In this document: piece by piece, positions 1-64,000 of the stretch
How the letters are laid out: each line of letters starts with the position of its first letter
How positions within the stretch are numbered: position 1 is the stretch's first letter
NCBI RefSeq assembly: GCF_000974445.1
Contig: NZ_BBOJ01000021.1
Span: forward strand, 62,001-126,000
Reading direction: 5' to 3'
Length of the DNA stretch: 64,000 bases
Origin: Lentzea aerocolonigenes
GTDB lineage: Bacteria; Actinomycetota; Actinomycetes; Mycobacteriales; Pseudonocardiaceae
Translations under genes and position numbers: made by a program
The notes under the pieces: generated by a model
Databases searched by the model: none
What the model saw: only the letters and a program-made list of their open reading frames with translations
Told to the model about the DNA's origin: nothing

Positions 1-1150
1 TCCACTGCGTGCCCTGCTCGGGCCAGTTGCCGTAGACGAGGTTCGAGCGGTCCGCGGAACTCGACGGCGTGCCGCCGTCGTTGATCGCCGCCAGGCTCTC
101 CCACGACGACACGTGCGACGTGCTCGCGGTCGCGCTCGGCGCGATGTTGCCGGTGGGCGGTGTGCCGGGGTTCGGCGGCGGGCCGGTGGTGGTCTGGGTG
201 ACCCGCTGCATCGTGCCGTCGGCGTTGAAGTGCAACAGGTCCACTGCCACGGACCGGCGGAAGTTGCCGCCACCGGGTGCGTTCGCGTTGTGGTAGACCA
301 TGTACCACTGGCCGTTGAACTGCGCGACGCCCGCGTGGTTGGTGGTCGACGAGACCTGGCCGAGCACCACGCCGCGGTGCGTCCACGGCCCCATCGGGTT
401 CGTGGCGGTGGCGTAGCGCTGGCAGGCGTAGCTGGACGACGTGACGCAGCCGTTGGTGTCGTTGGCCGCGTAGATCATGTAGTAGAGGCCGTTGCGCTTG
501 AACATGAACGGCGCTTCCCAGAAGTCCTGGAGTCCCTGCGGCGTCACGACCGGGCCGTCCAGCTCGATCATGTTGGGCTTGAGCTTCACCGCCCGCGCGC
601 CCCAGTAGCTGCCCCAGTACAGATAGGCCTGGCCGTCGTCGTCCGTGAAGACCGTGGGATCGATGTTGAGCCCGGACGAGTTGGGGGTGCTGTCGCTGAT
701 CAGCGGCCCACCCTTGGCGTCGGTGAACGGCCCGAGCGGGCTGTCGCCGACCGCGACACCTATGTCCATCCACCCGGCGCCGTTGCCGTTGACCGAGGTG
801 TACCAGTAGTACTTGCCGTTGCGCGGTTCCACCTCACTGGCCCAGGCGTCCGCACCGGCCCAGCGGAACGTGCCGATGTTCGCCTTCGCGCCGTGGTCGG
901 TCCAGGTGGCCGCGTCCGTGGACGACAGCACCCGCCACTCGCGCATCAGGAAGTTCTGCTGGCCGGACGCGGCTTCGTCCCGTCCGGCGTAGACGTACAG
1001 GGTGTTGCCGACGACCAGCGGGGCCGGGTCGGCGGTGTAGACCGACGTGATGATCGGGTTGGCCGCGCTCGCGGGCGTTGCCACGACAACGCCCGCGAGC
1101 AGTACGATCGCCGCGCCCAGAAGGGATGTGCACTGCAGGGTGGCGCGCAT
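1..1150 (-). CDS. Secreted GH43 glycosidase (arabinosidase/xylosidase type), 3' end off the window
   Basis: The ATG at 1150 follows a strong AGGAGG box. A Sec signal peptide ends in PASA near residue 29. The five-bladed GH43 fold shows its three acidic sites: D41 in TADPAP (base), D in NIDPTVFTDDDG, and E in FWEAPFMF (acid). After the catalytic part, a proline/threonine linker leads into a galactose-binding-like (F5/8 type) module that is cut by the window edge. GH43 enzymes release arabinose or xylose from plant polysaccharides; which one is not decidable here. It is the last visible gene of the operon, 11 bp after the secreted GH127, which makes an arabinan-type substrate the best guess. 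The family is firm and the substrate is inferred. Confidence 0.9.
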   Translation of the reverse strand, partial: MRATLQCTSLLGAAIVLLAGVVVATPASAANPIITSVYTADPAPLVVGNTLYVYAGRDEAASGQQNFLMREWRVLSSTDAATWTDHGAKANIGTFRWAGADAWASEVEPRNGKYYWYTSVNGNGAGWMDIGVAVGDSPLGPFTDAKGGPLISDSTPNSSGLNIDPTVFTDDDGQAYLYWGSYWGARAVKLKPNMIELDGPVVTPQGLQDFWEAPFMFKRNGLYYMIYAANDTNGCVTSSSYACQRYATATNPMGPWTHRGVVLGQVSSTTNHAGVAQFNGQWYMVYHNANAPGGGNFRRSVAVDLLHFNADGTMQRVTQTTTGPPPNPGTPPTGNIAPSATASTSHVSSWESLAAINDGGTPSSSADRSNLVYGNWPEQGTQW

Positions 1151-1161
1151 CGATCCTCCTT

Positions 1162-3588
1162 CTACGAACCGGTGGAGTGGAGGTTCGCGACCTCTGCGGC
1201 GGTGAGGGCGCGGCCGTAGATCCGGAAGGAGTCCACGGCACCGTCGAGGAACGGGTCGTTGTCGTACTGCGAGCGCCCGATCCAGTTCTGCGTGGTGTTG
1301 CCCGGCCGCAGGGTCAGCGCCGCGTTGCGCGCCACCTCCGCGCCGTTGACGTACAGGACGCCGAGGTCGCCGCTCTGGGTCACGGCGACGTGCGTCCACA
1401 CCCCTTGCGGGAGTGCTGCCGGGGCGTTGATCTGTTGCTCCGCGCCCGCACCTCCGGTCGTGACCGCGAACCGCGCGCCACCCGCCGAGCTGCGCGGGGT
1501 GAGGAAGGCGTAGGCGCCGGTACCGCTGCCGAAGTCGAAGATCCGCGTCCACGTGGTGACGGTGTCGAGCCGCACCCAGGTGGCCACGCTGAACGCCGCG
1601 GCTCCGGCGAGCAGGCCCGCCGGCAACGTCACGTGCGCGCCGGACCCGGTCAGGTCGACCGCTTGCCCGGTCCGCCCGGTCGTCCACGCCGCACCACCCG
1701 CGAGCGCGGCGGTCAGGCCGTTGCCCGTGGCGTCGTTCGTGTTGCCGTCGAACGGGTAGTGCGCGATGAAAGGTGGCGCCTCCGCGGCCACGGTCCAGTA
1801 GACGGTGTAGCGCTGGCCGTGCATCTTGTAAAACGGCAGCAACGTCACCTGGCCGGTGCTCGCCGTGGCCGTGTACTGCAACGGGGTCGCCGTGGGCCTG
1901 ATCGTCGACGGTTGCAGCGACGGCATCGACTGCAGGTCGTTCGTGCCGTAGGCGCCCGCGAGCACGATCGGTCCGTGCCGCATCGCCTGCACCGAGCGGT
2001 TGTCCGGAGTGGACTCCCGCTGCAGTGTCATCGGCAGGCTGATGTCGACGACGTCACCGCTGGTCCACGTGCGGTCGATCCGCGCGTACTCACCAGGAGT
2101 CACGCCTTGTGGCCCCCCGTTGACCCGGATCTGCGCCCCGGAGGCCCAGGCCGGGACGCGCACGCGCAGGTCGATCGCGCCGGACCCGGTGATCGTGATC
2201 TTCGAGGTCTCGCTCTCCGGGAACGAGGTCTCCTGCCGCACGGTGAACCCGCGCCAGCTCAGCGTCGACGCGATGAACAGGTTGACGTACAGCGTCGTGC
2301 CGGAGTGGGCGTAGATGCGGCCGGTGTGCGCGGTGTTGGTCTCCATCCCGGTGCCGTGGCAGCAGGTGAAGTCGTCGTAGTCGTTGCTGTACGTGCGGAT
2401 CCCGCCCGGCCGCAGCGGTGTGTAGTAGCTGTGGTGGCCGTGGGTGGAGCTTGGGTTCTGCGCGCCGAGCAGGTGGTTGTAGAGCGTCCTCTCGTAGAAG
2501 TCGAAGTACCTGCTCGCGGGGCTCGTGCGGAACAGCTGCGCGGTGAGCTTGAGCATGTTGTAGGAGTTGCAGGACTCGCAGGTGTTGTCCGAGAGCTCGG
2601 ACGCGATCCGGCCGGGTGCCTTGAAGTACTCGCCGTTGGAGTTGCCGCCGATCGCGTAGCTGTGCGAGCCGGTGACGATCTCCCAGAAGTTGCTCGCGAT
2701 GTCGCGGTACCTCGTCGTGCCCGTGGCGTGGTACTCGCGGATCGCGCCGATCGCCTTGGGGATCTGGGTGTTGGCGTGGTAGCCGTTCAGCGCGTCCCGG
2801 TTCTGCGCGAGCGGGTCGAAGATCTCCGCGTGGTCGAAGTACTGGGCGGTGGTGAGGTGCGCGGGGTCGCCCGTGAGCTGGTAGAGGTTGGCCAGCACCT
2901 CGTTCATCCCGCCGAACTCGGTGTCGAGCATGTTCTGGCGCTGGTCGTGGGTGAGCCTGCCGTTGCGCCACGCCGCCCACGCCGCCTTGCGGGTGAGCAC
3001 GGTCAGCGCCTGCTGGTTGCCGGTCAGCAGGTGCACGTCGAGCAGCCCGGCCATGATCTTGTGCAGGGTGTAGTACGGCGCCCAGACCTGCTCGCGCGCC
3101 TCGACCCTGCCGATGAAGCTCTCCGGGAACGCCGACAGGTAGCCGGTGCTGAAACCGCCGTTGCGGGCCCGGTCCTGACACAGCGCCAGCTGCTCGACCA
3201 GGTAGTTCGCCTTGGCGGAGAACGCCGTGTCACCGGTGGCCGCGAACGCTTGCGCGAGCGCGCTCAGCACGTGCCCGGTCGAGTGACCGCGCAGTTCGGT
3301 GGACGGCGACTCCCACCCTCCACAAGGGACAGCTCCGGACGGGAGCGAGACGTTGCGGCGGAACGTGTGCAGCAACCGGTCGGGGTCGAGGAACCTGAGA
3401 TAGGTGTGGGTGCGGGTCGTGTTGTCCCGGAACGGGCCGGGCAACAGGGACACCGCGCCGAGCGGGAACAGTTCGGCGGACACCCCGATGTCGGGGCGTG
3501 CCGCGGCGAACGCGCGCACGGGCAGGGCCGCCACCGCGACGGCGGCGGCACCCGCACGCAGAACTGTGCGTCGAGAGGGAGTGAGCAT
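1162..3588 (-). CDS. Tat-secreted GH127 beta-L-arabinofuranosidase with C-terminal LamG domain
   Basis: 808 aa. The N-terminus has a twin-arginine signal (SRRTVLR, then a hydrophobic Ala/Val stretch). The catalytic body is GH127 (formerly DUF1680). The zinc and nucleophile set is visible: E338-S-C340 in CESC, and C409-C410 in FTCCHGTG, matching the Glu/Cys3 zinc site and Cys nucleophile known for the family. From about residue 605 to the end lies a concanavalin A-like (LamG) domain starting at IAHYPFDG, probably for carbohydrate binding. GH127 enzymes cleave terminal beta-L-arabinofuranose, classically from hydroxyproline-linked oligo-arabinosides. It starts 4 bp after the metalloprotease stop and has only a weak ribosome site, so it is probably translationally coupled. 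Confidence 0.92.
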   Translation of the reverse strand: MLTPSRRTVLRAGAAAVAVAALPVRAFAAARPDIGVSAELFPLGAVSLLPGPFRDNTTRTHTYLRFLDPDRLLHTFRRNVSLPSGAVPCGGWESPSTELRGHSTGHVLSALAQAFAATGDTAFSAKANYLVEQLALCQDRARNGGFSTGYLSAFPESFIGRVEAREQVWAPYYTLHKIMAGLLDVHLLTGNQQALTVLTRKAAWAAWRNGRLTHDQRQNMLDTEFGGMNEVLANLYQLTGDPAHLTTAQYFDHAEIFDPLAQNRDALNGYHANTQIPKAIGAIREYHATGTTRYRDIASNFWEIVTGSHSYAIGGNSNGEYFKAPGRIASELSDNTCESCNSYNMLKLTAQLFRTSPASRYFDFYERTLYNHLLGAQNPSSTHGHHSYYTPLRPGGIRTYSNDYDDFTCCHGTGMETNTAHTGRIYAHSGTTLYVNLFIASTLSWRGFTVRQETSFPESETSKITITGSGAIDLRVRVPAWASGAQIRVNGGPQGVTPGEYARIDRTWTSGDVVDISLPMTLQRESTPDNRSVQAMRHGPIVLAGAYGTNDLQSMPSLQPSTIRPTATPLQYTATASTGQVTLLPFYKMHGQRYTVYWTVAAEAPPFIAHYPFDGNTNDATGNGLTAALAGGAAWTTGRTGQAVDLTGSGAHVTLPAGLLAGAAAFSVATWVRLDTVTTWTRIFDFGSGTGAYAFLTPRSSAGGARFAVTTGGAGAEQQINAPAALPQGVWTHVAVTQSGDLGVLYVNGAEVARNAALTLRPGNTTQNWIGRSQYDNDPFLDGAVDSFRIYGRALTAAEVANLHSTGS

Positions 3589-3592
3589 CGGC

Positions 3593-4414
3593 CTAGAACC
3601 CGTACCGGTTCTTCAGGTGACGCCACCAGTCGCGCAGCATCCACCTGTCGAACTCGGTGATCACCGTGGAGCTGCCGGCCTTCATGATGAACCTGTCGAC
3701 ACCGCTCGGTGTCCAGTCGTAGAAGTCGTCCAGCCCGAACGTGTGCCCGACCTCGTGCAGGAAGATGTGCACGTCCGACGCGTTCAGGTTGCCCATGAAG
3801 TACTCGCTGCCGATCCGCTGACCCCAGTCACCGCCGGCGCCGCCGCCGAAGCCGGCCGTGAGCCACAACGACTGGTCGTAGTGCCGCGCGACGCCACCGG
3901 GGCAGCGCGGGTACGAACCGTTGCGGTTGAAGAACCTCCCGCAGCCCTCCGCGCACTGCGGCGCGTTCTCCCTGATGTCGTTGACGTAGATGTCGACGGA
4001 GTTGTCGTTCCACTGCAGCTGGTTGCGGTCGCGCACGGCCCAGCCGACGACCTTGATCGGCACGGACGCGTACGGGAAGTTGTTGTGCCCCGCCATCGCG
4101 TCCATCCACTTCTTGTACTGGCGGGCGAGCTGGGCGTGCACCGCGTCGCGTTGCTGCGCGGTCACCGGCTGGGGCGAGTCCCAGCGCACGCAGAAGTTCA
4201 GATAGCCCTTGTTCGTGAAGAGCTGGTCCCACCCGTAGTTGCGGAAGCCGTAGAGGTCGCCGTAGGTGCTCTCCACGTGCTGCCACACCTGGTTCAACGG
4301 GGTCACCAGGTTCGCGGGCGGGTTCCACGTGTCGGCTCTCGCAGGAGACGCCACGCCCACCGCCATCACCGCCGCGAACAGCGCGGCCACGAATCCTTTC
4401 CACCATCGGATCAT
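3593..4414 (-). CDS. Secreted metzincin-type zinc metalloprotease
   Basis: 273 aa with a Sec signal (hydrophobic residues 8-24, cleavage near SPARA). The zinc motif HEVGHTFGLDD fits HExxHxxGxxD, where Asp replaces the usual third His as in snapalysin-like metzincins. FIMKAG downstream supplies the Met-turn. Six Cys residues before the zinc motif could form disulfides. A good AGGAG lies before the ATG. It sits inside a polysaccharide operon, 10 bp after a permease gene and 4 bp before the GH127, so it is co-expressed with sugar enzymes. The natural substrate is unknown; a plant cell-wall glycoprotein is an inference from context. The fold class is well supported, the exact peptidase family less so. 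Confidence 0.82.
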   Translation of the reverse strand: MIRWWKGFVAALFAAVMAVGVASPARADTWNPPANLVTPLNQVWQHVESTYGDLYGFRNYGWDQLFTNKGYLNFCVRWDSPQPVTAQQRDAVHAQLARQYKKWMDAMAGHNNFPYASVPIKVVGWAVRDRNQLQWNDNSVDIYVNDIRENAPQCAEGCGRFFNRNGSYPRCPGGVARHYDQSLWLTAGFGGGAGGDWGQRIGSEYFMGNLNASDVHIFLHEVGHTFGLDDFYDWTPSGVDRFIMKAGSSTVITEFDRWMLRDWWRHLKNRYGF

Positions 4415-4424
4415 GCTGATCTCC

Positions 4425-5213
4425 TCAGCCTTTCAGGGCGCCCGAGGTGAATCCCCGGACGTAGCTGCGTTGCAGGAACGCGAAGAGCACCAGGCAGGGC
4501 ACGGCCATGAACGTCACGCCCGCCTCCAGGGCGGCGTAGTCGATCGAGCCGTGACTGGCGGTGCGCATGTTGACCACGGCAAGGATGGCGGTGAACTTGC
4601 CGGTGGAGTTGAGCAGGATCAACGGAGCGAAGAACTCGCTCCACGACGAGAGGAACGCGAACAGCCCCACGGTCACGAGGCCGGGGCGGACGGCGGGGAC
4701 CATGATCCGCATCAGCGTGCCGAAGCTCGTGCAGCCGTCGACGCGTGCCGACTCCTCCAGCTCGATCGGCACTGCCTCGAAGCTGTTGCGCATCATGAAC
4801 ACCGAGAACGGCAACTGGAAGACGATCAGCACCAGGCTCAGGCCGACCAGCGAGTCCTCCAGGCCCAGCCAGCCGAGCAGCACGTACAGCGCGATCAGGA
4901 TCGTCGCGTACGGCACCATCAGGATCGCGAGCGTGAGCAGGAACAGCGCGTCGCGTCCGGGAAAGCGGAACCGGCCGAACGCGTAACCCGCGAGCGTGGC
5001 GACGACCAGCGTGCCGCCCACGGTCAGCGCGCTGACGATCACGCTGTTGAGCACGTGCGCCGGGCGGATCCCGTTGGCGGAGGTGAAGAGCCGGGCGTAG
5101 TTCTCCAGGCCGAACCCGGTGTCCGTGCGCACCGACGCCCAGCCGCTCCACACCAGCGGGAACAGGAACAGGACCGCGAGCGCGGTGCCCGTGACGTAGT
5201 AAGAGGTCCTCAT
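4425..5213 (-). CDS. Carbohydrate ABC transporter permease (MalG type)
   Basis: 262 aa starting MRTSYYVTG. The ATG at 5213 overlaps the stop of the preceding permease by 4 bp (ATGA), which fixes the start although the frame stays open further upstream. About six membrane segments are visible. The EAA loop appears as EESARVDGCTSFGTLMRIMVP, the coupling-helix signature of sugar-ABC inner-membrane subunits. It forms a heterodimer with the neighbouring permease and takes substrate from the lipoprotein encoded upstream. No ATPase gene is present in the operon, so a shared MsiK-type ATPase elsewhere is likely (inference). Confidence 0.93.
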   Translation of the reverse strand: MRTSYYVTGTALAVLFLFPLVWSGWASVRTDTGFGLENYARLFTSANGIRPAHVLNSVIVSALTVGGTLVVATLAGYAFGRFRFPGRDALFLLTLAILMVPYATILIALYVLLGWLGLEDSLVGLSLVLIVFQLPFSVFMMRNSFEAVPIELEESARVDGCTSFGTLMRIMVPAVRPGLVTVGLFAFLSSWSEFFAPLILLNSTGKFTAILAVVNMRTASHGSIDYAALEAGVTFMAVPCLVLFAFLQRSYVRGFTSGALKG

Positions 5214-6031
5214 GCCGACCGCCTCCGCAGCACGGCGAGCTGGACCGAGCTCAGCACCGCGAGGAGCACGAGCAGCACCACGGAGATGCCGGCCGCCGAG
5301 CCGAGGTCCAGCCGGATGAAGGCCTCCCGGTAGATCACCATCACCAGCGAGGTGGTGCTGTTGTCCGGGCCGCCGCGCGTCAAGATCCAGAACTGGTCGA
5401 ACGCGAGCAGCGACCCGGTGACCATCATCGTGAGCACCAGCGCGATCGTCGGACGCATCAACGGCACGGTGATCCGCAGGAACATCTGCGAGCGGGTGGC
5501 GCCGTCGATGCGCGCGGCCTCGTAGACGTCGACCGGGATGGCCTGCAACCCGGTCAACAGGATCAGCATGTTGAACCCCGCGAACCTCCACAGCACCAGC
5601 AGCACGGCCGATCCCAGCGCCGGGCTGTCCCCGCTCACCGGAACCGGCCCGATCTCCTCGCTCAGCAGGCCGAGGAACAGCAGTGAGGCGCTGGCGAACC
5701 CGACCGCCATCGGCAGGAAGAAGGCGGTCCGGAAGAACCCGACACCGGGCCGCCGGTTCTGCACCAGCAACGCGAGCCCGAACGCGATGGCGAACAGCAG
5801 CACCGTGATGATCACCGTGTACTTCATCGTGAACCAGGCCGCATCCGTCAGCAACGCGTTGTCCGCGATCGCCGTGTAGTTGGCCGGGGCGTTGAACCTC
5901 GGTGCGCCGAGCAACGGCCAGCGGTTCAGCGACATCCACGCGACGAGCAGCAGCGGAACCACGAAGAACAACCCCACCAGCACCGCCGCCGGGGTGGCGT
6001 ACAAGGCCCCTGTCGCCGCTCGTCCGCGCAT
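5210..6031 (-). CDS. Carbohydrate ABC transporter permease (MalF type)
   Basis: 273 aa, six predicted membrane helices beginning with ALYATPAAVLVGLFFVVPLLL. The EAA loop reads YEAARIDGATRSQMFLRITVP. It starts 3 bp after the binding-protein stop with an AGGAG site, and its stop overlaps the next permease by 4 bp, so the import genes form one transcription unit. It is the partner of the MalG-type subunit. By context the imported sugar is probably an arabinooligosaccharide, to be finished by the cytoplasmic GH127 at the head of the operon. That substrate is inferred, the family is clear. Confidence 0.93.
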   Translation of the reverse strand: MRGRAATGALYATPAAVLVGLFFVVPLLLVAWMSLNRWPLLGAPRFNAPANYTAIADNALLTDAAWFTMKYTVIITVLLFAIAFGLALLVQNRRPGVGFFRTAFFLPMAVGFASASLLFLGLLSEEIGPVPVSGDSPALGSAVLLVLWRFAGFNMLILLTGLQAIPVDVYEAARIDGATRSQMFLRITVPLMRPTIALVLTMMVTGSLLAFDQFWILTRGGPDNSTTSLVMVIYREAFIRLDLGSAAGISVVLLVLLAVLSSVQLAVLRRRSA

Positions 6032-6034
6032 CTC

Positions 6035-7279
6035 TCACTCCTGCCGCAGCGACTTGGTGATCGCGTCGTTGCCCGTCAGCAGCGCGGCGGAGGCGTCACC
6101 GAAGAGCGCACCGCGCACGGTGGTCAGCCAGGGCCCCTGCGGGTCGTTGAACGTGGCGTTGAAGTTGCGGGCGTACGGCGTCTTCCCCTTGGCCACCAAC
6201 CCGTTGGTGGTGACGAGCCGCGGGTCGGCCGAGGAGTACTTGTTGGCGGCCAGGTCGGTGCGCACGGGCACGCCCTTGCGCTTGGCGATGACCTCGACCT
6301 GGGCCTCGTCCGACATCGTCCAGGCCAGGAAGTCCCACGCCTGCTGTGCTTTCGTGCTCGTGGCGCCGATGCCGATCGCGTCACCGCCGACGAACGTGGA
6401 CTCGCCGCCGTTGATGCCGGGGATCGGCGCGATGCCGGTCTTGACGCCCTTGGCCTCGATCGCGTCGAGCCACACCGACGGTCCGGGCGCGATGCCGACC
6501 TTGCCGCCCTGCAACGCGCCGAGCCACGTCGGTCCGGCCTCGCTCTTCGACCCCGGCGACGCGACGCCCTGGTCGTAGAGGTCGCGGTACACGGCGAACA
6601 CCTCGGCCATGGCTGGCGAGTCGACGCGCGCGCTGCGGCCGTCGGCGTCCAGCACTTCGCCGCCCGCTGCCCACACCGAGGGCCACAGCGTGAACTCGAT
6701 GCAGCCACCGCAGTTCCCGCCGAAGTACGTGCCGTGGACGTCACCGCCGAGCTGGTCGATCCTGCGGGCGTGCTCGGCGAACTCCTTGAGGGTGCGCGGT
6801 GGTTTCTCCGGGTCGAGGCCCGCCTTGGTGTAGAGGTCCTTGTTGTAGAGCATCACCGACAGGTCGATGGTGTGCGGCACCGCGAAGTTGTGGCCCTCCC
6901 ACGTGCCCGCACGGACGTGGGAGGGGGCTACGGAGTCCCTGAACGGCAAGGACTTGAACTGCTCGGACACATCCGCCCACAGACCCTGTGCCGCGTACTG
7001 CGGCGCGAACACCACGTCCGCGGCGAACAGGTCGGGCAACGACTTCGCACCGGCCGCAGAGGCGAGCTTCGCCGGGTACTCCTCGTTGGGGTACGCGGCG
7101 ACCTCGATCTTGTTGCGGTGGCCCGCGTTGTAGGCGTCGGCGTAGGCCTTGGACACCGCCTCGGTCGCCGCGCGCGTCCACAGCGTGAGGGTCGTCCCGT
7201 CGTCGGCGGAACCGGTTTTCTCCGCACCGCAGGCCGCGGTGGCCAGCACCAGCAGGACTGCCGCGAGCATCGCTTTCAC
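6035..7279 (-). CDS. Sugar-binding lipoprotein of ABC importer
   Basis: 414 aa from a GTG at 7279, preceded by AAGGAG. A lipoprotein signal peptide ends in TAAC (Cys 17), a slightly degenerate lipobox, so the mature protein is probably lipid-anchored outside the membrane. The rest has the typical family-1 extracellular solute-binding layout, with LTLWTRAATEAVSKAYADAYN at the start of the mature lobe and the PxFVGGDAIGIGA-like hinge region later. It delivers sugar to the two permeases encoded immediately downstream and follows the cytoplasmic GH127 gene by 21 bp. Confidence 0.93.
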   Translation of the reverse strand: MKAMLAAVLLVLATAACGAEKTGSADDGTTLTLWTRAATEAVSKAYADAYNAGHRNKIEVAAYPNEEYPAKLASAAGAKSLPDLFAADVVFAPQYAAQGLWADVSEQFKSLPFRDSVAPSHVRAGTWEGHNFAVPHTIDLSVMLYNKDLYTKAGLDPEKPPRTLKEFAEHARRIDQLGGDVHGTYFGGNCGGCIEFTLWPSVWAAGGEVLDADGRSARVDSPAMAEVFAVYRDLYDQGVASPGSKSEAGPTWLGALQGGKVGIAPGPSVWLDAIEAKGVKTGIAPIPGINGGESTFVGGDAIGIGATSTKAQQAWDFLAWTMSDEAQVEVIAKRKGVPVRTDLAANKYSSADPRLVTTNGLVAKGKTPYARNFNATFNDPQGPWLTTVRGALFGDASAALLTGNDAITKSLRQE

Positions 7280-7300
7280 GGTCTCTCCTTTGAGACGTGG

Positions 7301-9181
7301 TTACGCAGTGGGCATCCAGACCCGCATGGTCGACGGACCACGGCGGGCCCAGCGGTGGTAGGGCGTGAGGTGCAACGCCACCGGAGCTCCCGGCCGGCCG
7401 GACGGTTCGCCGTACGGCCACGCCGAGTCCGGCGACGCGTCGAACCTCGCCCGCACCACGGCACCGTCACCCGACGGCTCGGGACCGTGCCCGGTGCAGA
7501 CCCGCAGTGCGTCGAGATCGGACTCCCCCAGCGACTCGGCGCACAGCACCAGCGGACCGCGCTCGACGGCCACACATCCGCGCACGGCGTCGATGCGCGG
7601 GTCCGGCCACGTGAACCGCGGCCGCATCGGCAGTTCGAGCCGGATCTCCTCCCCCACGGCCCAGTCGCGCGTCACGACCGCGTCACCAGGTGCGACCGGG
7701 CGGCGCTCGTGATCCACGACGAGCACCGCGCCGGTCGCCCACTCGGGCACGCGCAGGCTGATCGACCAGGGGTTGCCGCCGCTCCTGGTCACCCGCACGG
7801 CCACGTCTCCGTCGTCCGGGTAGGACGTGCGCACTCGGAGCCCGGCCGGACGTCCGTCCGCGAGCGTGGTCTCGACGTCGGAGTCGGCGTACTGGTGCAG
7901 CCGCAGGCCGGTGTCGTCCGCGGTGACGAGGTACGACGAGAGGCTCGCCAGCAGCCGCGCGGTGTTGGGCAGGCAGCACGACACCTCGAACCACGGCGCC
8001 CGCAGCCCGCCGCTGACGTCGAGCCGCTCGCCGCCGGTCGGTGGTTGCGCGGGGGTGCGTTGGTGCAACGTGTTCGCGTAGAAGAAGCTCCGGCCGTCGT
8101 CATCGATCGCCGTCGCGATCACGTTGTGCAGCACGCGATCCACGATGTCGGCGTACCGGTTCTCGCCGGTGGCGAGCAGCAACCGTTGCGCGAGCATGAC
8201 CGTGGCGACACCCGCGCACGTCTCCGCGTACGCCCGGTCGGCGGGCAGCACGAAGTCCTCGCCGAACGCCTCGTCCTGGTGCCTCGACCCCATCCCGCCG
8301 GTGATGTGCGTGCGACGGGCCCACGTGCGGTCGAACTGCGCCGCGACCGCGCCCAGCAGGTCGTCGTCACCGGTCTCCACCGCGACGTCGACCGCGCCGC
8401 ACGCGAGGTACAGCGAGCGCACGGCGTGTCCGCGCAACACGGTCGCCTTGCGCACCGGGACGTCGTCGTTGAAGTAGGACCAGCCGAACTCGTGGGCGGG
8501 CAGGCTGCGGTGACCGCGCCGGTCCACGAACAGCGCGGCCTGGTCGAGGTAGCGCTGCTCCCCCGTCAGCCGCGCGAACTCCACCAGCGCCGTCTCGATC
8601 TCCGGGTGCCCGCAGATCCCCGTGCCGTCGAGGCCGAAGACCTCGCACACGTGGTCGGCCGCGCGCCGGGCGACCTCCAGCAACGGTCCTTCGCCCGCCG
8701 TCCTCGTTCTGGCGACGGCGGCCTGCAGCAGGTGCCCGGTGCAGTAGAGCTCGTGCCCCCAGGCCAGGTCGCTGTGCCGCGGTCGCTGCCAGTCCCTGCC
8801 GAACGCGGTGCTGAGATAGCCGTCCTCGGCCTGCGCGGCGGCGATGTCGGCGGTGAGGGCCTCGATGCGGGCGTCGAGACCGGCGGCCGGAGACCTCCCG
8901 TGCTCCCAGGACATCGCCTCGACGATCTTGTAGACCTCGGAGTCGGAGAACTCCCGGCCCTTGCGCTCCCGCGACCCGGCTCCGTTCGCGACGGTGGTGA
9001 AGTTGCCGGTCCAGCCCAGCTCGTCCATCCACTCCAGCGCGTGCCCCAGCGTCGCCTCGCCGTTGACGTGCTGCCGGATTTTCCAGAAACCACCGGTGAT
9101 GCGCACCTCGTCTGTCCCGAGTGGACGGAGAGGTCCACGGGACGGGACGACCGGCCCGCGGACCGGCTGGGTGTTGCGCAT
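7301..9181 (-). CDS. Cytoplasmic GH127 beta-L-arabinofuranosidase
   Basis: 626 aa from the ATG at 9181 (MRNTQPVRG). The frame remains open to a TTG at 9226, but that start would overlap the operator and is less likely. No signal peptide. GH127 hallmarks are E320-T-C322 and the C402-C403 pair in VSCCLPNTA, matching the family's zinc site and Cys nucleophile. It likely releases L-arabinose from oligosaccharides brought in by the ABC importer encoded next. It is the first gene of the minus-strand operon and divergent from the LacI regulator, with a LacI-type palindrome in its leader. It differs from the exported GH127 in lacking LamG and Tat signal. Confidence 0.9.
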   Translation of the reverse strand: MRNTQPVRGPVVPSRGPLRPLGTDEVRITGGFWKIRQHVNGEATLGHALEWMDELGWTGNFTTVANGAGSRERKGREFSDSEVYKIVEAMSWEHGRSPAAGLDARIEALTADIAAAQAEDGYLSTAFGRDWQRPRHSDLAWGHELYCTGHLLQAAVARTRTAGEGPLLEVARRAADHVCEVFGLDGTGICGHPEIETALVEFARLTGEQRYLDQAALFVDRRGHRSLPAHEFGWSYFNDDVPVRKATVLRGHAVRSLYLACGAVDVAVETGDDDLLGAVAAQFDRTWARRTHITGGMGSRHQDEAFGEDFVLPADRAYAETCAGVATVMLAQRLLLATGENRYADIVDRVLHNVIATAIDDDGRSFFYANTLHQRTPAQPPTGGERLDVSGGLRAPWFEVSCCLPNTARLLASLSSYLVTADDTGLRLHQYADSDVETTLADGRPAGLRVRTSYPDDGDVAVRVTRSGGNPWSISLRVPEWATGAVLVVDHERRPVAPGDAVVTRDWAVGEEIRLELPMRPRFTWPDPRIDAVRGCVAVERGPLVLCAESLGESDLDALRVCTGHGPEPSGDGAVVRARFDASPDSAWPYGEPSGRPGAPVALHLTPYHRWARRGPSTMRVWMPTA

Positions 9182-9207
9182 CGTTGCCACACAACGCACT
9201 CTGGAGA

Positions 9208-9223
9208 CCGAAAACGATTTCGA
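9208..9223. promoter_or_regulatory. LacI-family operator between GH127 and lacI
   Basis: CCGAAAACGATTTCGA is a near-perfect palindrome around a central CpG (12 of 16 bases symmetric), the classic LacI/GalR operator form. It lies 27 bp upstream of the GH127 ATG and 64 bp before the divergent LacI ATG. Autoregulation plus repression of the arabinan operon is the natural reading. Confidence 0.75.
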
Positions 9224-9261
9224 CAATGCGCCATCAGGAGCAGAAGCAATCGAATACTCGG

Positions 9262-9276
9262 TCGAATCTCATTCGA
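9262..9276. promoter_or_regulatory. Inverted repeat just upstream of lacI
   Basis: TCGAAT and ATTCGA form a perfect 6-bp inverted repeat around CTC, ending 10 bp before the LacI start codon and covering the area of its ribosome site. It shares the TCGAA half-site flavour of the operator at 9208 and could be a second regulator site or an mRNA hairpin. Confidence 0.4.
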
Positions 9277-9286
9277 AAGGATTTCG

Positions 9287-10297
9287 ATGGGCAGGCGACG
9301 GTCGGAAGCGGTCACGCTCGGAGACGTGGCCAAGCGGGCAGGCGTGTCCATCGCCACCGCGTCCAAAGCGATCAACGACCGCGGCGAGGTGGCCACGGCC
9401 ACCAGAGCCCGCGTGCTGCGCGCCGCGGCCGAGTTGTCCTTCCGCCCCAACGTTCTCGCGCAGGGCCTGGTCGCCGGCCGCACCAGAGCGATCGGCCTGC
9501 TCACCGACGAGCTGGACGGCCGGTTCGCCATCCCGATCCTGCTCGGCGCCGAGAACGTCCTGTCGGACCGGGAGATGTCGATCCTGCTGTGCGACACGCG
9601 CGGCGACGCGATCCGCCGCAACCACCACCTCCGCACACTGCTGGCACGTCAGGTGGACGGTTTCATCGTCGTGGGCGACAGCAACGACGTCCGCGCGTCC
9701 CTGGCCGCCGACCTCCCGGTTCCCGCGGTGTACGTGTACTGCCGCTCCACCAACCCGTCCGACCTGAGCCTGGCCTCCGACGACGAAGGCGGCGCCAGAC
9801 TCGCGATCGAGCACCTGATCACGTTGCGCCGCAGGAACATCGCCCACATCACCGGCCCGCAGTCCTACCGCGCCGCCCGCGACCGCGCCACCACCGTGCG
9901 CACGGTCCTGTCCGAACACGGCCTCCCCCTCGCCGGTGGGCAACCCCTGCACGGCGAGTGGTCGCAGCGCTGGGGCAGGCACGCCGCCCGGCTGCTGATC
10001 ACCACCACACCCGAGGTCGACGCGATCTTCTGCGGCAACGACCAGATCGCGAGCGGCGTGGCCCAGTCGCTCACCGAGCTGGGGCGGCGGGTGCCGGACG
10101 ACATCGCGATCGTCGGCTACGACAACTGGGAGATCTTCGCCGCCGACTGCAAACCGCCGCTGACGACGATCGACCTCAACCTCCAGGAGCTGGGCGCCAC
10201 GGCGGTGGCTCACCTGTTCGCCGCGATGGAGGGTACTCCCGCGACGGGGGTGGTGCGGCACGCGTGCAGGCTGGTGGTGCGCGAGTCGACCGCGTGA
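9287..10297 (+). CDS. LacI-family repressor of the arabinan operon
   Basis: 336 aa. The ATG at 9287 (AAAGGA upstream) is chosen because the protein begins MGRRRSEAVTLGDVAKRAGV, placing the helix-turn-helix at residues 9-30; the much longer open frame upstream is antisense to the GH127 gene. The hinge helix region RPNVLAQGLV follows, then a periplasmic-binding-protein-like sugar sensor domain to the end (IGLLTDEL ... VGYDNWE). It is divergent from the GH127-ABC operon with a matching palindrome between them, so it very likely represses that operon until an arabinose-containing sugar binds. Confidence 0.92.
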   Translation: MGRRRSEAVTLGDVAKRAGVSIATASKAINDRGEVATATRARVLRAAAELSFRPNVLAQGLVAGRTRAIGLLTDELDGRFAIPILLGAENVLSDREMSILLCDTRGDAIRRNHHLRTLLARQVDGFIVVGDSNDVRASLAADLPVPAVYVYCRSTNPSDLSLASDDEGGARLAIEHLITLRRRNIAHITGPQSYRAARDRATTVRTVLSEHGLPLAGGQPLHGEWSQRWGRHAARLLITTTPEVDAIFCGNDQIASGVAQSLTELGRRVPDDIAIVGYDNWEIFAADCKPPLTTIDLNLQELGATAVAHLFAAMEGTPATGVVRHACRLVVRESTA

Positions 10298-10300
10298 GCA

Positions 10301-10356
10301 CTTTACATCTCGGCCCCACTTGTCAAGTCGCTTTACATCTCCTACGGTTTTGTCAA
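10301..10356. promoter_or_regulatory. Tandem 30-bp-period repeats upstream of alkB
   Basis: CTTTACATCT is repeated exactly 30 bp apart (10301 and 10331), and each copy is followed at the same distance by TTGTCAA (10320 and 10350). Each TTGTCAA is the centre of a small palindrome (ACTTGTCAAGT; TTTGTCAAA). The array ends 21 bp before the alkB ATG. It is a strong candidate for the binding array of the TetR regulator encoded after alkB. Confidence 0.6.
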
Positions 10357-10377
10357 ACCGGCGACGGGAGGATCGAG

Positions 10378-11769
10378 ATGACAGGCACTGTCACGCCCGG
10401 CTCCACCGAGCAGTGGAAGGACCACAAGCGCTACCTGTGGCTGATCGGCCTGGTGGTCCCGTCGCTCGCCTTCGTCGCCCTGGGCCTGCACGCCCTGACC
10501 GGGTGGGGCGGGTGGCTGTGGATCGGCCCGGTCGTCGTGCTGGTGATCGTCCCCGCCATCGACCTGATCGCGGGCCTCGACCGCTCGAACCCGCCGGACG
10601 AGCTGATCGAGGCACTCGAAAAAGACCGCTACTACCGGTGGATCACGTTCCTGTTCCTACCGATCCAGTACGCCGGTTTCACCTTGGCGTTCTGGATGAT
10701 CGCGCACGGCAGTCTGTCCGTTGTGGACAAGATCGGCCTGGCGGTGTCGATCGGCTGCATCGGTGGCATCGGCATCAACACGGCGCACGAGCTGGGGCAC
10801 AAGAAGGAGAGCCACGAGCGCTGGTTGTCCAAGATCGCGCTGGCGCAGAGCTTCTACGGCCACTTCTACATCGAGCACAACCGCGGTCACCACGTCCGCG
10901 TCGCGACGCCGGAGGACCCGGCCAGCGCCCGCGTCGGTGAGAGCTTCTACCGGTTCTGGCCGCGTACGGTCGCCGGATCGGTGAAGAGCGCGTGGCGGCT
11001 GGAGAAGAAGCGCTACGGCCGCCGTGACCGTCACCCGTACCGGATCGGCAACGACGTGCTGAACGCGTGGCTGATGTCGGCCGTGCTGTGGGGCGCGATG
11101 ATCTGGTGGCTCGGCGCCGGGATCCTGCCGTACCTCGTCCTCCAGGCCGTGGTCGGCTTCTCGTTGCTGGAGATCGTGAACTACATGGAGCACTACGGCA
11201 TGCTGCGGCAGAAGGTCGGTGTGCCGGGCCGCGTCCGGTACGAGCGGGTGAACCCCAGCCACAGCTGGAACTCCAACAACATCGCCACCAACGTCCTGCT
11301 GTACCACCTGCAACGGCACAGCGACCACCACGCCAACCCCGTGCGGCGCTACCAGACCCTGCGGGACTTCGAGGAGTCCCCCGTGCTGCCCACCGGGTAC
11401 GCCGGCATGATCCTGCTCGCGCTGGTGCCGCCGTTGTGGCGCCGGGTCATGGATCCGCGTGTGCTCCACCACTTCGGCGGCGACATCAGCCTCGCGAACA
11501 TCCACCCGCCCGCTCGGGCGAAGGTGCTGGCCCGCTACCCGGTGCCGCCCGCGACGGCCGAGCGGACGCGGCCGGACACGATCACGCTCACCGGGGACGC
11601 CCGAGGTGGCCGGTGCCCGGGATGCGGCTACGTTTACGACGCCGCGGTCGGCGCTCCCCGTGAGGGCTTCCCCGCGGGAACGCCGCGGTCGGCGGTGCCG
11701 GACTCCTGGTGCTGCCCGGACTGCGGCGTGCGCGAAAAGGTCGACTTCGTTTCCATCGGAGCTCCATGA
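10378..11769 (+). CDS. alkB: Alkane 1-monooxygenase fused to rubredoxin
   Basis: 463 aa, ATG after GGGAGGATCGAG. Residues 1 to about 390 are an AlkB integral-membrane di-iron hydroxylase: several membrane helices and the His boxes HELGH, HNRGHH and HSDHH. Residues about 405-463 are a rubredoxin with CPGCGYVYD and CCPDCG, the four Cys iron ligands. The fusion supplies the hydroxylase with its own electron carrier; rubredoxin reductase must come from elsewhere. It oxidises the terminal methyl of alkanes to 1-alkanols. The stop overlaps the TetR gene by 4 bp. Such fusions are known from actinobacteria. Confidence 0.95.
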   Translation: MTGTVTPGSTEQWKDHKRYLWLIGLVVPSLAFVALGLHALTGWGGWLWIGPVVVLVIVPAIDLIAGLDRSNPPDELIEALEKDRYYRWITFLFLPIQYAGFTLAFWMIAHGSLSVVDKIGLAVSIGCIGGIGINTAHELGHKKESHERWLSKIALAQSFYGHFYIEHNRGHHVRVATPEDPASARVGESFYRFWPRTVAGSVKSAWRLEKKRYGRRDRHPYRIGNDVLNAWLMSAVLWGAMIWWLGAGILPYLVLQAVVGFSLLEIVNYMEHYGMLRQKVGVPGRVRYERVNPSHSWNSNNIATNVLLYHLQRHSDHHANPVRRYQTLRDFEESPVLPTGYAGMILLALVPPLWRRVMDPRVLHHFGGDISLANIHPPARAKVLARYPVPPATAERTRPDTITLTGDARGGRCPGCGYVYDAAVGAPREGFPAGTPRSAVPDSWCCPDCGVREKVDFVSIGAP

Positions 11770-12323
11770 CACCCCTGCGGGACGCGATCCTGACGGTCAC
11801 CGCCAAGCTCATCACCGAGCAGGGCTGGCAGGCGGTCACCATGGCACGGCTGGCGGCCGAGCTGGGCGTGAGCAGGCAGACCGTCTACAACGAGGTGGGC
11901 GCCAAGCCCCAGCTGGCGGAGGCGGTCGTGCTCGCGGAGCTCGACCGCTTCCTCACGGTGGTGACCGCCGCGTTCGACGAGCACCCGGACGACGTGCTGG
12001 ACGCGATCCACGCCGCCGTGCACGACGTGCTGGACCTGGCGCGCGGCAACGCCTTGCTGCACGCCGTGGTCTCCGCGACGCACGGCGCGAACACCGAGTT
12101 GCTGCCCCTGCTCACCACTCACACGGACGGGTTGCTGGAGGCGGCGAAGGCCGTGGTGGTGCGCTGCCTGAGCGGGTACGAGCTGAAGATCACCCCACCC
12201 GAGCTGGAGATCGCGGTCGACCTGGTCGTCCGGCACGTGCTCAGCCACGTGATGCAGCCGTCGAGCTCGCCGTCCGACACCGCCGACGCGGTGCGGTGGG
12301 CGGCGGCGAAGCTGTTGTCCTAG
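11766..12323 (+). CDS. TetR-family regulator of alkB
   Basis: 185 aa. N-terminal TetR helix-turn-helix (TMARLAAELGVSRQTVYNEVG, residues about 25-46); the rest is a helical ligand-binding domain. Its ATG overlaps the alkB stop (ATGA), so both are made from one transcript. TetR genes directly behind alkB commonly repress the operon and respond to fatty-acid derivatives; that role is inferred. The tandem repeats at 10301-10356 are its candidate operator. The stop codon overlaps the convergent MarR stop by 4 bp in CCTAGG. Confidence 0.9.
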   Translation: MTPLRDAILTVTAKLITEQGWQAVTMARLAAELGVSRQTVYNEVGAKPQLAEAVVLAELDRFLTVVTAAFDEHPDDVLDAIHAAVHDVLDLARGNALLHAVVSATHGANTELLPLLTTHTDGLLEAAKAVVVRCLSGYELKITPPELEIAVDLVVRHVLSHVMQPSSSPSDTADAVRWAAAKLLS

Positions 12324-12748
12324 GACTCGAGAGCGACGGCGAGCAGGTCGCCCAACTGGTCGAGCTCCTCGGCCGAGAGCGCGCTGAACGACGACTCGAC
12401 GACGCCGTCGACCAGGTCCTGCCCCTCCGCCCGCAACCGGGCACCCTCCTCGGTGAGCCGGTGACGCACCGCTCTGCCCGGCCCCTGCACCCGTTCGATG
12501 AGCCCGCGCTCGGCCATGCGCACCGCCAGCGAGCCGAACGACTGGTCGGTCTGGAACGTCAGCACCGCGAGGTCGTGCAGCGACGCGTCGGGCTGACGGT
12601 GCAGGTGGCGCAGGGTGTCCCACTGGACGAGCGACAGACCCAACGGCGCCAGCGCCTGGCTCAGCGCGCGGTGGTGGCGGTGTTGCAGGCGCTTCACGGA
12701 GAGCGCGACGTCGGCGGGGCGGTGCTTCACAACCGGAATCCTAGCCAT
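12320..12748 (-). CDS. MarR-family regulator
   Basis: 142 aa winged-helix protein. The recognition region is SLHDLAVLTFQTDQSFGSLAVRMAERGLIERV, followed by the wing RAVRHRLTEEG. It is divergent from the alpha/beta hydrolase gene with only 37 bp between start codons, all of it occupied by overlapping palindromes, so it almost certainly controls itself and that hydrolase. MarR proteins of this kind usually respond to small aromatic or oxidant ligands; the ligand is not evident. Confidence 0.9.
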   Translation of the reverse strand: MARIPVVKHRPADVALSVKRLQHRHHRALSQALAPLGLSLVQWDTLRHLHRQPDASLHDLAVLTFQTDQSFGSLAVRMAERGLIERVQGPGRAVRHRLTEEGARLRAEGQDLVDGVVESSFSALSAEELDQLGDLLAVALES

Positions 12749-12749
12749 C

Positions 12750-12784
12750 TTGCTTAGATAAGGAACCTTATCTAAGGTTCCTTA
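12750..12784. promoter_or_regulatory. Overlapping palindromic operator and probable leaderless promoter
   Basis: Two perfect palindromes overlap: TTAGATAAGG (12754) with CCTTATCTAA around AA, and TAAGGAACCTTA (12759) with TAAGGTTCCTTA around TC, ending 1 bp before the hydrolase ATG. A promoter fits inside: TTGCTT at 12750, 17-bp spacer, TAAGGT at 12773, which would start RNA at or next to the ATG, i.e. leaderless. No ribosome site precedes the hydrolase start. Confidence 0.7.
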
Positions 12785-12785
12785 C

Positions 12786-13457
12786 ATGACTACATATCTT
12801 CTCCTCCACGGCGGAGGCGGCGTTGCGACGATGAAGACGTTCGCGGACCTGCTGGCCGACCGCACGGGTGCCCAGGTGCTCTTACCGACCCATCCCGGGT
12901 TCGGCGGCACGCCCAGGCCCGCGGAACTGACCGGCGTGCGCGAGCTCGCACGCCACTACGTCACGATGCTCGACGAGCAGGACCTCACCGACGTGACGGT
13001 GATCGGCAACTCGTTCGGCGGCTGGCTGACAGCAGAGATCGCCCTGGCCGCGAGCCCTCGCGTCACGGCAGCCGTGATCGTCAACGGGATCGGCGTCGAG
13101 GTCGAAGGCCACCCCATGACCGACATCAGCGGCTTCACGCTCGCCGAGATCCAGGCGCACTCGTGGCACGACCCGAGCAAGGCGCCCACACCGGCCGCAC
13201 CGGGTCCGAGCCCGGACGTGCTGGCGCTCATCGGCTACACCGGTCCGTCGATGACCGACCCCGGCCTGGCCGCACGGCTCGGCGACGTGCGGATCCCCGT
13301 CCGCGTGCTCTGGGGCGAGAGCGACCGCATCGTCACCCCCGAGTACGGCAAGGCCTACGCCGCCGCGATCCCGGCGGCGACGTTCACCCTGCTGCCCCGC
13401 ACCGGGCACCTGCCGCAGCTGGAGACGCCGCGGCAGCTGCTCGACGCACTGCTTTAG
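12786..13457 (+). CDS. Alpha/beta hydrolase controlled by MarR
   Basis: 223 aa. The family fold is shown by LLLHGGGGV (oxyanion loop), nucleophile elbow GNSFGG (Ser at about residue 77), acid in WGESDRIVTP and His in RTGHLPQ. It resembles haloperoxidase/esterase-like hydrolases; the substrate is unknown. There is no ribosome binding site, which together with the promoter geometry suggests a leaderless mRNA. A rare TTA leucine codon sits at 12882-12884 (codon 33), so translation may depend on the TTA-reading tRNA (bldA type). The 3' end overlaps the convergent gene by 4 bp. Confidence 0.88.
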   Translation: MTTYLLLHGGGGVATMKTFADLLADRTGAQVLLPTHPGFGGTPRPAELTGVRELARHYVTMLDEQDLTDVTVIGNSFGGWLTAEIALAASPRVTAAVIVNGIGVEVEGHPMTDISGFTLAEIQAHSWHDPSKAPTPAAPGPSPDVLALIGYTGPSMTDPGLAARLGDVRIPVRVLWGESDRIVTPEYGKAYAAAIPAATFTLLPRTGHLPQLETPRQLLDALL

Positions 13458-13846
13458 AAGTGGTCCCCGCTCGTCAGCTCGTGCTCCATCACGTCGGCAC
13501 GGGCGACCAGCAGGGTGAGCGGGCGCTCGAACTCCTCCCGGACGCTCATGTCCTCCAGCGGGACCATGTGCCTGAGCAGCGCGAGCCCGTCGACGACCGC
13601 CGCCGCACCGACCTCCGGCACGCCCGCCAGCTCGAGGAAGCGGCGCAGGTCGACCTCGTCGACGCGGCCCACGGGCGAGGAGATCTCCACCCACTCGGCG
13701 CCGTCCAGGTCGGGGAGGTGGTGCAGGGTCACCTGCTGGGTCCGTTCCCCGGACGTGCCGAGCCGGAAGCGCAGCCAGTCGCCGGTCTCCTCCAGCACCT
13801 CGTACCGCAGCCGGACATAGTTGATCACTTCGATCCACGACGTCAC
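13454..13846 (-). CDS. Small conserved-type protein of unknown function
   Basis: 130 aa, soluble, no signal peptide or membrane segment. It begins MTSWIEVINYVRLRYEVLEE and is acidic, with alternating beta and alpha patterns (RTQQVTLHHLPD, WVEISSPVGR, then helical DLRRFLELAG). This resembles small YbjN- or chaperone-like alpha/beta proteins, but I cannot assign a family. The stop overlaps the hydrolase stop by 4 bp. It lies upstream of no obvious partner and is separated from crtI by 67 bp on the same strand. Confidence 0.7.
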   Translation of the reverse strand: MTSWIEVINYVRLRYEVLEETGDWLRFRLGTSGERTQQVTLHHLPDLDGAEWVEISSPVGRVDEVDLRRFLELAGVPEVGAAAVVDGLALLRHMVPLEDMSVREEFERPLTLLVARADVMEHELTSGDHF

Positions 13847-13913
13847 GCCAGGTCCCGCCCCTCACGCCGGTTTCGCCGCTCTGCCGGTGACCACCGTAGA
13901 GGCACGAGCCGCC

Positions 13914-15377
13914 TCAGCGGTGCAGACGCCCCGCTGCGAGCCTGCCGGAGATGAGGACCGGCGGGATGCCGACGCCCGGCGTGGTGCCGCTGCCCGCCAG
14001 CACGACGTTGCCGTCGCGGAACGGAAGGTTGCTCGGGCGGAACGGGCCGGTCTGGGCGAACGTGTGGGCCGCTGAGAACGGGGTGCCGGCGGCCTGGCCG
14101 TCCCTGGCCCAGTCCTCCGGCGTCACCACGGCGAGCGGTTCGGCGTCGGCGACGAGCTTGCGCGCCGTCATCTCGGCGATCAGCTCGTCGGCGTAGCGGT
14201 GGGCCACCGCCTCCCAGCGGATCGGCGCGCGGTCGAGGTTCGGGCACGGCGCCAGCAGGTACTGCAGGTGCCTGCCGGAAGGCGCGAGCGAGGGGTCGGT
14301 CAACGTCGGCGTGGTCAGCAGCAACGACGGATCGCTCATCAGCTCGCCGCGCCGGATGATCTCGTCGAACGTGCTGTCCCACGCGCCGCCGAACGAGATC
14401 GTGTGGTGGGCCAGGTCGTCCACCACACGGGATGCGCTGAGGTGCACCACCACCGCAGACGGCGACCACCGCAGCGGCGTGATCCGCCGCGGTTCGCCGC
14501 GCAGGAGCCGCGTGCTCTGAGCGGGGCCACAAGCGAGCACGACCGCGTCGCACGGGAAACGTGCGTCGGCGGTACGTACGGCGGACACGTGATGGCGCGC
14601 GCGTTCGAGCTGTTCGACCTCCACGCCGTACTCGAACCGCACGCCCGCGTTCGCCGCCGCGTCGGCGAGGGCCTGAGGCACGGCACGCATTCCGCCACGG
14701 GGGAACCACACGCCCGCGACGGTGTCCATGTAGGCGATGACGGCGTAGGCGGCGAGCGCGTCGCGCGGGGCGACACCGGCGTAGAGCGACTGGAAGGTGA
14801 AGACCCGCCGCAACCGGTCGTCGTGCAGGAACCGGCCGACGGCCTTGTCGAGCGAGCCGAACCCGCCGAGCCGGGTCAGCGTGAGCAGCTCCGGTCCGAG
14901 CAGGTCGAGCGGCGAGTCGAAGCTCGCGCCGATGAACTTCTCGCGTTCGGCCTCGTAGAGCCGGTGCAGCCACGCGCGCAGCTCGCGGTAGCCCTGCGCC
15001 TCCCGGCCACCGGCGAAGTCGCTGATCTCCTGCTCCATGCGGGCCGCGTCGGTGTGCACGTCGAGCGCGCTGCCGTCGGCGAACGTCGCCCGGTACGCCG
15101 GGTGCAGCGGCAGCAGCTCGAGGTGGTCCTCCCGCCGCGCCCCGACGGCGGCGAACGCCTCGTCCAGCAGCTCCGGCATGGTGAGCACGGTCGGGCCGGT
15201 GTCGATGAGGTGGCCACCGACGTCGAGCCTGCCCGCCAGGCCGCCGGGGTGCGGGTGCCGTTCGAGCACGGTCACCTCGTGCCCCGCCCCGCGCAGGTGC
15301 AGCGCGGCCGACAGCCCCGAGAGTCCCGCGCCCACCACGACCACGCGGTCCGTGCGGCCTTTCACGACGTGCACCAC
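13914..15377 (-). CDS. crtI: Phytoene desaturase
   Basis: 487 aa from a GTG at 15377 with GAGGAG 7 bp upstream. N-terminal FAD-binding dinucleotide fold VVVGAGLSGLSAALHL, then the CrtI body (GPTVLTMPELL, YRATFADGS) and the conserved C-terminal flavin motif GSGTTPGVGIPPVLISGRLA. It converts phytoene to lycopene by stepwise desaturation at the membrane. It starts 10 bp after crtE and is co-transcribed with it, divergent from crtB. Confidence 0.95.
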   Translation of the reverse strand: MVHVVKGRTDRVVVVGAGLSGLSAALHLRGAGHEVTVLERHPHPGGLAGRLDVGGHLIDTGPTVLTMPELLDEAFAAVGARREDHLELLPLHPAYRATFADGSALDVHTDAARMEQEISDFAGGREAQGYRELRAWLHRLYEAEREKFIGASFDSPLDLLGPELLTLTRLGGFGSLDKAVGRFLHDDRLRRVFTFQSLYAGVAPRDALAAYAVIAYMDTVAGVWFPRGGMRAVPQALADAAANAGVRFEYGVEVEQLERARHHVSAVRTADARFPCDAVVLACGPAQSTRLLRGEPRRITPLRWSPSAVVVHLSASRVVDDLAHHTISFGGAWDSTFDEIIRRGELMSDPSLLLTTPTLTDPSLAPSGRHLQYLLAPCPNLDRAPIRWEAVAHRYADELIAEMTARKLVADAEPLAVVTPEDWARDGQAAGTPFSAAHTFAQTGPFRPSNLPFRDGNVVLAGSGTTPGVGIPPVLISGRLAAGRLHR

Positions 15378-15387
15378 GAAGATCTCC

Positions 15388-16455
15388 TCAGGTCGTCCGC
15401 GTCACGGCGCGGTTCGCGAGACGGACCAGCGCCCGGCGTGCGTCGTCCTCGATCACGGCACGCTCCAGCGCGGCGAGCCCGGAGGCCGCGAGCAGCTCGA
15501 TGTGCTCCTCGACGGCGGCCACAGCGCCCAGTTCCACCAGCACCGCGAGCACCTCGTCGACGCTGACCGGGCCGCCGTCGAGACAGCGCCGCAGAAGTCC
15601 CAGCGCGGCCGGTCTGTCCTGCGCGCGGGAGAGCGCGATCGCCATCAACGGCGTCCGCTTGCCCTCCCTGATGTCTTCGCCGACGGGCTTGCCGGTGACC
15701 GCGCTGTCGCCGAACGCGCCGATCAGGTCGTCGCGCAGCTGGAACGCCACCCCGATGTCGTGGCCGAACTCCCGCAGGCACTCGACGACCTCGGGACACG
15801 CACCCGCGAGCGCGGCGCCGAGGTGCAGCGGCCGTTCCACGGTGTACGCGGCGGTCTTCAGCGCGGCCACCCGGATGGCGTGCTCCAGCGACTCGTCGCG
15901 CCGGGCCACCGCCAGCAGGTCGAGGTGCTGGCCCACGATCATCTCCGTGCGCATGGCCTGCCACGCCTCCCACCCCCGGTGCAGCGCGTCCGCGGGCAGA
16001 CCGGCGGTCACCAGTGCGTCGTCGGCCCACGCCAGCGCGAGGTCACCGACCAGCACGGCCGCCGAGTCGCCGTACTGGCGGGCACTTCCGGCGCAGCGCT
16101 CGCGCCGGTGCCGCGCGGCGTACACCTCGTGCACCGACGGCCTGCCGCGACGGGTCGGCGAGCGGTCCATCACGTCGTCGTGCACCAGCGCACAGCATTG
16201 GAGCACCTCCAACGCCACCAACGCGCGCACCACGGCGTCCGCCCGGTGCGCGCCTCCCGCGGCACGCCAGCCCCACCACGCGAACGTCGGACGGATCCTC
16301 TTGCCGCCGGCCAGCACCATCCCGCGGAGCTCGTCGGCGAGCTCGGGCGCGTGGTCGTGCCTCGTGCTCAGGAAGTCGTGCAACGCCCTGTCGAAGAGGA
16401 CGGCGAAGTCGTCCACCTGCGACGTGTGAGCGTCCACGCTGGTCAGCATCGACAT
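15388..16455 (-). CDS. crtE: Geranylgeranyl diphosphate synthase
   Basis: 355 aa taking the ATG at 16455 (MSMLTSVDAH); the ATG at 16449 and a GTG at 16524 are alternatives, and the longer one would run into the divergent promoter. All-trans polyprenyl synthase motifs are present: first Asp-rich motif as LVHDDVMD, lysine motif GGKRIRP, and second motif QLRDDLIGAFGD. It makes the C20 precursor used by CrtB. It is the first gene of the crtE-crtI unit. Confidence 0.93.
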   Translation of the reverse strand: MSMLTSVDAHTSQVDDFAVLFDRALHDFLSTRHDHAPELADELRGMVLAGGKRIRPTFAWWGWRAAGGAHRADAVVRALVALEVLQCCALVHDDVMDRSPTRRGRPSVHEVYAARHRRERCAGSARQYGDSAAVLVGDLALAWADDALVTAGLPADALHRGWEAWQAMRTEMIVGQHLDLLAVARRDESLEHAIRVAALKTAAYTVERPLHLGAALAGACPEVVECLREFGHDIGVAFQLRDDLIGAFGDSAVTGKPVGEDIREGKRTPLMAIALSRAQDRPAALGLLRRCLDGGPVSVDEVLAVLVELGAVAAVEEHIELLAASGLAALERAVIEDDARRALVRLANRAVTRTT

Positions 16456-16503
16456 GTTCCGAGCTAAGCAGCGCTTCGGGAGGTCTGCATGATGAGTGCC
16501 GTC

Positions 16504-16513
16504 GTTGTGCAGA
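16504..16513 (+). promoter_or_regulatory. Putative -35 element of crtB promoter
   Basis: GTTGTGCAGA lies 28 bp before the crtB ATG; the identical 10-mer, in the same orientation relative to transcription, lies upstream of crtYc (25197-25206, minus strand). A -10-like TTAGCG follows at 16529. The recurrence at two cluster promoters suggests a shared sigma factor or activator. Confidence 0.45.
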
Positions 16514-16541
16514 AGGCAACTCACCGACTTAGCGTGGAGGA

Positions 16542-17468
16542 ATGTCGGCTGAGCGCGAACTGGACGCCGCGGGCGTCACCGCACCCGCACTGCGTGAGGC
16601 GTACCGGCGCTGCCGTGCGCTCAACGCCGAGCACGGGCGAACCTATTACCTCGCAACGAAGTTGCTCAGCGCGGAGCAACGGCCCGCCGTCCACGCGCTG
16701 TACGGGTTCGCCCGCTGGGTGGACGACATCGTCGACAACGTCCACAGTGGACTCGACGAGAAGATCACCGCGATCGACGGCATCGACGCCCGGCTGAACG
16801 CCGCGCTGACGAGCGGGACGACGGACGACCCGGTGCTCGCCGCGTTGCTCGACACCGTGCACCGCTACGACATCCCGGCGGTGCACTTCCACGACTTCAT
16901 GGCCTCGATGCGGATGGACCTGACCGTCACCGACTACCCCACCTACGCCGACCTCGAACGCTACGTGCACGGATCGGCCGCGGTGATCGGGTTGCAGGTG
17001 CTGCCGGTGCTCGGCACGAGCGCGCCCCGCGAGGAGGCGGAGCCCGCCGCCGCGGCGCTCGGCATCGCCTTCCAGCTCACCAACTTCATCCGCGACGTCG
17101 GCGAGGACCTCGACCGGGGCCGGGTCTACCTGCCCGCGGACGAGCTGGCCGCGTTCGGCGTCGACCGGGAACGGCTGCTGCACGCGCGGGCGTCCGGACG
17201 TGCCGACGACAAGGTGCGCGCGGCGCTGCGCGACCAGGTCCGGCGCGCGCGGGAGGTGTACACGCGGGCGTGGCCGGGTATCGCGATGCTCGCACCGCGC
17301 TCCCGTCCGTGCGTCATGACCGCGTACCGGCTGTACGGACGCATTCTCAACCTCGTCGAGGACGCCGACTGCGACGTGCTGTCCCGTCGTGTCGTCGTCT
17401 CCAACGGCAGGCGGCTCGCTGTCGCCCTGCCCGCTCTCGCCAGGGCGGTTCTCGCCCGAACCGCGTGA
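16542..17468 (+). CDS. crtB: Phytoene synthase
   Basis: 308 aa, ATG after GTGGAGGA. Squalene/phytoene synthase family with both Asp-rich motifs: FARWVDDIVDN (about residues 56-66) and NFIRDVGEDLDRGRVYLP (about 182-199). It condenses two GGPP molecules to phytoene. It is divergent from crtE and followed 10 bp later by the Rieske protein, so these two are one transcript. Confidence 0.96.
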   Translation: MSAERELDAAGVTAPALREAYRRCRALNAEHGRTYYLATKLLSAEQRPAVHALYGFARWVDDIVDNVHSGLDEKITAIDGIDARLNAALTSGTTDDPVLAALLDTVHRYDIPAVHFHDFMASMRMDLTVTDYPTYADLERYVHGSAAVIGLQVLPVLGTSAPREEAEPAAAALGIAFQLTNFIRDVGEDLDRGRVYLPADELAAFGVDRERLLHARASGRADDKVRAALRDQVRRAREVYTRAWPGIAMLAPRSRPCVMTAYRLYGRILNLVEDADCDVLSRRVVVSNGRRLAVALPALARAVLARTA

Positions 17469-17478
17469 AAGGACCCCC

Positions 17479-18435
17479 ATGCGCTTTCCGTTGCGGATCT
17501 ACTCCAGCCCTCCGTGGCGCGAGCAGCGGCCGACGTGGCAGGACGCGAAACCCGCGCTGATCGAGGCCGCCCTGAAACGCGCCACCGCCCGGCCGTCCGG
17601 CAACTGGTTCGTCGCCGGAGCGAGCAGGGACGTGGTGCGCGGCACGGTGTGCGGCCGCACGATCGCGGGCCGGGAGGTCGTGCTGTGGCGCGGCCCGCAC
17701 GACGTGCTGATGGCGGGCTCGGGGTCGTGCCCGCACCTCGGCGCGCCGCTGTGCGACGGCGCGGTGGCCGGGGGCGAGCTGATCTGCCGCTGGCACGGGC
17801 TCGCGTTGAACGGCGAGCGCTTCGGTTCGTGGACGCCCTATCCCGCGCACGACGACGGCGTGCTCGTGTGGGTCCGGCTGGACGAGGCCGGCGGCGAGGA
17901 GCCGCTGCCCGCGCCGGTGCTGCCCGCGCGGCCGCCGGAGGGCGCGATCGACGCGGTCGCCACGCTCATCGGCCGCTGCGATCCCGAGGACGTGGTGGCG
18001 AACCGGCTCGACCCGTGGCACGGCGCGTGGTTCCACCCGTACTCGTTCGCGAACCTGCGCGTGCTGGAGACGCCGGTCGAGGAGCTGGACCGGTTCCTGG
18101 TCGAGGTCACGTTCCGGGTCGCGGGCCGCATCGGCGTGCCCGTCGTCGCCGCGTTCACCTGCCCCGAGCCGCGGACCGTCGTCATGCACATCGTCGAGGG
18201 TGAGGGCGAGGGCAGCGTCGTCGAGACGCACGCGACGCCGATCCGCGAGGGCAGGACCGCCGTGGTCGAGGCGACCATCGCGCACTCCGATCGGCGCGGG
18301 TTCGCGCTGGCCAGGCCCGCCGCCGGGGCGTTGCGGCCGGTGATGAGGTGGGCGGCCGCCCGGTTGTGGCGCGACGACCTCGCCTACGCCGAACGCCGGT
18401 ACGCCCTGCGGCGCAGTGGCCGGTTCCCCGATTGA
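17479..18435 (+). CDS. Rieske [2Fe-2S] protein with DUF5914-type C-terminus
   Basis: 318 aa from the ATG at 17479, just after the crtB stop; an upstream in-frame extension overlaps crtB and is discarded. The Rieske cluster ligands are CPHLGAPLC and CRWHGLAL (C-x-H and C-x2-H, residues about 86-107). The C-terminal half matches the domain (DUF5914) that accompanies Rieske domains in actinobacterial carotenoid clusters. No mononuclear-iron oxygenase triad is obvious, so it may modify or shuttle electrons for a carotenoid step. The exact reaction is unknown. Confidence 0.85.
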   Translation: MRFPLRIYSSPPWREQRPTWQDAKPALIEAALKRATARPSGNWFVAGASRDVVRGTVCGRTIAGREVVLWRGPHDVLMAGSGSCPHLGAPLCDGAVAGGELICRWHGLALNGERFGSWTPYPAHDDGVLVWVRLDEAGGEEPLPAPVLPARPPEGAIDAVATLIGRCDPEDVVANRLDPWHGAWFHPYSFANLRVLETPVEELDRFLVEVTFRVAGRIGVPVVAAFTCPEPRTVVMHIVEGEGEGSVVETHATPIREGRTAVVEATIAHSDRRGFALARPAAGALRPVMRWAAARLWRDDLAYAERRYALRRSGRFPD

Positions 18436-18445
18436 GCGAGTCGAG

Positions 18446-18474
18446 TTGAAACGATTTTGAATCGATTTTAGGAT
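18446..18474 (+). promoter_or_regulatory. whiB-litR promoter with tandem 11-bp repeats
   Basis: TTGAAA (18446) and TAGGAT (18469) are separated by exactly 17 bp, an excellent housekeeping-type promoter. TTGAAACGATT (18446-18456) and TTGAATCGATT (18457-18467) are head-to-tail 11-bp repeats, 10 of 11 identical, spanning the -35 and spacer. CarH/LitR regulators are known to bind 11-bp direct repeats over promoters, so this is the likely LitR operator. Confidence 0.7.
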
Positions 18475-18515
18475 GGGTCACGTCAGCGGGGTTCCCTCGA
18501 CCAAGGACGTGCGCC

Positions 18516-18803
18516 ATGCCTGAACTGTCCCGTTTGCCACGACCAGTCACGGAGTCCTGGGACTGGCAACTGTCCGGCCTGTGCCGGGGCATGAACAGCT
18601 CCGCCTTCTTCCACACGCCGAACGAACGCGGCGCCGCGCGCGACGCGCGGGAGGCGGCGGCGAAGGCGATCTGCCAGCGCTGCCCCGTCATGCAGCAGTG
18701 CCGCGCGCACGCGTTGGAGGTGCACGAGACGTTCGGCATCTGGGGCGGTCTCGGCGAGAGCGAACTGCGGGCGATGCTCGCCGAGCGTGCCCGCGAGTCG
18801 TGA
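18516..18803 (+). CDS. WhiB-family iron-sulfur regulator
   Basis: 95 aa. Wbl signature: four Cys (C23 in SGLCRGM, then CQRCPVMQQC) for a [4Fe-4S] cluster, followed by the GIWGGLGE turn. Wbl proteins usually bind the principal sigma factor and tune transcription. The stop overlaps the LitR-like gene by 4 bp (GTGA), so they are a translationally coupled pair behind one promoter. Its placement inside a carotenoid cluster points to control of pigment genes, which is inference. Confidence 0.92.
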   Translation: MPELSRLPRPVTESWDWQLSGLCRGMNSSAFFHTPNERGAARDAREAAAKAICQRCPVMQQCRAHALEVHETFGIWGGLGESELRAMLAERARES

Positions 18804-19657
18804 CCTACGCGCCGCGCGCGGTCGCCGCGATGCTCGGCGTCTCCCCTGTCACGCTGAGAACGTGGGACCAGCGCTACGGCCTCGGTCCCTCGGTTCGCAC
18901 GGAAGGTGGTCACCGCCGCTACGAGGACGCGGACGTCGAGGTCCTGCGGCGGATGGTCACGTTGACGGGTCAGGGCGTCGCACCGGCCGCAGCCGCCGAA
19001 CTGGCGCGCCAGGAACCTCTTGCCCGGCAGGGGACCCCGCGCATCCCGGTGGACGACGCCGGGGCCGCCCAGCGGGGTTTCCTCGCCGCCGCCAAGCGGC
19101 TCGACGAGCCGTTGATGATGGATCTGGCGACCAAGCTCGTCACCGAGCACGGCGTGGTCTCCGCGTGGGAGTCGGTGTTCGTGCCGTGCCTGGTGGAACT
19201 CGGCGACCTGGTCACCGGTCGTGGCCGCGGTGTCGAGGTGGAGCACCTGGCCAGCGCGAGCGTGCTGCACGCGTTGCGCGGTGTGCAGCGCTCCAGCAGA
19301 CCTGGCGTGCTCGCGGCGTTGCTGTCGTGTGCGCCGGACGAGCAGCACGTGCTGGCGTTGGAGGCGCTGGGAGCCGCACTGTCCGAAGAGGACTGCCTGT
19401 GGCGCGGTCTGGGCGCGAGGGTGCCGGCCGAGGCGTTGTGCGACGCGGTGGTGCGGTTGCGTCCCGCGGTCGCGTTGATCTGGGCGCACCGGGCGGATCT
19501 CGCCGAACGGGTGCCGCTGGAGGAGTTGAGCGAGAGGTCGGACGCGTTGCTCGCCGTCGCGGGGCCGGGCTGGGAAGGACTGGCGCTGCCGTCGTCCGTG
19601 CGGCGACCGGCCACGCTGCCCGAAGCGGTCAGCGTGGTGCTCAGCCGCGTGCGTTAG
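18800..19657 (+). CDS. litR: LitR/CarH-like MerR regulator with B12-binding-type domain
   Basis: 285 aa from the GTG at 18800. Residues 1-70 are a MerR winged helix (RAVAAMLGVSPVTLRTWDQRYGL, GGHRRY). The remainder matches the light-sensing adenosylcobalamin module: VEVEHLAS keeps the Glu-His of the Wx9EH motif, and APDEQHVLALEALG keeps the region of the lower axial His. The Trp expected 10 residues before the Glu is replaced by Val (DLVTGRGRGVEVEH). Homologues repress carotenoid genes in the dark and release in light. It is convergent with the photolyase-like gene, overlapping by 4 bp. Confidence 0.85.
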   Translation: MTYAPRAVAAMLGVSPVTLRTWDQRYGLGPSVRTEGGHRRYEDADVEVLRRMVTLTGQGVAPAAAAELARQEPLARQGTPRIPVDDAGAAQRGFLAAAKRLDEPLMMDLATKLVTEHGVVSAWESVFVPCLVELGDLVTGRGRGVEVEHLASASVLHALRGVQRSSRPGVLAALLSCAPDEQHVLALEALGAALSEEDCLWRGLGARVPAEALCDAVVRLRPAVALIWAHRADLAERVPLEELSERSDALLAVAGPGWEGLALPSSVRRPATLPEAVSVVLSRVR

Positions 19658-21096
19658 AAGATCTCGCGGTCGCGTTCGGCCTCGCGGACCTCGTCGAGAT
19701 CCGCGAGGCGGTGCAGGCCCTGCACGGCGCGTGCCATGCGGTGGTTGCCGCGCATCCGTTCCCGGTTCCGGTCGAGCCACGCCCAGTAGCCCGCGGTGAA
19801 CGGGCACGCGCGCTCTCCCGTGCGCCGCTTGGGATCGAACCAGCAGGTGCCGCAGTGGTCGGTCATCCGGTTGAGGTAGGCACCGCCGCTGAGGTAGGGC
19901 TTGGTCGCGATCACACCACCGTCCGCGTGCTGGCTCATGCCGATCACGTTCACCGGCATGACCCACGGGAACCCGTCGGCGAACGACGTGATGAACCAGT
20001 CGTTGAGCGCGGCGGGGTCGTAGCCGCGTTGCAAAGCGTGGTTGCCCAGCACCATCAACCGCTGGATGTGGTGCACCCAGCCGTGATCGCGCACGCCTTC
20101 CAGCGCGGTCCGGAGACAGGCCGCGCGGATGGCCCCCGGACGTAGCTCCGCCCACCACTGCGGCAGCGGGTTCTTGGCGTCGAAATCGTTGCAGTGCCGA
20201 TATTCCGCGCCGAGGTGCCAGTACAGGTGCCACACGTACTCGCGCCACCCCAGCACCTGCCGCACGAACCCCTCGACACCGGCCAGCGGCGCATCGCCGG
20301 ACCGGTAGGCGTCCTCCGCCGCGTAGACGACCTCCAGCGGGTGGAGCAGCCCGTGGTTGAGCGGCACGGACAACAGCGAATGCGCCATCGTCCAGTCTTT
20401 GGTGAGCACGGCGTCCTCGTGCGGACCGAAGTGCGGCAGCCGGTCGAGTACGAAGGTCTCCAACGCGCTCAACGCTTCCGCCCGCGTGATGGCGAACCGG
20501 CGCGGGCCGTCCTTGCCGACCGTCGGCAGGTTCATCGCGTCGAGGTCCTTGCGCACCTGCGCGTCGATGGCGTCCTCCTCCGGCCACCACGGTGCCGGCA
20601 CGCCGAGCCGCGTGCGTTTGGGCGGGGGCTCGCGGTTGTCGGCGTCGAAGTTCCACCTGCCGCCCACCGGATCCGCGCCGTCCATCAGCACGTCGAAGCG
20701 AATGCGCTGGTAGTGGTAGAAGTCCTCCATCAGGAACCGTTCGCGTCCTCCGGCCCAGGCGGTGAACTCCTGACGGGAGAGGGCGAACGCGTTCGTCGGC
20801 CGGACCTGCACGCCGAGTTCGCACAGCATCCGTTGAGCGGCGAACGAACCGGGTTGGTAGGCGGTGAGCGGTCTGTTGAGATCACGGATCGCTTCGCGGT
20901 AGGTGTTGGCGCGCACCAGCGTGACGCGGTCGGGGAACTCGGCGGCGAGATGACGCATGCCGGACAGGACGAGGTGCAGCTTCTGCCGGTGGTAACGCTT
21001 GCGGCGCAACGCGGTGGCGGACTCGATCAGCACGATCTCGTCGTGCCCGGTGTGGAAGTGCGGGCCGAGCTGGTCGCCGAACAACAGCAGCGTCAT
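19654..21096 (-). CDS. FeS cryptochrome/photolyase-related protein
   Basis: 480 aa. It begins MTLLLFGDQLGPHF, as in the deoxyribodipyrimidine photolyase-related family (FeS-BCP, bacterial (6-4) photolyases). The FAD-binding helical half includes GFVRQVLGWREYVWHLYW and the invariant NDWFITSFADGFPWVMPVNV. Candidate [4Fe-4S] ligands are the Cys in YRHCNDF plus CGTCWFDP and ERACPF. It likely repairs UV lesions or senses light. The ATG overlaps the stop of the FAD oxidoreductase by 4 bp; it is the last gene of the crtYc operon. Confidence 0.92.
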   Translation of the reverse strand: MTLLLFGDQLGPHFHTGHDEIVLIESATALRRKRYHRQKLHLVLSGMRHLAAEFPDRVTLVRANTYREAIRDLNRPLTAYQPGSFAAQRMLCELGVQVRPTNAFALSRQEFTAWAGGRERFLMEDFYHYQRIRFDVLMDGADPVGGRWNFDADNREPPPKRTRLGVPAPWWPEEDAIDAQVRKDLDAMNLPTVGKDGPRRFAITRAEALSALETFVLDRLPHFGPHEDAVLTKDWTMAHSLLSVPLNHGLLHPLEVVYAAEDAYRSGDAPLAGVEGFVRQVLGWREYVWHLYWHLGAEYRHCNDFDAKNPLPQWWAELRPGAIRAACLRTALEGVRDHGWVHHIQRLMVLGNHALQRGYDPAALNDWFITSFADGFPWVMPVNVIGMSQHADGGVIATKPYLSGGAYLNRMTDHCGTCWFDPKRRTGERACPFTAGYWAWLDRNRERMRGNHRMARAVQGLHRLADLDEVREAERDREIF

Positions 21097-22292
21097 CGCT
21101 TGAGGTCCGCGAGCACAGCTCGTGCCGCCCGGCGCCCCGAGTGCAACGCGCCCTGGATGGAACTGGTGTCGCGGTGGTCACCACACACGTACCGTCCTGC
21201 GCCCGCGCGCACGGACTTCTTCAGGCGGTGAGGTGCGTCCATCGCGGGCAGCGCGTGCGGGATCTCGTACCGTCGCAACACTTCCCACCGGCTGGTATCG
21301 GTGCCGTAGAGGCGGTTCAGGTGCGCGCGCACGTCCTGTTCTCCGGCGTCTTCCACGACGGAGGCCTGCACCAGCGGAGCCTTCGGCGAGTACGGGCGCG
21401 ACACCTCGGACATGACGGCGGTGTTGACGACCGGGCCTCTCTGAGCGTCCACGACGAGGCATCCGTCGCGCAGTGGTGACCGCTCCGGCCGGAAGTACCA
21501 GGTGGTGACGCCGTGCCAGCGAGGTTCGGCCAGCCCCGGCAGCAGCCGTGCCGCGGTGGTGCCGTCCGTGGCGACCACAACGGCGTCGGCGGTGATCCTT
21601 TGGCCGTCCTCCAGGTCGACGCCGTGGTCGTGCACGGCTTTGACGGCGGTCTCCAAGTGGATCGTGTGTTGTGGCAGGCGTTCCGCCATGGCCTTGGGAA
21701 GTTCGCCCATGCCGAGCGCGGGCACGGCGGCGCCGGCCCGCGCGAAGCTGCGCCACACCAGGTGGAAGAACCGCGACGACGTTCTGAGCTCAGGTTCGAG
21801 GAACACGCCGGAGAGGAACGGCCGCAACACCTTCTCGACGGCACTCTCGGTGAGACCGAGGTGCCGCAGCTCGTCGCGGGTGGTGCGGTCGGGCGCGCTG
21901 AGCCGCACCGGTCCGAAGGCGTCCTGCGCGGAGAACCTGGACAGCGCCAGCAGATCCCGCGCGCCCAGGAGGTGCTGGCGCATCAGGCCGTCCCACGCAC
22001 TGCGCCCGCTGCGGGGATCGGCGAGGAGGTCGTGCCGGCCGTCGTCGTGCACGAACACGCCGGGCCGCAGGTGCCGCAGCGGGAACGGGTCGAGCGCCAG
22101 CCGCCGCAGTTCGGGATAGGCGGGCAGGAGGATCTGGAAGCCGCGGTCGAAGCGGACGCCGTCCACGACGTCGGTGCGCACGCGGCCGCCGACCTCGTCC
22201 GCGGCTTCGAGGACGGTGACCTCGGCGCCGGCCGCGGTGAGTTCGAGGGCGGCGTTGAGGCCCGCGAGGCCTGCGCCCACGACGACGATCAC
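21093..22292 (-). CDS. FAD-dependent amine-oxidase-like oxidoreductase
   Basis: 399 aa from the GTG at 22292, chosen because the FAD fold IVVVGAGLAGLNAALEL starts at residue 2 and CGAGGAG lies 8 bp upstream; a longer Cys/Arg-rich extension is not credible. The C-terminal flavin motif is YVCGDHRDTSSIQGALHSGRRAA. Belongs to the NAD(P)-binding Rossmann/amine-oxidase family that includes carotenoid desaturases and ketolases. Its place between crtU and the photolyase-like gene suggests a carotenoid-related oxidation, reaction unknown. Confidence 0.87.
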   Translation of the reverse strand: MIVVVGAGLAGLNAALELTAAGAEVTVLEAADEVGGRVRTDVVDGVRFDRGFQILLPAYPELRRLALDPFPLRHLRPGVFVHDDGRHDLLADPRSGRSAWDGLMRQHLLGARDLLALSRFSAQDAFGPVRLSAPDRTTRDELRHLGLTESAVEKVLRPFLSGVFLEPELRTSSRFFHLVWRSFARAGAAVPALGMGELPKAMAERLPQHTIHLETAVKAVHDHGVDLEDGQRITADAVVVATDGTTAARLLPGLAEPRWHGVTTWYFRPERSPLRDGCLVVDAQRGPVVNTAVMSEVSRPYSPKAPLVQASVVEDAGEQDVRAHLNRLYGTDTSRWEVLRRYEIPHALPAMDAPHRLKKSVRAGAGRYVCGDHRDTSSIQGALHSGRRAARAVLADLKR

Positions 22293-22329
22293 AGCGCACG
22301 CTCCTCGGCTGGCGCCTGCCAGACAGCAA

Positions 22330-23853
22330 TCACAACGTCCTCCATCGACGCGCCACCGACCGCAGCACCGGCACACGCCCCTCCACCGGCACCGACCACA
22401 GGTCGACCCCCGCGACACCCCAACGCGTCAACAGCTCGTTGGCCGCCGCGAACCCCGTGGTCGCCGCCCGTTCCATCAACGCCACCGGCAGGTCGATCCG
22501 CGCCAGGTCTCCCGCCACCACCAGGAAGTCGTCCGGCGTGCGCACACCCGGCCTGTCCGCGTAGCCGCCCGCCGGGAACAACGGGCAGTCCTCCCGCAGC
22601 TCGTGCCGCTCGTCGACCACCTCCGCGCGCTTGATCTCCGGGTACACCTCGGTGAGCTGTTCCCAGAGCCGTCGGCGCGCGTCTGCTTCGTCCACATCGG
22701 ACGGGAGCGCGTAGCCGTGCAGCTCCACGACGGATCCGCCGGTGCGCGCCGCCCACGCCCGTGCCTCGTGCTCGTAGTGGTCGAGCACGCTGATGTTGTC
22801 GAGCAGGTCGAACCCACTGGTGCCGACGAAGCCCGGACGGTCCGCGTCCACCGGGCGGTCGAGCCAGTACCGCGACACCAGGAACCTCGGCGCGGTCCGC
22901 AAGGACGAAACCCGGCCCCGCCACGTCGCGTCGCCGAGGGTGGGCGAGGCCGAGACGACGGTGCGCAGGCCACGCACGTCCGCGGCGAGCACCACGGCGT
23001 CGGCCTCGACCGCGCCGCTGCCGATCGTGACGGAGAACCGCTTCTCCTCGCCCGGCAGGACCGACCTGACCTCGACGCCGGTGCAGATCGTCGCGCCCAG
23101 CTGGGCGAGGTGGCGTCCCAGCGGGTCCCACAGGCCGTGCGGGAACGGGTCCGCCGCCACGTCGAACAGCAGGCCCTCGCTGGAACCGAGGAAGTAGATG
23201 TGGAACATCACCGCGAGCTCGGCGGCCGACATCCGGCTGGGATGGGCGAAGAAGCTGCGGGAGAACACCTCGAACGCGAGCGCGTGCGCGGCCCGGGGGA
23301 ACCGCAGGTTCTCGAGGTACGCGGCCGCGTCCATGCCGTCGAGCTCGGCGTACACGCGCGGCACCGACACGTCCAGCAGCGACAGCGCGGCCCGTGCGTC
23401 GACGTCGGGCAGGTCACGCCAGCGGAACGTGGGGCTGCGGCGCAGGAACGCCAAAGCGTTGCGCGGCACGGCGGTCGGGAGGCCCGCGAACGAGTCGCGG
23501 TGCCCGGACGCGTGCCACAGCGGGTAGTCCGGCAGGGCGGTCAGCGCGCGACCGGACGGGTCGACGCGGCGCAGCAGCGCCCGCAGGTTGTAGTACTGCC
23601 GGAAGAACGCGTGGAAACCGCGGGTCATGGTGACCTCGCTGCCGTCGGCGAGCCTGGTGCTCCAGCCGCCGACGCGTCCGCCGAGGTAGTTCTCGCGTTC
23701 GCACAGCACGACCCGGGCCCCGCGCTCGGCGAGCGGAGTCGCCGCGGCGAGGCCCGCGATCCCTCCGCCCACCACGACGACCACGGGCGCGTCGCCCGAG
23801 AACTGTGCGCGTCCGGCAGGCGCGGGAATCCGCACCGCCCTGGGATCTCTCAC
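22330..23853 (-). CDS. crtU: Carotene desaturase/methyltransferase (isorenieratene synthase)
   Basis: 507 aa from a GTG at 23853 that overlaps the crtT stop (GTGA). N-terminal FAD fold VVVVVGGGIAGLAAATPLAE and ENYLGGRVGGW; conserved RGFHAFFRQYYNLR is typical of CrtU. Known CrtU enzymes turn the beta rings of beta-carotene into aromatic phi rings with methyl migration. With the heterodimeric cyclase and crtEIB in the cluster, isorenieratene is the likely end product. Confidence 0.9.
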   Translation of the reverse strand: MRDPRAVRIPAPAGRAQFSGDAPVVVVVGGGIAGLAAATPLAERGARVVLCERENYLGGRVGGWSTRLADGSEVTMTRGFHAFFRQYYNLRALLRRVDPSGRALTALPDYPLWHASGHRDSFAGLPTAVPRNALAFLRRSPTFRWRDLPDVDARAALSLLDVSVPRVYAELDGMDAAAYLENLRFPRAAHALAFEVFSRSFFAHPSRMSAAELAVMFHIYFLGSSEGLLFDVAADPFPHGLWDPLGRHLAQLGATICTGVEVRSVLPGEEKRFSVTIGSGAVEADAVVLAADVRGLRTVVSASPTLGDATWRGRVSSLRTAPRFLVSRYWLDRPVDADRPGFVGTSGFDLLDNISVLDHYEHEARAWAARTGGSVVELHGYALPSDVDEADARRRLWEQLTEVYPEIKRAEVVDERHELREDCPLFPAGGYADRPGVRTPDDFLVVAGDLARIDLPVALMERAATTGFAAANELLTRWGVAGVDLWSVPVEGRVPVLRSVARRWRTL

Positions 23854-24533
23854 CGCTGCGGCTCCTGACCGGTGAAGGTGTGCACGACGCCGAGCTGAAG
23901 ACCCGGCACGGGGGCGCTGCGCACGCCGACGAAACCGTTGCGCCGCAGCCGATCTCGCAACGCGCTCGCGCCGTCGAAGTCGATCACGCTGCGCCACAGG
24001 TAGGTGTAGAGCGACCGGTCACCGGTCACGAGCCAGCCGATCGGCACGATCACGCCGCACAGCACCGTCCACAACGCCGTGCTGAGCCACGAGTCGCGCA
24101 CCGAGTACTCGTGCAGCACCAGTGGCGCACCGGGTTTCATGAGCCGGCGCACGTGCTGCAACGTGGCGTCCGGGTCCGGCAGGTTGCGCACCAGGTAGGC
24201 GGCGAACACCGCGTCGAACTCGCCCTCGTCGACGTCCTCGGCACGGCTGTGCACGAACCGGACGGTCGAGGGCCAGCGCTTCCGGCGTGCCCGCGAGAGC
24301 ATTCCCTCCGACGCGTCCACCGCGACGACCTCCAGGCCTGGCACGGCCGCGACCAGCGCCGCGGTGGAGGCACCGGTGCCGCAGCCGAGGTCGAGCACCC
24401 TCATGCCCGGCCGCAGCCCGAGCGCCCGTGCCGACCGGCGCAACGCCTGGTGGTAGCCGGGGTTGAGCCCGACGAGCAGGTCGTAGCCGCGTGCGGCCCG
24501 GTCGAACTTCCCCGGCACCTCAAGCTTGTTCAC
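23850..24533 (-). CDS. crtT: SAM-dependent methyltransferase of the carotenoid cluster
   Basis: 227 aa from a GTG at 24533. Class I methyltransferase: VLDLGCGTGAST (motif I, about residue 46), VVAVDASEGML and FDAVFAAYLVRNLPDP. The C-terminal part has a hydrophobic stretch (TALWTVLCGVIVPIGWLV). It corresponds by position and type to crtT in actinobacterial isorenieratene clusters, where its role is poorly defined. It overlaps crtYd by 14 bp and crtU by 4 bp. Confidence 0.87.
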   Translation of the reverse strand: MNKLEVPGKFDRAARGYDLLVGLNPGYHQALRRSARALGLRPGMRVLDLGCGTGASTAALVAAVPGLEVVAVDASEGMLSRARRKRWPSTVRFVHSRAEDVDEGEFDAVFAAYLVRNLPDPDATLQHVRRLMKPGAPLVLHEYSVRDSWLSTALWTVLCGVIVPIGWLVTGDRSLYTYLWRSVIDFDGASALRDRLRRNGFVGVRSAPVPGLQLGVVHTFTGQEPQR

Positions 24534-24837
24534 GTGCCGTCCTCCCCCGCTCCCACAGGAGCAGCACCGCGGTGATCATGGCGAAGCCGTAGAGGAAGTC
24601 CTCGACGGGTATGTCCCACGGCGCGCGCACGCCGCTGATGGCCCAGTCCGCGTACAGCACGACCGGCGCGTCGAGCTTCGTCAGCCACCCGTCCACCAGG
24701 ACCTGGAACCCGAGCACGATCACCATCGTGATCCAGTAGGCGGGCCGCCGGAACAACCCGGTGCGCAACACGCACAGCTCCAGCAGCACGACGACGACGG
24801 ACGCAGCGGACGCGGCGAGCAGGTACTCCTCAACCAT
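24520..24837 (-). CDS. crtYd: Lycopene cyclase subunit (CrtYd type)
   Basis: 105 aa membrane protein with three hydrophobic helices. The motif IPVEDFLYGF (PxE[ED]) is the conserved acidic cyclase motif of heterodimeric bacterial lycopene cyclases. It pairs with CrtYc to make beta-carotene from lycopene. Its ATG lies inside the crtYc gene (8-bp overlap), with no good ribosome site, so coupling to crtYc translation is likely. Confidence 0.92.
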   Translation of the reverse strand: MVEEYLLAASAASVVVVLLELCVLRTGLFRRPAYWITMVIVLGFQVLVDGWLTKLDAPVVLYADWAISGVRAPWDIPVEDFLYGFAMITAVLLLWERGRTAREQA

Positions 24838-25156
24838 TCGGCAACCAACGTTCCGAACGTTCCCGCACCGCCTCGTAGGTCAGCAGCGCGCAGATCGGGA
24901 TCGCCACGAAGAACAGCACCTCCTCGATCGGCAGCACGCCGCCGATCTCGACCCCGGTGGTCGCCTCCGGGTGGAAACTCCAATGGCCGCGCATGATCGC
25001 GATGACGTCCCACACCACGAGCACGGCCAGCACAGGTGTGACCGCCCGCAGCAGCTCACTCCCGCGCCGGTACACACCGCGGCCCATCCACTCCAGCGGC
25101 ATCGTGATGAGCAGGCACACACCCAGCACCGCCAGGTACTCGTACTGGCTTCGCAT
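24830..25156 (-). CDS. crtYc: Lycopene cyclase subunit (CrtYc type)
   Basis: 108 aa from the ATG at 25156, preceded by AGGAGG. Three membrane helices and the motif LPIEEVLFFVAIP. First gene of the six-gene minus-strand unit crtYc-crtYd-crtT-crtU-FAD oxidoreductase-photolyase-like. A longer in-frame extension to 25276 would run through the promoter and is not used. Confidence 0.92.
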   Translation of the reverse strand: MRSQYEYLAVLGVCLLITMPLEWMGRGVYRRGSELLRAVTPVLAVLVVWDVIAIMRGHWSFHPEATTGVEIGGVLPIEEVLFFVAIPICALLTYEAVRERSERWLPNG

Positions 25157-25196
25157 CGCCGACCTCCTGCCACGACCGTATGGGTGCCGCGGCAGG

Positions 25197-25206
25197 TCTG
25201 CACAAC
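25197..25206 (-). promoter_or_regulatory. Putative -35 element of crtYc promoter
   Basis: On the minus strand this reads GTTGTGCAGA, identical to the element before crtB. TTGTGC is followed after 17 bp by CATACG as a possible -10, 19-24 bp before the AGGAGG-led start. Confidence 0.45.
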
Positions 25207-25340
25207 GGCGCGAAAAGGACCACAGAGGACTGAGCCGTACGCTCCACGGACGAATTCGGCGCGAAACTTCTTGCAACGCTTCCCGCTACAACCCGCCGAC
25301 TGGTACGACCGGGTGAACAACCCTGCAGCAAGGAGACAAC

Positions 25341-26705
25341 GTGGTTTCCTCGGCTCTTCGCGTCCTGCTCCTGTCCGTGCTGGTCGCCGCCGTGTGCACA
25401 CCCGTGCAAAGTTTTGCGGCGCCACCGGGCAACAAGGACGTCACCGTCACCCTGTTCCAGTGGCCGTTCGCCCGTGTGGCCTCGGAGTGCACCAGCGTGC
25501 TGGGCCCCAAGGGCTACGGCTACGTGGAGGTCTCGCCGGCCACCGAGCACGTCCAGGGTCCCCAGTGGTGGACCTCCTACCAACCGGTCAGCTACCGCGT
25601 CGCCGGCCGCCTCGGCGACGAGACCGCCTTCCGCAACATGATCACCACCTGCCACGACGCGGGCGTCAAGGTGATCGCCGACGCCGTGATCAACCACATG
25701 AGCGCGGGAGCGGGCACCGGCACCGGCGGCTCCGGCTACTCCAAGTACAACTACCCCGGCCTGTACAGCGACTGGGACTTCCACTCGTGCCGCACGGCGA
25801 TCAGCAACTACCAGGACCGCTCCAACGTCCAGAACTGCGAGCTCGTCAACCTGTCCGATCTGGACACCGGCAGCGACTACGTGCGCGGCGCCATCGCCGG
25901 GTACCTCAACCGCCTCATCGGCATGGGCGTGGACGGGTTCCGGATCGACGCCGCCAAGCACATCGCCGCCGCCGACATGTCGGCGATCAAGGCCAAGCTG
26001 AGCAACCCGAACGTCTTCTGGGTGCACGAGGTCATCTACGGCGCGGGTGAGGCAGTGCAGCCCGGCGAGTACACCGGTTCCGGCGACGTGGACGAGTTCC
26101 GTTACGCCTACGACCTCAAGCGGATCTTCCAGAACGAGAACCTCGCATACCTGCGCACGTTCGGCCAGTCCTGGGGCTTCCTGCCGAGCAACCAGGCCAG
26201 GCCGTTCGTGGACAACTGGGACACCGAGCGCAACGGCTCGACGTTGTCGTACAAGGACAACTCGACCTACACGCTCGCTAACGTGTTCATGCTCGCCTGG
26301 AACTACGGCGCGCCGCAGGTGTACTCGGGCTACGAGTTCAATGACAAGGACGCTGGCCCGCCCGGCAACTCCGTCTGCTTCAGCGGCTGGAAGTGCCAGC
26401 ACCTGTGGACGCAGATCGCGAACATGGTCGCGTTCCGCAACACCGTCGCCGGCACGGACGTGAACAACTGGTGGGACAACGGCTACGACGCCATCGCGTT
26501 CGGCCGCGGCAGCAAGGGTTTCGTCGCGATCAACCGCGAGACGTTCGCGATCGCGCAGACATTCCAGACCGCGCTGCCCGCAGGAACCTATTGCAACGTC
26601 CAGGAGAACGGCTGTGTCCGGGTGACCGTGGATTCCTCCGGCAGGTTCACCGCGATGCTCGGCGCAGGCACAGCGCTCGCACTGCACGTGAACGCGCGAG
26701 GCTGA
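25341..26705 (+). CDS. Secreted alpha-amylase (GH13)
   Basis: 454 aa from a GTG at 25341 with AAGGAG upstream. Signal peptide ends near SFAAPPG. The GH13 barrel shows DAVINHM (conserved region I), GFRIDAAKH (nucleophile Asp), WVHEVIY (acid Glu) and FVDNWDTER (third Asp). A short all-beta C-terminal domain follows; there is no starch-binding CBM20, unlike many Streptomyces amylases. It hydrolyses alpha-1,4 glucan outside the cell. It is divergent from the crt operon and monocistronic, followed by a hairpin terminator. A half-symmetric CTTGCAACGCTTCCCG at 25270 may be a regulator site but is weak. Confidence 0.96.
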
Positions 26706-26712
26706 CCAGGTC

Positions 26713-26736
26713 GGGCCCGCTCGCCGGGGCGGGCCC
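26713..26736 (+). terminator. Hairpin after alpha-amylase
   Basis: GGGCCCGC and GCGGGCCC form a perfect 8-bp GC stem around an 8-base loop, 7 bp after the amylase stop. No T tract follows, as is usual in actinobacteria. Confidence 0.65.
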
Positions 26737-26816
26737 GGCTCAGGCGCCGCACATCAACGCGCCAGGCCGAGCACGACGGACCCGCCCATCGCGGCGGGCC
26801 CGGCTCAGGCGCCGCA
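26728..26816. repeat. 24-bp direct repeat flanking the amylase-lacI junction
   Basis: The same 24 bases occur at 26728-26751 and 26793-26816; the right copy overlaps the last codons and stop of the LacI gene and the left copy adjoins the amylase terminator. Each is preceded by a GC hairpin of similar sequence, so a hairpin-plus-gene-end block appears duplicated. Confidence 0.8.
26778..26801 (-). terminator. Hairpin after LacI gene
   Basis: GGACCCGCC and GGCGGGCCC pair over 9 bp with one A-C mismatch around a 6-base loop, just beyond the LacI stop. It probably ends the LacI transcript and backs up termination of the convergent amylase. Confidence 0.6.
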
Positions 26817-27836
26817 GGACTGCCGGACGACCAGTCTCGTCGGCAGCACCACCGGTTCCTCCTGCCCCGCCCCCGTGATCATGGCCATGATCGCCTTGGC
26901 CGCGGCCACCCCGAACCCCGGCTTGTCCTGCGCCACCGTGGTCAGCGCGGGATCGACCACGGCCGCGATCTCGATGTCGTCGAACCCGACGATCGCCAGG
27001 TCCTGCGGCACGCGCACCCCCGCGGCGCGGGCCGCGAGCAGGGCACCGACGGCCATCTCGTCGCTGGCCGCGAACACCGCGGTGGGCGGTTCGTCCAGCG
27101 CGAGAAGTCGTTGCGCGGCAGCGGTTCCGCTGGGCCGGTAGAAGTCACCGGCGACGACGTACTCGTCGCGCATCTCCAGACCCGCCTCCAGCATCCCCTT
27201 GCGGTAGCCTGAAACGCGGGCTGCGGAGGGCTGGTTGCCCGGCGGTCCGGTGATCGTGGCGATCCGGGTGTGGCCGAGGCCGGCGAGGTGGCGCACCGCC
27301 GACTGGGCGCCGCCCGCGTTGTCCGAGGTGACGTACGTGGCGCGCGGGCCGTCGACGGCGACGTCCAGCGCCACGCACGGAACTCCTGACTGGGCAAAGG
27401 CTTCGAAGGCCTCCGCGTCGGAACCGCTGTCGATCAGAACCAGGCCGCCGAGGTGGTGGCGGCGGGTCATGTTCACGTAGGCGACCGGATCCGCCAACGA
27501 CGCGCCGACCTCGCGGGCGTCACCGCTCGTCGCCAGCATCAGCAGGTGGTAGCCGTGCGCGCTGAGGGCGGACTTCAGGCCGATCAGCAGGTCCTGGAGG
27601 TACGGGTGCCGCCAGCCGGGCCTGCGGTGGTCGGTGTCCCAGACCAGTCCGATCATCGTGGACTGCTTGGTCGACAACGCCCGCGCCGACTCGTTGGGCT
27701 GGTAGCCCAGCTCGTTCGCGACCCGCAGCACACGGTCGCGCGTCTCCTCGTTCACCGTTTCCGGCTGGTTGAAGACGCGCGACACCGTCGCCACGGACAC
27801 GCCGCAGAGCTGGGCGATCTCTCGCCCGGTCGCCAT
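26805..27836 (-). CDS. LacI-family repressor of the CebEFG-like operon
   Basis: 343 aa. Helix-turn-helix REIAQLCGVSVATVSRVFNQP at residues 5-25, hinge PNESARALS, then a sugar-sensing periplasmic-binding-like domain. ACGGAGG precedes the ATG. It is divergent from the binding-protein gene with a LacI-type palindrome 18 bp upstream of its own start, so it probably represses both directions. It resembles CebR in layout, although the operator differs from the CebR consensus known in Streptomyces. Confidence 0.92.
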   Translation of the reverse strand: MATGREIAQLCGVSVATVSRVFNQPETVNEETRDRVLRVANELGYQPNESARALSTKQSTMIGLVWDTDHRRPGWRHPYLQDLLIGLKSALSAHGYHLLMLATSGDAREVGASLADPVAYVNMTRRHHLGGLVLIDSGSDAEAFEAFAQSGVPCVALDVAVDGPRATYVTSDNAGGAQSAVRHLAGLGHTRIATITGPPGNQPSAARVSGYRKGMLEAGLEMRDEYVVAGDFYRPSGTAAAQRLLALDEPPTAVFAASDEMAVGALLAARAAGVRVPQDLAIVGFDDIEIAAVVDPALTTVAQDKPGFGVAAAKAIMAMITGAGQEEPVVLPTRLVVRQSCGA

Positions 27837-27853
27837 TCGGCCTCCGTTTCACC

Positions 27854-27865
27854 GTAAGCGGTTAC
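27854..27865. promoter_or_regulatory. LacI-type operator
   Basis: GTAAGCGGTTAC is palindromic except at positions 5 and 8 and has a central CpG. It lies between the LacI gene and the sugar-importer operon. Confidence 0.6.
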
Positions 27866-28072
27866 ATAGACCCTACGAGCAGCACTTCTGCTAGTCAAAC
27901 GGGTGCGCGAGTTGATCTGTTTATCGTTTTGTTACTTGACGGCAACCGTGTGATCCCGTTGTCATTGGCGCCACACCTTCCGGCCCGTCGTTCGTCACGG
28001 CGCCGGTTCACCCGCCCTCGAAGACCAAGTTCTTCTGCTTCAGCGCGCCCAAAAAACGACGGAGGCACTCGA

Positions 28073-29329
28073 ATGCGCCCCAAAGCACTCGCCATCGGCT
28101 GCGCGGCCCTGGCGACCGCCGTGGTGCTCAGCGGTTGCGGCAGCGACACCGCGTCCGGTGGCAAGACCAAGCTGACCATCGGGTTGTTCGGCAACTTCGG
28201 TTACGCCGAGCTGCTCAAGGAGTACGCGAGCACGCACCCGGACGTCGAGATCACCGACCGCACCGCCTCCTACTCCGACCACCACAAGAACCTCGCCGCG
28301 CATCTCGCCACGAACAACGGCGCGGCGGACATCGAGGCGGTCGACACGGGTTACGTCAACCAGTTCAAGGCCACGCCGGACAAGTTCGTGGACCTCAACA
28401 CCAAGGGCGGTGACCAGCTCAAGGACCGCTGGCTGCCGTGGAAGTGGGAGGGGTCGCTGTCCAAGGACGGCAAGCAGATCGGCTACGGCACCGACATCGG
28501 CGGCCTCGCCATCTGCTACCGCCGCGACCTGCTGCAGAACGCCGGACTGCCCGCCGACCGCGACCAGGTCGCGGCGTTGTGGCCGACCTGGCAGGACTTC
28601 ATGGCCGCGGGCAAGAGGTTCCAGGAGAAGGCACCCGACGGCGTGAAGTGGTTCGACGGCGGACCGACCGTGCTCAACGCGATCGTCGGCCAGGCGCCGG
28701 TCGGGTACTACGACAAGTCCGACAAGATCGTCGTGGGCGAGAACAAGGACGTCAAGGCGGGGTGGGACCTCGTCGTGGGCGGCGTCCAGTCAGGACTGTC
28801 GGCGAAGCTGCTGTACTCCACGCCGGTCTGGAACACCGGGTTCAAGCAGGGCCAGTTCGCGACCGTGACGTGCCCGGCGTGGCAGATGGCCAAGATCAAG
28901 GATCAGGCCGGTCCCGACGCCGCGGGCAAGTGGGACGTCACGTCCGTGCCCGGCGGTGGCGGCAACTGGGGCGGCTCGTACCTCACGGTTCCCAAGCAGG
29001 GCAAGAACGTCGACAAGGCCGTGGAGCTCGCCGCGTGGCTGACCGCGCCCGAGCAGCAGGCCAAGGTGTTCAAGAGCTCCGGGCTGCTGCCGTCGATCCC
29101 GAAGCTCTACGACGACCCGTCGATCGTCGACTACAAGAACCCGTACTTCAACGACGCGCCGATCGGCAAGCTGTTCACCGACGCCGCCAAGAAGCTGAAC
29201 CCGCAGTACCAGGGCCCGAAGGCCGGCGACATCCAGACCGCCATCGGCAACGCGATGCAACGCGTCGAGCAGGGCAAGCAGAACGGCGAGGACTCGTGGC
29301 GCCAGTTCGTCGGCGACGTCCAGAAGTGA
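28073..29329 (+). CDS. Sugar-binding lipoprotein (CebE-like)
   Basis: 418 aa, ATG after GGAGG. Lipoprotein signal with a canonical lipobox LSGC (Cys 22). The mature protein starts in the family-1 solute-binding style (KTKLTIGLFGNFGYAELLKEY). It is followed within 10 bp by two permeases and then a GH1 beta-glucosidase, the order of the cellobiose/cellotriose cebEFG-bglC unit. The sugar is therefore probably a beta-glucoside disaccharide, which is inference. Confidence 0.93.
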   Translation: MRPKALAIGCAALATAVVLSGCGSDTASGGKTKLTIGLFGNFGYAELLKEYASTHPDVEITDRTASYSDHHKNLAAHLATNNGAADIEAVDTGYVNQFKATPDKFVDLNTKGGDQLKDRWLPWKWEGSLSKDGKQIGYGTDIGGLAICYRRDLLQNAGLPADRDQVAALWPTWQDFMAAGKRFQEKAPDGVKWFDGGPTVLNAIVGQAPVGYYDKSDKIVVGENKDVKAGWDLVVGGVQSGLSAKLLYSTPVWNTGFKQGQFATVTCPAWQMAKIKDQAGPDAAGKWDVTSVPGGGGNWGGSYLTVPKQGKNVDKAVELAAWLTAPEQQAKVFKSSGLLPSIPKLYDDPSIVDYKNPYFNDAPIGKLFTDAAKKLNPQYQGPKAGDIQTAIGNAMQRVEQGKQNGEDSWRQFVGDVQK

Positions 29330-29338
29330 CGACCTGAC

Positions 29339-30259
29339 ATGGCTCTGATCGACAAGGCGGCCAGAAGGCACCGCTGGGACACGAAGTTCGCGCCGTACGG
29401 GTACGTGACGCCGTACTTCCTGATCTTCGGTGTCTTCGGGCTGTTCCCCTTGCTGTACACCATCTGGGTCTCGCTGCAGCACCGCAACCTGCTCGACGAG
29501 GGCGGCGCGTACGTCGTCTGGTTCGCCAACTACGCGAAGCTGCTCGCGGACCCGTACTTCTGGAACGCCATGGGCAACACGCTGAGCCTGTGGCTGCTGA
29601 CGACGGTGCCGCAGATCCTGTTCGCGCTCGGCATCGCGGCCCTGCTCAACCGCAAGGTCAGGACGCGCACGCTGTTCCGGATGGGCGTGATCCTGCCGAA
29701 CATCACCTCGGTGGCCGCGGTGACGATCATCTTCGCCCAGCTGTTCGGTCGCGACTTCGGTCTGGTCAACTGGGTGCTGGACCTGTTCGGCGCCGGGCAG
29801 ATCGACTGGCAGGCGGGCACCGCCACGTCCCACATCGCCATCGCCGTGATGGTGGTGTGGCGCTGGACCGGCTACCACGCGCTGATCTTCCTGGCCTCCA
29901 TGCAGGCGATCTCGCCCAGTCTGTACGAGGCGGCCACGCTGGACGGCGCGAGCGGCTGGCAGCAGTTCTGGCGGATCACGGTGCCGTTGCTGCGGCCGCA
30001 GATCATCTTCACGACGATCATCGCGACCACCGGCAACATGCGCCTGCTCGCCGAACCGCTGCTGTTCAACCCCGGCGCGGCGGCCGCGACGGGCGGCTCG
30101 GACCGGCAGTTCCAGACCGCCGCGCTGTACCTGTACGAGCAGGGCTTCACCAACTACGACTTCGGCTACAGCTCGGCGATCGCGGTCGTGCTGGCGATCG
30201 CCACGATCATCGTCGCCGGTCTCGGTTACCTGGTGACCAAACGGATCCAGACGGAGTGA
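29339..30259 (+). CDS. Sugar ABC permease (CebF-like)
   Basis: 306 aa, six membrane helices; first is YFLIFGVFGLFPLLYTIWVSL. EAA loop YEAATLDGASGWQQFWRITVP. It starts 9 bp after the binding-protein stop and is followed by the second permease 7 bp on. MalF-type subunit. No ATPase gene follows, so a shared ATPase is needed. Confidence 0.94.
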   Translation: MALIDKAARRHRWDTKFAPYGYVTPYFLIFGVFGLFPLLYTIWVSLQHRNLLDEGGAYVVWFANYAKLLADPYFWNAMGNTLSLWLLTTVPQILFALGIAALLNRKVRTRTLFRMGVILPNITSVAAVTIIFAQLFGRDFGLVNWVLDLFGAGQIDWQAGTATSHIAIAVMVVWRWTGYHALIFLASMQAISPSLYEAATLDGASGWQQFWRITVPLLRPQIIFTTIIATTGNMRLLAEPLLFNPGAAAATGGSDRQFQTAALYLYEQGFTNYDFGYSSAIAVVLAIATIIVAGLGYLVTKRIQTE

Positions 30260-30266
30260 GGACCCC

Positions 30267-31154
30267 ATGACCGCTGTGCTGGACCGTCCGGCGCCGGTGC
30301 GACCCACCGGCCCGGCGCTGCGGGCGCGCAGGCTCGCCAGGCGCGTCGCCGGGCCGTGGACGTACGCCGCCCTGATCGCCGTGCTCGCCGGGTCCGCCTT
30401 CCCCGTGTACTGGTCGTTCGTGGTGTCCTCGCAGACACCGGACGCGATCGACAGCGTGCCGCCGGTCCTGGTGCCCGGCGGCCACCTCTTCGCCAACATC
30501 GCCCGCGTCTTCGACACCACCGACTTCGCGCTGGCGCTGATGAACTCGATCGTGGTGGCGGGCACGGTCACCGTGTCGGTGGTGTTCTTCTCCACCCTCG
30601 CGGGGTTCGCGTTCGCCAAGCTGAAGTTCCGCGGCCGCAACGTCCTGCTGCTGCTGATCATCGGCACGCAGGCGATCCCGACCGAGCTCGGCATCATCCC
30701 GCTCTACATGATGATGAGCGAGTTCGGCTGGGCCGGGCAGATCCACGCCGTGATCGTGCCGGGGCTGGTGACCGCGTTCGGCGTGTTCTTCATGCGGCAG
30801 TACTTCGAGCGGGCGATCCCGGACGAGCTGCTCGAGGCGGGCCGGATGGACGGGTGCCACTCCCTGCGGCTGTTCTGGCACGTCGCGCTACCCGCGGCAC
30901 GACCGGCGGCGGCAGTGCTCGGGCTGTTCACGTTCATGCAGGCCTGGAACGACTTCTTCTGGCCGCTCGTCGTGCTCGTGCCGGAGAACCCGACGGTGCA
31001 GACGGCTCTGTCCACTTTGGCCTCCGGCTACACGACCGACTACACGCTCGTGCTGACCGCGGCGACGATCGGCACCGTGCCGGTGCTGGCCGTGTTCCTG
31101 TTGTTCGGCCGCCAGATCGTCGGCGGCATCATGTCGGGCGCCGTCAAGGGCTGA
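30267..31154 (+). CDS. Sugar ABC permease (CebG-like)
   Basis: 295 aa, MalG-type subunit with about six membrane helices and a basic, disordered-looking N-terminus. EAA loop LEAGRMDGCHSLRLFWHVALP. It ends in the family's usual SGAVKG. A GAGTGAGGACCCC leader precedes the ATG. It partners the preceding permease. Confidence 0.94.
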   Translation: MTAVLDRPAPVRPTGPALRARRLARRVAGPWTYAALIAVLAGSAFPVYWSFVVSSQTPDAIDSVPPVLVPGGHLFANIARVFDTTDFALALMNSIVVAGTVTVSVVFFSTLAGFAFAKLKFRGRNVLLLLIIGTQAIPTELGIIPLYMMMSEFGWAGQIHAVIVPGLVTAFGVFFMRQYFERAIPDELLEAGRMDGCHSLRLFWHVALPAARPAAAVLGLFTFMQAWNDFFWPLVVLVPENPTVQTALSTLASGYTTDYTLVLTAATIGTVPVLAVFLLFGRQIVGGIMSGAVKG

Positions 31155-31173
31155 CCTCGCAGAGGAGAACGTT

Positions 31174-32500
<1,327 letters not shown>

Positions 32501-32523
<23 letters not shown>

Positions 32524-33466
32524 TGTTCGCGCAGCAGGCCCAGAACGCGCTGACGTCACCGCGTTTTCCGGTGACGGGCAGGTAGTGGACCGGCCGCTCC
32601 CGCCGGTCGTGCCAGAAGCGGCCGGTGGGAGGAGCGGGGCTGGTCGCGGACAGCCACACGACGGTGTCCGCGCCCTCCTCCGCAGTGCGCAGCAGCAACC
32701 TGGCCAGCCGGTGGAACCCCGGCAACGACCCGGCCACGCCCGGTGTGTCGGCCCAGCCGGGGTGCATCCCGTGCACGCCCACGCCTTCTGACGCGTACCG
32801 GTCCGCCAGCAGAGGCACGAGCGCGACCTGCATGCGTTTGGTGCGGGCGTACGCGGTCGCGCCGCGGTACTCGCCCTCGCGGTACTCCGGATCGTCCGAG
32901 CGCAACCGCTGGGTGTACATGCCGCCGGAGGACACCAGCACCACCCTGGGGTCCGGCGACGCGGCCAGCAGCGAGCGCAGCAGGTCCGTCATCAGCAACG
33001 GCCCGAGCACGTGCGTGGCGAACGTCAGCTCGTGTCCCTCCGCACTCGTCGTGCGCTGCGGTGGCATGGTGCCGGCGTTGTGCACCAGGACGTCAAGGCG
33101 CTCGAACTCCTCCAGCATCCCGCTGGCGAAGCGGCGCACCGACGCCAGGCTCGAGACGTCGCAGTGGCGGACGTGGACGACGGCGCCGGGCACCGCGGCG
33201 ATGATCTCGTCCCGGGCGGACTGCCCCTTGGCCTCGTCGCGCACCGCCAGCACGACGGCGGCACCGAGCCGGGCGAGGCCCAGCGCGGTGGCCTTGCCGA
33301 GCCCGGAACCGGCCCCGGTCACGACGGCGAGCCCGCCGCGCAGGGCACCGGGCTCGGGGTCGTCGGCGGGCCAGGTCCGCCGGCGCAGCCGGAAGCCCCA
33401 CTTCGAGTAGCCGGGAACCACCAGCCGGTCCATCACGACGTCGAGCGCGGCGAACAGTCCGCTCAC
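32501..33466 (-). CDS. Short-chain dehydrogenase/reductase (DHRS12-like)
   Basis: 321 aa. Cofactor motif VVTGAGSGLGKATALGLA (residues 48-65), HNAG at about 129, and the catalytic S ... YARTK set (VLVSSGGMY, AYARTKRM). An N-terminal extension of about 45 residues precedes the Rossmann fold. Substrate unknown. It lies 3 bp after the ABC ATPase stop, so it may be the third gene of that operon. Confidence 0.9.
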
Positions 33467-33469
33467 GGA

Positions 33470-34183
33470 TCACTCCTCTGCTCCTCCCCTGGGGTTCGGT
33501 TCGAGGACGGGATCCGGTTCGTGCAGACGGCCGTCGCGAATCGTGACGACGTCGTCCACCGCCGTGAGGTGACTCCGGTCGTGCGTGACCAGCACGGTCG
33601 CGGTCGCCTGCTGGTGCGTCAGCCTCGTGATCAGGCCGACCACCGCGGCGCCGCGGTCGTGGTCCAGTGCGCTCGTGGGTTCGTCGACGAGCAGCACGGT
33701 GGGGTCGTTCATCAGGGCGCGGGCGATGTTGACGCGCTGCCGTTGACCACCGGAGAGCTGGTGCGGGCGGCGTCGGGCGTGATCGGCCAGGCCGACCGCG
33801 TCGAGCAGTTCCAGGGCCTTGCGGCGGGCGTCCGCGGGCTTGCGGCCGGTGACGTGTGCCATGACCTGGAGCTGTTCGGCGGCGGTGAGCGCGGGCAGCA
33901 GGTTGGGCTGCTGGAAGACGATGCCGATGCGGTGGCGGCGCAGTTCGGCGAGCCGGCCGCGGGACAGACCGGAGGCGGGAGTGCCGTCGATCGTGACGGT
34001 GCCCGAGTCGGGGGCGACGAGGGTGGCGGCGACGGCGAGGAGGCTGGACTTGCCCGAACCCGACGGGCCGATCACCGCCGTCGTGGTGCCCCTGGGCACG
34101 TCGAGCGTGACGTGGTCGAGCGCGGTCAGCCTGCTGTCGCCGTCGGGGTAGGTGAGGGTGACGTCGGTCAGGGTCAGGCTCAT
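33470..34183 (-). CDS. ABC transporter ATPase (HrtA/MacB type)
   Basis: 237 aa from the ATG at 34183; upstream open frame is antisense-like extension over the permease. Walker A GPSGSGKSS (about 39-47), Q-loop FQQPNLLPA, signature LSGGQRQRV, Walker B VLLVDEPTSALD. LolD/MacB-type ATPase that works with FtsX-type permeases. The start overlaps the permease stop by 4 bp. Together they resemble HrtAB heme exporters (inference from layout). Confidence 0.93.
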   Translation of the reverse strand: MSLTLTDVTLTYPDGDSRLTALDHVTLDVPRGTTTAVIGPSGSGKSSLLAVAATLVAPDSGTVTIDGTPASGLSRGRLAELRRHRIGIVFQQPNLLPALTAAEQLQVMAHVTGRKPADARRKALELLDAVGLADHARRRPHQLSGGQRQRVNIARALMNDPTVLLVDEPTSALDHDRGAAVVGLITRLTHQQATATVLVTHDRSHLTAVDDVVTIRDGRLHEPDPVLEPNPRGGAEE

Positions 34184-35187
34184 CGGGCACTCCCCAGTGC
34201 GGTCAGCGGGTCGACGGTGACGATGCGGCGGACGGCCAGCGCCGCACCGACCGCACCGAGCAGGATCGTGGTGGCGGCGGGGACGAGAACCGTCGCGGGG
34301 TCGAGCAGGAACGGCACGGTGCCGCGGACGAGCAAGCCGACGGCGGCGGCGAGCGCGGTGCCGATCAGGGTTCCCGTCGTGAGCAGCACGAGCGCCTGGC
34401 CCAGTGCGTCGCGCAGCAGCGTGGCCGTGGACGCGCCGAGGGCCTTCAGGACGGCGATGTCGCCGCTGCGCTGGATCGTCCAGACGGTGAAGAACGCACC
34501 GATGACGAGGGCGGAGATGACGAACAGGAAGCCGCGCATGAGTTGCAGCGAGCCGTTCTCCGAGCGGTAGGAGCCGATGGCGTCGAGCGAACCGTCCTTC
34601 GTGGTCGTCCGGGTGCCGGGCACGTCCACGACGTCGCCTGTGGTCCTGAGCGCGATGACGGTCGCGGTCGTGCGGTCGCCCAGACTCGTCCAGACGACGG
34701 GGGTGTGGCTGAACCAGGCGTCGCCGCGCACGGCCGCGACGGTCAGGTCCCGTCCGGCGAGGGTGACGGTGTCGCCGGTCCGGACGCCGAGCTCTTCGGC
34801 AGCGGGAACGGACATCGTGACCGACCCGTCGCCGACCTCCGGGACCAGGGCCGGGGAGACCGCGAAGATCGAGACCGCCGCGCTGCGGGAGCCCGCGGTG
34901 GCCTTCGTCGTGCTGATGGCCACCGGCTCGGCGAGTGACACACCCGGTGTGGCGGCCCAGCGGCGCCACTGCTCCTGCGTGACGGTGGAGTCCGAATAGG
35001 ACAAGTGTTGATCGGAGAAGGCGATCCGGTCGACGGGCAGGTCGGTGATCGCGGACACGTTCTGCCTGCCGAGGCCCGCGGTCAGGCCGGACAGCAGGCC
35101 GACCAGCAGGGTGATCAGCACGATCACGACACCCATCAGGGCGAAGCGGCCCTTGGCGAACCTGAGGTCTCTCAGGGCAACGAACAC
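34180..35187 (-). CDS. FtsX-like ABC permease (HrtB-like)
   Basis: 335 aa from the GTG at 35187 (product start FVALRDLRFAKGRFALMG), chosen for the AAGG site and because relatives start this way; the frame stays open to 35277. One N-terminal membrane helix, a MacB-type extracytoplasmic domain of about 200 residues, then three helices (GFLFVISALVIGAFF, VLLTTGTLIGTALAAA, LLGAVGAALAV). Probably exports a hydrophobic or toxic compound; heme is a candidate because hrtBA is also divergent from a NarL-type two-component pair in corynebacteria. Confidence 0.85.
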   Translation of the reverse strand: MFVALRDLRFAKGRFALMGVVIVLITLLVGLLSGLTAGLGRQNVSAITDLPVDRIAFSDQHLSYSDSTVTQEQWRRWAATPGVSLAEPVAISTTKATAGSRSAAVSIFAVSPALVPEVGDGSVTMSVPAAEELGVRTGDTVTLAGRDLTVAAVRGDAWFSHTPVVWTSLGDRTTATVIALRTTGDVVDVPGTRTTTKDGSLDAIGSYRSENGSLQLMRGFLFVISALVIGAFFTVWTIQRSGDIAVLKALGASTATLLRDALGQALVLLTTGTLIGTALAAAVGLLVRGTVPFLLDPATVLVPAATTILLGAVGAALAVRRIVTVDPLTALGSAR

Positions 35188-35324
35188 GGTGTTGAGCCTT
35201 TCGTGGAGGGATGCGTCCACTGTGGTCCGCTCGCCGCCCCGTCCGCTTCTGGCGCAGGAGGAGGAAGAAGTTGTCACTTTCGACAGAGGCCGAACTGCGG
35301 CCAGGTGCCTAAGCTGGGTGAACT

Positions 35325-36476
35325 GTGGACGAGACCGCTGCCCTCACCCCGACCAGCCGCGTGCTGACCTGGTGCCTGCACCTGCTGGTCGCGGGCCTGC
35401 TCACCCTCACGGCGTTCCGCGGCACGCCACCGGTCGTCGCGGTCGCCGTCGCGCTGGGCGTGGTCTACGCGGCCGGCCCGCTCCTGCCACAGGTGCGCAC
35501 GTCCCGCCGGGCCGCCGCGGTGTGGTCGGCAGCCGTGGGCCTCACGTGGGTGGCGTTGCTCGTGCTGTCCGCCGACGCGGTGTGGCTCGCCTTCCCGTTG
35601 TACTTCCTCCAGCTCCACCTGCTGCCGCGCCGCGCGGGCCTGGGAGCGGTGGTCGTCACGGCGGCGACCGCGATCACCGGTTTCGCCGCGCACACCGGCA
35701 CGTTCACCCCGGCCGTCGCGATAGGTCCCGCCCTGGGCGCCGCGGTGGCCGTTGCCGTGGTGTGGGGCTACCAGGCCCTCTACCGCGAGAGCGAGCGCCG
35801 CCGCGTGCTCATCGACGAGCTCACCGCCACCCGCGCCGACCTGGCCCAGGCCCAGCACAGCGCCGGTGTCCTGGCCGAACGCGAACGGCTGGCGAGCGAG
35901 ATCCACGACACCCTCGCCCAGGGCCTGACCAGCATCCAGCTCCTCCTGCGCGCCGCGGAACGCGCCCTGCCCGCCCACCCGGAGAAGGCCGCCGGCTACG
36001 TGGACCAGGCCAGGCGGTCGGCGGTGGACAACCTCGCGGAGGCACGGCGTTTCGTGGCCGCCCTGAGCCCGCCCGCGCTGGCGGCGGCACCGCTGTCCGA
36101 CGCCCTGGAACGCCTGTGCGCCACCACGTCCGCCCAACACCCGGTGATCGTCCGCTTCCACCTCACCGGAGATCCCGTGCCGCTGCCCACCGCCCACAAG
36201 GTGGCGCTGTTGCGCATCGCCCAGTCGGCGCTGGCCAACACCGTCCAGCACGCCGGCGCCGGCACCGCCGACGTCACCCTGAGCTACCTGGGCGACCAGG
36301 TGGCCGTGGACGTGACCGACGACGGAACCGGCTTCGACCGCGCCGACGAAGGCTTCGGCCTGCCCGCCATGCGCGCCCGCGCCCACTCCCTCGGCGGCAC
36401 GTTCGCCGTGGAAAGCACTCCGGGACACGGCACGGCACTGGCCGCCCGCCTGCCCCTGACCGAGGACGCGCGGTGA
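35325..36476 (+). CDS. NarL-family sensor histidine kinase
   Basis: 383 aa from a GTG at 35325. Five to six membrane helices cover residues 13-150 with little extracellular loop. The HisKA_3 dimerisation box is ERERLASEIHDTLAQGL with the phospho-His. The HATPase region has ALANTVQHA, DDGTGFD and GFGLPAMRARA. It overlaps the response regulator by 4 bp. Divergent from the ABC exporter, which it probably controls, in the manner of ChrS/HrrS (inference). Confidence 0.93.
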   Translation: MDETAALTPTSRVLTWCLHLLVAGLLTLTAFRGTPPVVAVAVALGVVYAAGPLLPQVRTSRRAAAVWSAAVGLTWVALLVLSADAVWLAFPLYFLQLHLLPRRAGLGAVVVTAATAITGFAAHTGTFTPAVAIGPALGAAVAVAVVWGYQALYRESERRRVLIDELTATRADLAQAQHSAGVLAERERLASEIHDTLAQGLTSIQLLLRAAERALPAHPEKAAGYVDQARRSAVDNLAEARRFVAALSPPALAAAPLSDALERLCATTSAQHPVIVRFHLTGDPVPLPTAHKVALLRIAQSALANTVQHAGAGTADVTLSYLGDQVAVDVTDDGTGFDRADEGFGLPAMRARAHSLGGTFAVESTPGHGTALAARLPLTEDAR

Positions 36477-37096
36477 TCCGGCTCCTGCTCGCCGACGACC
36501 ACCCGATCGTCCGCGCCGGCCTGCGCGCCGTCCTGGAAACGGAACCCGGACTGGTGGTCGTGGCCGAGGCGGAAACCGCGGAGGACGCCGTCACCCGCGC
36601 CGCGGAAGGCGACGTGGACGTGGTGCTCATGGACCTGCGCTTCAAGGGCGGCATGACCGGCGCCGAGGCCACCGCCGCCATCACGAGCCGCCCCGGCGCA
36701 CCCAGAGTCGTGATCATCACGACCTACGACACCGACGCCGACACGGTGCCCGCCATCGAAGCGGGCGCCACCGGTTACCTGCTGAAGGACGCACCGCCGG
36801 AAGACCTGGCCGCCGCCGTCCGCACCGCCGCCGCGGGCCACACCGCCCTGGCGCCGGCGGTGGCCGACCGCCTGATGAACCGCCTGCGCACCCCCGGCAC
36901 GGGCCTGACCCGCCGCGAGGCCGAAGTCCTCACGCTGGTCGCCGACGGCCTGTCGAACCAGGCCATCGGCGCCCGTCTGCACCTCACCGAGGGCACGGTG
37001 AAGTCCCACCTGGCCCGCATCTACACGAAGCTGGGCGTCGGTTCGCGCACGGCGGCCGTGGCCGCCGCGATCGACCTGGGGATCATCCGCAGGTGA
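36473..37096 (+). CDS. NarL/LuxR-family response regulator
   Basis: 207 aa from the GTG at 36473. Receiver domain: LLLADDHPIVRAGL, phospho-Asp in DVVLMDLRF, and Lys in YLLKDAPPEDL. LuxR helix-turn-helix LTRREAEVLTLVADGLSNQAI and EGTVKSHLARIYTKLGV at the C-terminus. Partner of the preceding kinase. Confidence 0.96.
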   Translation: MIRLLLADDHPIVRAGLRAVLETEPGLVVVAEAETAEDAVTRAAEGDVDVVLMDLRFKGGMTGAEATAAITSRPGAPRVVIITTYDTDADTVPAIEAGATGYLLKDAPPEDLAAAVRTAAAGHTALAPAVADRLMNRLRTPGTGLTRREAEVLTLVADGLSNQAIGARLHLTEGTVKSHLARIYTKLGVGSRTAAVAAAIDLGIIRR

Positions 37097-37135
37097 CGCC
37101 GTGCGGTTCGCTCATTTGCCACAACGCAGCTATTG

Positions 37136-37157
37136 AATTCCAAGAACCATCGGAATT
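37136..37157. promoter_or_regulatory. Inverted repeat upstream of DUF1883-TIR gene
   Basis: AATTCC and GGAATT are separated by 10 bp in a conspicuously AT-richer leader. Could be an operator or hairpin; no regulator gene adjoins. Confidence 0.35.
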
Positions 37158-37210
37158 TGCTTCTCGAAAGTAGCTCCAACGGGCCACGCGCGGACTTCTC
37201 GTCACGAGCG

Positions 37211-38218
37211 ATGATGCGGAATCGCCTTGACCGGACGGAGCTGACCGTGTGGAGCTGGCTCGATTCGTTTTGGCCTTTGGTGGTAGCGCTGGAAACCTGG
37301 CTGCTGGTCCGGGTCTGGCGCCATCCGGATCTCCGGCTGCCGTTCGGCAGGGGAAAGCCCGCTTTCCGCGTGGGAGCGGCCGGAGCGCCGAGCGAGATCC
37401 AGTACTACGCGTTGAAGCACCAGCCGAGACGTGCCCGCGTCCGCGTGCGCCTGCACGACACCGCGGCGAACGTGAAGCTCATGGACGCCAGGAACTTCCG
37501 CCGTTACGAGAAGGGCGAGAAGCACCGCTACCTCGGCGGCTACTGCCGGAAGTCGCCGGTCTACCTGGACATCCCGTACGACGACCGGTGGTACGTCACC
37601 CTCCACCGGCAGGCCGACGGGCGCATCCCGAACTCGATCAAGGTGTACGGCCCCGACCTTCCACCGATGCCCGAGTTGCCGGCCATGACGCCGGAGTCGT
37701 CGCTGGTGCGGATCAAGGAGAACTTCGACCTGCTGACGACAGAACTGGAGAAGGAGGCGGAGCAGAAGGACGTGTTCGTGTCGTACGCGAGCGAGGACGG
37801 CCCGACCGTGGCCCACCCGCTCGCCAGGCTGCTCGTCAAGGCCGGGTTGTCCGTGTGGATCGACCAGTACGAGCTGAGGACGGGTGACCCGTTGCGACGC
37901 AAGATCGACAACGGCATCGCGAGCAGCAGGTTCGGCGTCGTGGTGCTGTCACCGGACTTCTTCCGCAAGGGCTGGCCACAGGCGGAGCTCGACGCCCTCC
38001 TCACGCGCGAGATCGACGACGACCGGCAGTGGGTTCTCCCGATCTGGCACCGCACCACCAAGGAGGAGGTCCGCAGGCACAGCCCGCTGCTGCTGGGACG
38101 GATCGCCCGCAGCACGAGCGACTACCTGATCGAGGACATCGCGGAGGAGATCGCCGGGATCGTGCTCGGTGCCGGCACGAGCGAGGACGAGCTGCCGGTG
38201 GCCGGCAGCCCAGGCTAG
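37211..38218 (+). CDS. DUF1883-TIR protein, possible NADase effector
   Basis: 335 aa from the ATG at 37211; a TTG at 37133 is in frame but unlikely. Residues 14-36 form a hydrophobic segment (SFWPLVVALETWLLV). Residues about 62-146 match DUF1883 (YYALKHQP, VKLMDARNFRRYEKG, YLGGYCRKSPVYLDIP). Residues about 187-315 are a TIR domain: KDVFVSYASED, WIDQYELRTGD, and WPQAELDALL with the Glu (residue 259) in the place of the NAD-cleaving Glu of known TIR enzymes. DUF1883 is a recurrent partner of bacterial TIR domains and probably the sensing part. A defence role is inferred. Confidence 0.88.
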   Translation: MMRNRLDRTELTVWSWLDSFWPLVVALETWLLVRVWRHPDLRLPFGRGKPAFRVGAAGAPSEIQYYALKHQPRRARVRVRLHDTAANVKLMDARNFRRYEKGEKHRYLGGYCRKSPVYLDIPYDDRWYVTLHRQADGRIPNSIKVYGPDLPPMPELPAMTPESSLVRIKENFDLLTTELEKEAEQKDVFVSYASEDGPTVAHPLARLLVKAGLSVWIDQYELRTGDPLRRKIDNGIASSRFGVVVLSPDFFRKGWPQAELDALLTREIDDDRQWVLPIWHRTTKEEVRRHSPLLLGRIARSTSDYLIEDIAEEIAGIVLGAGTSEDELPVAGSPG

Positions 38219-38231
38219 AGACGCCGCCGGG

Positions 38232-39452
38232 TCAGCACTTCACCCAGTAGTTCGGCGAGGTCTGGCGGATGCTGCTGGTGGTGTAGGTGTTCCACAGGCC
38301 GAGCAGCTGGCCGGAGCCCACCGCGTACGTCTGTCCATAGAGGACGTATGCACGACCGGCGGTGGTGTGCGCGTAGTTGCTCGCGGTCACGCAGTCCGGC
38401 ACCGGCGCGGTCGTGGTCGTGGTCGTGGTCGTCGTGGGCGGCGCACCACCACCTGACAGCGCCTTGACCATGTTCACCACGGCGACCATCTGCGGACCGG
38501 TCTTGAGCGCGTACTGGGCGGACTGGTACCCCCACCAGTCCCAGCAACCGCGCGGGTTCCCCGTCATCGTCGTCGCCTGCGGGTAGAGCACGATCATGTT
38601 GTTCGTGTCGGCGTACTCGTTGAGATGCCCCTTGTCCATCAACGCGTTCCCGACCAGGCCGTAGTACTGGTAGCAGCCGTGCAACGTGACCATCAGCTTG
38701 CACGGCCCGGTCTCGCACGTCCTCGGCACGTAAGCGAAACCGTCCCGCCCCATGCTGACCGGCGCCGGGTTGCCGCCGGGGACGTACCTGCCCTGGTCGA
38801 ACTGGATCAGCTTGCCGGACAACGTGGACGCGGGCGCGTTCACCTGACCGAAGAGGTGCCCGAGCATCTCCCCGACGGGATCGGCCGTCCCGCAGTTGTT
38901 GACGTACGGCGAAGACGTGGAGCCGCAGCTGTTCGGGCCGATCGGGCTGACCCAGGCGTGCCCGGCCGCGGTGGTGTTGTTGTAGACCACCCGAGCACCG
39001 AAGTCGCGGTAGTAGGTGGCCAGGTCGTCGTTGACCGCCCGGTCGACGGTCTGGTCGGCCGTGCCGTGGAACAGCCACACCGGATCACCGGAGAGGTTCT
39101 GCGGCGGGTCGACGGTGCCGGCCGTCGCACGGGTCCTGGTGAGCTGTTCCAGCTCGGCCGGCGTCTTGCGGGGCTGGAAGGTGTCCATGCACGCGAACTG
39201 GGCGGTGTTCACGCTGTTCTGCGCGCAGTCGTAGGCGCCCGCCGAGAAGATGCCCGCACCCTGGAAGACGCTCGAGTACGCGACGTGGAGCTGGTTGGCC
39301 AGGAATCCGCCGGACGACAGGCCGCTCACGTAGGTGCCGGTGATGTCGTACCCGCCGAGGGTGCCTGGTTGCGGCGCCGGGACCGCCGCGATCGACGCCA
39401 CGGCCAGACCCGTCGCCGCAACCAGCCCCAGGAACGCGTTCCTCGATCGCAT
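38232..39452 (-). CDS. Extracellular PHA depolymerase, catalytic domain type 2
   Basis: 406 aa with signal peptide and GGAGG site. Lipase box GLSSGG puts the nucleophile at Ser 46, close to the mature N-terminus; Asp in GTADQTV and His in AAGHAWVS follow, and the oxyanion region TLHGCYQ comes last. This permuted order is the hallmark of type 2 short-chain PHA depolymerases. A run of nine Thr then links to a C-terminal domain of about 55 residues with two Cys (CVTASNYAHTTAGRAY ... YWVKC), probably polymer-binding. It degrades polyhydroxybutyrate outside the cell. Convergent with the TIR gene, 13 bp apart. Confidence 0.9.
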   Translation of the reverse strand: MRSRNAFLGLVAATGLAVASIAAVPAPQPGTLGGYDITGTYVSGLSSGGFLANQLHVAYSSVFQGAGIFSAGAYDCAQNSVNTAQFACMDTFQPRKTPAELEQLTRTRATAGTVDPPQNLSGDPVWLFHGTADQTVDRAVNDDLATYYRDFGARVVYNNTTAAGHAWVSPIGPNSCGSTSSPYVNNCGTADPVGEMLGHLFGQVNAPASTLSGKLIQFDQGRYVPGGNPAPVSMGRDGFAYVPRTCETGPCKLMVTLHGCYQYYGLVGNALMDKGHLNEYADTNNMIVLYPQATTMTGNPRGCWDWWGYQSAQYALKTGPQMVAVVNMVKALSGGGAPPTTTTTTTTTAPVPDCVTASNYAHTTAGRAYVLYGQTYAVGSGQLLGLWNTYTTSSIRQTSPNYWVKC

Positions 39453-39561
39453 GTCTCGCCTCCGTCATTGCAGGCAAAAACCGTGCGCTGATGCTAAAAG
39501 CGTCGAAATGTGGCGCACCACGTGTGCGGTCGACACCTCGCATCGATCGCAAATGTGGCGA

Positions 39562-40035
39562 TCAGCTGTTCGCGCTGGCCAGAACTCGTGAGCGCGACCT
39601 GAGGTAGTACCTCGCGACGGTGATCGTGGCCGCCAGGAACACGATCTGCAGCAACGTCCGCGGCACCAGCTGGTCGTCCCACGGCACCGGGCCGTTCAGG
39701 GCCTTGTGGACGTTCGCCGGGAACATCGCGACGAGCATCGCCGTGAGCCCGAGAGCGGACCAGCCCGCGGTGCGCGACCAAAGCAACGCCGCGGCGCCCG
39801 CCAGTTCCAGCACACCGGTCACGGTGACCAGCAGGCCCGGCGCGGGCAGGAACGGCGGCACCATCGCGATCAGCTCCTCGCGCAGACCGATGAAGTGCGC
39901 ACCTCCTGTCAGCACGAACATGACCGCGAGCCCGCCGCGCAACGCGACAGGCAACGACCTGAGCTGCCGGACGCCGAGCACCCCGGCGAGCAGCAGCACC
40001 GACGTGACGACGACCAAAGCGATGAACGGAGCCAT
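39562..40035 (-). CDS. DoxX-family membrane protein
   Basis: 157 aa from the ATG at 40035 with GGAGG upstream. Four hydrophobic helices (APFIALVVVTSVLLLAGVLG; GLAVMFVLTGGAHFIGL; LLVTVTGVLELAGAAALLW; GLTAMLVAMFPANV) with the AHF and PANVHKAL features of DoxX/MauE-like proteins. Function unknown; relatives are linked to redox or thiol stress. Divergent from the TetR gene, with two palindromes between. Confidence 0.88.
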   Translation of the reverse strand: MAPFIALVVVTSVLLLAGVLGVRQLRSLPVALRGGLAVMFVLTGGAHFIGLREELIAMVPPFLPAPGLLVTVTGVLELAGAAALLWSRTAGWSALGLTAMLVAMFPANVHKALNGPVPWDDQLVPRTLLQIVFLAATITVARYYLRSRSRVLASANS

Positions 40036-40051
40036 TCCCCCACCCTCCAAA

Positions 40052-40066
40052 CTTGTCAGTGACAAG
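40052..40066. promoter_or_regulatory. TetR operator O1
   Basis: CTTGTCAGTGACAAG is a perfect palindrome (7-bp arms, 1-bp centre), 17 bp upstream of the DoxX ATG. Confidence 0.75.
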
Positions 40067-40084
40067 ATTGCGTCCCGGCGTGCA

Positions 40085-40101
40085 TCTTGTCAACGGTAAG
40101 A
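40085..40101. promoter_or_regulatory. TetR operator O2, imperfect
   Basis: TCTTGTCAACGGTAAGA repeats the CTTGTCA half-site of O1 and is symmetric at its ends (TCTT/AAGA). It ends 8 bp before the TetR GTG and contains a -10-like TAAGAT, so bound repressor would block its own promoter. Confidence 0.6.
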
Positions 40102-40109
40102 TTGGGTTC

Positions 40110-40679
40110 GTGCCTCCGTACCACCACGGCGACCTGCGCCGAGCCCTGCTGTCGTCCGCCGTCGACATGATCACCGAGCACGGACCGGCCGGGGTCAGCC
40201 TCCGCGAGCTGGCCCGCCGCGCCGGCGTCTCCAACGCGGGCCCGATGCACCACTTCAAGGACAAGGCGGGACTGCTCACCGCCCTCGCCGCCGAAGGGTT
40301 CACGCTCCTGGCCGAGACCCTGACGGCGACCCGCGAGCGCACGGACTCGTTCGTCGAACTGGGCGTGGCCTACGTGCGGTTCGCGGTGGAGAAGCGGGCG
40401 CACTTCGAGGTCATGTTCCGGCCGGACCTGCACCACCCGGACGATCCCGCCCTGACCGAAGCCCGCGAACTGGCAGGCGCCGCGCTCGCCGGTGGGGTCG
40501 AGGACGTCGGGGACCGGCACACCGGCCCGGACCGGCGGATCGCGGGCGTGGCGGCGTGGTCTCTCGTGCACGGGTTCGCGACGCTGTGGAACACCCGCAA
40601 CCTCGACCCGGAACTGGGTGACGATCCCGAGGAACTCGCACGACGGGTCGCGGCGGTGTTGTTCGGGCAACGCGGCTGA
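40110..40679 (+). CDS. TetR-family regulator (divergent from doxX)
   Basis: 189 aa from the GTG at 40110 (product VPPYHHGDLRRALL, the usual start of this subfamily). Helix-turn-helix SLRELARRAGVSNAGPMHHFKDK at residues about 31-53; the C-terminus is a TetR_C type ligand domain. No ribosome site, so translation may be leaderless from the TAAGAT promoter. Likely represses itself and the DoxX gene through the two CTTGTCA sites. Confidence 0.9.
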   Translation: MPPYHHGDLRRALLSSAVDMITEHGPAGVSLRELARRAGVSNAGPMHHFKDKAGLLTALAAEGFTLLAETLTATRERTDSFVELGVAYVRFAVEKRAHFEVMFRPDLHHPDDPALTEARELAGAALAGGVEDVGDRHTGPDRRIAGVAAWSLVHGFATLWNTRNLDPELGDDPEELARRVAAVLFGQRG

Positions 40680-40698
40680 TCGGCCCACATTCCGGTGT

Positions 40699-40722
40699 GC
40701 ACGGAATGAGCGGATTCCGTGC
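40699..40722 (+). terminator. Hairpin after TetR gene
   Basis: GCACGGAAT and ATTCCGTGC form a perfect 9-bp stem around a 6-base loop, 20 bp after the TetR stop. No T tract. It isolates the NLR-like genes downstream. Confidence 0.65.
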
Positions 40723-40867
40723 GCGCAGAAATACTTCATGATCCAGTTTCCGCGAATGGTGTTCTTTTTGCGACGAATGGTCGGCGGCGTTCAGCGGGAC
40801 CGATCAGCTTCGCCGTATTTCCGCCGAACGACACCGTGTCTCAACAGGTGCTCACTACGGTGAGTTC

Positions 40868-43174
40868 GTGGGCAGTAGCAGGGTGAACGGCTCGGTGCAG
40901 GGCACCGTGGTCCAGGCGCACTCCATTACCGGTGACGTCCATCTTCACGGTGGCACCGGGCACAGAGTCACGCCCCGGCAACTACCTGCCGTCGCTTCAC
41001 ATCTCTTCACGGGCAGGCAACAGGAACTGCTGGCGCTCACCTCCGCACTGCACGGATCGCGAATAGCCGTGATCCGCGGAGTCGGCGGTGTCGGCAAAAC
41101 GTGGCTGGCGCTGCAATGGGCGCACCGCAACGCCGAGCAGTTCCCCGACGGGCAGCTCTTCGTCAACCTCCGCGGCTTCTCCCCCGACGGCAGGCCCTCG
41201 GCGCCGGACACCGTGCTGCGGGGGTTCCTCAAAGCACTCCAGGTCTCGCCGTCCGCCATGCCGGACGACCTCGACGCGCAGGCGGGCCTGTACCGCAGCC
41301 TCGTGGCGGAACGGCGGATGCTCGTGGTCCTCGACAACGCGGCGAACGTCGCCCAGGTCAAGCCGCTGCTGCCGGGAGGGTCGAAGTGCACGGTCGTCGT
41401 GACGACCCGCCGCGATCTCGGCGGGCTCGTCACCGCCCACGGCGCCCGGTCCGTGCCGCTCGACGTGTTCGACGAGGTGTCCGCGTTGCAGCTGCTGGCC
41501 CGTCGTCTCGGGCCCGGACGCCTGATGGCCGAGCCCAGGGCGACGAAAGGGCTGCTGCGGTGCAGCGCGGGACTTCCGCTCGCGCTCGGCATCGTGGCCG
41601 CCCGCGCGTCCACCCACCCGTGCTTCCCGCTCGGCCTGCTGGCCGACGAACTGTGCGACACCACGACCCGGCTGGACGGCCTGGACGCCGGTGACACCGA
41701 CTCCAGCCTGCGCGCCGTGCTCTCGTGGTCCCACGCGGGACTCTCCGACGACGCGGCGCACCTGTTCGGACTGCTCGGCGCGGTACCGGGGCCGGACATC
41801 GCGCTGACGTCCGCGTTCAACCTGGACACCCGTCCCGCGTCAGCGACCCGGATGCTGTTGCGCGAGCTGGAGGCGGCGCACCTGGTGCAGCAGCACGTGC
41901 CGGGGCGCTACCGGATGCACGACCTGGTCCGCCTCTACGCCAAGGAGCAGAGCGCGGCGCTCGACCGGGAGCCCGCCCTCACCCGGCTGTTCGAGCACTA
42001 CGTCAACACCGCCGCGTGCGCGGTGCACGTCCACTACCCGCACGGCAGGCACAGCAGTCCACTCGGCGACACCCGGCCGGTGCCGGGCATCTCCGACCCG
42101 GACACCGCCACGGCGTGGATCGAGGCGGAACGGCTGAACCTGGTGGCAACGGCCAGGTTCGCCGCGGAAGTCGGCTGCCCGGTCCTGCCGAACCGGCTGT
42201 CGGTCACCCTGTGGGCGTACCTGCTCAACCACTCCCACCACCACGACGCGCTCGCCCTGCACACCTACGCGCTGCGGGCCAGCTGGAGGGCGGGCGACCG
42301 CGCGGGCGAGTGCCGGGCGTTCATCAACCTCGGGACCGTGTACGAGAGGTTGCGGCGCTACGCGGAAGCCGCTGACCACCTCGAAGAAGGGCTCGCGCTG
42401 AGCCGCGAGATCGGCGACCGCACCGAGGAGTGCCGTGCGTTGAGCAACCTCGGCATCGTGTGCTGGCTGACCGGCGACTACGCGGGTGCCGTCGAGCACC
42501 TGGAAGCCGCGCTCGCGTTGAGCAGGGAGCTCGAAGACCCGGACCTCGAGTCGTACGCGCTGTGCAAGCTGGGGTTCGTGTACCGCTCGCTCGACCGCCT
42601 CGACGACGCGGCGAGTCACCTGCGAGCCGCGCTGACCATGACGCGGCACCTCGGCGACCGGGTCGACGAGGCGTTCGCGTTGTGCGACCTCGGCGCCTGC
42701 TACGTGCTGATGGACCGGCCGGACGACGCGCTTCCGTTGCTGCAGCGGGCTTTGGAGCTGAGCCGCGAGATCGGCGAGCGCGCCGCGGAGGCGCTGACGC
42801 TCACGTTCCTCGGCGCCCTGCACCGCCGCACGGGCCACCACCGGGAGGCGGTGGAGGCGTTGAACACGGCCGCGGGCGTGAGCCGCCGGCTCGGCGACCG
42901 GTGCCTGGAAGCCAAGGCGTTCAACGAACTCGGCGAGGTCTACACGGCGATGGGCGATTCGGTGCGGGCGATCGGCTGCCACTGCTTCGCGATCGTGCAC
43001 GCCATGTCGATCGGTGACGCCTACGAACTGGGCCGGGCGCACGACCGGCTCGCACGGGAACACCAGCGCTGCGGTGCGGTCAAGGACGCCGCCCACCACC
43101 GCGCCGAGGCCGCCAGGGCGTTCGGGTCGATGACTCTGCCCCTCGATTCCGCGAGAACCTCGGACGCCTCATGA
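40868..43174 (+). CDS. NB-ARC-TPR NLR-like ATPase with N-terminal amyloid-like motif
   Basis: 768 aa from a GTG at 40868 without a ribosome site. Residues 8-27 (GSVQGTVVQAHSITGDVHLH) match the short VxGxVxQAxxIxGxV motif found at the N-termini of actinobacterial NLR-like proteins and proposed to act in amyloid-type signalling. Residues 45-350 are an NB-ARC-type STAND ATPase: P-loop GVGGVGKT (71-78), Walker B MLVVLDNA (151-158), VVVTTRRD (176-183) and GLPLA (235-239). Residues about 478-718 are six 40-residue TPR repeats. There is no helix-turn-helix, so it is not an AfsR-type regulator. Likely a ligand-sensing switch that recruits an effector. Confidence 0.9.
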   Translation: MGSSRVNGSVQGTVVQAHSITGDVHLHGGTGHRVTPRQLPAVASHLFTGRQQELLALTSALHGSRIAVIRGVGGVGKTWLALQWAHRNAEQFPDGQLFVNLRGFSPDGRPSAPDTVLRGFLKALQVSPSAMPDDLDAQAGLYRSLVAERRMLVVLDNAANVAQVKPLLPGGSKCTVVVTTRRDLGGLVTAHGARSVPLDVFDEVSALQLLARRLGPGRLMAEPRATKGLLRCSAGLPLALGIVAARASTHPCFPLGLLADELCDTTTRLDGLDAGDTDSSLRAVLSWSHAGLSDDAAHLFGLLGAVPGPDIALTSAFNLDTRPASATRMLLRELEAAHLVQQHVPGRYRMHDLVRLYAKEQSAALDREPALTRLFEHYVNTAACAVHVHYPHGRHSSPLGDTRPVPGISDPDTATAWIEAERLNLVATARFAAEVGCPVLPNRLSVTLWAYLLNHSHHHDALALHTYALRASWRAGDRAGECRAFINLGTVYERLRRYAEAADHLEEGLALSREIGDRTEECRALSNLGIVCWLTGDYAGAVEHLEAALALSRELEDPDLESYALCKLGFVYRSLDRLDDAASHLRAALTMTRHLGDRVDEAFALCDLGACYVLMDRPDDALPLLQRALELSREIGERAAEALTLTFLGALHRRTGHHREAVEALNTAAGVSRRLGDRCLEAKAFNELGEVYTAMGDSVRAIGCHCFAIVHAMSIGDAYELGRAHDRLAREHQRCGAVKDAAHHRAEAARAFGSMTLPLDSARTSDAS

Positions 43175-43213
43175 TCATCTCCGTAGGATCACCCGTCGTC
43201 GAAGGGGGCACGG

Positions 43214-45889
43214 GTGTACGACGGGTTCATCTCCTACAGCCACTCGGCTGACCGGCCGCTCGCCAGGTCGTTGCAGCGCAGCCTGCACCGGATCGGCCGC
43301 CCCTGGTACCGGCCGAGGGCGCTGCGGGTGTTCCGCGACGACGTGAGCCTCGCCGCGAGCCCGGACCTGTGGTCGTCGATCCAGGACGCGTTGCTGGCGT
43401 CGCGCACCTTCACCCTCATGGCGTGCCCGGAGTCGGCCGCGTCGCCGTGGGTCGCCCGCGAGGCCGCCCTGTGGCGGGAGAAGAAGTCCAGGGACACGTT
43501 CCTGATCGTGCTGACCGGCGGTGAGCTGGTCTGGGACGACGAGGCGGGCGACTTCGACTGGGACCGCACCACCGCGCTGCCCCGGTGCCTGGAGGGCTGG
43601 TTCACCGCCGAGCCGCTGTGGGTCGACCTCCGCGAGCGGGAACGCCGCAGCGGCAAGGAGTTCCGCAGCGCGGCCGCCACGCTGGCGGCCGCGATCCACG
43701 GGGTCGCCAAGGACGAGCTGATCAGCGAGGACCTCCGCCAGCAGCGCCGGCTCGTCTCCGTGCTGGCGAGTCTGCTGACGCTGGCGCTCGTGGCGGGCGG
43801 TGTCGCGGTGTGGCAGCAACGGGTGGCCGTCGCACAACGCGACCGTGCGACCGAGCAGGCCAGGATCGCGCTGTCCAGGGCGTTGTCCGGTGAGGCGCAA
43901 CGGCTCATGTCCTCCGACCCGCAGCTGGCGGTCCGGCTCGCGCTGTCGTCGTGGAGCGCCAGCGGGTCCGTGCAGGCGAAGGCCGCGTTGATGAGCACGC
44001 TCGACCAGGCGCGGCACGTGGTGTCGATCGTCTCTCCCGGCACCGACACGGTGAGCCGCAACCGGCACGTGAGCGTGGCCACGCGCGCCAGTGTCGCCAT
44101 GAGCGCCGACGGGACGATCGCCGCCCACGCCTACTCCGACGGGAAGATCTCCTTGTGGGACAGCAAGTCCCGTCGACCCGTCACGTTCGCCCCGCCGGAC
44201 TGGACGTCCGCGCTGACGCTCAACGGCGACGGCAGTCTGCTGGCGGGCACCGACGGCTCGTCGGTGAAGGTGTGGAACACCAAGGACGGCTCCCTGACCC
44301 ACGACATCCCGATGTCAGGTGACCTGGACAGGTTGGCGATGTCGCCCAACGGCCGGTGGCTCGCCATCTCCGGCGGCAACTCCGGTGGAGCTACACCGGC
44401 GTTCGGCGTGTGGAACCTGGAGACCGGTCTTCCGGTGACCAAGGTCGAGGACCGCAACGCCCCCGGCGGTCCGCTGGAGTTCCACGGGGATCGCCTCTAC
44501 ACCGTCGACGGCCGCTCACCCGAGGCGAAGGTCGTGGTGTTCGAACCCGCGAGCAGCACCTGGTCGACGTTCGGTGCCGGCCGGGTCTGGCCGCACGGCC
44601 TGGCGGTCAGCGGATCGACGCTGGCGCTGCTCAACGGTTCCGCGCTCGAACTGTGGGACCTGGGCACGCGGACCAGGACGCACACGACAGAGGTGGGCGA
44701 AGACGCTTGCTGTGTCAGCGTTTCCGCCGACGGGCGACGCATCGCCGTTGGTACTGAGCAGGGTGCTGTGCTCCTGTACGACCAGACGCTCGCTCAGACC
44801 ACCCAGCTCTTCCAGCACCCCATCAACGTTCAGGACCTGCGGATGAGCGACGACGGCACACTCGTCATCTCGATCGCCGAGAACGGCACCGTCGTGGTGA
44901 CCTCACCGGACCGGGACGGCAGGGTGCGCGCCGCGGTGCAGGGACCGCCCGGCGTCAGCGGGGTGGCGGTGAGCGCGGCAGGGACTGCGGCGGTCTCCGG
45001 TTCGGACGGCGTCGTGCTGCGCGATCCGTCCACTCTGGCCGAGAAGTCGAAGTTCTCCGCGCCGGGCGGTGCCGTGCGCCTCAGTCCCGACGGGCAGCGG
45101 CTGTCCGTCGGCAGGCCGGGTGCCATCACCACGTGGGACACCACCACCGGCGCTCAGGTCGGCTCGATCGTCACCGACGAGATCGGTTTCCTCAGCGACA
45201 GCCGGCACCTGGTCACGGCCCGGTCCGATGGCACACCCGTGGTCGAGGAGGCCGGGAAGCGCGGGACGGCCCCGGTCGGCGGCTCCCCGCACGACCAGCA
45301 GATCGCGACGAACCTCAAAGGTGACGTGGTCGCCGTCGTGACGAAGGCGATCCAGCCTCACGAAGGCGGTGGGGGCACCGACCTGACGCTCTGGCGGTGG
45401 ACCGGCGGGGAGCTGGAGAAGATCCGCCAGGTCCACTTCGCCGCCCTCGTCCGGGGCTTCGCGGTGAGCGAAGACGGCGAGCAGGTGGCCGCGACGGACA
45501 TCGACGGCCGCGTGCTGCTCGACGACGGACGGCCCGGCGGACCGGTCGTGTTCGGCCGGGGCGTGGACAGCGCCTGGGCGTCGGTGGCCTTCGCGCCCGG
45601 CCTGGTCGCCCAGCAGCATCCCGAGACCGGCGAGCTCCTGCTGTGGAACAGCGCGGACGGTGGCGAGGTCGGCACCTGGCGGCACCCCGGCGCGGCGGGG
45701 AAGGTGACCAAGCTCGTCGCGACCGGTGACGGAGGGCTGTTGAGCGCCAAGGAGGACGGCCTGCTCACGTTGTGGGAAGGAAATCCGGACGCGTGGACGC
45801 GCACGTTGTGCACGACGGTCAGCGACGGTCTGTCCACAGAGGAGCGACAGCGCTACCTCGGTGACATCGACGTGCGCTGGCCGTGCTGA
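43214..45889 (+). CDS. TIR-transmembrane-WD40 protein
   Basis: 891 aa from a GTG at 43214 with GAAGGGGG upstream. Residues 1-165 are a TIR-like domain (YDGFISYSHSADRPLARSL; CPESAASPWVAREAALW with Glu 83 as candidate catalytic residue). Residues 181-199 are one membrane helix (SVLASLLTLALVAGGVAVW). A charged helical segment (QRDRATEQARIALSRALSGEA) leads into a WD40 beta-propeller region from about 260 to the end (ISLWDSKS, VKVWNTKD, LELWDLGTR, LTLWEGN). The TIR would face the cytoplasm and the propeller the other side, or vice versa; topology is unclear. Starts 39 bp after the NLR-like gene, with a -10-like TAGGAT between. Confidence 0.9.
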   Translation: MYDGFISYSHSADRPLARSLQRSLHRIGRPWYRPRALRVFRDDVSLAASPDLWSSIQDALLASRTFTLMACPESAASPWVAREAALWREKKSRDTFLIVLTGGELVWDDEAGDFDWDRTTALPRCLEGWFTAEPLWVDLRERERRSGKEFRSAAATLAAAIHGVAKDELISEDLRQQRRLVSVLASLLTLALVAGGVAVWQQRVAVAQRDRATEQARIALSRALSGEAQRLMSSDPQLAVRLALSSWSASGSVQAKAALMSTLDQARHVVSIVSPGTDTVSRNRHVSVATRASVAMSADGTIAAHAYSDGKISLWDSKSRRPVTFAPPDWTSALTLNGDGSLLAGTDGSSVKVWNTKDGSLTHDIPMSGDLDRLAMSPNGRWLAISGGNSGGATPAFGVWNLETGLPVTKVEDRNAPGGPLEFHGDRLYTVDGRSPEAKVVVFEPASSTWSTFGAGRVWPHGLAVSGSTLALLNGSALELWDLGTRTRTHTTEVGEDACCVSVSADGRRIAVGTEQGAVLLYDQTLAQTTQLFQHPINVQDLRMSDDGTLVISIAENGTVVVTSPDRDGRVRAAVQGPPGVSGVAVSAAGTAAVSGSDGVVLRDPSTLAEKSKFSAPGGAVRLSPDGQRLSVGRPGAITTWDTTTGAQVGSIVTDEIGFLSDSRHLVTARSDGTPVVEEAGKRGTAPVGGSPHDQQIATNLKGDVVAVVTKAIQPHEGGGGTDLTLWRWTGGELEKIRQVHFAALVRGFAVSEDGEQVAATDIDGRVLLDDGRPGGPVVFGRGVDSAWASVAFAPGLVAQQHPETGELLLWNSADGGEVGTWRHPGAAGKVTKLVATGDGGLLSAKEDGLLTLWEGNPDAWTRTLCTTVSDGLSTEERQRYLGDIDVRWPC

Positions 45890-45896
45890 CTCCTGG

Positions 45897-48800
45897 CTAC
45901 TGAGGACTCCACGCCTCCAGTCGTTTCTGCAGGCGGCCCAACGCATCGACGGTTTCCTTCGCCGCGGCGAGCGGCGTCAGCGCGCACACGGCGAGATCGA
46001 TGTGCTCGATCACCGCCGCTCGAGCACGCAGGCTCGACTGGGCGAACGCCCGGAAGTACTCCTCCACGACGGCGTCCTCGTTCTTCACCAGCTCACCGGA
46101 GATCAGCGCCTCGGCGAGTTTCGCGTCGGCAGGCGTGACGCGGGACCAGAAGTCGGGACGGCGCTCCGCGCGTGCGGCGGCGATGGAGCCCGCGATCAGC
46201 TTCCGCGCGTCCTCCTCGGCGAACGGCTGGGTGTCGTCGCGTTGGTGGGCGAGCCAGCCGAGCACGACGACGTTGAGCGCCGGGTAGAAGTTGATCGAGC
46301 CGTGCCGCTCGCGGTGGAGGTCGACGGCGCGCTGGTAGTTGTCACGCGCGTCGGCGAGCGCACTGGTCAGCTTTCCCGGGTCGCACGCCTCGCACAGCGC
46401 ACGTCTGCGCTCGACGCTCGCCTTCAGGGAGTAGCGCTCCGGCGTTTCTCCCAGCTGCAGGAGGAGATCAGCCGACTTGCCCGCGCGGTCCAGCAGTTCG
46501 GCCGCCACAGGACCGGGATCGTCCGGGCGCCGGATGCGTTCGACCGCCCATTTCGCCCTGACGTTCAGCAGTTGCTCGAAGGACCTGACCGAGCCGGACG
46601 CGTCCCAGTCGTCCTGGGCCTTCTCGTAGCAGCTGACCGCCTTGTCGTACCGGGCGAGCAACGCCCAGACGTCGCCGACGGCGGAGAGCTCGTGTCCTCG
46701 CAGCCACTCCGTCGGGGTCGACTCGAGCAACGTCTCCAGTTCCTTGGCCAGCGCCGTGGCCACGACGTCCGGCGCGTCCTCGGCACGTCGCTTCAACGCG
46801 GCGAGCTCGTCGGCCAGTTCGCGGGGAGCCACGAGCTCCTCCCGTTGCGCGGCCCCGCCCACCGCCGGATCCAGCCGGAACGCGGGCGGACCGTAGACCT
46901 GGTACGCGCCCCACGTGTTCGTCGACCGGTGGTGTTCCCAGACCGCCTTGCGGGCGTTGAGGCTCGCGATGCCCAGCTCACCGCCGTCCAGCAGCTCGTC
47001 GTAGATCGTCGTGGCGAACCGGTGTGCCGCCTCGTCCTCGACAGCCCAGCCCGCCGCGATCACGGAGCGCACCCCGTTCTCGATGAGCTGCCGCGAAATG
47101 CTCGACGCCAGCCGGTCCGCGCGGGGTGTGCCCTGGTCCGGCAGCTGCATCGCGCCGAGGTGACAGCAGTTGAGGAAGACGACGTCCGGCGTGGTGCGCA
47201 TCTTGGCGATCTCCAGCGCGCCGAGGTAGACGTCCTTCCCGATGATCACACCGCTGCGCGACGGGTCCTTGGCGTCGAAGTGGCCGTGTCCCGCGATGTG
47301 CACGATCCGGTACTCGTGCCGGAACAACGCGTTCAGGATCGGCACGACGTCATCGTCGTCGTCCACCCCGGCGATGATCGAGGTGACCTCGTAACCCTTG
47401 GTGCGCAACAGGTTCGCGACCTTCTTGGCCTCGTCCCGCGCCGCGGGCAGAGCCGGCATGCCGGTGCCCGCGGGATCACCGATGACCAGCGCGGCGTGCC
47501 CCGACGACGGACGGGTCGTCTCGGCGAACGTGCGCGTCTCCAGCCGGCGGATCACGCCGACCTCGACGGCGAGCGGCTGCACGTCCAGGTCGTGCGACCG
47601 GCTGGCGAGCATCTCCAGCGGCAGGGCACCGGCTTCCTCGTCGATGACCAGCAACAGGTTCTCGCTGCCGTAGCCCTGTCCCTTCAGCGAGTTGGGCACG
47701 AGCAGCTCGTACAACGTGTTGTACAGCTGCTCGTCCGGCTGGTGGTCCGCGATGGCCTCCGCGACGAGCGCGTCCAGCAGCTTGCGCTGGGCGGTGTTCA
47801 CCCGTTGCTCGGCGCGGGCGGATCGGCCGATGCTCGTGAACGAGAGCGCCCCGAGCCGTTGCGCGTCGCCACCGCTGTCCTCCGCGACGATCCGGACGGT
47901 GCGCCAGATGCCCTCGCGGTAGGCCGACGGCGCACCGGGCTTGCCGTCGAACCCGGTGAGCATGCGGCGTTCGACGACGACCTCGCCGCCCTTGACGTCG
48001 AGCGTCTGCGCCAGCCGCACGGCCGCCTTCGTCGCCTGGATCGCCCGCTCCTCGTACATCTCGACGATCCTCAGCTCGTCGATGACGACCCGTGAGCGCA
48101 GGTCGTCCAGCCTGCGGTTCGCCTGGCGGACACCGGACACGATCGACGTCAGCGAGTTCTCGACCGGCATCGGCGGCACGAGCGCCGTGCCCACCAGCAC
48201 CGCGGAGATCGACAGCGGGGCGGGCGACTCGCCTTCGGGCGTCCGGTCCTCCTGGATCGCGGCGAGCCTCAGCACCGCCTGGGTGACGCCCGCGGTCAAC
48301 GCACCGGGCGTGAGGTCACCGGCGTCGCCGAGCCCGATCACCATCGCGGCCGGTCCGCCGGAGGACCCGAACACCTCGCACGTCCCGAGCCTGCCGGGGT
48401 ACTGGCGGAACGCCGCGCGCCGCTCGAGTGCTCCCTTCAGGTGGGCGTCGAGGGCCTTCTCCGCTCCGCTGATCGGCGTGCCGTCCTGGTGGCCGACGAG
48501 CACCGCGCCCTCTTCCCAGCGCAGATCCCCGTGCACGACACCGACCTTGAGCACCCGCCGCCGCGTGGCCGAGCGTCCTCCGCCCCACGCCAGCCGGACG
48601 AGTTCCTCCGCGGTCGGCAGCACGAGAAGACCACGTGGATCGGTGAGCGGGCCCGACGCTCCCGGCTTGGCCGTCGGGGCCGTGAGCAGCTTGCTCGGCG
48701 GCCGTCCGGCGAGGAGGTCGAGCACAGCGGACACGGTGTCCGGATCCGACGGCAGGTCCGCGTGCGGCACGAGCGCGTACCACCTCGCGGGCCCGTCCAG

Positions 48801-51089
48801 GCGATCACTCGGACATGGTGCGAACCCGTCGCCGTTCGGAGAGACGTCGTAGCCGCCGTCGGAGTTGGTGCCGCACACGGTCTGCTCGGCACTGCCGTAC
48901 ACCGCGCTGATTCCCGTCCAGCTGGGAGGGATCAGGCGCTTTCGCCGTTCCGCGCCCTCTTCCGGCAGCAAGTCCTTGAGGATCGGCCAGTCCTCGAGCC
49001 ATTCGGCGACCCGGGTGGCGTCCGCGGTGTGGTCCAGCAGGGCCAGCGCCGCGGTGAACTCGTCCTTGCCCTCCAGCCGCGCCTTGACGAGCCAGCTGCC
49101 CTCCAGCGGCGGTCCGAGCAGCACGGCCCTGCCGCCGGCCCGGTTCCACTCCGACCGCAGGGGCTCCGACGACAGCGCGGCGAGCAGCACCAGGCAGCCC
49201 GCGCCGTGCGCCACCACGTGCGGAGTCCCGTCGCGCAGTTTCTCCGCGAGGTCGGCCGCCAACTCGTCGAGCTCGCGGCGCCAGTCGAACTGCCACGGCG
49301 TGACGTTGTGCTGACCGGCCAACGCCGAGCTCAGCACCGAATAGCCGTCGACGAGCCCGCCGGGTTTCGCCTCACCGTCCGTGAGAACTTCTTCCGGGCC
49401 GTGGCCGACCAGTTCCGCCAGGTTCGGCCACACGAGCTGGTCCCCGCGCGCCAGCGTCGAGCCGAACAGGTCGGGCACGAGCAGGACCTGCCCGGTGATC
49501 TCGGTGGTCCCGCCGCGTTTGACCGGCCACTGCGGCGGCGGCGGGGTCTCGAAGCCCTGGGCGCCGTTGCCCGCGAGCCAGTTCTCCAGCGCCTGCCTGC
49601 TGTCCTCGTTGGCGAAGTAGCCGCCGTGGTTGACCGACGGCCCCTGGAAGAACGCGCGCTGGGAGGCCTCCCTGCTGACTCCGCCGGACATCGACGACGT
49701 CGGCACCACGAAGTCGTGGTTCTCGCCGTAGAAGAGGTCCGCGCCCTGCACCAGCAACCGGTTCAGCACGCCCCGGCCCTGCACGTCGCCCGCGATGGAC
49801 CCGAGCCCGTCGGCCAGCGGTGGCGCCGCGAGCAGCATCCGCAGGAACGGCGACTCGGGCATCTGCGCTTCCAGTCCCGGCATCACCCTGGGATCGGTGC
49901 GCTGCTCCAGCATCGTCAGCAGGAACTTCTTGATCAGCGCAGCGATCCCGGTGTCCCGCAGCACGGGCACGAGGTTGAACACGTTGAACAGGAACGAGGC
50001 CCAGCGGTCGATGCGCCCGGACGCGAGCGTGGTGCCCATGGCCGGGCAGGCGACGCGCACGAACCGTTCGACCCGGAGCCCGCGTCCGCGGAGGTTGTCG
50101 CGGAGGTCGCGCAGAGCCTGGTGGTCAGGGTGGTCCGGCACGCCGGCGTACGCGGCGAACGACGGTTCGTGTCGCGCCGCGTAGCTCAGCACCTCGCCGA
50201 CCAGCCCACCGCGCGAGTGGCTCACGAGGTGCAACGGCGCGTCCGGCAGCACCTCGACGGCGTCCAGCGCGTTCTGCGCGGGCGTCTTGCCCAGCGTCGC
50301 GTGTTCGAACGCCAGCACCCGGCCCTCGTACCGGTCGACGATCCGTGCCCACTCCGAGGTGCCGCGCAGCTTCCCGAACGCCGCCTCGGTGTGCGAGAAC
50401 GTCCCGTGCAAGAGGACGAGATAGGGCTTCTCGCTGTTCGGAAGCGGCGCCGTGTGCCGCCCTTCCTTCTCCAGGAGGAGCTTCTCGTCCACGGTGTAGA
50501 CGCCCCGGATCTTGGGCTTGCGCCGCCGCACCGACTCTTCCGCCTCGTCCGCGACCGGCGCGTCGACCCAGTTCGTGATGGTCTCGACGGCCTTCTTCGC
50601 CGCCGACGTCAGCACGAAACCGGACAACCTCCCCGCGATCACCCCGGCGCCGCCGAGCACGCCCGACCTGGTCAGCACAGGTCCGATCTCGGCGTCGAGG
50701 TCGCTCAGCGCCTTCGTGACACCGGGTGGCAGCGTGATCTTCGAACGCCGCACGCTCGCGACCCGTGAACCCCCGTCGCGGCTACGTTCGCCGAGGAACG
50801 GCGTCACGTCGAGCGGCCCCGGCACCGCACCTCGCGTGGCACCGCGCCGCGCCTTGTCGACGAGCGTGGCGGCCCGGTAAAAGCTGACCACGCCGTCGGT
50901 GTCCGCGACCTCGACGACGTCGTCATCGTCACCGGAGAGCAGCACGGGACCGGTGTCGCCGCGGCTCACCCCCGCGACGTCGACCTCGCGCCGCACGACG
51001 TAGCCGACATCCCCGCCGTAGAGTTCCGCGAACTCGTCGCGACCCGCCGGCTCCTCCGCCGGTCTCCCTTGGACGGTGAACTCGGCCAT
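45897..51089 (-). CDS. Alpha/beta-hydrolase-CHAT protease-TPR multidomain protein
   Basis: 1,730 aa from the ATG at 51089 (AGGAGA 10 bp upstream); the frame is open to 51209. In order: N-terminal acidic region; PGAP1/DUF7379-like hydrolase at about 180-500 with LLHGTFSH and nucleophile elbow SHSRGG (Ser 292); second LCAT-like hydrolase at about 530-790 (LLVPDLFGSTLARGDQLVW) whose elbow reads AHGAGC, lacking the Ser; a segment resembling the aminopeptidase-type N-terminal domain (PAAMVIGLGDAGDLTPGAL); a CHAT caspase-like protease with His 1268 (HIAGHGHFD) and Cys 1309 (VFLNCCHLG); and a helical TPR-like C-terminus from about 1420. Convergent with the TIR-WD40 gene (7 bp apart). Probably a regulated protease/lipase effector. 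Confidence 0.88.
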   Translation of the reverse strand: MAEFTVQGRPAEEPAGRDEFAELYGGDVGYVVRREVDVAGVSRGDTGPVLLSGDDDDVVEVADTDGVVSFYRAATLVDKARRGATRGAVPGPLDVTPFLGERSRDGGSRVASVRRSKITLPPGVTKALSDLDAEIGPVLTRSGVLGGAGVIAGRLSGFVLTSAAKKAVETITNWVDAPVADEAEESVRRRKPKIRGVYTVDEKLLLEKEGRHTAPLPNSEKPYLVLLHGTFSHTEAAFGKLRGTSEWARIVDRYEGRVLAFEHATLGKTPAQNALDAVEVLPDAPLHLVSHSRGGLVGEVLSYAARHEPSFAAYAGVPDHPDHQALRDLRDNLRGRGLRVERFVRVACPAMGTTLASGRIDRWASFLFNVFNLVPVLRDTGIAALIKKFLLTMLEQRTDPRVMPGLEAQMPESPFLRMLLAAPPLADGLGSIAGDVQGRGVLNRLLVQGADLFYGENHDFVVPTSSMSGGVSREASQRAFFQGPSVNHGGYFANEDSRQALENWLAGNGAQGFETPPPPQWPVKRGGTTEITGQVLLVPDLFGSTLARGDQLVWPNLAELVGHGPEEVLTDGEAKPGGLVDGYSVLSSALAGQHNVTPWQFDWRRELDELAADLAEKLRDGTPHVVAHGAGCLVLLAALSSEPLRSEWNRAGGRAVLLGPPLEGSWLVKARLEGKDEFTAALALLDHTADATRVAEWLEDWPILKDLLPEEGAERRKRLIPPSWTGISAVYGSAEQTVCGTNSDGGYDVSPNGDGFAPCPSDRLDGPARWYALVPHADLPSDPDTVSAVLDLLAGRPPSKLLTAPTAKPGASGPLTDPRGLLVLPTAEELVRLAWGGGRSATRRRVLKVGVVHGDLRWEEGAVLVGHQDGTPISGAEKALDAHLKGALERRAAFRQYPGRLGTCEVFGSSGGPAAMVIGLGDAGDLTPGALTAGVTQAVLRLAAIQEDRTPEGESPAPLSISAVLVGTALVPPMPVENSLTSIVSGVRQANRRLDDLRSRVVIDELRIVEMYEERAIQATKAAVRLAQTLDVKGGEVVVERRMLTGFDGKPGAPSAYREGIWRTVRIVAEDSGGDAQRLGALSFTSIGRSARAEQRVNTAQRKLLDALVAEAIADHQPDEQLYNTLYELLVPNSLKGQGYGSENLLLVIDEEAGALPLEMLASRSHDLDVQPLAVEVGVIRRLETRTFAETTRPSSGHAALVIGDPAGTGMPALPAARDEAKKVANLLRTKGYEVTSIIAGVDDDDDVVPILNALFRHEYRIVHIAGHGHFDAKDPSRSGVIIGKDVYLGALEIAKMRTTPDVVFLNCCHLGAMQLPDQGTPRADRLASSISRQLIENGVRSVIAAGWAVEDEAAHRFATTIYDELLDGGELGIASLNARKAVWEHHRSTNTWGAYQVYGPPAFRLDPAVGGAAQREELVAPRELADELAALKRRAEDAPDVVATALAKELETLLESTPTEWLRGHELSAVGDVWALLARYDKAVSCYEKAQDDWDASGSVRSFEQLLNVRAKWAVERIRRPDDPGPVAAELLDRAGKSADLLLQLGETPERYSLKASVERRRALCEACDPGKLTSALADARDNYQRAVDLHRERHGSINFYPALNVVVLGWLAHQRDDTQPFAEEDARKLIAGSIAAARAERRPDFWSRVTPADAKLAEALISGELVKNEDAVVEEYFRAFAQSSLRARAAVIEHIDLAVCALTPLAAAKETVDALGRLQKRLEAWSPQ

Positions 51090-51188
51090 GGGCACCCGCT
51101 CTCCTGGTGCATACCGCCTGCGGTAGTTCCTCGCTGTGGCGGCCCGGCTCGTTACAGCGCGTCGATCATCCATCCACGACCGGACGCT

Positions 51189-51220
51189 CTCCGTTGTGAC
51201 CTGGCTCACGGAGTGTCACA
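51189..51220. promoter_or_regulatory. Interleaved inverted repeats in divergent region
   Basis: CTCCGT (51189) pairs with ACGGAG (51208), and TGTGAC (51195) pairs with GTCACA (51215). The two repeats interlock, 28 bp before the SnoaL start and 100 bp before the CHAT gene start. Possible operator; could be chance. Confidence 0.35.
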
Positions 51221-51248
51221 CGCCGGCCGCGCCCGGCGTCCCGTGCCC

Positions 51249-51671
51249 ATGACAACGACCAACAAGGCGGCGTTCAGCCGCTTCCACGACGCCGTCAACA
51301 GCGGCGACCTGGACGCCATCTCGAAGGCGATCGACGAGGTCGTCGCTCCTGACCTCGTGTTCCACGCGCCGGTGCCGAGCGACCTGACCGGCGTGCAGGT
51401 GCTCAAGCAGGTGTGGGTGACGCTGCTGCACGCGTTCCCCGACATCCAGGTCACCACCGAGGACGTGGTGGCCGAGGGCGACAAGGTCGTCTACCGCAAC
51501 ACCGTGACCGGCACCCACCTCGGCGAGTACCGGGGCCTGCCGCCGACCGGCAGGTCCGTGAGGTACGACGAGATCTTCATCATCCGCTTCGCCGACGGCC
51601 TCATCGCCGAGATCTGGGGAGTCGTCGACGTCTTCGCGCAACTCCGGCAGCTGCAGGGAGACCCGTCATGA
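51249..51671 (+). CDS. SnoaL-like ester cyclase family protein
   Basis: 140 aa from the ATG at 51249; the longer in-frame extension crosses the palindromic promoter and is not used. NTF2-like fold of the SnoaL/ester-cyclase type: FHDAVNSGDLDAISKAIDEVVAPDLVFH, then VVAEGDKVVYRNTVTGTHLGEY and VRYDEIFIIRFADGLIAEIWGVVD. No catalytic assignment is possible. Overlaps the next gene by 4 bp, so the two form an operon. Confidence 0.88.
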   Translation: MTTTNKAAFSRFHDAVNSGDLDAISKAIDEVVAPDLVFHAPVPSDLTGVQVLKQVWVTLLHAFPDIQVTTEDVVAEGDKVVYRNTVTGTHLGEYRGLPPTGRSVRYDEIFIIRFADGLIAEIWGVVDVFAQLRQLQGDPS

Positions 51672-52474
51672 TCCTCATCACCGGCGGCAACGGCGTCGTG
51701 GGCCGGCACACCGCGAAACTCCTGCTGCGGGATGGCATCGCGGTCACCGCGGTGACCCGGAGCGACGGCGACCTGTTCAGTCCACAGTGGATCGAACCGT
51801 TGCTGGAAGGCGTGCAGTCGGTGCAGATCAGCCCGCGCGCCACCGGTCCCGGTCTCGAAGAGCTGCTGGCCCTGGCCGTCAAGCAAGGCGTCCGGCGCGT
51901 GGTGCTGCTGTCGGCCACCACCGTCTCACACCCGGCGGGCGAGGCGCGTTTCGCCGCCCAGTTCAGGGCGGCCGAGGAGCTCGTCGTGCACTCCGGTCTG
52001 GAGTGGACGGTGCTGCGCCTGGCCGACTTCGCCGCCAACGCGCTGGCCTGGGTGCCGCAGGTCGAGGCAGGTGACGTGGTGCGCGGGGCGTACGGCGCGG
52101 CCGCCACGTCCCCGATCCACGAAACCGACATCGCGGCGGCGGCCGCGCAGGCCCTGCGCGGCGACGGGCACGCCGGGGCGGTGCACACGTTGACCGGGCC
52201 GCAGTCGCTGGACCAGCACGAGAAGGTGCGGCTCATCGGTGCCGCGATCGGGAGGACGCTGTCGTTCCAGGAGCTTCCGCCCAAGCAGGTGCGGCAGGGC
52301 CTCCTCGCGCAGGGACTGCCAGAGGAGGTGCCCGCCCGCCTGCTCGGGTCCCTGGCCGACTACGCCACCCGGCCCGGTCCCACCACCGGCACCGTGGCGG
52401 ACCTGCTGGGCAGGCCCGCGCTCACCTTCGCCGACTGGGCGCGGGACAACGCGGCCGCGTTCAGCCGGCCGTGA
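51668..52474 (+). CDS. NmrA-like NAD(P)-binding protein
   Basis: 268 aa. Starts MILITGGNGVVGRHTAKLLL, an atypical SDR (NmrA/TMR-like) nucleotide-binding motif, with LLSATTVSHP in place of the classical catalytic region and no YxxxK set. Relatives bind NADP(H) and act as redox sensors or reductases. Coupled to the SnoaL gene; overlaps the convergent MDR gene by 14 bp. Confidence 0.88.
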   Translation: MILITGGNGVVGRHTAKLLLRDGIAVTAVTRSDGDLFSPQWIEPLLEGVQSVQISPRATGPGLEELLALAVKQGVRRVVLLSATTVSHPAGEARFAAQFRAAEELVVHSGLEWTVLRLADFAANALAWVPQVEAGDVVRGAYGAAATSPIHETDIAAAAAQALRGDGHAGAVHTLTGPQSLDQHEKVRLIGAAIGRTLSFQELPPKQVRQGLLAQGLPEEVPARLLGSLADYATRPGPTTGTVADLLGRPALTFADWARDNAAAFSRP

Positions 52475-53447
52475 TGACCACCTTCCCCAGCGGTTGCTCG
52501 CTCTCGTAGTACCGGAAGGCCTCGACGACGTCCTCGAACGCGAACTCGCGGTCCACCACCGGCCGCAGACCGCCGGCCTCGATCGCGCGGTTCATCGCCC
52601 GGAACTGGGCCTGGCTGCCGACCGCGATCGGCCGCACGCTCGCGCCGGAGCCGAACAGCAGCCTCGGGTCGAGCGGCGGCACGTCCCCACCGATGAACCC
52701 GACGAGTGCCACTTCCCCGCCCACCGCCACCGCGCGCAATGACTGCGACAGGTCGCCGGCCACGTCCACGACGTGGCCGGCACCGCGGCCAGTCCTGGAG
52801 CGCACTTCGGTGGGCCAGTCCGGTGTGCGGTGCAGAACCTCGTGCGCTCCCAACGCCTTCAGCCGTCGTGCCTTGTCCTCGCTGCTCGTCAGGGCGATCA
52901 CCTCGGCTCCGAGCAGGACGGCGAGCTGCACCGCGAACAACGACACGCCACCGGTTCCGAGCGTCACGACCGTGTCGCCCGCGCGCACACCGGACAGCGC
53001 GTTCCAGGCCGTCACGCCGGCGCACGGAAGCGTTGCGGCCTCGGCGAAGGACAGGTGCCGCGGCACCGGGACGAGTGCGGACTCCGGCAGCACCACCAGT
53101 TCGGCCAGCATCCCGTCCAGCGATCCGCCCAGTTGCGGCAGGTGCTCCGGCCCGAACGGACCGTCGAGCCAGCTCGGGAAGAGTCCGGCGGTGACTCGGT
53201 CACCGATCTGGGTCCGGTGCACGCCAGGTCCCACGGCCACCACCTCGCCCGCGCCGTCCGACACGGGAACGAGGTCGGGCTTGACCGGCAACACGTACGT
53301 GCCGCGCAGCACGAGCAACTCGCGGAAGCTGAGCGACACCGCCCGCACGGCCACCAGGACCTCACCGGGTCCCGGCTCCGGCGCGGGTGTCTCCTCCAGC
53401 CTCAACCCGTCGATCCCCGCACCTGGGGTCGCGCGCCAGCTACGCAT
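52461..53447 (-). CDS. MDR-family NAD(P)-dependent oxidoreductase
   Basis: 328 aa. GroES-like start with PGPGEVLVAVRAVSLSFRELLVLRG, substrate/cofactor loop VPVSDGAGEVVAVGPGV, and Rossmann motif TLGTGGVSLFAVQLA at about residue 167. The structural zinc Cys cluster is absent, as in quinone-oxidoreductase-like members. The start overlaps the end of the SnoaL-like gene by 8 bp (ATGCGTAG), indicating an operon read from 53814. Confidence 0.92.
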   Translation of the reverse strand: MRSWRATPGAGIDGLRLEETPAPEPGPGEVLVAVRAVSLSFRELLVLRGTYVLPVKPDLVPVSDGAGEVVAVGPGVHRTQIGDRVTAGLFPSWLDGPFGPEHLPQLGGSLDGMLAELVVLPESALVPVPRHLSFAEAATLPCAGVTAWNALSGVRAGDTVVTLGTGGVSLFAVQLAVLLGAEVIALTSSEDKARRLKALGAHEVLHRTPDWPTEVRSRTGRGAGHVVDVAGDLSQSLRAVAVGGEVALVGFIGGDVPPLDPRLLFGSGASVRPIAVGSQAQFRAMNRAIEAGGLRPVVDREFAFEDVVEAFRYYESEQPLGKVVITAG

Positions 53448-53814
53448 CGACGGCCTCGCGCGGCGACCTCTTGGTGTACCCCAGCGCTTCCACGATCTGG
53501 CCGTCGCGGACCTGCATGAGGTTCACGCCGCGCACGTAGTCGAGCGGGCCCTCGCCGAACCGGTACCGCCACTTGATCGTGGCGCGGTCACCGGCCACCA
53601 CGACGTCCTCCTGCTCGAACCGGGTGTCGCGGTTGCCGGCGAGCGCCCGCCAGAACGTCAGGCACTCGTCCCGCCCCACGCACCGCAGGCCCTCGGGAGC
53701 CGGCTCGATGGCCTCCATCACGCAGTCCTCGTGGACCAGGTCCTCCAGCAACGTCCAGTCGTGCTCGGCGAACGCGGCGTTGAACTTCTTGATCACTTCG
53801 CTCACATCGGTCAT
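53440..53814 (-). CDS. SnoaL-like (NTF2-fold) protein
   Basis: 124 aa from the ATG at 53814. KKFNAAFAEHDWTLLEDLVHEDCVME, then TFWRALAGNRDTRFEQEDVVVAGDRATIKWRYRFGEG and YVRGVNLMQVRDGQIVEALGY are typical of SnoaL-like polyketide-cyclase/isomerase folds. No ribosome site is visible, so the mRNA may be leaderless. First gene of a two-gene operon with the MDR enzyme; divergent from the XRE regulator. Confidence 0.88.
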   Translation of the reverse strand: MTDVSEVIKKFNAAFAEHDWTLLEDLVHEDCVMEAIEPAPEGLRCVGRDECLTFWRALAGNRDTRFEQEDVVVAGDRATIKWRYRFGEGPLDYVRGVNLMQVRDGQIVEALGYTKRSPREAVDA

Positions 53815-53848
53815 GCACCGATCTTGTGATCTCCGGTGGGGCAGAACA

Positions 53849-53864
53849 ATTCCCTGCGGGGAAT
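53849..53864. promoter_or_regulatory. Palindrome between SnoaL and XRE genes
   Basis: ATTCCC and GGGAAT form a perfect inverted repeat around TGCG. It lies 34 bp upstream of the SnoaL ATG and 25 bp before the XRE start, so it is a plausible operator for the XRE/MmyB protein. Confidence 0.6.
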
Positions 53865-53889
53865 GGACGAACAGGCTAGGAAGGACACC

Positions 53890-54714
53890 GTGCCGACGAT
53901 CGAGAACCACCTGGGAAGCGAGCTGCGCCGGTGGCGGGACGCGCGCCGGATCAGCCAGCTGGAGCTGGCGTCGAGGGCGGGCACCACGCAGCGCCACCTG
54001 AGCTTCGTCGAGACCGGACGGTCGCTGCCCGGCCGCCCGCTCGTGCTGCGCCTCGCCGAGTCGCTGGACCTGTCGCTGCGGGAACGCAACGCGCTGCTGG
54101 TCTCGGCCGGGTACGCGCCCGCGTTCAGCGAGACGAACCTCGACGACCCCCGGATGCGGCCGGTGCGGGAGGCGCTGCACCAGGTGCTCGCCGGGCACCT
54201 GCCGTACCCGGCGCTGGTCGCGGGCCCGCTCGGGCAGATCGTCGCCGCCAACGACGCGATCGGCGTGCTCAGCGAGGGCGTCGCGCCGGAACTGCTGGCG
54301 GGTCGGAACATCTGGCGGCTGGCCCTGCACCCGGACGGCATGGCCGCCCGCGTGCAGAACCTGGCCGTGTGGGGCAGGCACGTGATCGAGGGCCTGCGCG
54401 CCAGGGCGGCCCGTCATCCCGACCCGCGGCTCAGCGAACTGATCACCGAGCTGTCGGGGTACCTGCCGGACGCGCCACCGCCCGGCAGGGACTACCTGGG
54501 TTTCGCGGTCCCGCTGGAGCTGCGGACCTCGGAAGGAACCCTGCGGCTGCTCACGACGCTGACGTCGTTCGCCACCGCCGTGGACGTCACCCTCGCCGAA
54601 CTGCACCTGGAGGCGTGGCTACCCGTCGACGAGGCCACCGCCGACGTGCTGCGCCGGCGTCACGACGGCTCGACTGCCGGGCAACCGGCCGGAATCTCGA
54701 GGTCGAGCAGGTAG
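53890..54714 (+). CDS. XRE-family regulator with MmyB-like ligand domain
   Basis: 274 aa from the GTG at 53890, selected for the AGGAAGGA site directly before it and because the helix-turn-helix (LGSELRRWRDARRISQLELA) then starts at residue 7; GTG 53836 and ATG 53863 are alternatives. From about residue 95 a PAS-like MmyB ligand-binding domain follows (PYPALVAGPLGQIVAANDA). Such regulators often control a divergent oxidoreductase operon. The last 55 bp overlap the convergent hydrolase gene. Confidence 0.9.
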   Translation: MPTIENHLGSELRRWRDARRISQLELASRAGTTQRHLSFVETGRSLPGRPLVLRLAESLDLSLRERNALLVSAGYAPAFSETNLDDPRMRPVREALHQVLAGHLPYPALVAGPLGQIVAANDAIGVLSEGVAPELLAGRNIWRLALHPDGMAARVQNLAVWGRHVIEGLRARAARHPDPRLSELITELSGYLPDAPPPGRDYLGFAVPLELRTSEGTLRLLTTLTSFATAVDVTLAELHLEAWLPVDEATADVLRRRHDGSTAGQPAGISRSSR

Positions 54715-56042
54715 TTCTCGACTCCGCCGCGGGTGCAGTCGCTGCGCGGGTAGGCGACGTGGCCCCAGCCCTCGTAGGTCATCAGGGCGGTGTTGCGCGG
54801 CGCCTGCCGGTGGAGGTTGACCGCCCACGCGTACGGGGTGACCGGATCGTGCCGCGCGCTGAGCACCAGGATCCTCGGTGCGTCGGCGATGTCGAGGCGG
54901 TGCGGCGGGTTGGCGGGCGGCCCCGCGACGCCGATGCACGCGGTGGCCTCGTCGTGGCCGATGAAGCTGCCGCGCATGATCGGTGACCGGCGCAGCTCCT
55001 CGGCACGCAGCCGCGAGTACTCCTGGAAGTTCTTGACGCGCAACGAGAAGTCCTGGCAGACCGTCGCCAGCCGGACCGACTCGTAGTTCGGTTCGAAGTC
55101 CAGCGCCGCCTCGGCCTCGGCGCCGAGCCTGCCGGCGATGACGTTCGCGATCCAGCCGAAGTCCGGTCCGCCGAGCCCCTGGTAGACCGTGTCGATCAAC
55201 CGCTGCCGGCCGGAGGGGTCACTGTCGAGGGCCTTCTCCCAGGCCGCGTACACGTCCTGCCCGTGCAGGGCACACGACACCGTGCGGTCGCACCAGCGGG
55301 CGAACTCGACGAACGAGTCGTCCACCGCCGCCGCCCTGTCCCCCGTGAACCGGCGCGTGTCGACGCTGTGGTCGACAACGCTGTCGAGGACCATCGCGCG
55401 GACCCGGTGGCCGAACTTCTCGGCGTACAGCTGGCCGAACACCGTGCCGTAGGAAAGTCCGAGGTAGCTGATCTTCCGCTCCCCCAGCGCCCTGCGCATT
55501 GCGTCCATGTCCTGCGCGACGGTGGCGCTGTCGGAGTGGTCGAAAATCGGTCCGCTGCGCTCGCGCCACTTCTGGAGCACGCCCTGGTTGTGGCGCAGCA
55601 GCGCGGTGAACCCCGCCTCGTCCGACGGGTAGATCGACGGCTGGTCGTTCATCAGGTCCGCGCACCGGATCGGCAGGCTGTTGCCCGTGCCGCGCGAGTC
55701 GATGCCAACGATGTCGAACCTCGCCCGCAGCTCGGGGCTGAACAGGCGGGAGAGCGCGAACTGCGCCGCCGAGCCACCGGGCCCGCCGGGGTCGACCATC
55801 AGCACACCCAGCCGCCGCGCGGGATCGGTGGCGACGTGGCGTGCCACCGCGATCTCGATGCGCCCGCCGCCGGGCCTGCTCCAGTCGAGCGGCACGCTCA
55901 GCGTCCCGCACTCGCCCTCGGGGTTGTCCTCGCAGGGCGCCCAGGCGATGGACGGCGCCTGCTCCGCGGCCGCCACACCCCCGCTGATCACCAGAACCAT
56001 CGCCGCGATAGGTAACGCCAGTGCCCGTCTCATCAGGCGCAC
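54660..56042 (-). CDS. Secreted alpha/beta hydrolase (TAP/tripeptidyl aminopeptidase-like)
   Basis: 460 aa from a GTG at 56042 (GGAGG 4 bp upstream); an ATG at 56033 is equally possible. Signal peptide residues about 6-26. GGPGGSA forms the oxyanion loop, nucleophile elbow is GLSYGTVFG (Ser about 195), Asp in SARHDPVTPY and His in EGWGHVAYP. The C-terminal TAP-like domain has paired Cys. Homologues are secreted proteinases (SlpD/SlpE type) cleaving N-terminal peptides. The 3' end overlaps the XRE gene on the other strand by 55 bp. Confidence 0.9.
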   Translation of the reverse strand: MRLMRRALALPIAAMVLVISGGVAAAEQAPSIAWAPCEDNPEGECGTLSVPLDWSRPGGGRIEIAVARHVATDPARRLGVLMVDPGGPGGSAAQFALSRLFSPELRARFDIVGIDSRGTGNSLPIRCADLMNDQPSIYPSDEAGFTALLRHNQGVLQKWRERSGPIFDHSDSATVAQDMDAMRRALGERKISYLGLSYGTVFGQLYAEKFGHRVRAMVLDSVVDHSVDTRRFTGDRAAAVDDSFVEFARWCDRTVSCALHGQDVYAAWEKALDSDPSGRQRLIDTVYQGLGGPDFGWIANVIAGRLGAEAEAALDFEPNYESVRLATVCQDFSLRVKNFQEYSRLRAEELRRSPIMRGSFIGHDEATACIGVAGPPANPPHRLDIADAPRILVLSARHDPVTPYAWAVNLHRQAPRNTALMTYEGWGHVAYPRSDCTRGGVENYLLDLEIPAGCPAVEPS

Positions 56043-56109
56043 AGTGCCTCCAGCTGTGGGAGCGTTCTTACGTTAGCGCTCACAACACTTTCAGAAGCAC
56101 AATGCGGGG

Positions 56110-56877
56110 GTGAACGCGCCCAGACGAGGCAGGCCCGCCGGTCCCACCGGACCGGTGATCGGACGTGCGCTCCAGCTCCTCGACGCGTTCGACGCCGAGC
56201 ACCGCGAACTGACGCTGAGCGAGCTCGCCCGGCGCGCGGACCTGCCGCTGTCGACCGCACACCGGCTGATGCACGAACTCTGCCTGTGGGGTGCCGTCGA
56301 GCGAGGCGGCGACGGCCTGTACCGGATCGGCCTGCGCTTGTGGGAGCTCGGCTCGCTCGCGCCGCGCGGTCCGGGCCTGCGCGAGACCGCGTTGCCGTTC
56401 CTGGAGGACCTCTCCCTGATCACCCGGGAGAACGTGCAGCTCGCCGTCCGGGAGGGCGCGGAGGTCGTCTTCGTCGAACGGATCGCGGGCTCCGGCGCGG
56501 TGCCGGTGCTCACCCGCGTCGGCGGCCGGTTCGCGCTCACCGCCACCGGCGTCGGCCTCGTGCTGCTCGCGCACGCCCCCGTCGAGGTCCAGGAGGAGGT
56601 GCTCGGCAGCCCGATCGAGCGCTACACCGCCGAGACCGTCACCGACCCCGCCCGGTTGCGCCGGATGCTCGCCGACGTCAGGGCGAACGGGTTCTCGATC
56701 AGCGACCGCCAGGTCACGATGGACGCCCTGTCGGTCGGCGCGCCGATCCGCGACCGGAGCGGGGCGGTGATCGCCGCGGTCTCGTTGGTCGTTCGGCACG
56801 GCAGCACGACCGCGCACGCGCTGGCACGGCTCGTGCGGACCAGCGCGCAGGCGATCTCGCGGGCCCTGTCGGCGTGA
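56110..56877 (+). CDS. IclR-family regulator
   Basis: 255 aa from a GTG at 56110. N-terminal winged helix ELTLSELARRADLPLSTAHRLMHEL (residues about 33-57), then the GAF-like effector domain with VAVPGGRF-type segment (VGGRFALTATGVGLVLLAHAP) and GFSISDRQVTMDALSVGAPI. It lies 165 bp upstream of the Rieske oxygenase on the same strand, so it most likely controls the aromatic catabolic genes. Confidence 0.92.
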   Translation: MNAPRRGRPAGPTGPVIGRALQLLDAFDAEHRELTLSELARRADLPLSTAHRLMHELCLWGAVERGGDGLYRIGLRLWELGSLAPRGPGLRETALPFLEDLSLITRENVQLAVREGAEVVFVERIAGSGAVPVLTRVGGRFALTATGVGLVLLAHAPVEVQEEVLGSPIERYTAETVTDPARLRRMLADVRANGFSISDRQVTMDALSVGAPIRDRSGAVIAAVSLVVRHGSTTAHALARLVRTSAQAISRALSA

Positions 56878-56966
56878 GAGCCTCCGCTCGGCCACCCACA
56901 CGCCGGCACAAGCTCACACCCGCACCCAGTCGATCTTGGGCATCCTCTCGGCCTAAGAGCTTCCAT

Positions 56967-56976
56967 TTTCCGGAAA
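56967..56976. promoter_or_regulatory. Palindrome upstream of the Rieske oxygenase gene
   Basis: TTTCCGGAAA is fully palindromic, preceded by a further TTCC (56961). It lies 66 bp before the oxygenase ATG. IclR-family operators are often TTCC/GGAA palindromes, so this is a candidate IclR site. Confidence 0.45.
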
Positions 56977-57042
56977 CCCCGCTACGACCGACGCAGTGGT
57001 TCAGGTCACGCTGAGCCTCCCCACCACGAAGAAGGAGCTCCG

Positions 57043-58077
57043 ATGCCCGGCTTCCCGCGCGACCAGTGGTACGTCGCCGCCTACGGGTCCGAGATCGAGC
57101 ACGACCTGTTCACCCGCACCATCTGCGGCGAGCCGATCCTGTTCTGGCGCACCCGCGAGGGCACCGTGACCGCGATGCCGGACCGGTGCGTGCACCGGCG
57201 TTTCCCGTTGTCCCAGCCGCCTTCGCGGCTCGTCGACGACCAGGTGGTCTGCGGCTACCACGGTTTCACCTACGACGCGGGCGGCAAGTGCGTCGCCGTG
57301 CCGGGACAGACCCGGATTCCGCGCACCGCAAGGCTTCTGCCGTACCCGGTCGTGGAGCAGGACTCGTTCGTGTGGGTCTTCATCGGCGACCCGGCCAACG
57401 CCGACGCGTCGCGGATCCCGCGCGCGCCGTGGCTCGTCGCGGACGACTACACGACCGTCTGCGGCATGGAACCGTTGAACGCCAGGTACGAGTTGCTCGT
57501 CGACAACCTGCTGGACCTCTCGCACGAGACGTACCTGCACGGCGGTTACATCGGCACGCCCGAGGTCGCCGCCACGCCGATCACGACCGAGGTCGACGAG
57601 GACGCGGGCATCGTCTACGTCTCGCGGCACATGGACGACGCGGAGTGCCCGCCGTTCTACTCGAAGTCGACCGGCCTGCAGGGCAGGATCGCGCGCTGGC
57701 AGGACATCGAGTACACGCCGCCGTGCCTGTACAAGCTGCACAGCCGCATCGCGCCGGTCGGCTCCGTGCCCAACCCGGACGGGACCGACCCGGACGCGTT
57801 CCACGTCGAGGTCGTCTACGCGATCACGCCGGAGACCGAGAACTCGACGCACGACTTCTGGGCCGTGGCGAGGGACTTCGCGCTCGGCGACGAGGAGGTC
57901 TCGGCGTTCCTCGCGGAGAACAACCGCACGGTCGTCATGCAGGACGTCGTGGCGCTGAACGTGCTGGAGCAGGTCATCGCCAACGAACCCGAGGGCTACC
58001 AGGAACTGTCGGTCAACATCGACACCGGTGGGCTCGCCGCGCGCAGGATGCTCAAGAAGCTGGCCGAGAAGTCATGA
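57043..58077 (+). CDS. Rieske mononuclear-iron oxygenase (VanA-like)
   Basis: 344 aa, ATG after AAGGAG. Rieske cluster: C49-x-H51 (RCVHRRFPLS) and C70-x2-H73 (CGYHGF). The catalytic iron site is in DNLLDLSHETYLH (Asp, His, His), following NARYELLVDN. Length and layout fit the vanillate O-demethylase / related aromatic oxygenase group, which removes a methyl as formaldehyde or hydroxylates a ring. The usual Pro after the first Cys is Val here. Forms an operon with the following 52-aa gene and the VanB-type reductase, each overlapping by 4 bp. Confidence 0.9.
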   Translation: MPGFPRDQWYVAAYGSEIEHDLFTRTICGEPILFWRTREGTVTAMPDRCVHRRFPLSQPPSRLVDDQVVCGYHGFTYDAGGKCVAVPGQTRIPRTARLLPYPVVEQDSFVWVFIGDPANADASRIPRAPWLVADDYTTVCGMEPLNARYELLVDNLLDLSHETYLHGGYIGTPEVAATPITTEVDEDAGIVYVSRHMDDAECPPFYSKSTGLQGRIARWQDIEYTPPCLYKLHSRIAPVGSVPNPDGTDPDAFHVEVVYAITPETENSTHDFWAVARDFALGDEEVSAFLAENNRTVVMQDVVALNVLEQVIANEPEGYQELSVNIDTGGLAARRMLKKLAEKS

Positions 58078-58232
58078 AGATGCTCACCGGCAACCGCATC
58101 TACCGCATCCACTGGGTCCTCGGCACCGACCGGCTCCGCGCGGTGTGCCACTGCGACGCCGAGCGCGAGTTCGAGGACCCGGTGGAGCTGTGGGAGTGGC
58201 TGCTCGACCACCCGGTGGGGCACACGCCGTGA
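58074..58232 (+). CDS. 52-residue protein between oxygenase and reductase
   Basis: It starts MKMLTGNRIYRIHWVLG at an ATG overlapping the oxygenase stop (ATGA), and its stop overlaps the reductase start (GTGA). The two perfect overlaps show it is a real, coupled gene. Composition is basic then acidic, with a C-x-C (CHCDAE) and two Trp near the end (ELWEWLLDHP). No membrane segment. No family recognised; an accessory or assembly factor for the oxygenase is one possibility. Confidence 0.8.
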   Translation: MKMLTGNRIYRIHWVLGTDRLRAVCHCDAEREFEDPVELWEWLLDHPVGHTP

Positions 58233-59158
58233 AACTGTTGCTGGAGAAGAAGGAAAGCATCTCCGACGGGGTGGTGCTGCTGACGCTGCGCCACCCGGAC
58301 GGCGACCCGCTGCCGGCCTGGACGCCTGGCTCGCACGTCGACCTGGTGCTCACCGGTGACCTGGTCCGCCAGTACTCGTTGTGCGGCGACCCGGCGGACA
58401 CGTCGTCCATCAAGGTCGCCGTGCTGCGCGAGCCCGAAGGACGCGGTGGCTCGCGGCACGTGCACGACGTTCTCGACGAAGGACAGCTGGTCGAGATAGC
58501 AGGGCCGCGCAACCACTTCGAGCTCGTCGAGGCGAAGCGCTACCTGTTCATCGCGGGCGGCATCGGCATCACGCCGATCCTGCCGATGATCGCGCAGGCA
58601 CGGCAGGCGAACCACGAGTGGCGGCTGGTCTACGGCGGCCGGACGCGGTCCTCCATGGCGTTCCGCGACGAGCTGGAGGCCCTCGGCCAGGTCGAGATCC
58701 ACCCGCAGGACGAGCACGGCCTGCTGGATCTCCAGTCACTGCTCGGCGAACCGGAGGAAGGCACCGCGGTGTACTGCTGCGGACCGGAACCCCTGCTGGC
58801 CGCCGTCGAGCAGCACTGCGCGGCGTGGCCGAAGGGTGCTCTCCACGTCGAACGGTTCTCGCCGAAACCCGACGCGGACCGAGGACCCCGGCACGAGTTC
58901 GAAGTGGAGCTCGCGGAGACGGGCAAGGTGTTGCGGGTGCCGCCGGACCAGTCCGTGCTCGAGGTCGTCGAACGAGCGGGCGTGTCCGTGCTGTCGTCGT
59001 GCCAGGAAGGCACGTGCGGCACCTGCGAGACGATCGTGCTCGACGGCACGCCCGACCACCGCGACTCCGTCCTCACCGACGAGGAAAAGGAGACCGGCGA
59101 CGCGATGATGATCTGCGTGTCCCGGTCGCGCTCTCCCCGGCTCGTGCTCGACCTCTGA
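58229..59158 (+). CDS. VanB-type ferredoxin-reductase (FMN + [2Fe-2S])
   Basis: 309 aa from a GTG at 58229. Phthalate-dioxygenase-reductase family: flavin site RQYSLCGDP, NAD domain FIAGGIGITPILPM and YCCGPEPLL, and a C-terminal plant-type ferredoxin with SSCQEGTCGTC and a distal Cys in MMICVSRS. It passes electrons from NAD(P)H to the Rieske oxygenase encoded 2 genes upstream. Confidence 0.94.
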   Translation: MKLLLEKKESISDGVVLLTLRHPDGDPLPAWTPGSHVDLVLTGDLVRQYSLCGDPADTSSIKVAVLREPEGRGGSRHVHDVLDEGQLVEIAGPRNHFELVEAKRYLFIAGGIGITPILPMIAQARQANHEWRLVYGGRTRSSMAFRDELEALGQVEIHPQDEHGLLDLQSLLGEPEEGTAVYCCGPEPLLAAVEQHCAAWPKGALHVERFSPKPDADRGPRHEFEVELAETGKVLRVPPDQSVLEVVERAGVSVLSSCQEGTCGTCETIVLDGTPDHRDSVLTDEEKETGDAMMICVSRSRSPRLVLDL

Positions 59159-59165
59159 CGAACAC

Positions 59166-59194
59166 TTGACAGTTCAACTAGGCAGAACCATGAT
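59166..59194 (+). promoter_or_regulatory. Strong orphan promoter reading toward the MarR gene's 3' end
   Basis: TTGACA at 59166, 17-bp spacer, CATGAT at 59189. It starts 7 bp after the reductase stop and points rightwards, where only the opposite-strand MarR gene lies. An AGGAG and ATG follow (59244-59259) but the frame closes after four codons (Met-Arg-Gly-His). Confidence 0.55.
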
Positions 59195-59198
59195 TTCT

Positions 59199-59217
59199 AT
59201 ATCAGGAATCCTGATAT
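59199..59217. promoter_or_regulatory. Perfect 19-bp palindrome
   Basis: ATATCAGGA and TCCTGATAT flank a single A. A further half-site ATCCTGAT occurs at 59223-59230, 15 bp from the same sequence in the palindrome. It overlaps the expected transcription start of the orphan promoter; a repressor site, possibly for the adjacent MarR. Confidence 0.7.
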
Positions 59218-59267
59218 TAGAGATCCTGATGCAGAAGCTCGACGAGGAGCGGAAACATGCGTGGGCA

Positions 59268-59699
59268 CTAGGTGAGAGCGGCGCGGCACCGGTTGAGCAG
59301 GTCGTGCAGCGCAGTTCGCTCGTCAGAGTTGAGCCTGCTCACCATCCGTTCCTCGATCGCCGCGATCTCGGCGGCGTGCTCGTCCAGGAACGCCTTTCCC
59401 TTGTCGGTGAGGCTGATCAGCAACCTCCTCCCGTGAGCGGGGTCCTGCTCGCGGGTGATCAGCTCACGACGCTCCAGCGCGGCGACCATGTCGGTCATCG
59501 TCTGCGCGGTCACGAACGAGTTCCGCGCCAGTTCCGCTGACGTGAGACCGTCGCGGCCGGCCAGCACCGTCAGCGCGGTGTACTGCAGGGTCGTCACGCC
59601 GGCGGGGCGCAGCACCTCGTCCATGAGTGCGCGCACCGCGAGTTCCACCTGCTTGACCTCGTACATCAGCGACGGTCGCAAGAGCCTCACCTTCCCCAT
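59268..59699 (-). CDS. MarR-family regulator of aromatic catabolism
   Basis: 143 aa winged-helix protein: TSAELARNSFVTAQTMTDMVAALERRELITREQDPAHGRRLLISLTDKG. Divergent from the aldehyde dehydrogenase gene with 47 bp between starts, so it probably regulates it. Candidate sites are the 13-bp inverted repeat at 59701 and the palindrome at 59199. Confidence 0.92.
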   Translation of the reverse strand: MGKVRLLRPSLMYEVKQVELAVRALMDEVLRPAGVTTLQYTALTVLAGRDGLTSAELARNSFVTAQTMTDMVAALERRELITREQDPAHGRRLLISLTDKGKAFLDEHAAEIAAIEERMVSRLNSDERTALHDLLNRCRAALT

Positions 59700-59700
59700 C

Positions 59701-59713
59701 GATCGTCTCGATC
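59701..59713. promoter_or_regulatory. Inverted repeat at the MarR/aldehyde dehydrogenase junction
   Basis: GATCG-TCT-CGATC is perfectly symmetric and lies 1 bp upstream of the MarR start codon and 33 bp before the dehydrogenase ATG. Confidence 0.5.
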
Positions 59714-59746
59714 ACAGCGAAGCCTGTCACAGGAAGGCAAATCCAC

Positions 59747-61225
59747 ATGACCACAGTCGACGACCGTCCGGACACGACGCTGCGGCGCCCCGACGTCTCG
59801 CCCGGCAGGCTGTTCATCGGGGGACAGTGGCGGGAGCCCGCGGAAGGTGGCCGGATCAACGTCGTCGACCCGTCCACGGGGACGGTCGTGACGTCCGTCG
59901 CGAGGGGCTCGACGGCGGACGTGAACGACGCGGTGGACGCCGCTCGAGCCGCGTTCGACGGCTGGGCGGCGACACCGGGCAGGCAGCGCGCCCGGATCCT
60001 GCACCGCGTCGCCGACGTCGTGCGGGCCAGGGCGGACGAACTGGTCGCCGTGGAGAGCCTGGACGTCGGCAAGCCGGTCTCGCTGTGCCGCCCGGTCGAC
60101 GTCGAGACGACCGCCGAGCAGTACGAGTACTACGCGGCGCTGGCGCAGAGCATCGACGGTGCCACGCGGCAGATCCCGATCCCCTCGCACGCCTACACCC
60201 GCCGCGAGCCGCTCGGGGTGGTCGCCGCGATCACGCCGTTCAACTTCCCGCTGATCCTGTCGAGCTCCAAGATCGCCCCGGCGCTCGCGGCGGGCAACAC
60301 CGTCGTGCACAAGCCCGCGGAGGACACGCCGCTCAGCGCGTTGCTGATGGCCGAGATCCTCGCCGAGGCGGGCGTTCCCGACGGCGTCGTCAACGTGGTG
60401 ACCGGGTACGGCTCCGAGATCGGCGAGCACCTGCTGCGCCACCCCGGCGTCGACAAGGTGGCCTTCACCGGGTCGACGGCCGTCGGCAGGCACGCGGCGA
60501 GCGTGGCGGGCGGGCAGCTCAAGCCGATGACGATGGAGCTGGGCGGCAACGCGGCGCACATCGTCTTCGAGGACGCCGATCTGGAGAAGGCGATCGGCGC
60601 GGCGATCAAGGGGTTCGTGTTCAACACGGGCCAGTTCTGCATGGGCGGCCCCCGGCTGCTCGTCGCGGCACCGTTGTACGACGCGGTGGTCGAAGCGCTC
60701 GCCGGTGCCGTGCCGCACGTGCCGCTCGGCGACCCGTTCGACCCGGCCACCGTGATCGGCCCGATGGCGGGCGAACGTCATCTGTCCAAAGTGGAACGCT
60801 ATGTGGCACAGGCGAAGAAGGACGGCGGCCGGATCGTGGCGGGCGGGCAGCGCGCCGACCGCGACGGGTTCTTCTTCCACCCCACGGTGATCGCGGACCT
60901 GCCGGACACGTCCGCGGTCGTGCAGGAGGAGATCTTCGGCCCGGTGCTGACCGTGCAGCGGTTCGACACCGAGGACGAGGCGGTCGCGATGGCCAACGGC
61001 ACGCCGTACGGCCTCGCCGCCGGGCTGCAGACCGAGAACCTCGCCCGCGCGCACCGCGTGGCCGCGCGGCTGCAGGCGGGCATCGTGTGGGTCAACGACT
61101 GGGCGATGCTCGACCCCGCGATCCCGTTCGGCGGGGTCAAGGACTCCGGGTACGGCCGCGAGTACGGCCCCGAGGCGCTCGCCGCCTACACACGCACCAA
61201 GTCCGTCGTCATCTCCCTGGCCTGA
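59747..61225 (+). CDS. Aldehyde dehydrogenase (vanillin/benzaldehyde type)
   Basis: 492 aa, ATG after AGGAAGG. Conserved NAD-dependent ALDH features: ITPFNFPLIL (cofactor), GSTAVGRH, catalytic Glu in MELGGNA and catalytic Cys in NTGQFCMGG, then EEIFGPVLTV. Followed 9 bp later by an alcohol dehydrogenase; with the Rieske oxygenase nearby, an aromatic aldehyde such as vanillin is the likely substrate (inference). Confidence 0.93.
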   Translation: MTTVDDRPDTTLRRPDVSPGRLFIGGQWREPAEGGRINVVDPSTGTVVTSVARGSTADVNDAVDAARAAFDGWAATPGRQRARILHRVADVVRARADELVAVESLDVGKPVSLCRPVDVETTAEQYEYYAALAQSIDGATRQIPIPSHAYTRREPLGVVAAITPFNFPLILSSSKIAPALAAGNTVVHKPAEDTPLSALLMAEILAEAGVPDGVVNVVTGYGSEIGEHLLRHPGVDKVAFTGSTAVGRHAASVAGGQLKPMTMELGGNAAHIVFEDADLEKAIGAAIKGFVFNTGQFCMGGPRLLVAAPLYDAVVEALAGAVPHVPLGDPFDPATVIGPMAGERHLSKVERYVAQAKKDGGRIVAGGQRADRDGFFFHPTVIADLPDTSAVVQEEIFGPVLTVQRFDTEDEAVAMANGTPYGLAAGLQTENLARAHRVAARLQAGIVWVNDWAMLDPAIPFGGVKDSGYGREYGPEALAAYTRTKSVVISLA

Positions 61226-61234
61226 GGAGCAACC

Positions 61235-62344
61235 ATGTCCACCACAACGACGGCGGCCGTGGTCGAGTCCGCCGGTTCCGGGTTCGCGCTCACCCAGGTC
61301 ACGCTGGACGACCTGCGCCCCGACGAGATCCGCGTCCGCGTGACGGCCGCCGGCATCTGCCACACCGACCTCGGCGTCGCGGGCGGCCACCTGCCGTTCC
61401 CGCTGCCCGGCGTGCTCGGCCACGAGGGCGCCGGAGTCGTCGAGGAGGTCGGTTCCGCGGTCACCAAGGTCGCCGCGGGCGACCAGGTGCTGCTGAGCTA
61501 CACCTCCTGCGGCCGCTGCCCCAACTGTCGCGACGGCCACCCCGCCTACTGCGACACCTGGCTGCCGTCGAACCTCATCGGCGGCGAACGAGCCGACGGG
61601 ACGTCGCCGATCTCCCGCGACGGCGTCCCGCTCGGCGGTCACTTCTTCGGTCAGTCGAGCTTCGCCCACCACGCCGTCGTCGACGAGCGCAGCGTCGTGA
61701 AGGCTCCCGCGGACGCACCGCTCGACCTGCTCGCCCCGCTCGGCTGCGGGGTCATGACCGGCGCCGGCGCGGTCTGGCACGTACTCGCCCCGCGACCCGG
61801 CGCCACCCTCCTCGTCACCGGTGCGGGCGCGGTCGGCCTCTCCGCGGTCATGGCGGCCCGACTCACCCCCGCGACCCGGATCATCGCGGCCGATCGCGTG
61901 GCGTCGCGGCTCGCCCTCGCCACCGAGCTCGGCGCCACGGACACCATCGACACCACTCACGAGGACCTCGGCGAGGCGATCGCGAAGCTCACGTCCGACC
62001 GCGGTGTGGACGGCGTCGTGGAGACCACCGGCAACGCGGACGTGCTCGGCATGGCGATCTCCTCGCTCGCGACCCGCGGCACCGCGGTGATCGTCGGCGC
62101 GCCCGCGTTCGGCACCCAGGTGCCGGTCAACGTGAACTTCATGCTGTCCGGCCGCAAGGTCGTCGGCCTCACGATGGGCGACGCCGAGACGCAGTCGCTG
62201 ATCCCGGTGCTCGTCGACCTCGTGACCGCGGGCCGGATGCCGATCGACCGCCTGATCACCCACTACGAGTTCGGGGAGATCCAGCAGGCGGTCGACGACG
62301 CGCTGGCCGGCGTCACCATCAAACCCGTGCTGCGGCTGGGGTGA
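61235..62344 (+). CDS. Zinc-dependent alcohol dehydrogenase (aryl-alcohol type)
   Basis: 369 aa. Catalytic zinc ligands in GICHTDL and GHEGAGVV, structural zinc Cys set CGRCPNCRDGHPAYC, Rossmann motif VTGAGAVGLSAVMAA. Closest in type to benzyl/aryl-alcohol dehydrogenases: LGCGVMTGAGAV is typical of class III-like MDR. It would interconvert an aryl alcohol and the aldehyde used by the preceding enzyme. Overlaps the ligase leader. Confidence 0.93.
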   Translation: MSTTTTAAVVESAGSGFALTQVTLDDLRPDEIRVRVTAAGICHTDLGVAGGHLPFPLPGVLGHEGAGVVEEVGSAVTKVAAGDQVLLSYTSCGRCPNCRDGHPAYCDTWLPSNLIGGERADGTSPISRDGVPLGGHFFGQSSFAHHAVVDERSVVKAPADAPLDLLAPLGCGVMTGAGAVWHVLAPRPGATLLVTGAGAVGLSAVMAARLTPATRIIAADRVASRLALATELGATDTIDTTHEDLGEAIAKLTSDRGVDGVVETTGNADVLGMAISSLATRGTAVIVGAPAFGTQVPVNVNFMLSGRKVVGLTMGDAETQSLIPVLVDLVTAGRMPIDRLITHYEFGEIQQAVDDALAGVTIKPVLRLG

Positions 62345-62346
62345 CG

Positions 62347-63852
62347 ATGACCGGGCCGGCCAACACCGGCGTCGGCAGCTGGCCGGCCCGCCGGGCACGC
62401 ATCTCCCCGCACCGCACCGCTCTGGTGCAGGCGGACCGCACGCTGACCTACGCCGAGCTCGCCCAGCGGGTCGAGCGCCTCGCCGGTGTCCTGGCGAGGC
62501 TCGGCGTGCGGCCCGGCGACCGCGTGGCGTACCTGGGCGTCAACGACATCAGCGTGTTCGAGACGCTGTTCGCGACCGCGTCCTGCGGGGCGATCTTCGT
62601 GCCGCTCAACTACCGGTTGTCCGGCACGGAGATCAGCTACATGCTCGCCGACTGCGGCGCGTCCCTGCTGGTGCACAGCGCGGACGCCGACGGGCTCGTG
62701 GCGTCGGCGGGTCCGCTGCCGCGCGTGCTGCGCACCGAGGACTTCGACGCCGAAAACTCCGGCGAGCCACCGTCGCCCGCCGTGGCGCTCGACGATCCCT
62801 GCCTGCTCCTCTACACCTCCGGCACGACGGGCAAACCGAAGGCGGCGGTGCTCACCCACGGCAACCTCACGTGGAACACCGTCAACCAGCTCGCGCACTT
62901 CGACGTCCTCAGCACCGACCGCGCACTGTGCATCGCGCCGTTGTTCCACTGCGTGGGCCTGGGTCAGATCACGCTGCCGACGTTGTTCAAGGGCGGCAGC
63001 GTCGAGCCGGTCGCCAGGTTCGATCCGGGAGCGATCCTCGCCCGCATCGCCGAGGCGCGGATCACCACTTTCTCCGCCGTGCCGACGATGTTGCAGATGA
63101 TGTGCCAGGACCCGTCCTGGGACACCACGGATCTCAGCTCGCTGACGTGCGTGCTCTACGGCGGCTCACCGGTGCAGGAACGCGTCGCGCGGGCGTGGCT
63201 CGACCGCGGCGTGCGGCTGCTGCAGGGCTACGGCATGACCGAGGCCTCCCCCGGCGTGTCGATGAGCACCCACGACGGCACGCCCGACCACCCCCTCTCG
63301 GCCGGCGTCCCCCACTTCTTCACCGATGTGGCCGGACTGAGCGCTGACGAATGCAGCACCCCGCTCGGCCCGGACCCGGCGGAGCTGCTCGTCCGCGGCC
63401 CCAACGTGTTCTCCGGGTACTGGAACCGTCCACAGGAGACTCGTGACAGCTTCGTCGGCGAGTGGTTCCGCAGCGGCGACGTCGTCAGGTCCGACGACGG
63501 CTGGATCCACGTGGTGGACCGGGTCAAGGACCTGATCATCTCGGGCGGCGAGAACGTCTACCCGGCCGAGGTCGAGGCCGTCGTCGTGCAGCTGGACGAG
63601 GTCGAGTCGTGCGCGGTGGTCGGCGTGCCCGACGAACGCTGGGGCGAGGTCGGCGTCGCCTACGTCGTGGTGCGCTCCGAGCTCACCGAGGCCGCGCTGC
63701 GCGACCACCTGACCGCGAACCTCGCGCGCTACAAGGTACCCAGGCACGTGGTGTTCGTGGAGTCGTTGCCGCGCAACGCGACCGGGAAGGTGCGCCGGGT
63801 GGAGCTGAGGGCGCGGGCCGCCACCACCTTCGCGCAGAAGGGATCCGGCTGA
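62347..63852 (+). CDS. AMP-forming acyl/aryl-CoA synthetase
   Basis: 501 aa from the ATG at 62347; a GTG at 62341 overlapping the previous stop (GTGA) is an alternative. ANL-superfamily motifs: LLYTSGTTGKPKAAVLTHGN (P-loop), QGYGMTEASP (A5), DRVKDLIISGGENVYPAEVE (A8) and PRNATGKVRR with the catalytic Lys. It probably activates an aromatic acid such as ferulate as its CoA thioester, which suits the surrounding oxygenase and aldehyde dehydrogenase. Substrate is inferred. Confidence 0.93.
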   Translation: MTGPANTGVGSWPARRARISPHRTALVQADRTLTYAELAQRVERLAGVLARLGVRPGDRVAYLGVNDISVFETLFATASCGAIFVPLNYRLSGTEISYMLADCGASLLVHSADADGLVASAGPLPRVLRTEDFDAENSGEPPSPAVALDDPCLLLYTSGTTGKPKAAVLTHGNLTWNTVNQLAHFDVLSTDRALCIAPLFHCVGLGQITLPTLFKGGSVEPVARFDPGAILARIAEARITTFSAVPTMLQMMCQDPSWDTTDLSSLTCVLYGGSPVQERVARAWLDRGVRLLQGYGMTEASPGVSMSTHDGTPDHPLSAGVPHFFTDVAGLSADECSTPLGPDPAELLVRGPNVFSGYWNRPQETRDSFVGEWFRSGDVVRSDDGWIHVVDRVKDLIISGGENVYPAEVEAVVVQLDEVESCAVVGVPDERWGEVGVAYVVVRSELTEAALRDHLTANLARYKVPRHVVFVESLPRNATGKVRRVELRARAATTFAQKGSG

Positions 63853-63858
63853 CCGCGC

Positions 63859-64000
63859 TCAGGTCACCACCACCTCCCGTGCCTCGACCAGCTCGAATCC
63901 GTTGATCATCCTCGGGCGGATGCGGATGAGCTGGTTCATCGCGCCGTCGACCCACGGTTGCAGCATCTCCTCGTACCGGTGCACCTCGCCGGCTTCCTGG
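63859..64000 (-). CDS. 3' end of an unidentified gene, truncated by window edge
   Basis: Only 46 C-terminal residues are visible, ending MINGFELVEAREVVVT. The reading is rich in helix-formers (VHRYEEMLQPWVDGAMNQLIRIRPR) and lies 6 bp from the convergent ligase stop, as other genes here do. The segment is too short to name a family. Confidence 0.6.
   Translation of the reverse strand, partial: QEAGEVHRYEEMLQPWVDGAMNQLIRIRPRMINGFELVEAREVVVT

Follow-up and report, generated by a model that had tools for sequence, protein, structure and literature searches.

Tandem 11-bp operators of CarH proteins are already known. In Thermus thermophilus, Bacillus megaterium and the Myxococcales, they are direct repeats placed over the -35 element, beside carotenoid and regulator genes, with the half-site nAnnTnnACAn present in three or four copies (PMC8156234, PMC9304148). 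The Wx9EH motif of the regulator is said to define CarH homologues: it is reported to be conserved in all those studied and to be critical, and the B12-independent activity of CarA is explained by the lack of this motif (PMC8156234). For Streptomyces, LitR has been described as a coenzyme-B12 light sensor that acts on litS and promotes its transcription under illumination (PMC12705666). The window, the whole 64-kb stretch of DNA analysed here, belongs to a genome whose nearest named relatives are all Lentzea. Here too, tandem 11-bp direct repeats lie over a -35 element beside carotenoid and regulator genes, but the half-site is TGAnnCGnTT instead of nAnnTnnACAn and is present in two copies rather than three or four. 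The CarH half-site could not be fitted to the 22-mer, which contains no ACA on either strand.

The repeats precede whiB (18516..18803, + strand), predicted to encode a WhiB3/WhiD-like [4Fe-4S] Wbl regulator of 95 aa (Pfam Whib, 1.6e-23). The best PDB match of its product is M. tuberculosis WhiB3 (7e-33, residues 1-87), the alignment over 87 residues including the Wbl core, and both the four Cys (in the CRG, CQRC and QQC segments) and the GxWGG turn (as GIWGG) are present. WhiB3 is the orthologue of Streptomyces WhiD (PMC4255298); unlike these, whiB here is linked to crt and litR genes. The following gene, litR1 (18800..19657, + strand), most likely starts at the GTG at 18800, overlapping the whiB stop codon (GTGA), and its product is a MerR-family regulator with a predicted CarH-like cobalamin-binding fold. 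Convergent with litR1 is a gene for a photolyase-related protein (DPRP; 19654..21096, - strand; Pfam PF04244, 9e-38), which may provide the context of a light or oxidative-stress cluster. On the other side, crtE (polyprenyl synthetase, - strand; PF00348, 3e-48) and crtB (phytoene synthase, + strand; PF00494, 2e-77) occupy 15388..17468, suggesting a carotenoid context. A Rieske and DUF5914 oxygenase-like gene (17479-18435) lies directly upstream of the repeats, with its stop codon about 10 bp from the first of them.

The tandem repeats and the whiB-litR1 promoter

The two predicted operator half-sites, DR1 (TTGAAACGATT, 18446..18456, + strand) and DR2 (TTGAATCGATT, 18457..18467, + strand), are contiguous, identical at 10 of 11 positions, and together span 22 bp (18446-18467). 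The first six bases of DR1 are the -35 hexamer TTGAAA, and the -10 hexamer TAGGAT (18469..18474, + strand) follows at a distance of 17 bp, with DR2 lying entirely inside this spacer and filling most of it. A consensus scan found the TTGAAA-17-TAGGAT promoter (18446-18474) once, against 0.0 expected in shuffles of the region, and by its sequence it is a good predicted promoter of the sigma-70 type; relatives carry TAGGAT, TACGAT or TAGGCT at equal distance from the -35 hexamer. The sequence and the scan confirmed the preliminary description: the 11-bp direct repeats are contiguous and cover the -35 hexamer and spacer of a 17-bp-spaced promoter.

Apart from DR1-DR2, no 11-bp tandem in the 64-kb window reaches 10/11 matches. 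First-order simulations with the window composition gave a mean of 1.2 such tandems per simulated 64-kb window, so the tandem alone is insignificant, and the case for an operator rests on the position and conservation of the site, not on the repeat alone. A chance tandem repeat could not be rejected from the window data alone and was ruled out by the genome comparison. No third repeat in register was seen by eye upstream or downstream of DR1-DR2. Half-sites near LitR genes follow an 11-bp period on the same strand, with no extra half-site spacing there; other spacings arise from the semi-palindromic unit when it is taken on the opposite strand. An inverted repeat is a second way to describe the core CGATTTTGAATCG, which counts against the operator reading. 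Concerted evolution of the two copies was considered as proof of direct-repeat recognition and rejected, the within-site identity of 8.10 of 11 not differing significantly from the 8.08 expected from column composition.

The genome scan for repeat pairs proposed in the preliminary description yielded one further strong site. At up to 3 mismatches, the 22-bp pair has two copies in the 10.7-Mb Lentzea genome, and the reversed control has none. The second copy, TTGAAACGATT followed by TTGAATCGAAT (C54:269370, 1 mismatch), overlaps the 3' end of litR2, which encodes a paralogue 49% identical to LitR1, and repeats the promoter geometry as TTGAAA-N17-TAGACT ahead of tspO. Both close copies are found at litR genes with the form TTGAAA-N17-TAGnnT. 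A looser pattern added a third, weaker copy upstream of litR2, overlapping its start region; beyond these three litR-linked sites, the looser genome-wide search for more regulon members returned noise at the control level. From the litR2-end promoter, transcription is predicted to begin near the ATG of a small gene (about 98 codons; L002 1190-1485, minus strand), situated between the operator and tspO. This gene is probably leaderless, and some relatives (L003, L005, L018) have it in shortened form or not at all.

A conserved site over whiB promoters linked to litR genes

Comparison of the 24 Lentzea genomes in the genus set revealed close copies of the site in 15, with no match to the reversed pattern, and none of the three genomes without LitR1/LitR2 has the site (0/3). 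The litR1 genomes seemingly without it carry the variant TTGCGTCGTTT followed by CTGAGTCGATT at the equivalent place, and when the variant TTGCGTCGWTTCTGAGTCGAWT is counted, every Lentzea whiB-litR1 promoter has the site except one with a visible deletion. In G012 (L027), a natural deletion at one whiB-litR1 copy removes most of DR2, the -10 hexamer and the leader, fusing the cut-down operator (TTGCGTCGTTTCCCAGTCG) straight to the whiB start. In G005 and G008, which have no intact litR1, whiB still bears the site and litR2 is present. Five Lentzea genomes (L004, L010, L014, L021 and L022; site at 1501) also have a near-identical 22-bp site in front of a gene resembling those for zinc alcohol/formaldehyde dehydrogenases, where the sequence downstream looks sigma-B-like (GGGTAT/GGGTAC) and not sigma-70-like.

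The family survey covered 299 genomes, LitR being counted as a close LitR of the LitR1/2-type clade. The site was found in 42 genomes, LitR in 64 and both in 40, which places the site in 40/64 LitR genomes versus 2/235 LitR-less ones (Fisher p = 2e-30, a nominal value as the genomes are related). In G130, one of the two site-bearing LitR-less genomes, the litR beside the site matches in two pieces and is apparently broken. Of the 22 loci of the family search, 19 have a LitR gene no more than about 1.5 kb from the site, and in 17 whiB is directly downstream of it. Saccharothrix, Kutzneria, Umezawaea and others likewise have the site in front of whiB, and their litR may be on either side, upstream or downstream; some genomes of the Saccharopolyspora and Amycolatopsis types bear LitR without a recognisable site. 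DR1 is kept in the 36 aligned whiB promoters, in which identity is 0.88 for the spacer holding DR2, 0.78 for the -35 hexamer, 0.81 for the -10 hexamer, and 0.65 for the leader and upstream flank.

A related tandem 11-bp site, TTGCATCGGTT followed by CTGCGTCGTAT with variants, is present in Streptomyces between the divergent litR and litS, the gene adjoining litR encoding a sigma-70-family factor. The site pattern matched in 24/121 Streptomyces genomes, and the control in none. The Streptomyces LitR homologue is about 40% identical, but it keeps GxxW, its site is placed otherwise relative to the promoter, and the output there is the ECF sigma factor LitS, whereas here whiB is paired with litR1. 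The open-access literature searched contained neither a described Streptomyces LitR binding motif nor a LitR-WhiB link.

Sequence comparison establishes the site, its overlap with the promoter, its conservation and its link to litR genes, and DR1-DR2 is very probably bound by a LitR-family protein. The link to the LitR/CarH family drawn in the preliminary description is upheld by the co-occurrence over 299 genomes, the fixed position on whiB promoters and the like site at Streptomyces litR-litS. We infer that LitR1 and/or LitR2 bind the two head-to-tail half-sites, covering the -35 hexamer and spacer, and that in doing so they would keep RNA polymerase off the whiB-litR1 promoter, a repression by occlusion. 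Once they let go, whiB and litR1 would be switched on jointly, which would place litR1 under negative autoregulation; autoregulation of litR, also suggested earlier, is implied by the location of the operator in front of that gene. This promoter could be a target of LitR2, or of LitR3 with its Trp, as well. The WhiB3/WhiD-like protein would be the output, acting on carotenoid and stress genes in place of the LitS of Streptomyces. WhiB3, of the Wbl family, acts with sigma-A, and WhiB likely does the same. Activation by LitR is possible as well, given the positive effect on litS transcription in light that is ascribed to the Streptomyces protein (PMC12705666).

LitR proteins and the possible inducing signal

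The AlphaFold2 model of LitR1 has a mean pLDDT of 89.9, and its top Foldseek hits are T. thermophilus CarH (5c8f, 5c8d and 5c8e), together with other cobalamin-binding domains. As in CarH, a MerR-type winged-helix DNA-binding domain (Pfam MerR_1, 1e-15) is joined to a cobalamin-binding fold, modelled here as a helix bundle and a Rossmann domain; Pfam B12 domains are near or below threshold only. In an alignment of 15 diverse LitR1/2 proteins, neither the EH pair nor the ExH motif of the lower-axial His varies. With respect to the cobalamin motif ExHx2G...SxV/T...GG, LitR1 keeps ExH, has Ala in place of Gly and reads AGPGW at GG, and the Streptomyces type deviates likewise. Unlike CarH, LitR1 lacks both Trp131 and His132. 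In LitR1 and LitR2, Wx9EH retains EH and has Val at the equivalent of Trp131, a position that is Val, Ile, Ala, Phe, Cys or missing in 22/22 tree rows of the Pseudonocardiaceae-clade LitR1/2 (support 99/93). The Trp is kept in 21 of the 24 other rows, including Streptomyces and LitR3, a third paralogue present in 24/24 Lentzea genomes.

The preliminary description had reasoned that B12 photoreceptors bind 11-bp direct repeats in this way and that light could thus control LitR. This is unsupported as stated, given the missing Wx9EH Trp of LitR1/LitR2, the lack of a CarH half-site and the presence of two copies. Light control of the whiB-litR promoter is plausible, and light acting through adenosylcobalamin (AdoCbl) is a possible inducing signal; direct photoreception by LitR1 is on balance doubtful, because LitR1/2 lack a residue critical in CarH.

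Two proposals on the signal are refinements of the LitR-operator reading and not alternatives to it. Tentatively, LitR1/2 may resemble CarA in being B12-independent repressors, with the light or singlet-oxygen input supplied by a different protein, for instance LitR3 (which has the Trp) or an antirepressor. CarA of Myxococcus xanthus is likewise a CarH-like paralogue whose Wx9EH is impaired; it acts as repressor of a carotenoid promoter, possibly with no need for B12, and B12-independent action in the absence of Wx9EH, at an operator common to CarH, is described for it (PMC8156234). The occurrence of LitR3 throughout Lentzea also fits. The EH retained in LitR1/2 argues against this proposal, as does the distinct site of LitR3, single per genome. 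Unlike the site here, the CarA operator is read as two inverted repeats (PMC9304148), and CarA works with CarS. It is rather unlikely that LitR1 is an AdoCbl photoreceptor of the CarH kind, in which a dark AdoCbl-bound oligomer would repress whiB-litR until light broke the Co-C bond and released it. The CarH-like fold, the invariant EH and ExH, the neighbouring crt and photolyase-related genes and the like operator type at the B12-dependent LitR-LitS system (PMC12705666) are consistent with such a role, but Trp131 is lost throughout the LitR1/2 clade, Wx9EH being critical in CarH (PMC8156234), and there are two half-sites only, without the ACA core. As for the missing His132 equivalent, the H132A change in CarH blocks monomerisation (PMC10442372), and CtMerR and photocobilins, which have no such residue, are still light-responsive (PMC11796333).

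It is improbable that the site serves a different regulator (WhiB itself, say, or a non-LitR MerR protein), with litR as a mere neighbour. In favour of this, both whiB and litR are adjacent in most loci of other genera, but at the litR2 loci the site stands ahead of tspO and ahead of litR2 with no whiB, and the Streptomyces sites lie at litR-litS. That the conserved block is merely a strong sigma-A promoter with an incidental repeat is very improbable: DR1 contains the -35 hexamer and chance alone should produce about one such tandem per window, but conservation is highest in the spacer, a part left free in a plain promoter, the near-identical 22-mer at the alcohol-dehydrogenase gene is followed by a different promoter sequence, and occurrence tracks litR.

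The divergent whiB3-litR3 module

The reading of DR1-DR2 as a LitR operator can be compared with divergent whiB-litR pairs across Actinomycetota, found in freshwater actinobacteria, Frankiales, Micrococcales and every Lentzea. In 33/34 loci examined, the whiB promoter of these pairs carries TTGAMCAACTT followed by dTGAAnCGrTT and then the -10 hexamer, with some letter variation. This whiB3-litR3 module site occurs exactly once per genome in 24/24 Lentzea (G000:C24:63600-63621, L170; further loci among L044-L046 and L106-L154), and shares DR2 with the window site while differing in DR1. The product of the litR3-linked whiB is a closer match to M. tuberculosis WhiB3 than the window WhiB is, and the divergent module is possibly the ancestral form.

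We consider the following history conceivable, at not far short of an even chance. An ancient Actinomycetota module, in which a CarH/LitR protein controls a WhiB3-type redox regulator through two 11-bp half-sites over the whiB promoter, would originally have had a Trp-bearing, potentially light-sensing LitR divergent with whiB3. In Pseudonocardiaceae, a duplicate would have entered the carotenoid cluster, its first half-site changing and the photosensory Trp being lost; the window copy would accordingly respond to a signal other than AdoCbl photolysis. The open-access literature searched yielded no case of WhiB3 controlled by a LitR/CarH protein, and no mention of this half-site sequence, of WhiB as the partner or of the loss of the Trp; an earlier description elsewhere is possible.

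Actinobacterial LitR proteins thereby gain a concrete candidate DNA target sequence, and the CarH-like sensor family is linked to WhiB3/WhiD-type iron-sulfur regulators. LitR1/2 would represent natural CarH-fold proteins that lack the adenosyl-capping Trp yet keep their operators, and control of a WhiB3 orthologue by B12 photochemistry becomes testable with one promoter and three proteins. Elsewhere in the window, the inverted repeats CGAAAACGATTTCG (9209-9222) and CGAAAGGATTTCG (9274-9286) lie just upstream of a LacI-type gene (ATG 9287) and are likely its own operators.

What the first reader, a model, noticed from the sequence alone, without database searches (positions are those of the whole stretch)
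40868..51089. Candidate immune locus: NLR-like NB-ARC-TPR, TIR-TM-WD40 and hydrolase-CHAT-TPR giant
Three adjacent large genes combine a STAND sensor with an amyloid-like N-terminal motif, a membrane-bound TIR with a propeller sensor, and a giant protein with lipase and caspase-like protease domains. TIR, CHAT and NB-ARC are each established bacterial conflict or cell-death modules. Finding all three side by side, with the NLR and TIR genes 39 bp apart and the CHAT gene convergent at 7 bp, suggests one multi-effector system. Seen: domains and layout. Inferred: joint function and defence role.
Basis: partly seen in the sequence, partly recalled or inferred. Interest (0 to 1): 0.75.

Follow-up and report, generated by a model that had tools for sequence, protein, structure and literature searches.

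The report
TIR-linked giant lipase–caspase protein, plus neighbours
The three genes are real but do not travel as one conserved immune cassette; the surprise is the giant gene, which belongs to an unnamed, widespread family that joins lipase and caspase-like protease domains in one protein and, in distant bacteria, is repeatedly found beside or fused to NAD-cleaving TIR domains, which suggests a chemically triggered self-destruct enzyme.

Summary
Observation confirmed: genes, gaps and residues K77, E83 and C1309 are as described. The joint three-gene system is not supported. The NB-ARC gene's 79% orthologue and the TIR-WD40 gene's 61% orthologue each stand without the other two. The giant is absent from the other 23 sampled species of the genus, and its three closest orthologues (52–61%) lack this arrangement. 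The genome holds 74 NB-ARC, 32 TIR and 8 CHAT matches, so such neighbours are cheap. Gene 1's N-terminal RHIM/BASS-like motif is real, but genes 2 and 3 lack it.

Following the giant gave more. It is a full-length family (80 loci kept, ten phyla): hydrolase with invariant Ser-Asp-His; LCAT/PLA2G15-like hydrolase (nucleophile lost here); M17-N/macro-like domain; CHAT with invariant His-Cys; TPR-S. TIR domains lie in the flanks of 25/80 loci and are fused in five (13 of 50 tested versus 0.9 expected). A small C14 caspase sits directly upstream in ten. NCBI calls it only 'CHAT domain-containing protein'.

Best reading: gene 3 is a stand-alone, probably NAD-signal-gated lipase/protease with Thoeris-type-IV-like logic. 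Gene 2 may, but need not, supply its signal. Gene 1 is an unrelated neighbour.

The parts
45897..51089 (-). Gene 3: giant hydrolase–hydrolase–macro-like–CHAT–TPR-S protein, 1730 aa
   Evidence: Pfam; full-length homologues in ten phyla
49545..50432 (-). Alpha/beta-hydrolase 1 (DUF7379), aa 220-515; invariant S292, D459, H488
   Evidence: lipase fold
48675..49502 (-). LCAT/PLA2G15-like hydrolase 2, aa 530-805; nucleophile Ser replaced by G629 here
48045..48572 (-). M17-N / macro-like domain, aa 840-1015
46890..47729 (-). CHAT protease domain, aa 1121-1400; H1268, C1309 invariant
46260..46652 (-). TPR-S domain, aa 1480-1610 (helical repeats continue to the C-terminus)
43214..45889 (+). Gene 2: TIR–TM–WD40 protein, 891 aa; candidate but unproven partner of gene 3
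   Evidence: four such matches in this genome
40868..43174 (+). Gene 1: NB-ARC–TPR protein, 768 aa, with N-terminal RHIM/BASS-like motif at 40877-40945; judged not part of the same system

Best explanation
The locus is three genes without shared history in an accessory-rich actinobacterial chromosome, not one cassette. Its notable member is gene 3, a self-contained lipase–protease machine. Shown: it has an intact Ser-Asp-His hydrolase, a second LCAT-like hydrolase (inactive-looking here), an M17-N/macro-like domain, an intact CHAT His-Cys protease and a TPR-S domain; this order is conserved in full-length proteins of ten phyla; and in many genomes it is encoded beside, or fused to, TIR domains or directly behind a small caspase. 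Inferred: a TIR enzyme responding to infection or stress makes an NAD-derived nucleotide; the macro-like and/or TPR-S part of the giant binds it; the CHAT protease switches on and cleaves cell proteins and/or frees the hydrolase, which attacks lipids; the cell arrests or dies. The logic resembles type IV Thoeris (TIR signal to caspase-like protease). In this window the convergent TIR-TM-WD40 gene is a candidate but unproven source of the signal; the NB-ARC gene is not part of it.
For: No genome checked carries the trio: gene 3 absent in the 23 other genus members; gene 1 and gene 2 orthologues stand without the others; gene 3 orthologues sit beside rhamnosidase, PFL/CstA or Fur/catalase genes. 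Giant family: 80 loci kept; S292/D459/H488 and H1268/C1309 essentially invariant in 71 proteins. TIR in the flanks of 25/80 loci, five C-terminal fusions, Pfam-confirmed in L154. Of 50 loci with genome-wide TIR counts, 13 carry a TIR versus 0.93 expected, Poisson 2.5e-11; the label needs at least 17 changes on the tree. C14 caspase 14-130 bp upstream in ten loci. MAP3K-TRAF-binding/TPR-S (ASK-like) neighbours. Fold matches to Csx29 TPR-CHAT and to a macro domain. Literature: N7-cADPR activates a caspase-like protease in type IV Thoeris (PMC12847820); Thoeris macro domains bind ADPR (PMC11204291).
Against: No biochemical or phage data. The closest actinobacterial relatives mostly lack an adjacent TIR (none near L096 and L097; L093's is 5.8 kb away; L095 lies on a short contig), so in this clade the giant may act alone or with an unlinked partner. 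The window clade has diverged in the macro-like loop (GTALVPPM instead of the frequent GTGxGG), so its ligand may differ or be lost; in sequence the domain is nearest to M17-N domains, which are not known to bind ADP-ribose. TIR-carrying loci are partly related to one another, so the Poisson value overstates independence.
Confidence: 0.5

Rival explanations
1. Genes 2 and 3 form a working pair: the membrane TIR-WD40 protein senses a trigger through its propeller, makes an NAD-derived signal, and the giant is its effector; gene 1 is a bystander.
For: TIR adjacency and fusion are enriched across the giant's family; a next-door TIR is expected for under 1% of random genes in this genome (32 TIRs; my estimate). 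A WD40 protein end lies directly upstream of the orthologue in the Centralia MAG (L094).
Against: Gene 2's 61% orthologue and other close homologues have no giant nearby; its TIR subtype is not the one fused to giants; the genes are convergent, whereas most partner TIRs are co-directional.
Confidence: 0.27
2. One three-gene multi-effector immune system, with the NB-ARC protein as sensor or amyloid scaffold.
For: Tight spacing (39 bp and 7 bp); all three domain types are known conflict modules; BASS motifs elsewhere pair NLRs with CHAT or TIR effectors (PMC7889193).
Against: No relative carries the trio; no shared motif in genes 2 and 3; NB-ARC–TPR genes are very numerous in this genus.
Confidence: 0.07
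3. The giant is not an immune effector but a housekeeping or stress lipid/protein hydrolase, and its TIR and caspase neighbours reflect shared residence in accessory islands.
For: Many copies sit alone among metabolic genes (L096, L097, L116, L155; Paracoccus plasmid); no PADLOC model matches well.
Against: Patchy distribution (5 of 151 family genomes, only 4 of these full-length), direct TIR fusions and operonic caspases go beyond island co-residence.
Confidence: 0.2

Closest known systems
Type IV Thoeris (TIR, N7-cADPR, caspase-like protease; Rousset et al. 2025 as cited in PMC12847820)
   Same: A TIR enzyme linked with a caspase-fold protease effector; an NAD-derived signal is the natural hypothesis.
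   Different: The effector here is about 1700 aa with two lipase-type hydrolases, a macro-like and a TPR-S domain; the TIR partner varies, is sometimes fused, and is convergent here.
Type II Thoeris TM-macro ThsA (PMC11204291)
   Same: Macro-fold sensor downstream of a TIR.
   Different: The giant's domain is nearest to M17-N in sequence and its effectors are protease and hydrolase, not a membrane pore.
TPR-S / ASK-like nucleotide-signal systems (Burroughs & Aravind 2020, from memory; paper not held)
   Same: TPR-S domain; neighbours with MAP3K-TRAF-binding/TPR-S architecture.
   Different: I could not check whether this exact hydrolase–hydrolase–macro-like–CHAT–TPR-S protein was described there.
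Csx29/Craspase TPR-CHAT and SAVED-CHAT
   Same: CHAT fold and His-Cys dyad.
   Different: Added hydrolases, C-terminal TPR-S, no SAVED domain, no Cas7-11 seen among called neighbours.
BASS3/RHIM-type NLR amyloid signalosomes (PMC7889193)
   Same: Gene 1 has an N-terminal RHIM-like motif on an NB-ARC–TPR protein.
   Different: No adjacent effector carrying the matching motif.

Membership tests
Thoeris (type IV) | TIR gene beside a caspase-fold protease effector gene | tested here: met
   gene 2 TIR ends 7 bp from gene 3
Thoeris (type IV) | TIR and effector in one operon | tested here: not met
   genes 2 and 3 are convergent; operon statement from PMC12847820
Thoeris (type IV) | TIR-made cADPR isomer activates the protease | not testable with these tools
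   needs biochemistry
CHAT proteases | CHAT fold with His-Cys dyad | tested here: met
TPR-S proteins | Match above the Pfam PF20308 cut-off | tested here: met
   38.0 versus 27.6 bits
Macro / ADP-ribose-binding domains | Macro fold with ligand-binding loop | tested here: inconclusive
   fold match to 2dx6 and M17-N; loop altered in the window clade
BASS amyloid signalosome | NLR with N-terminal RHIM-like motif | tested here: met
   (sequence resemblance only)
BASS amyloid signalosome | Adjacent effector carrying the same motif | tested here: not met
   no copy in other called window genes
Craspase (type III-E CRISPR) TPR-CHAT | Association with Cas7-11/gRAMP and CRISPR | not tested
   no dedicated CRISPR search was run
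PADLOC-listed defence systems | Confident match to a curated system protein | tested here: not met
   only weak partial hits for the giant (SAVED_CHAT 3e-5, BovA 2e-4)

The most novel reading that the evidence does not exclude
The giant defines a new, widespread class of TIR-gated immune effector: one polypeptide that reads an NAD-derived messenger through a macro-like/TPR-S sensor and fires both a caspase-like protease and a phospholipase-type hydrolase, sometimes with its own fused TIR as a one-protein pathway. In this genome the neighbouring membrane TIR-WD40 protein is its trigger.
Probability: 0.22. Interest if true: 0.78.

Novelty: new variant of a known kind. Interest (0 to 1): 0.5.

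Why it matters
If the inference holds, TIR-to-caspase signalling of the type IV Thoeris kind has a much broader, unnamed branch in which protease and lipase effectors are joined in one giant protein across ten phyla. The TIR fusions and upstream caspase operons make the order of sensor, signal and effector directly testable. It also shows that impressive trios of conflict genes in large actinobacterial genomes need a co-occurrence test before being called a system.

Tried and rejected
Three-gene cassette: rejected by lack of co-occurrence. Gene 1 as amyloid trigger of gene 2 or 3: no partner motif. Pure coincidence of TIR and CHAT: weakened by the family-wide TIR enrichment, though not excluded for this window. 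Empty-site comparison: flanking TetR and epimerase orthologues lie on different contigs in the only relative holding both (G020), so no insertion boundary could be shown. A tblastx neighbourhood comparison was uninformative at high GC. The six-row motif alignment A4 contained sequence endings that I had typed wrongly; it was replaced by A5 and not used. One family-wide search failed technically and was rerun smaller. No held paper mentions DUF7379; Burroughs & Aravind 2020 is not held. My simple gene caller missed some giants (e.g. L095), which were then found by tblastn.

Full report
What is there. The three ORFs are as described. Gene 1 is an AfsR-like NB-ARC–TPR protein. Gene 2 is TIR – transmembrane segment – WD40.

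Are they one system? The genome is 10.7 Mb and rich in such genes: 74 NB-ARC, 32 TIR and 8 CHAT matches, and at least 41 relatives of gene 1 at E<=1e-60. Within 24 genomes of the genus, gene 3 has no full-length homologue outside this species. The best gene 1 orthologue (79%, G011) and the best gene 2 orthologue (61%, G009) each stand without the other two genes. Gene 3's orthologues (Umezawaea endophytica 61%, an actinobacterial MAG 58%, a Pseudonocardia MAG 52%) sit by alpha-L-rhamnosidase/DUF2252, Fur/catalase, and PFL/CstA genes. The trio was found nowhere else.

Gene 1's motif. The N-terminal RVNGSVQGTVVQAHSITGDVHLH segment recurs in several homologues, and similar segments precede other NB-ARC proteins of this genome, in line with bacterial RHIM-like BASS motifs (PMC7889193). 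No other called gene in the window carries a copy, so there is no local amyloid partner.

The giant. A profile of the four orthologues drew 94 relatives from GTDB, of which 80 loci were kept. In 71 long homologues, S292, D459 and H488 (hydrolase 1) and H1268 and C1309 (CHAT) are essentially invariant. The second hydrolase matches group XV phospholipase A2 and LCAT; its nucleophile is Ser in 60 of 71 but Gly in the window, and no actinobacterial copy keeps the Ser. The next domain matches M17-aminopeptidase N-domains (Pfam E<1 in 23 of 33 members, best 7e-9; 3jru) and, by predicted fold (mean pLDDT 83), a macro domain (2dx6, TM 0.75 by target length). A GTGxGG loop is frequent in the family but altered here. 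The CHAT part matches Csx29/Craspase and SAVED-CHAT. NCBI names plasmid copies only 'CHAT domain-containing protein'; no phage copy was found.

The company it keeps. TIR domains occur in the flanks of 25 of 80 loci, mostly within a few kilobases and co-directional, and are fused to the giant's C-terminus in five (Pfam-confirmed for L154). For 50 loci with genome-wide TIR counts, 13 carry a TIR against 0.93 expected. The label needs at least 17 changes on the tree (the window was counted as TIR), so the association recurs, though related loci make the p-value optimistic. A C14 caspase lies 14-130 bp upstream in ten loci. TPR-S/MAP3K-TRAF-binding proteins are another recurrent neighbour. In the actinobacterial clade the link is weak: Umezawaea has a TIR 5.8 kb away, the Centralia MAG has the end of a WD40 protein directly upstream at a contig edge, L096 and L097 have none, and L095 lies on a short contig.

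Mechanism. The most economical reading is a nucleotide-gated protease/lipase effector: TIR product, macro-like/TPR-S sensing, CHAT activation, then proteolysis and/or lipid attack. The precedents are type IV Thoeris (N7-cADPR to caspase-like protease; PMC12847820) and macro-domain Thoeris effectors (PMC11204291). Anatomy and associations are shown; signal, activation and outcome are inferred. Whether gene 2 is the giant's partner here is open, about one in four by my judgement.

Verdict. Ordinary as a trio; interesting as an entry to an unnamed giant family. New variant of a known kind.

Noticed in passing
window 37280-38218 (+): A second TIR protein (TIR at about 37772-38056) lies 7.8 kb from the giant; its N-terminal part looks like a separate small domain.
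   Followed up: partly
own genome C51:129320-130177 (L007, L011): One 1519-codon open frame holds both a CHAT and a TIR match: a second TIR–CHAT combination in the same genome.
   Followed up: no
L177 (own genome C53:58444): A RHIM-like motif also precedes a transmembrane segment in a 282-codon frame without an obvious NB-ARC domain.
   Followed up: no
L134: Azotobacter chroococcum has two giant homologues close together (1830 and 1874 aa).
   Followed up: no
L106, L144, L163, L164, L171: Clostripain (C11) family proteins recur near giant homologues, a further protease in the same neighbourhoods.
   Followed up: partly
L191 (Azotobacter plasmid NZ_CP066312.1): A giant homologue sits beside a type I restriction-modification locus with Fic proteins and transposases.
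   Followed up: no
window 3195-3282 (+): ARAGORN calls a tRNA-Val inside a long ORF on the other strand; it may be a false positive.
   Followed up: no
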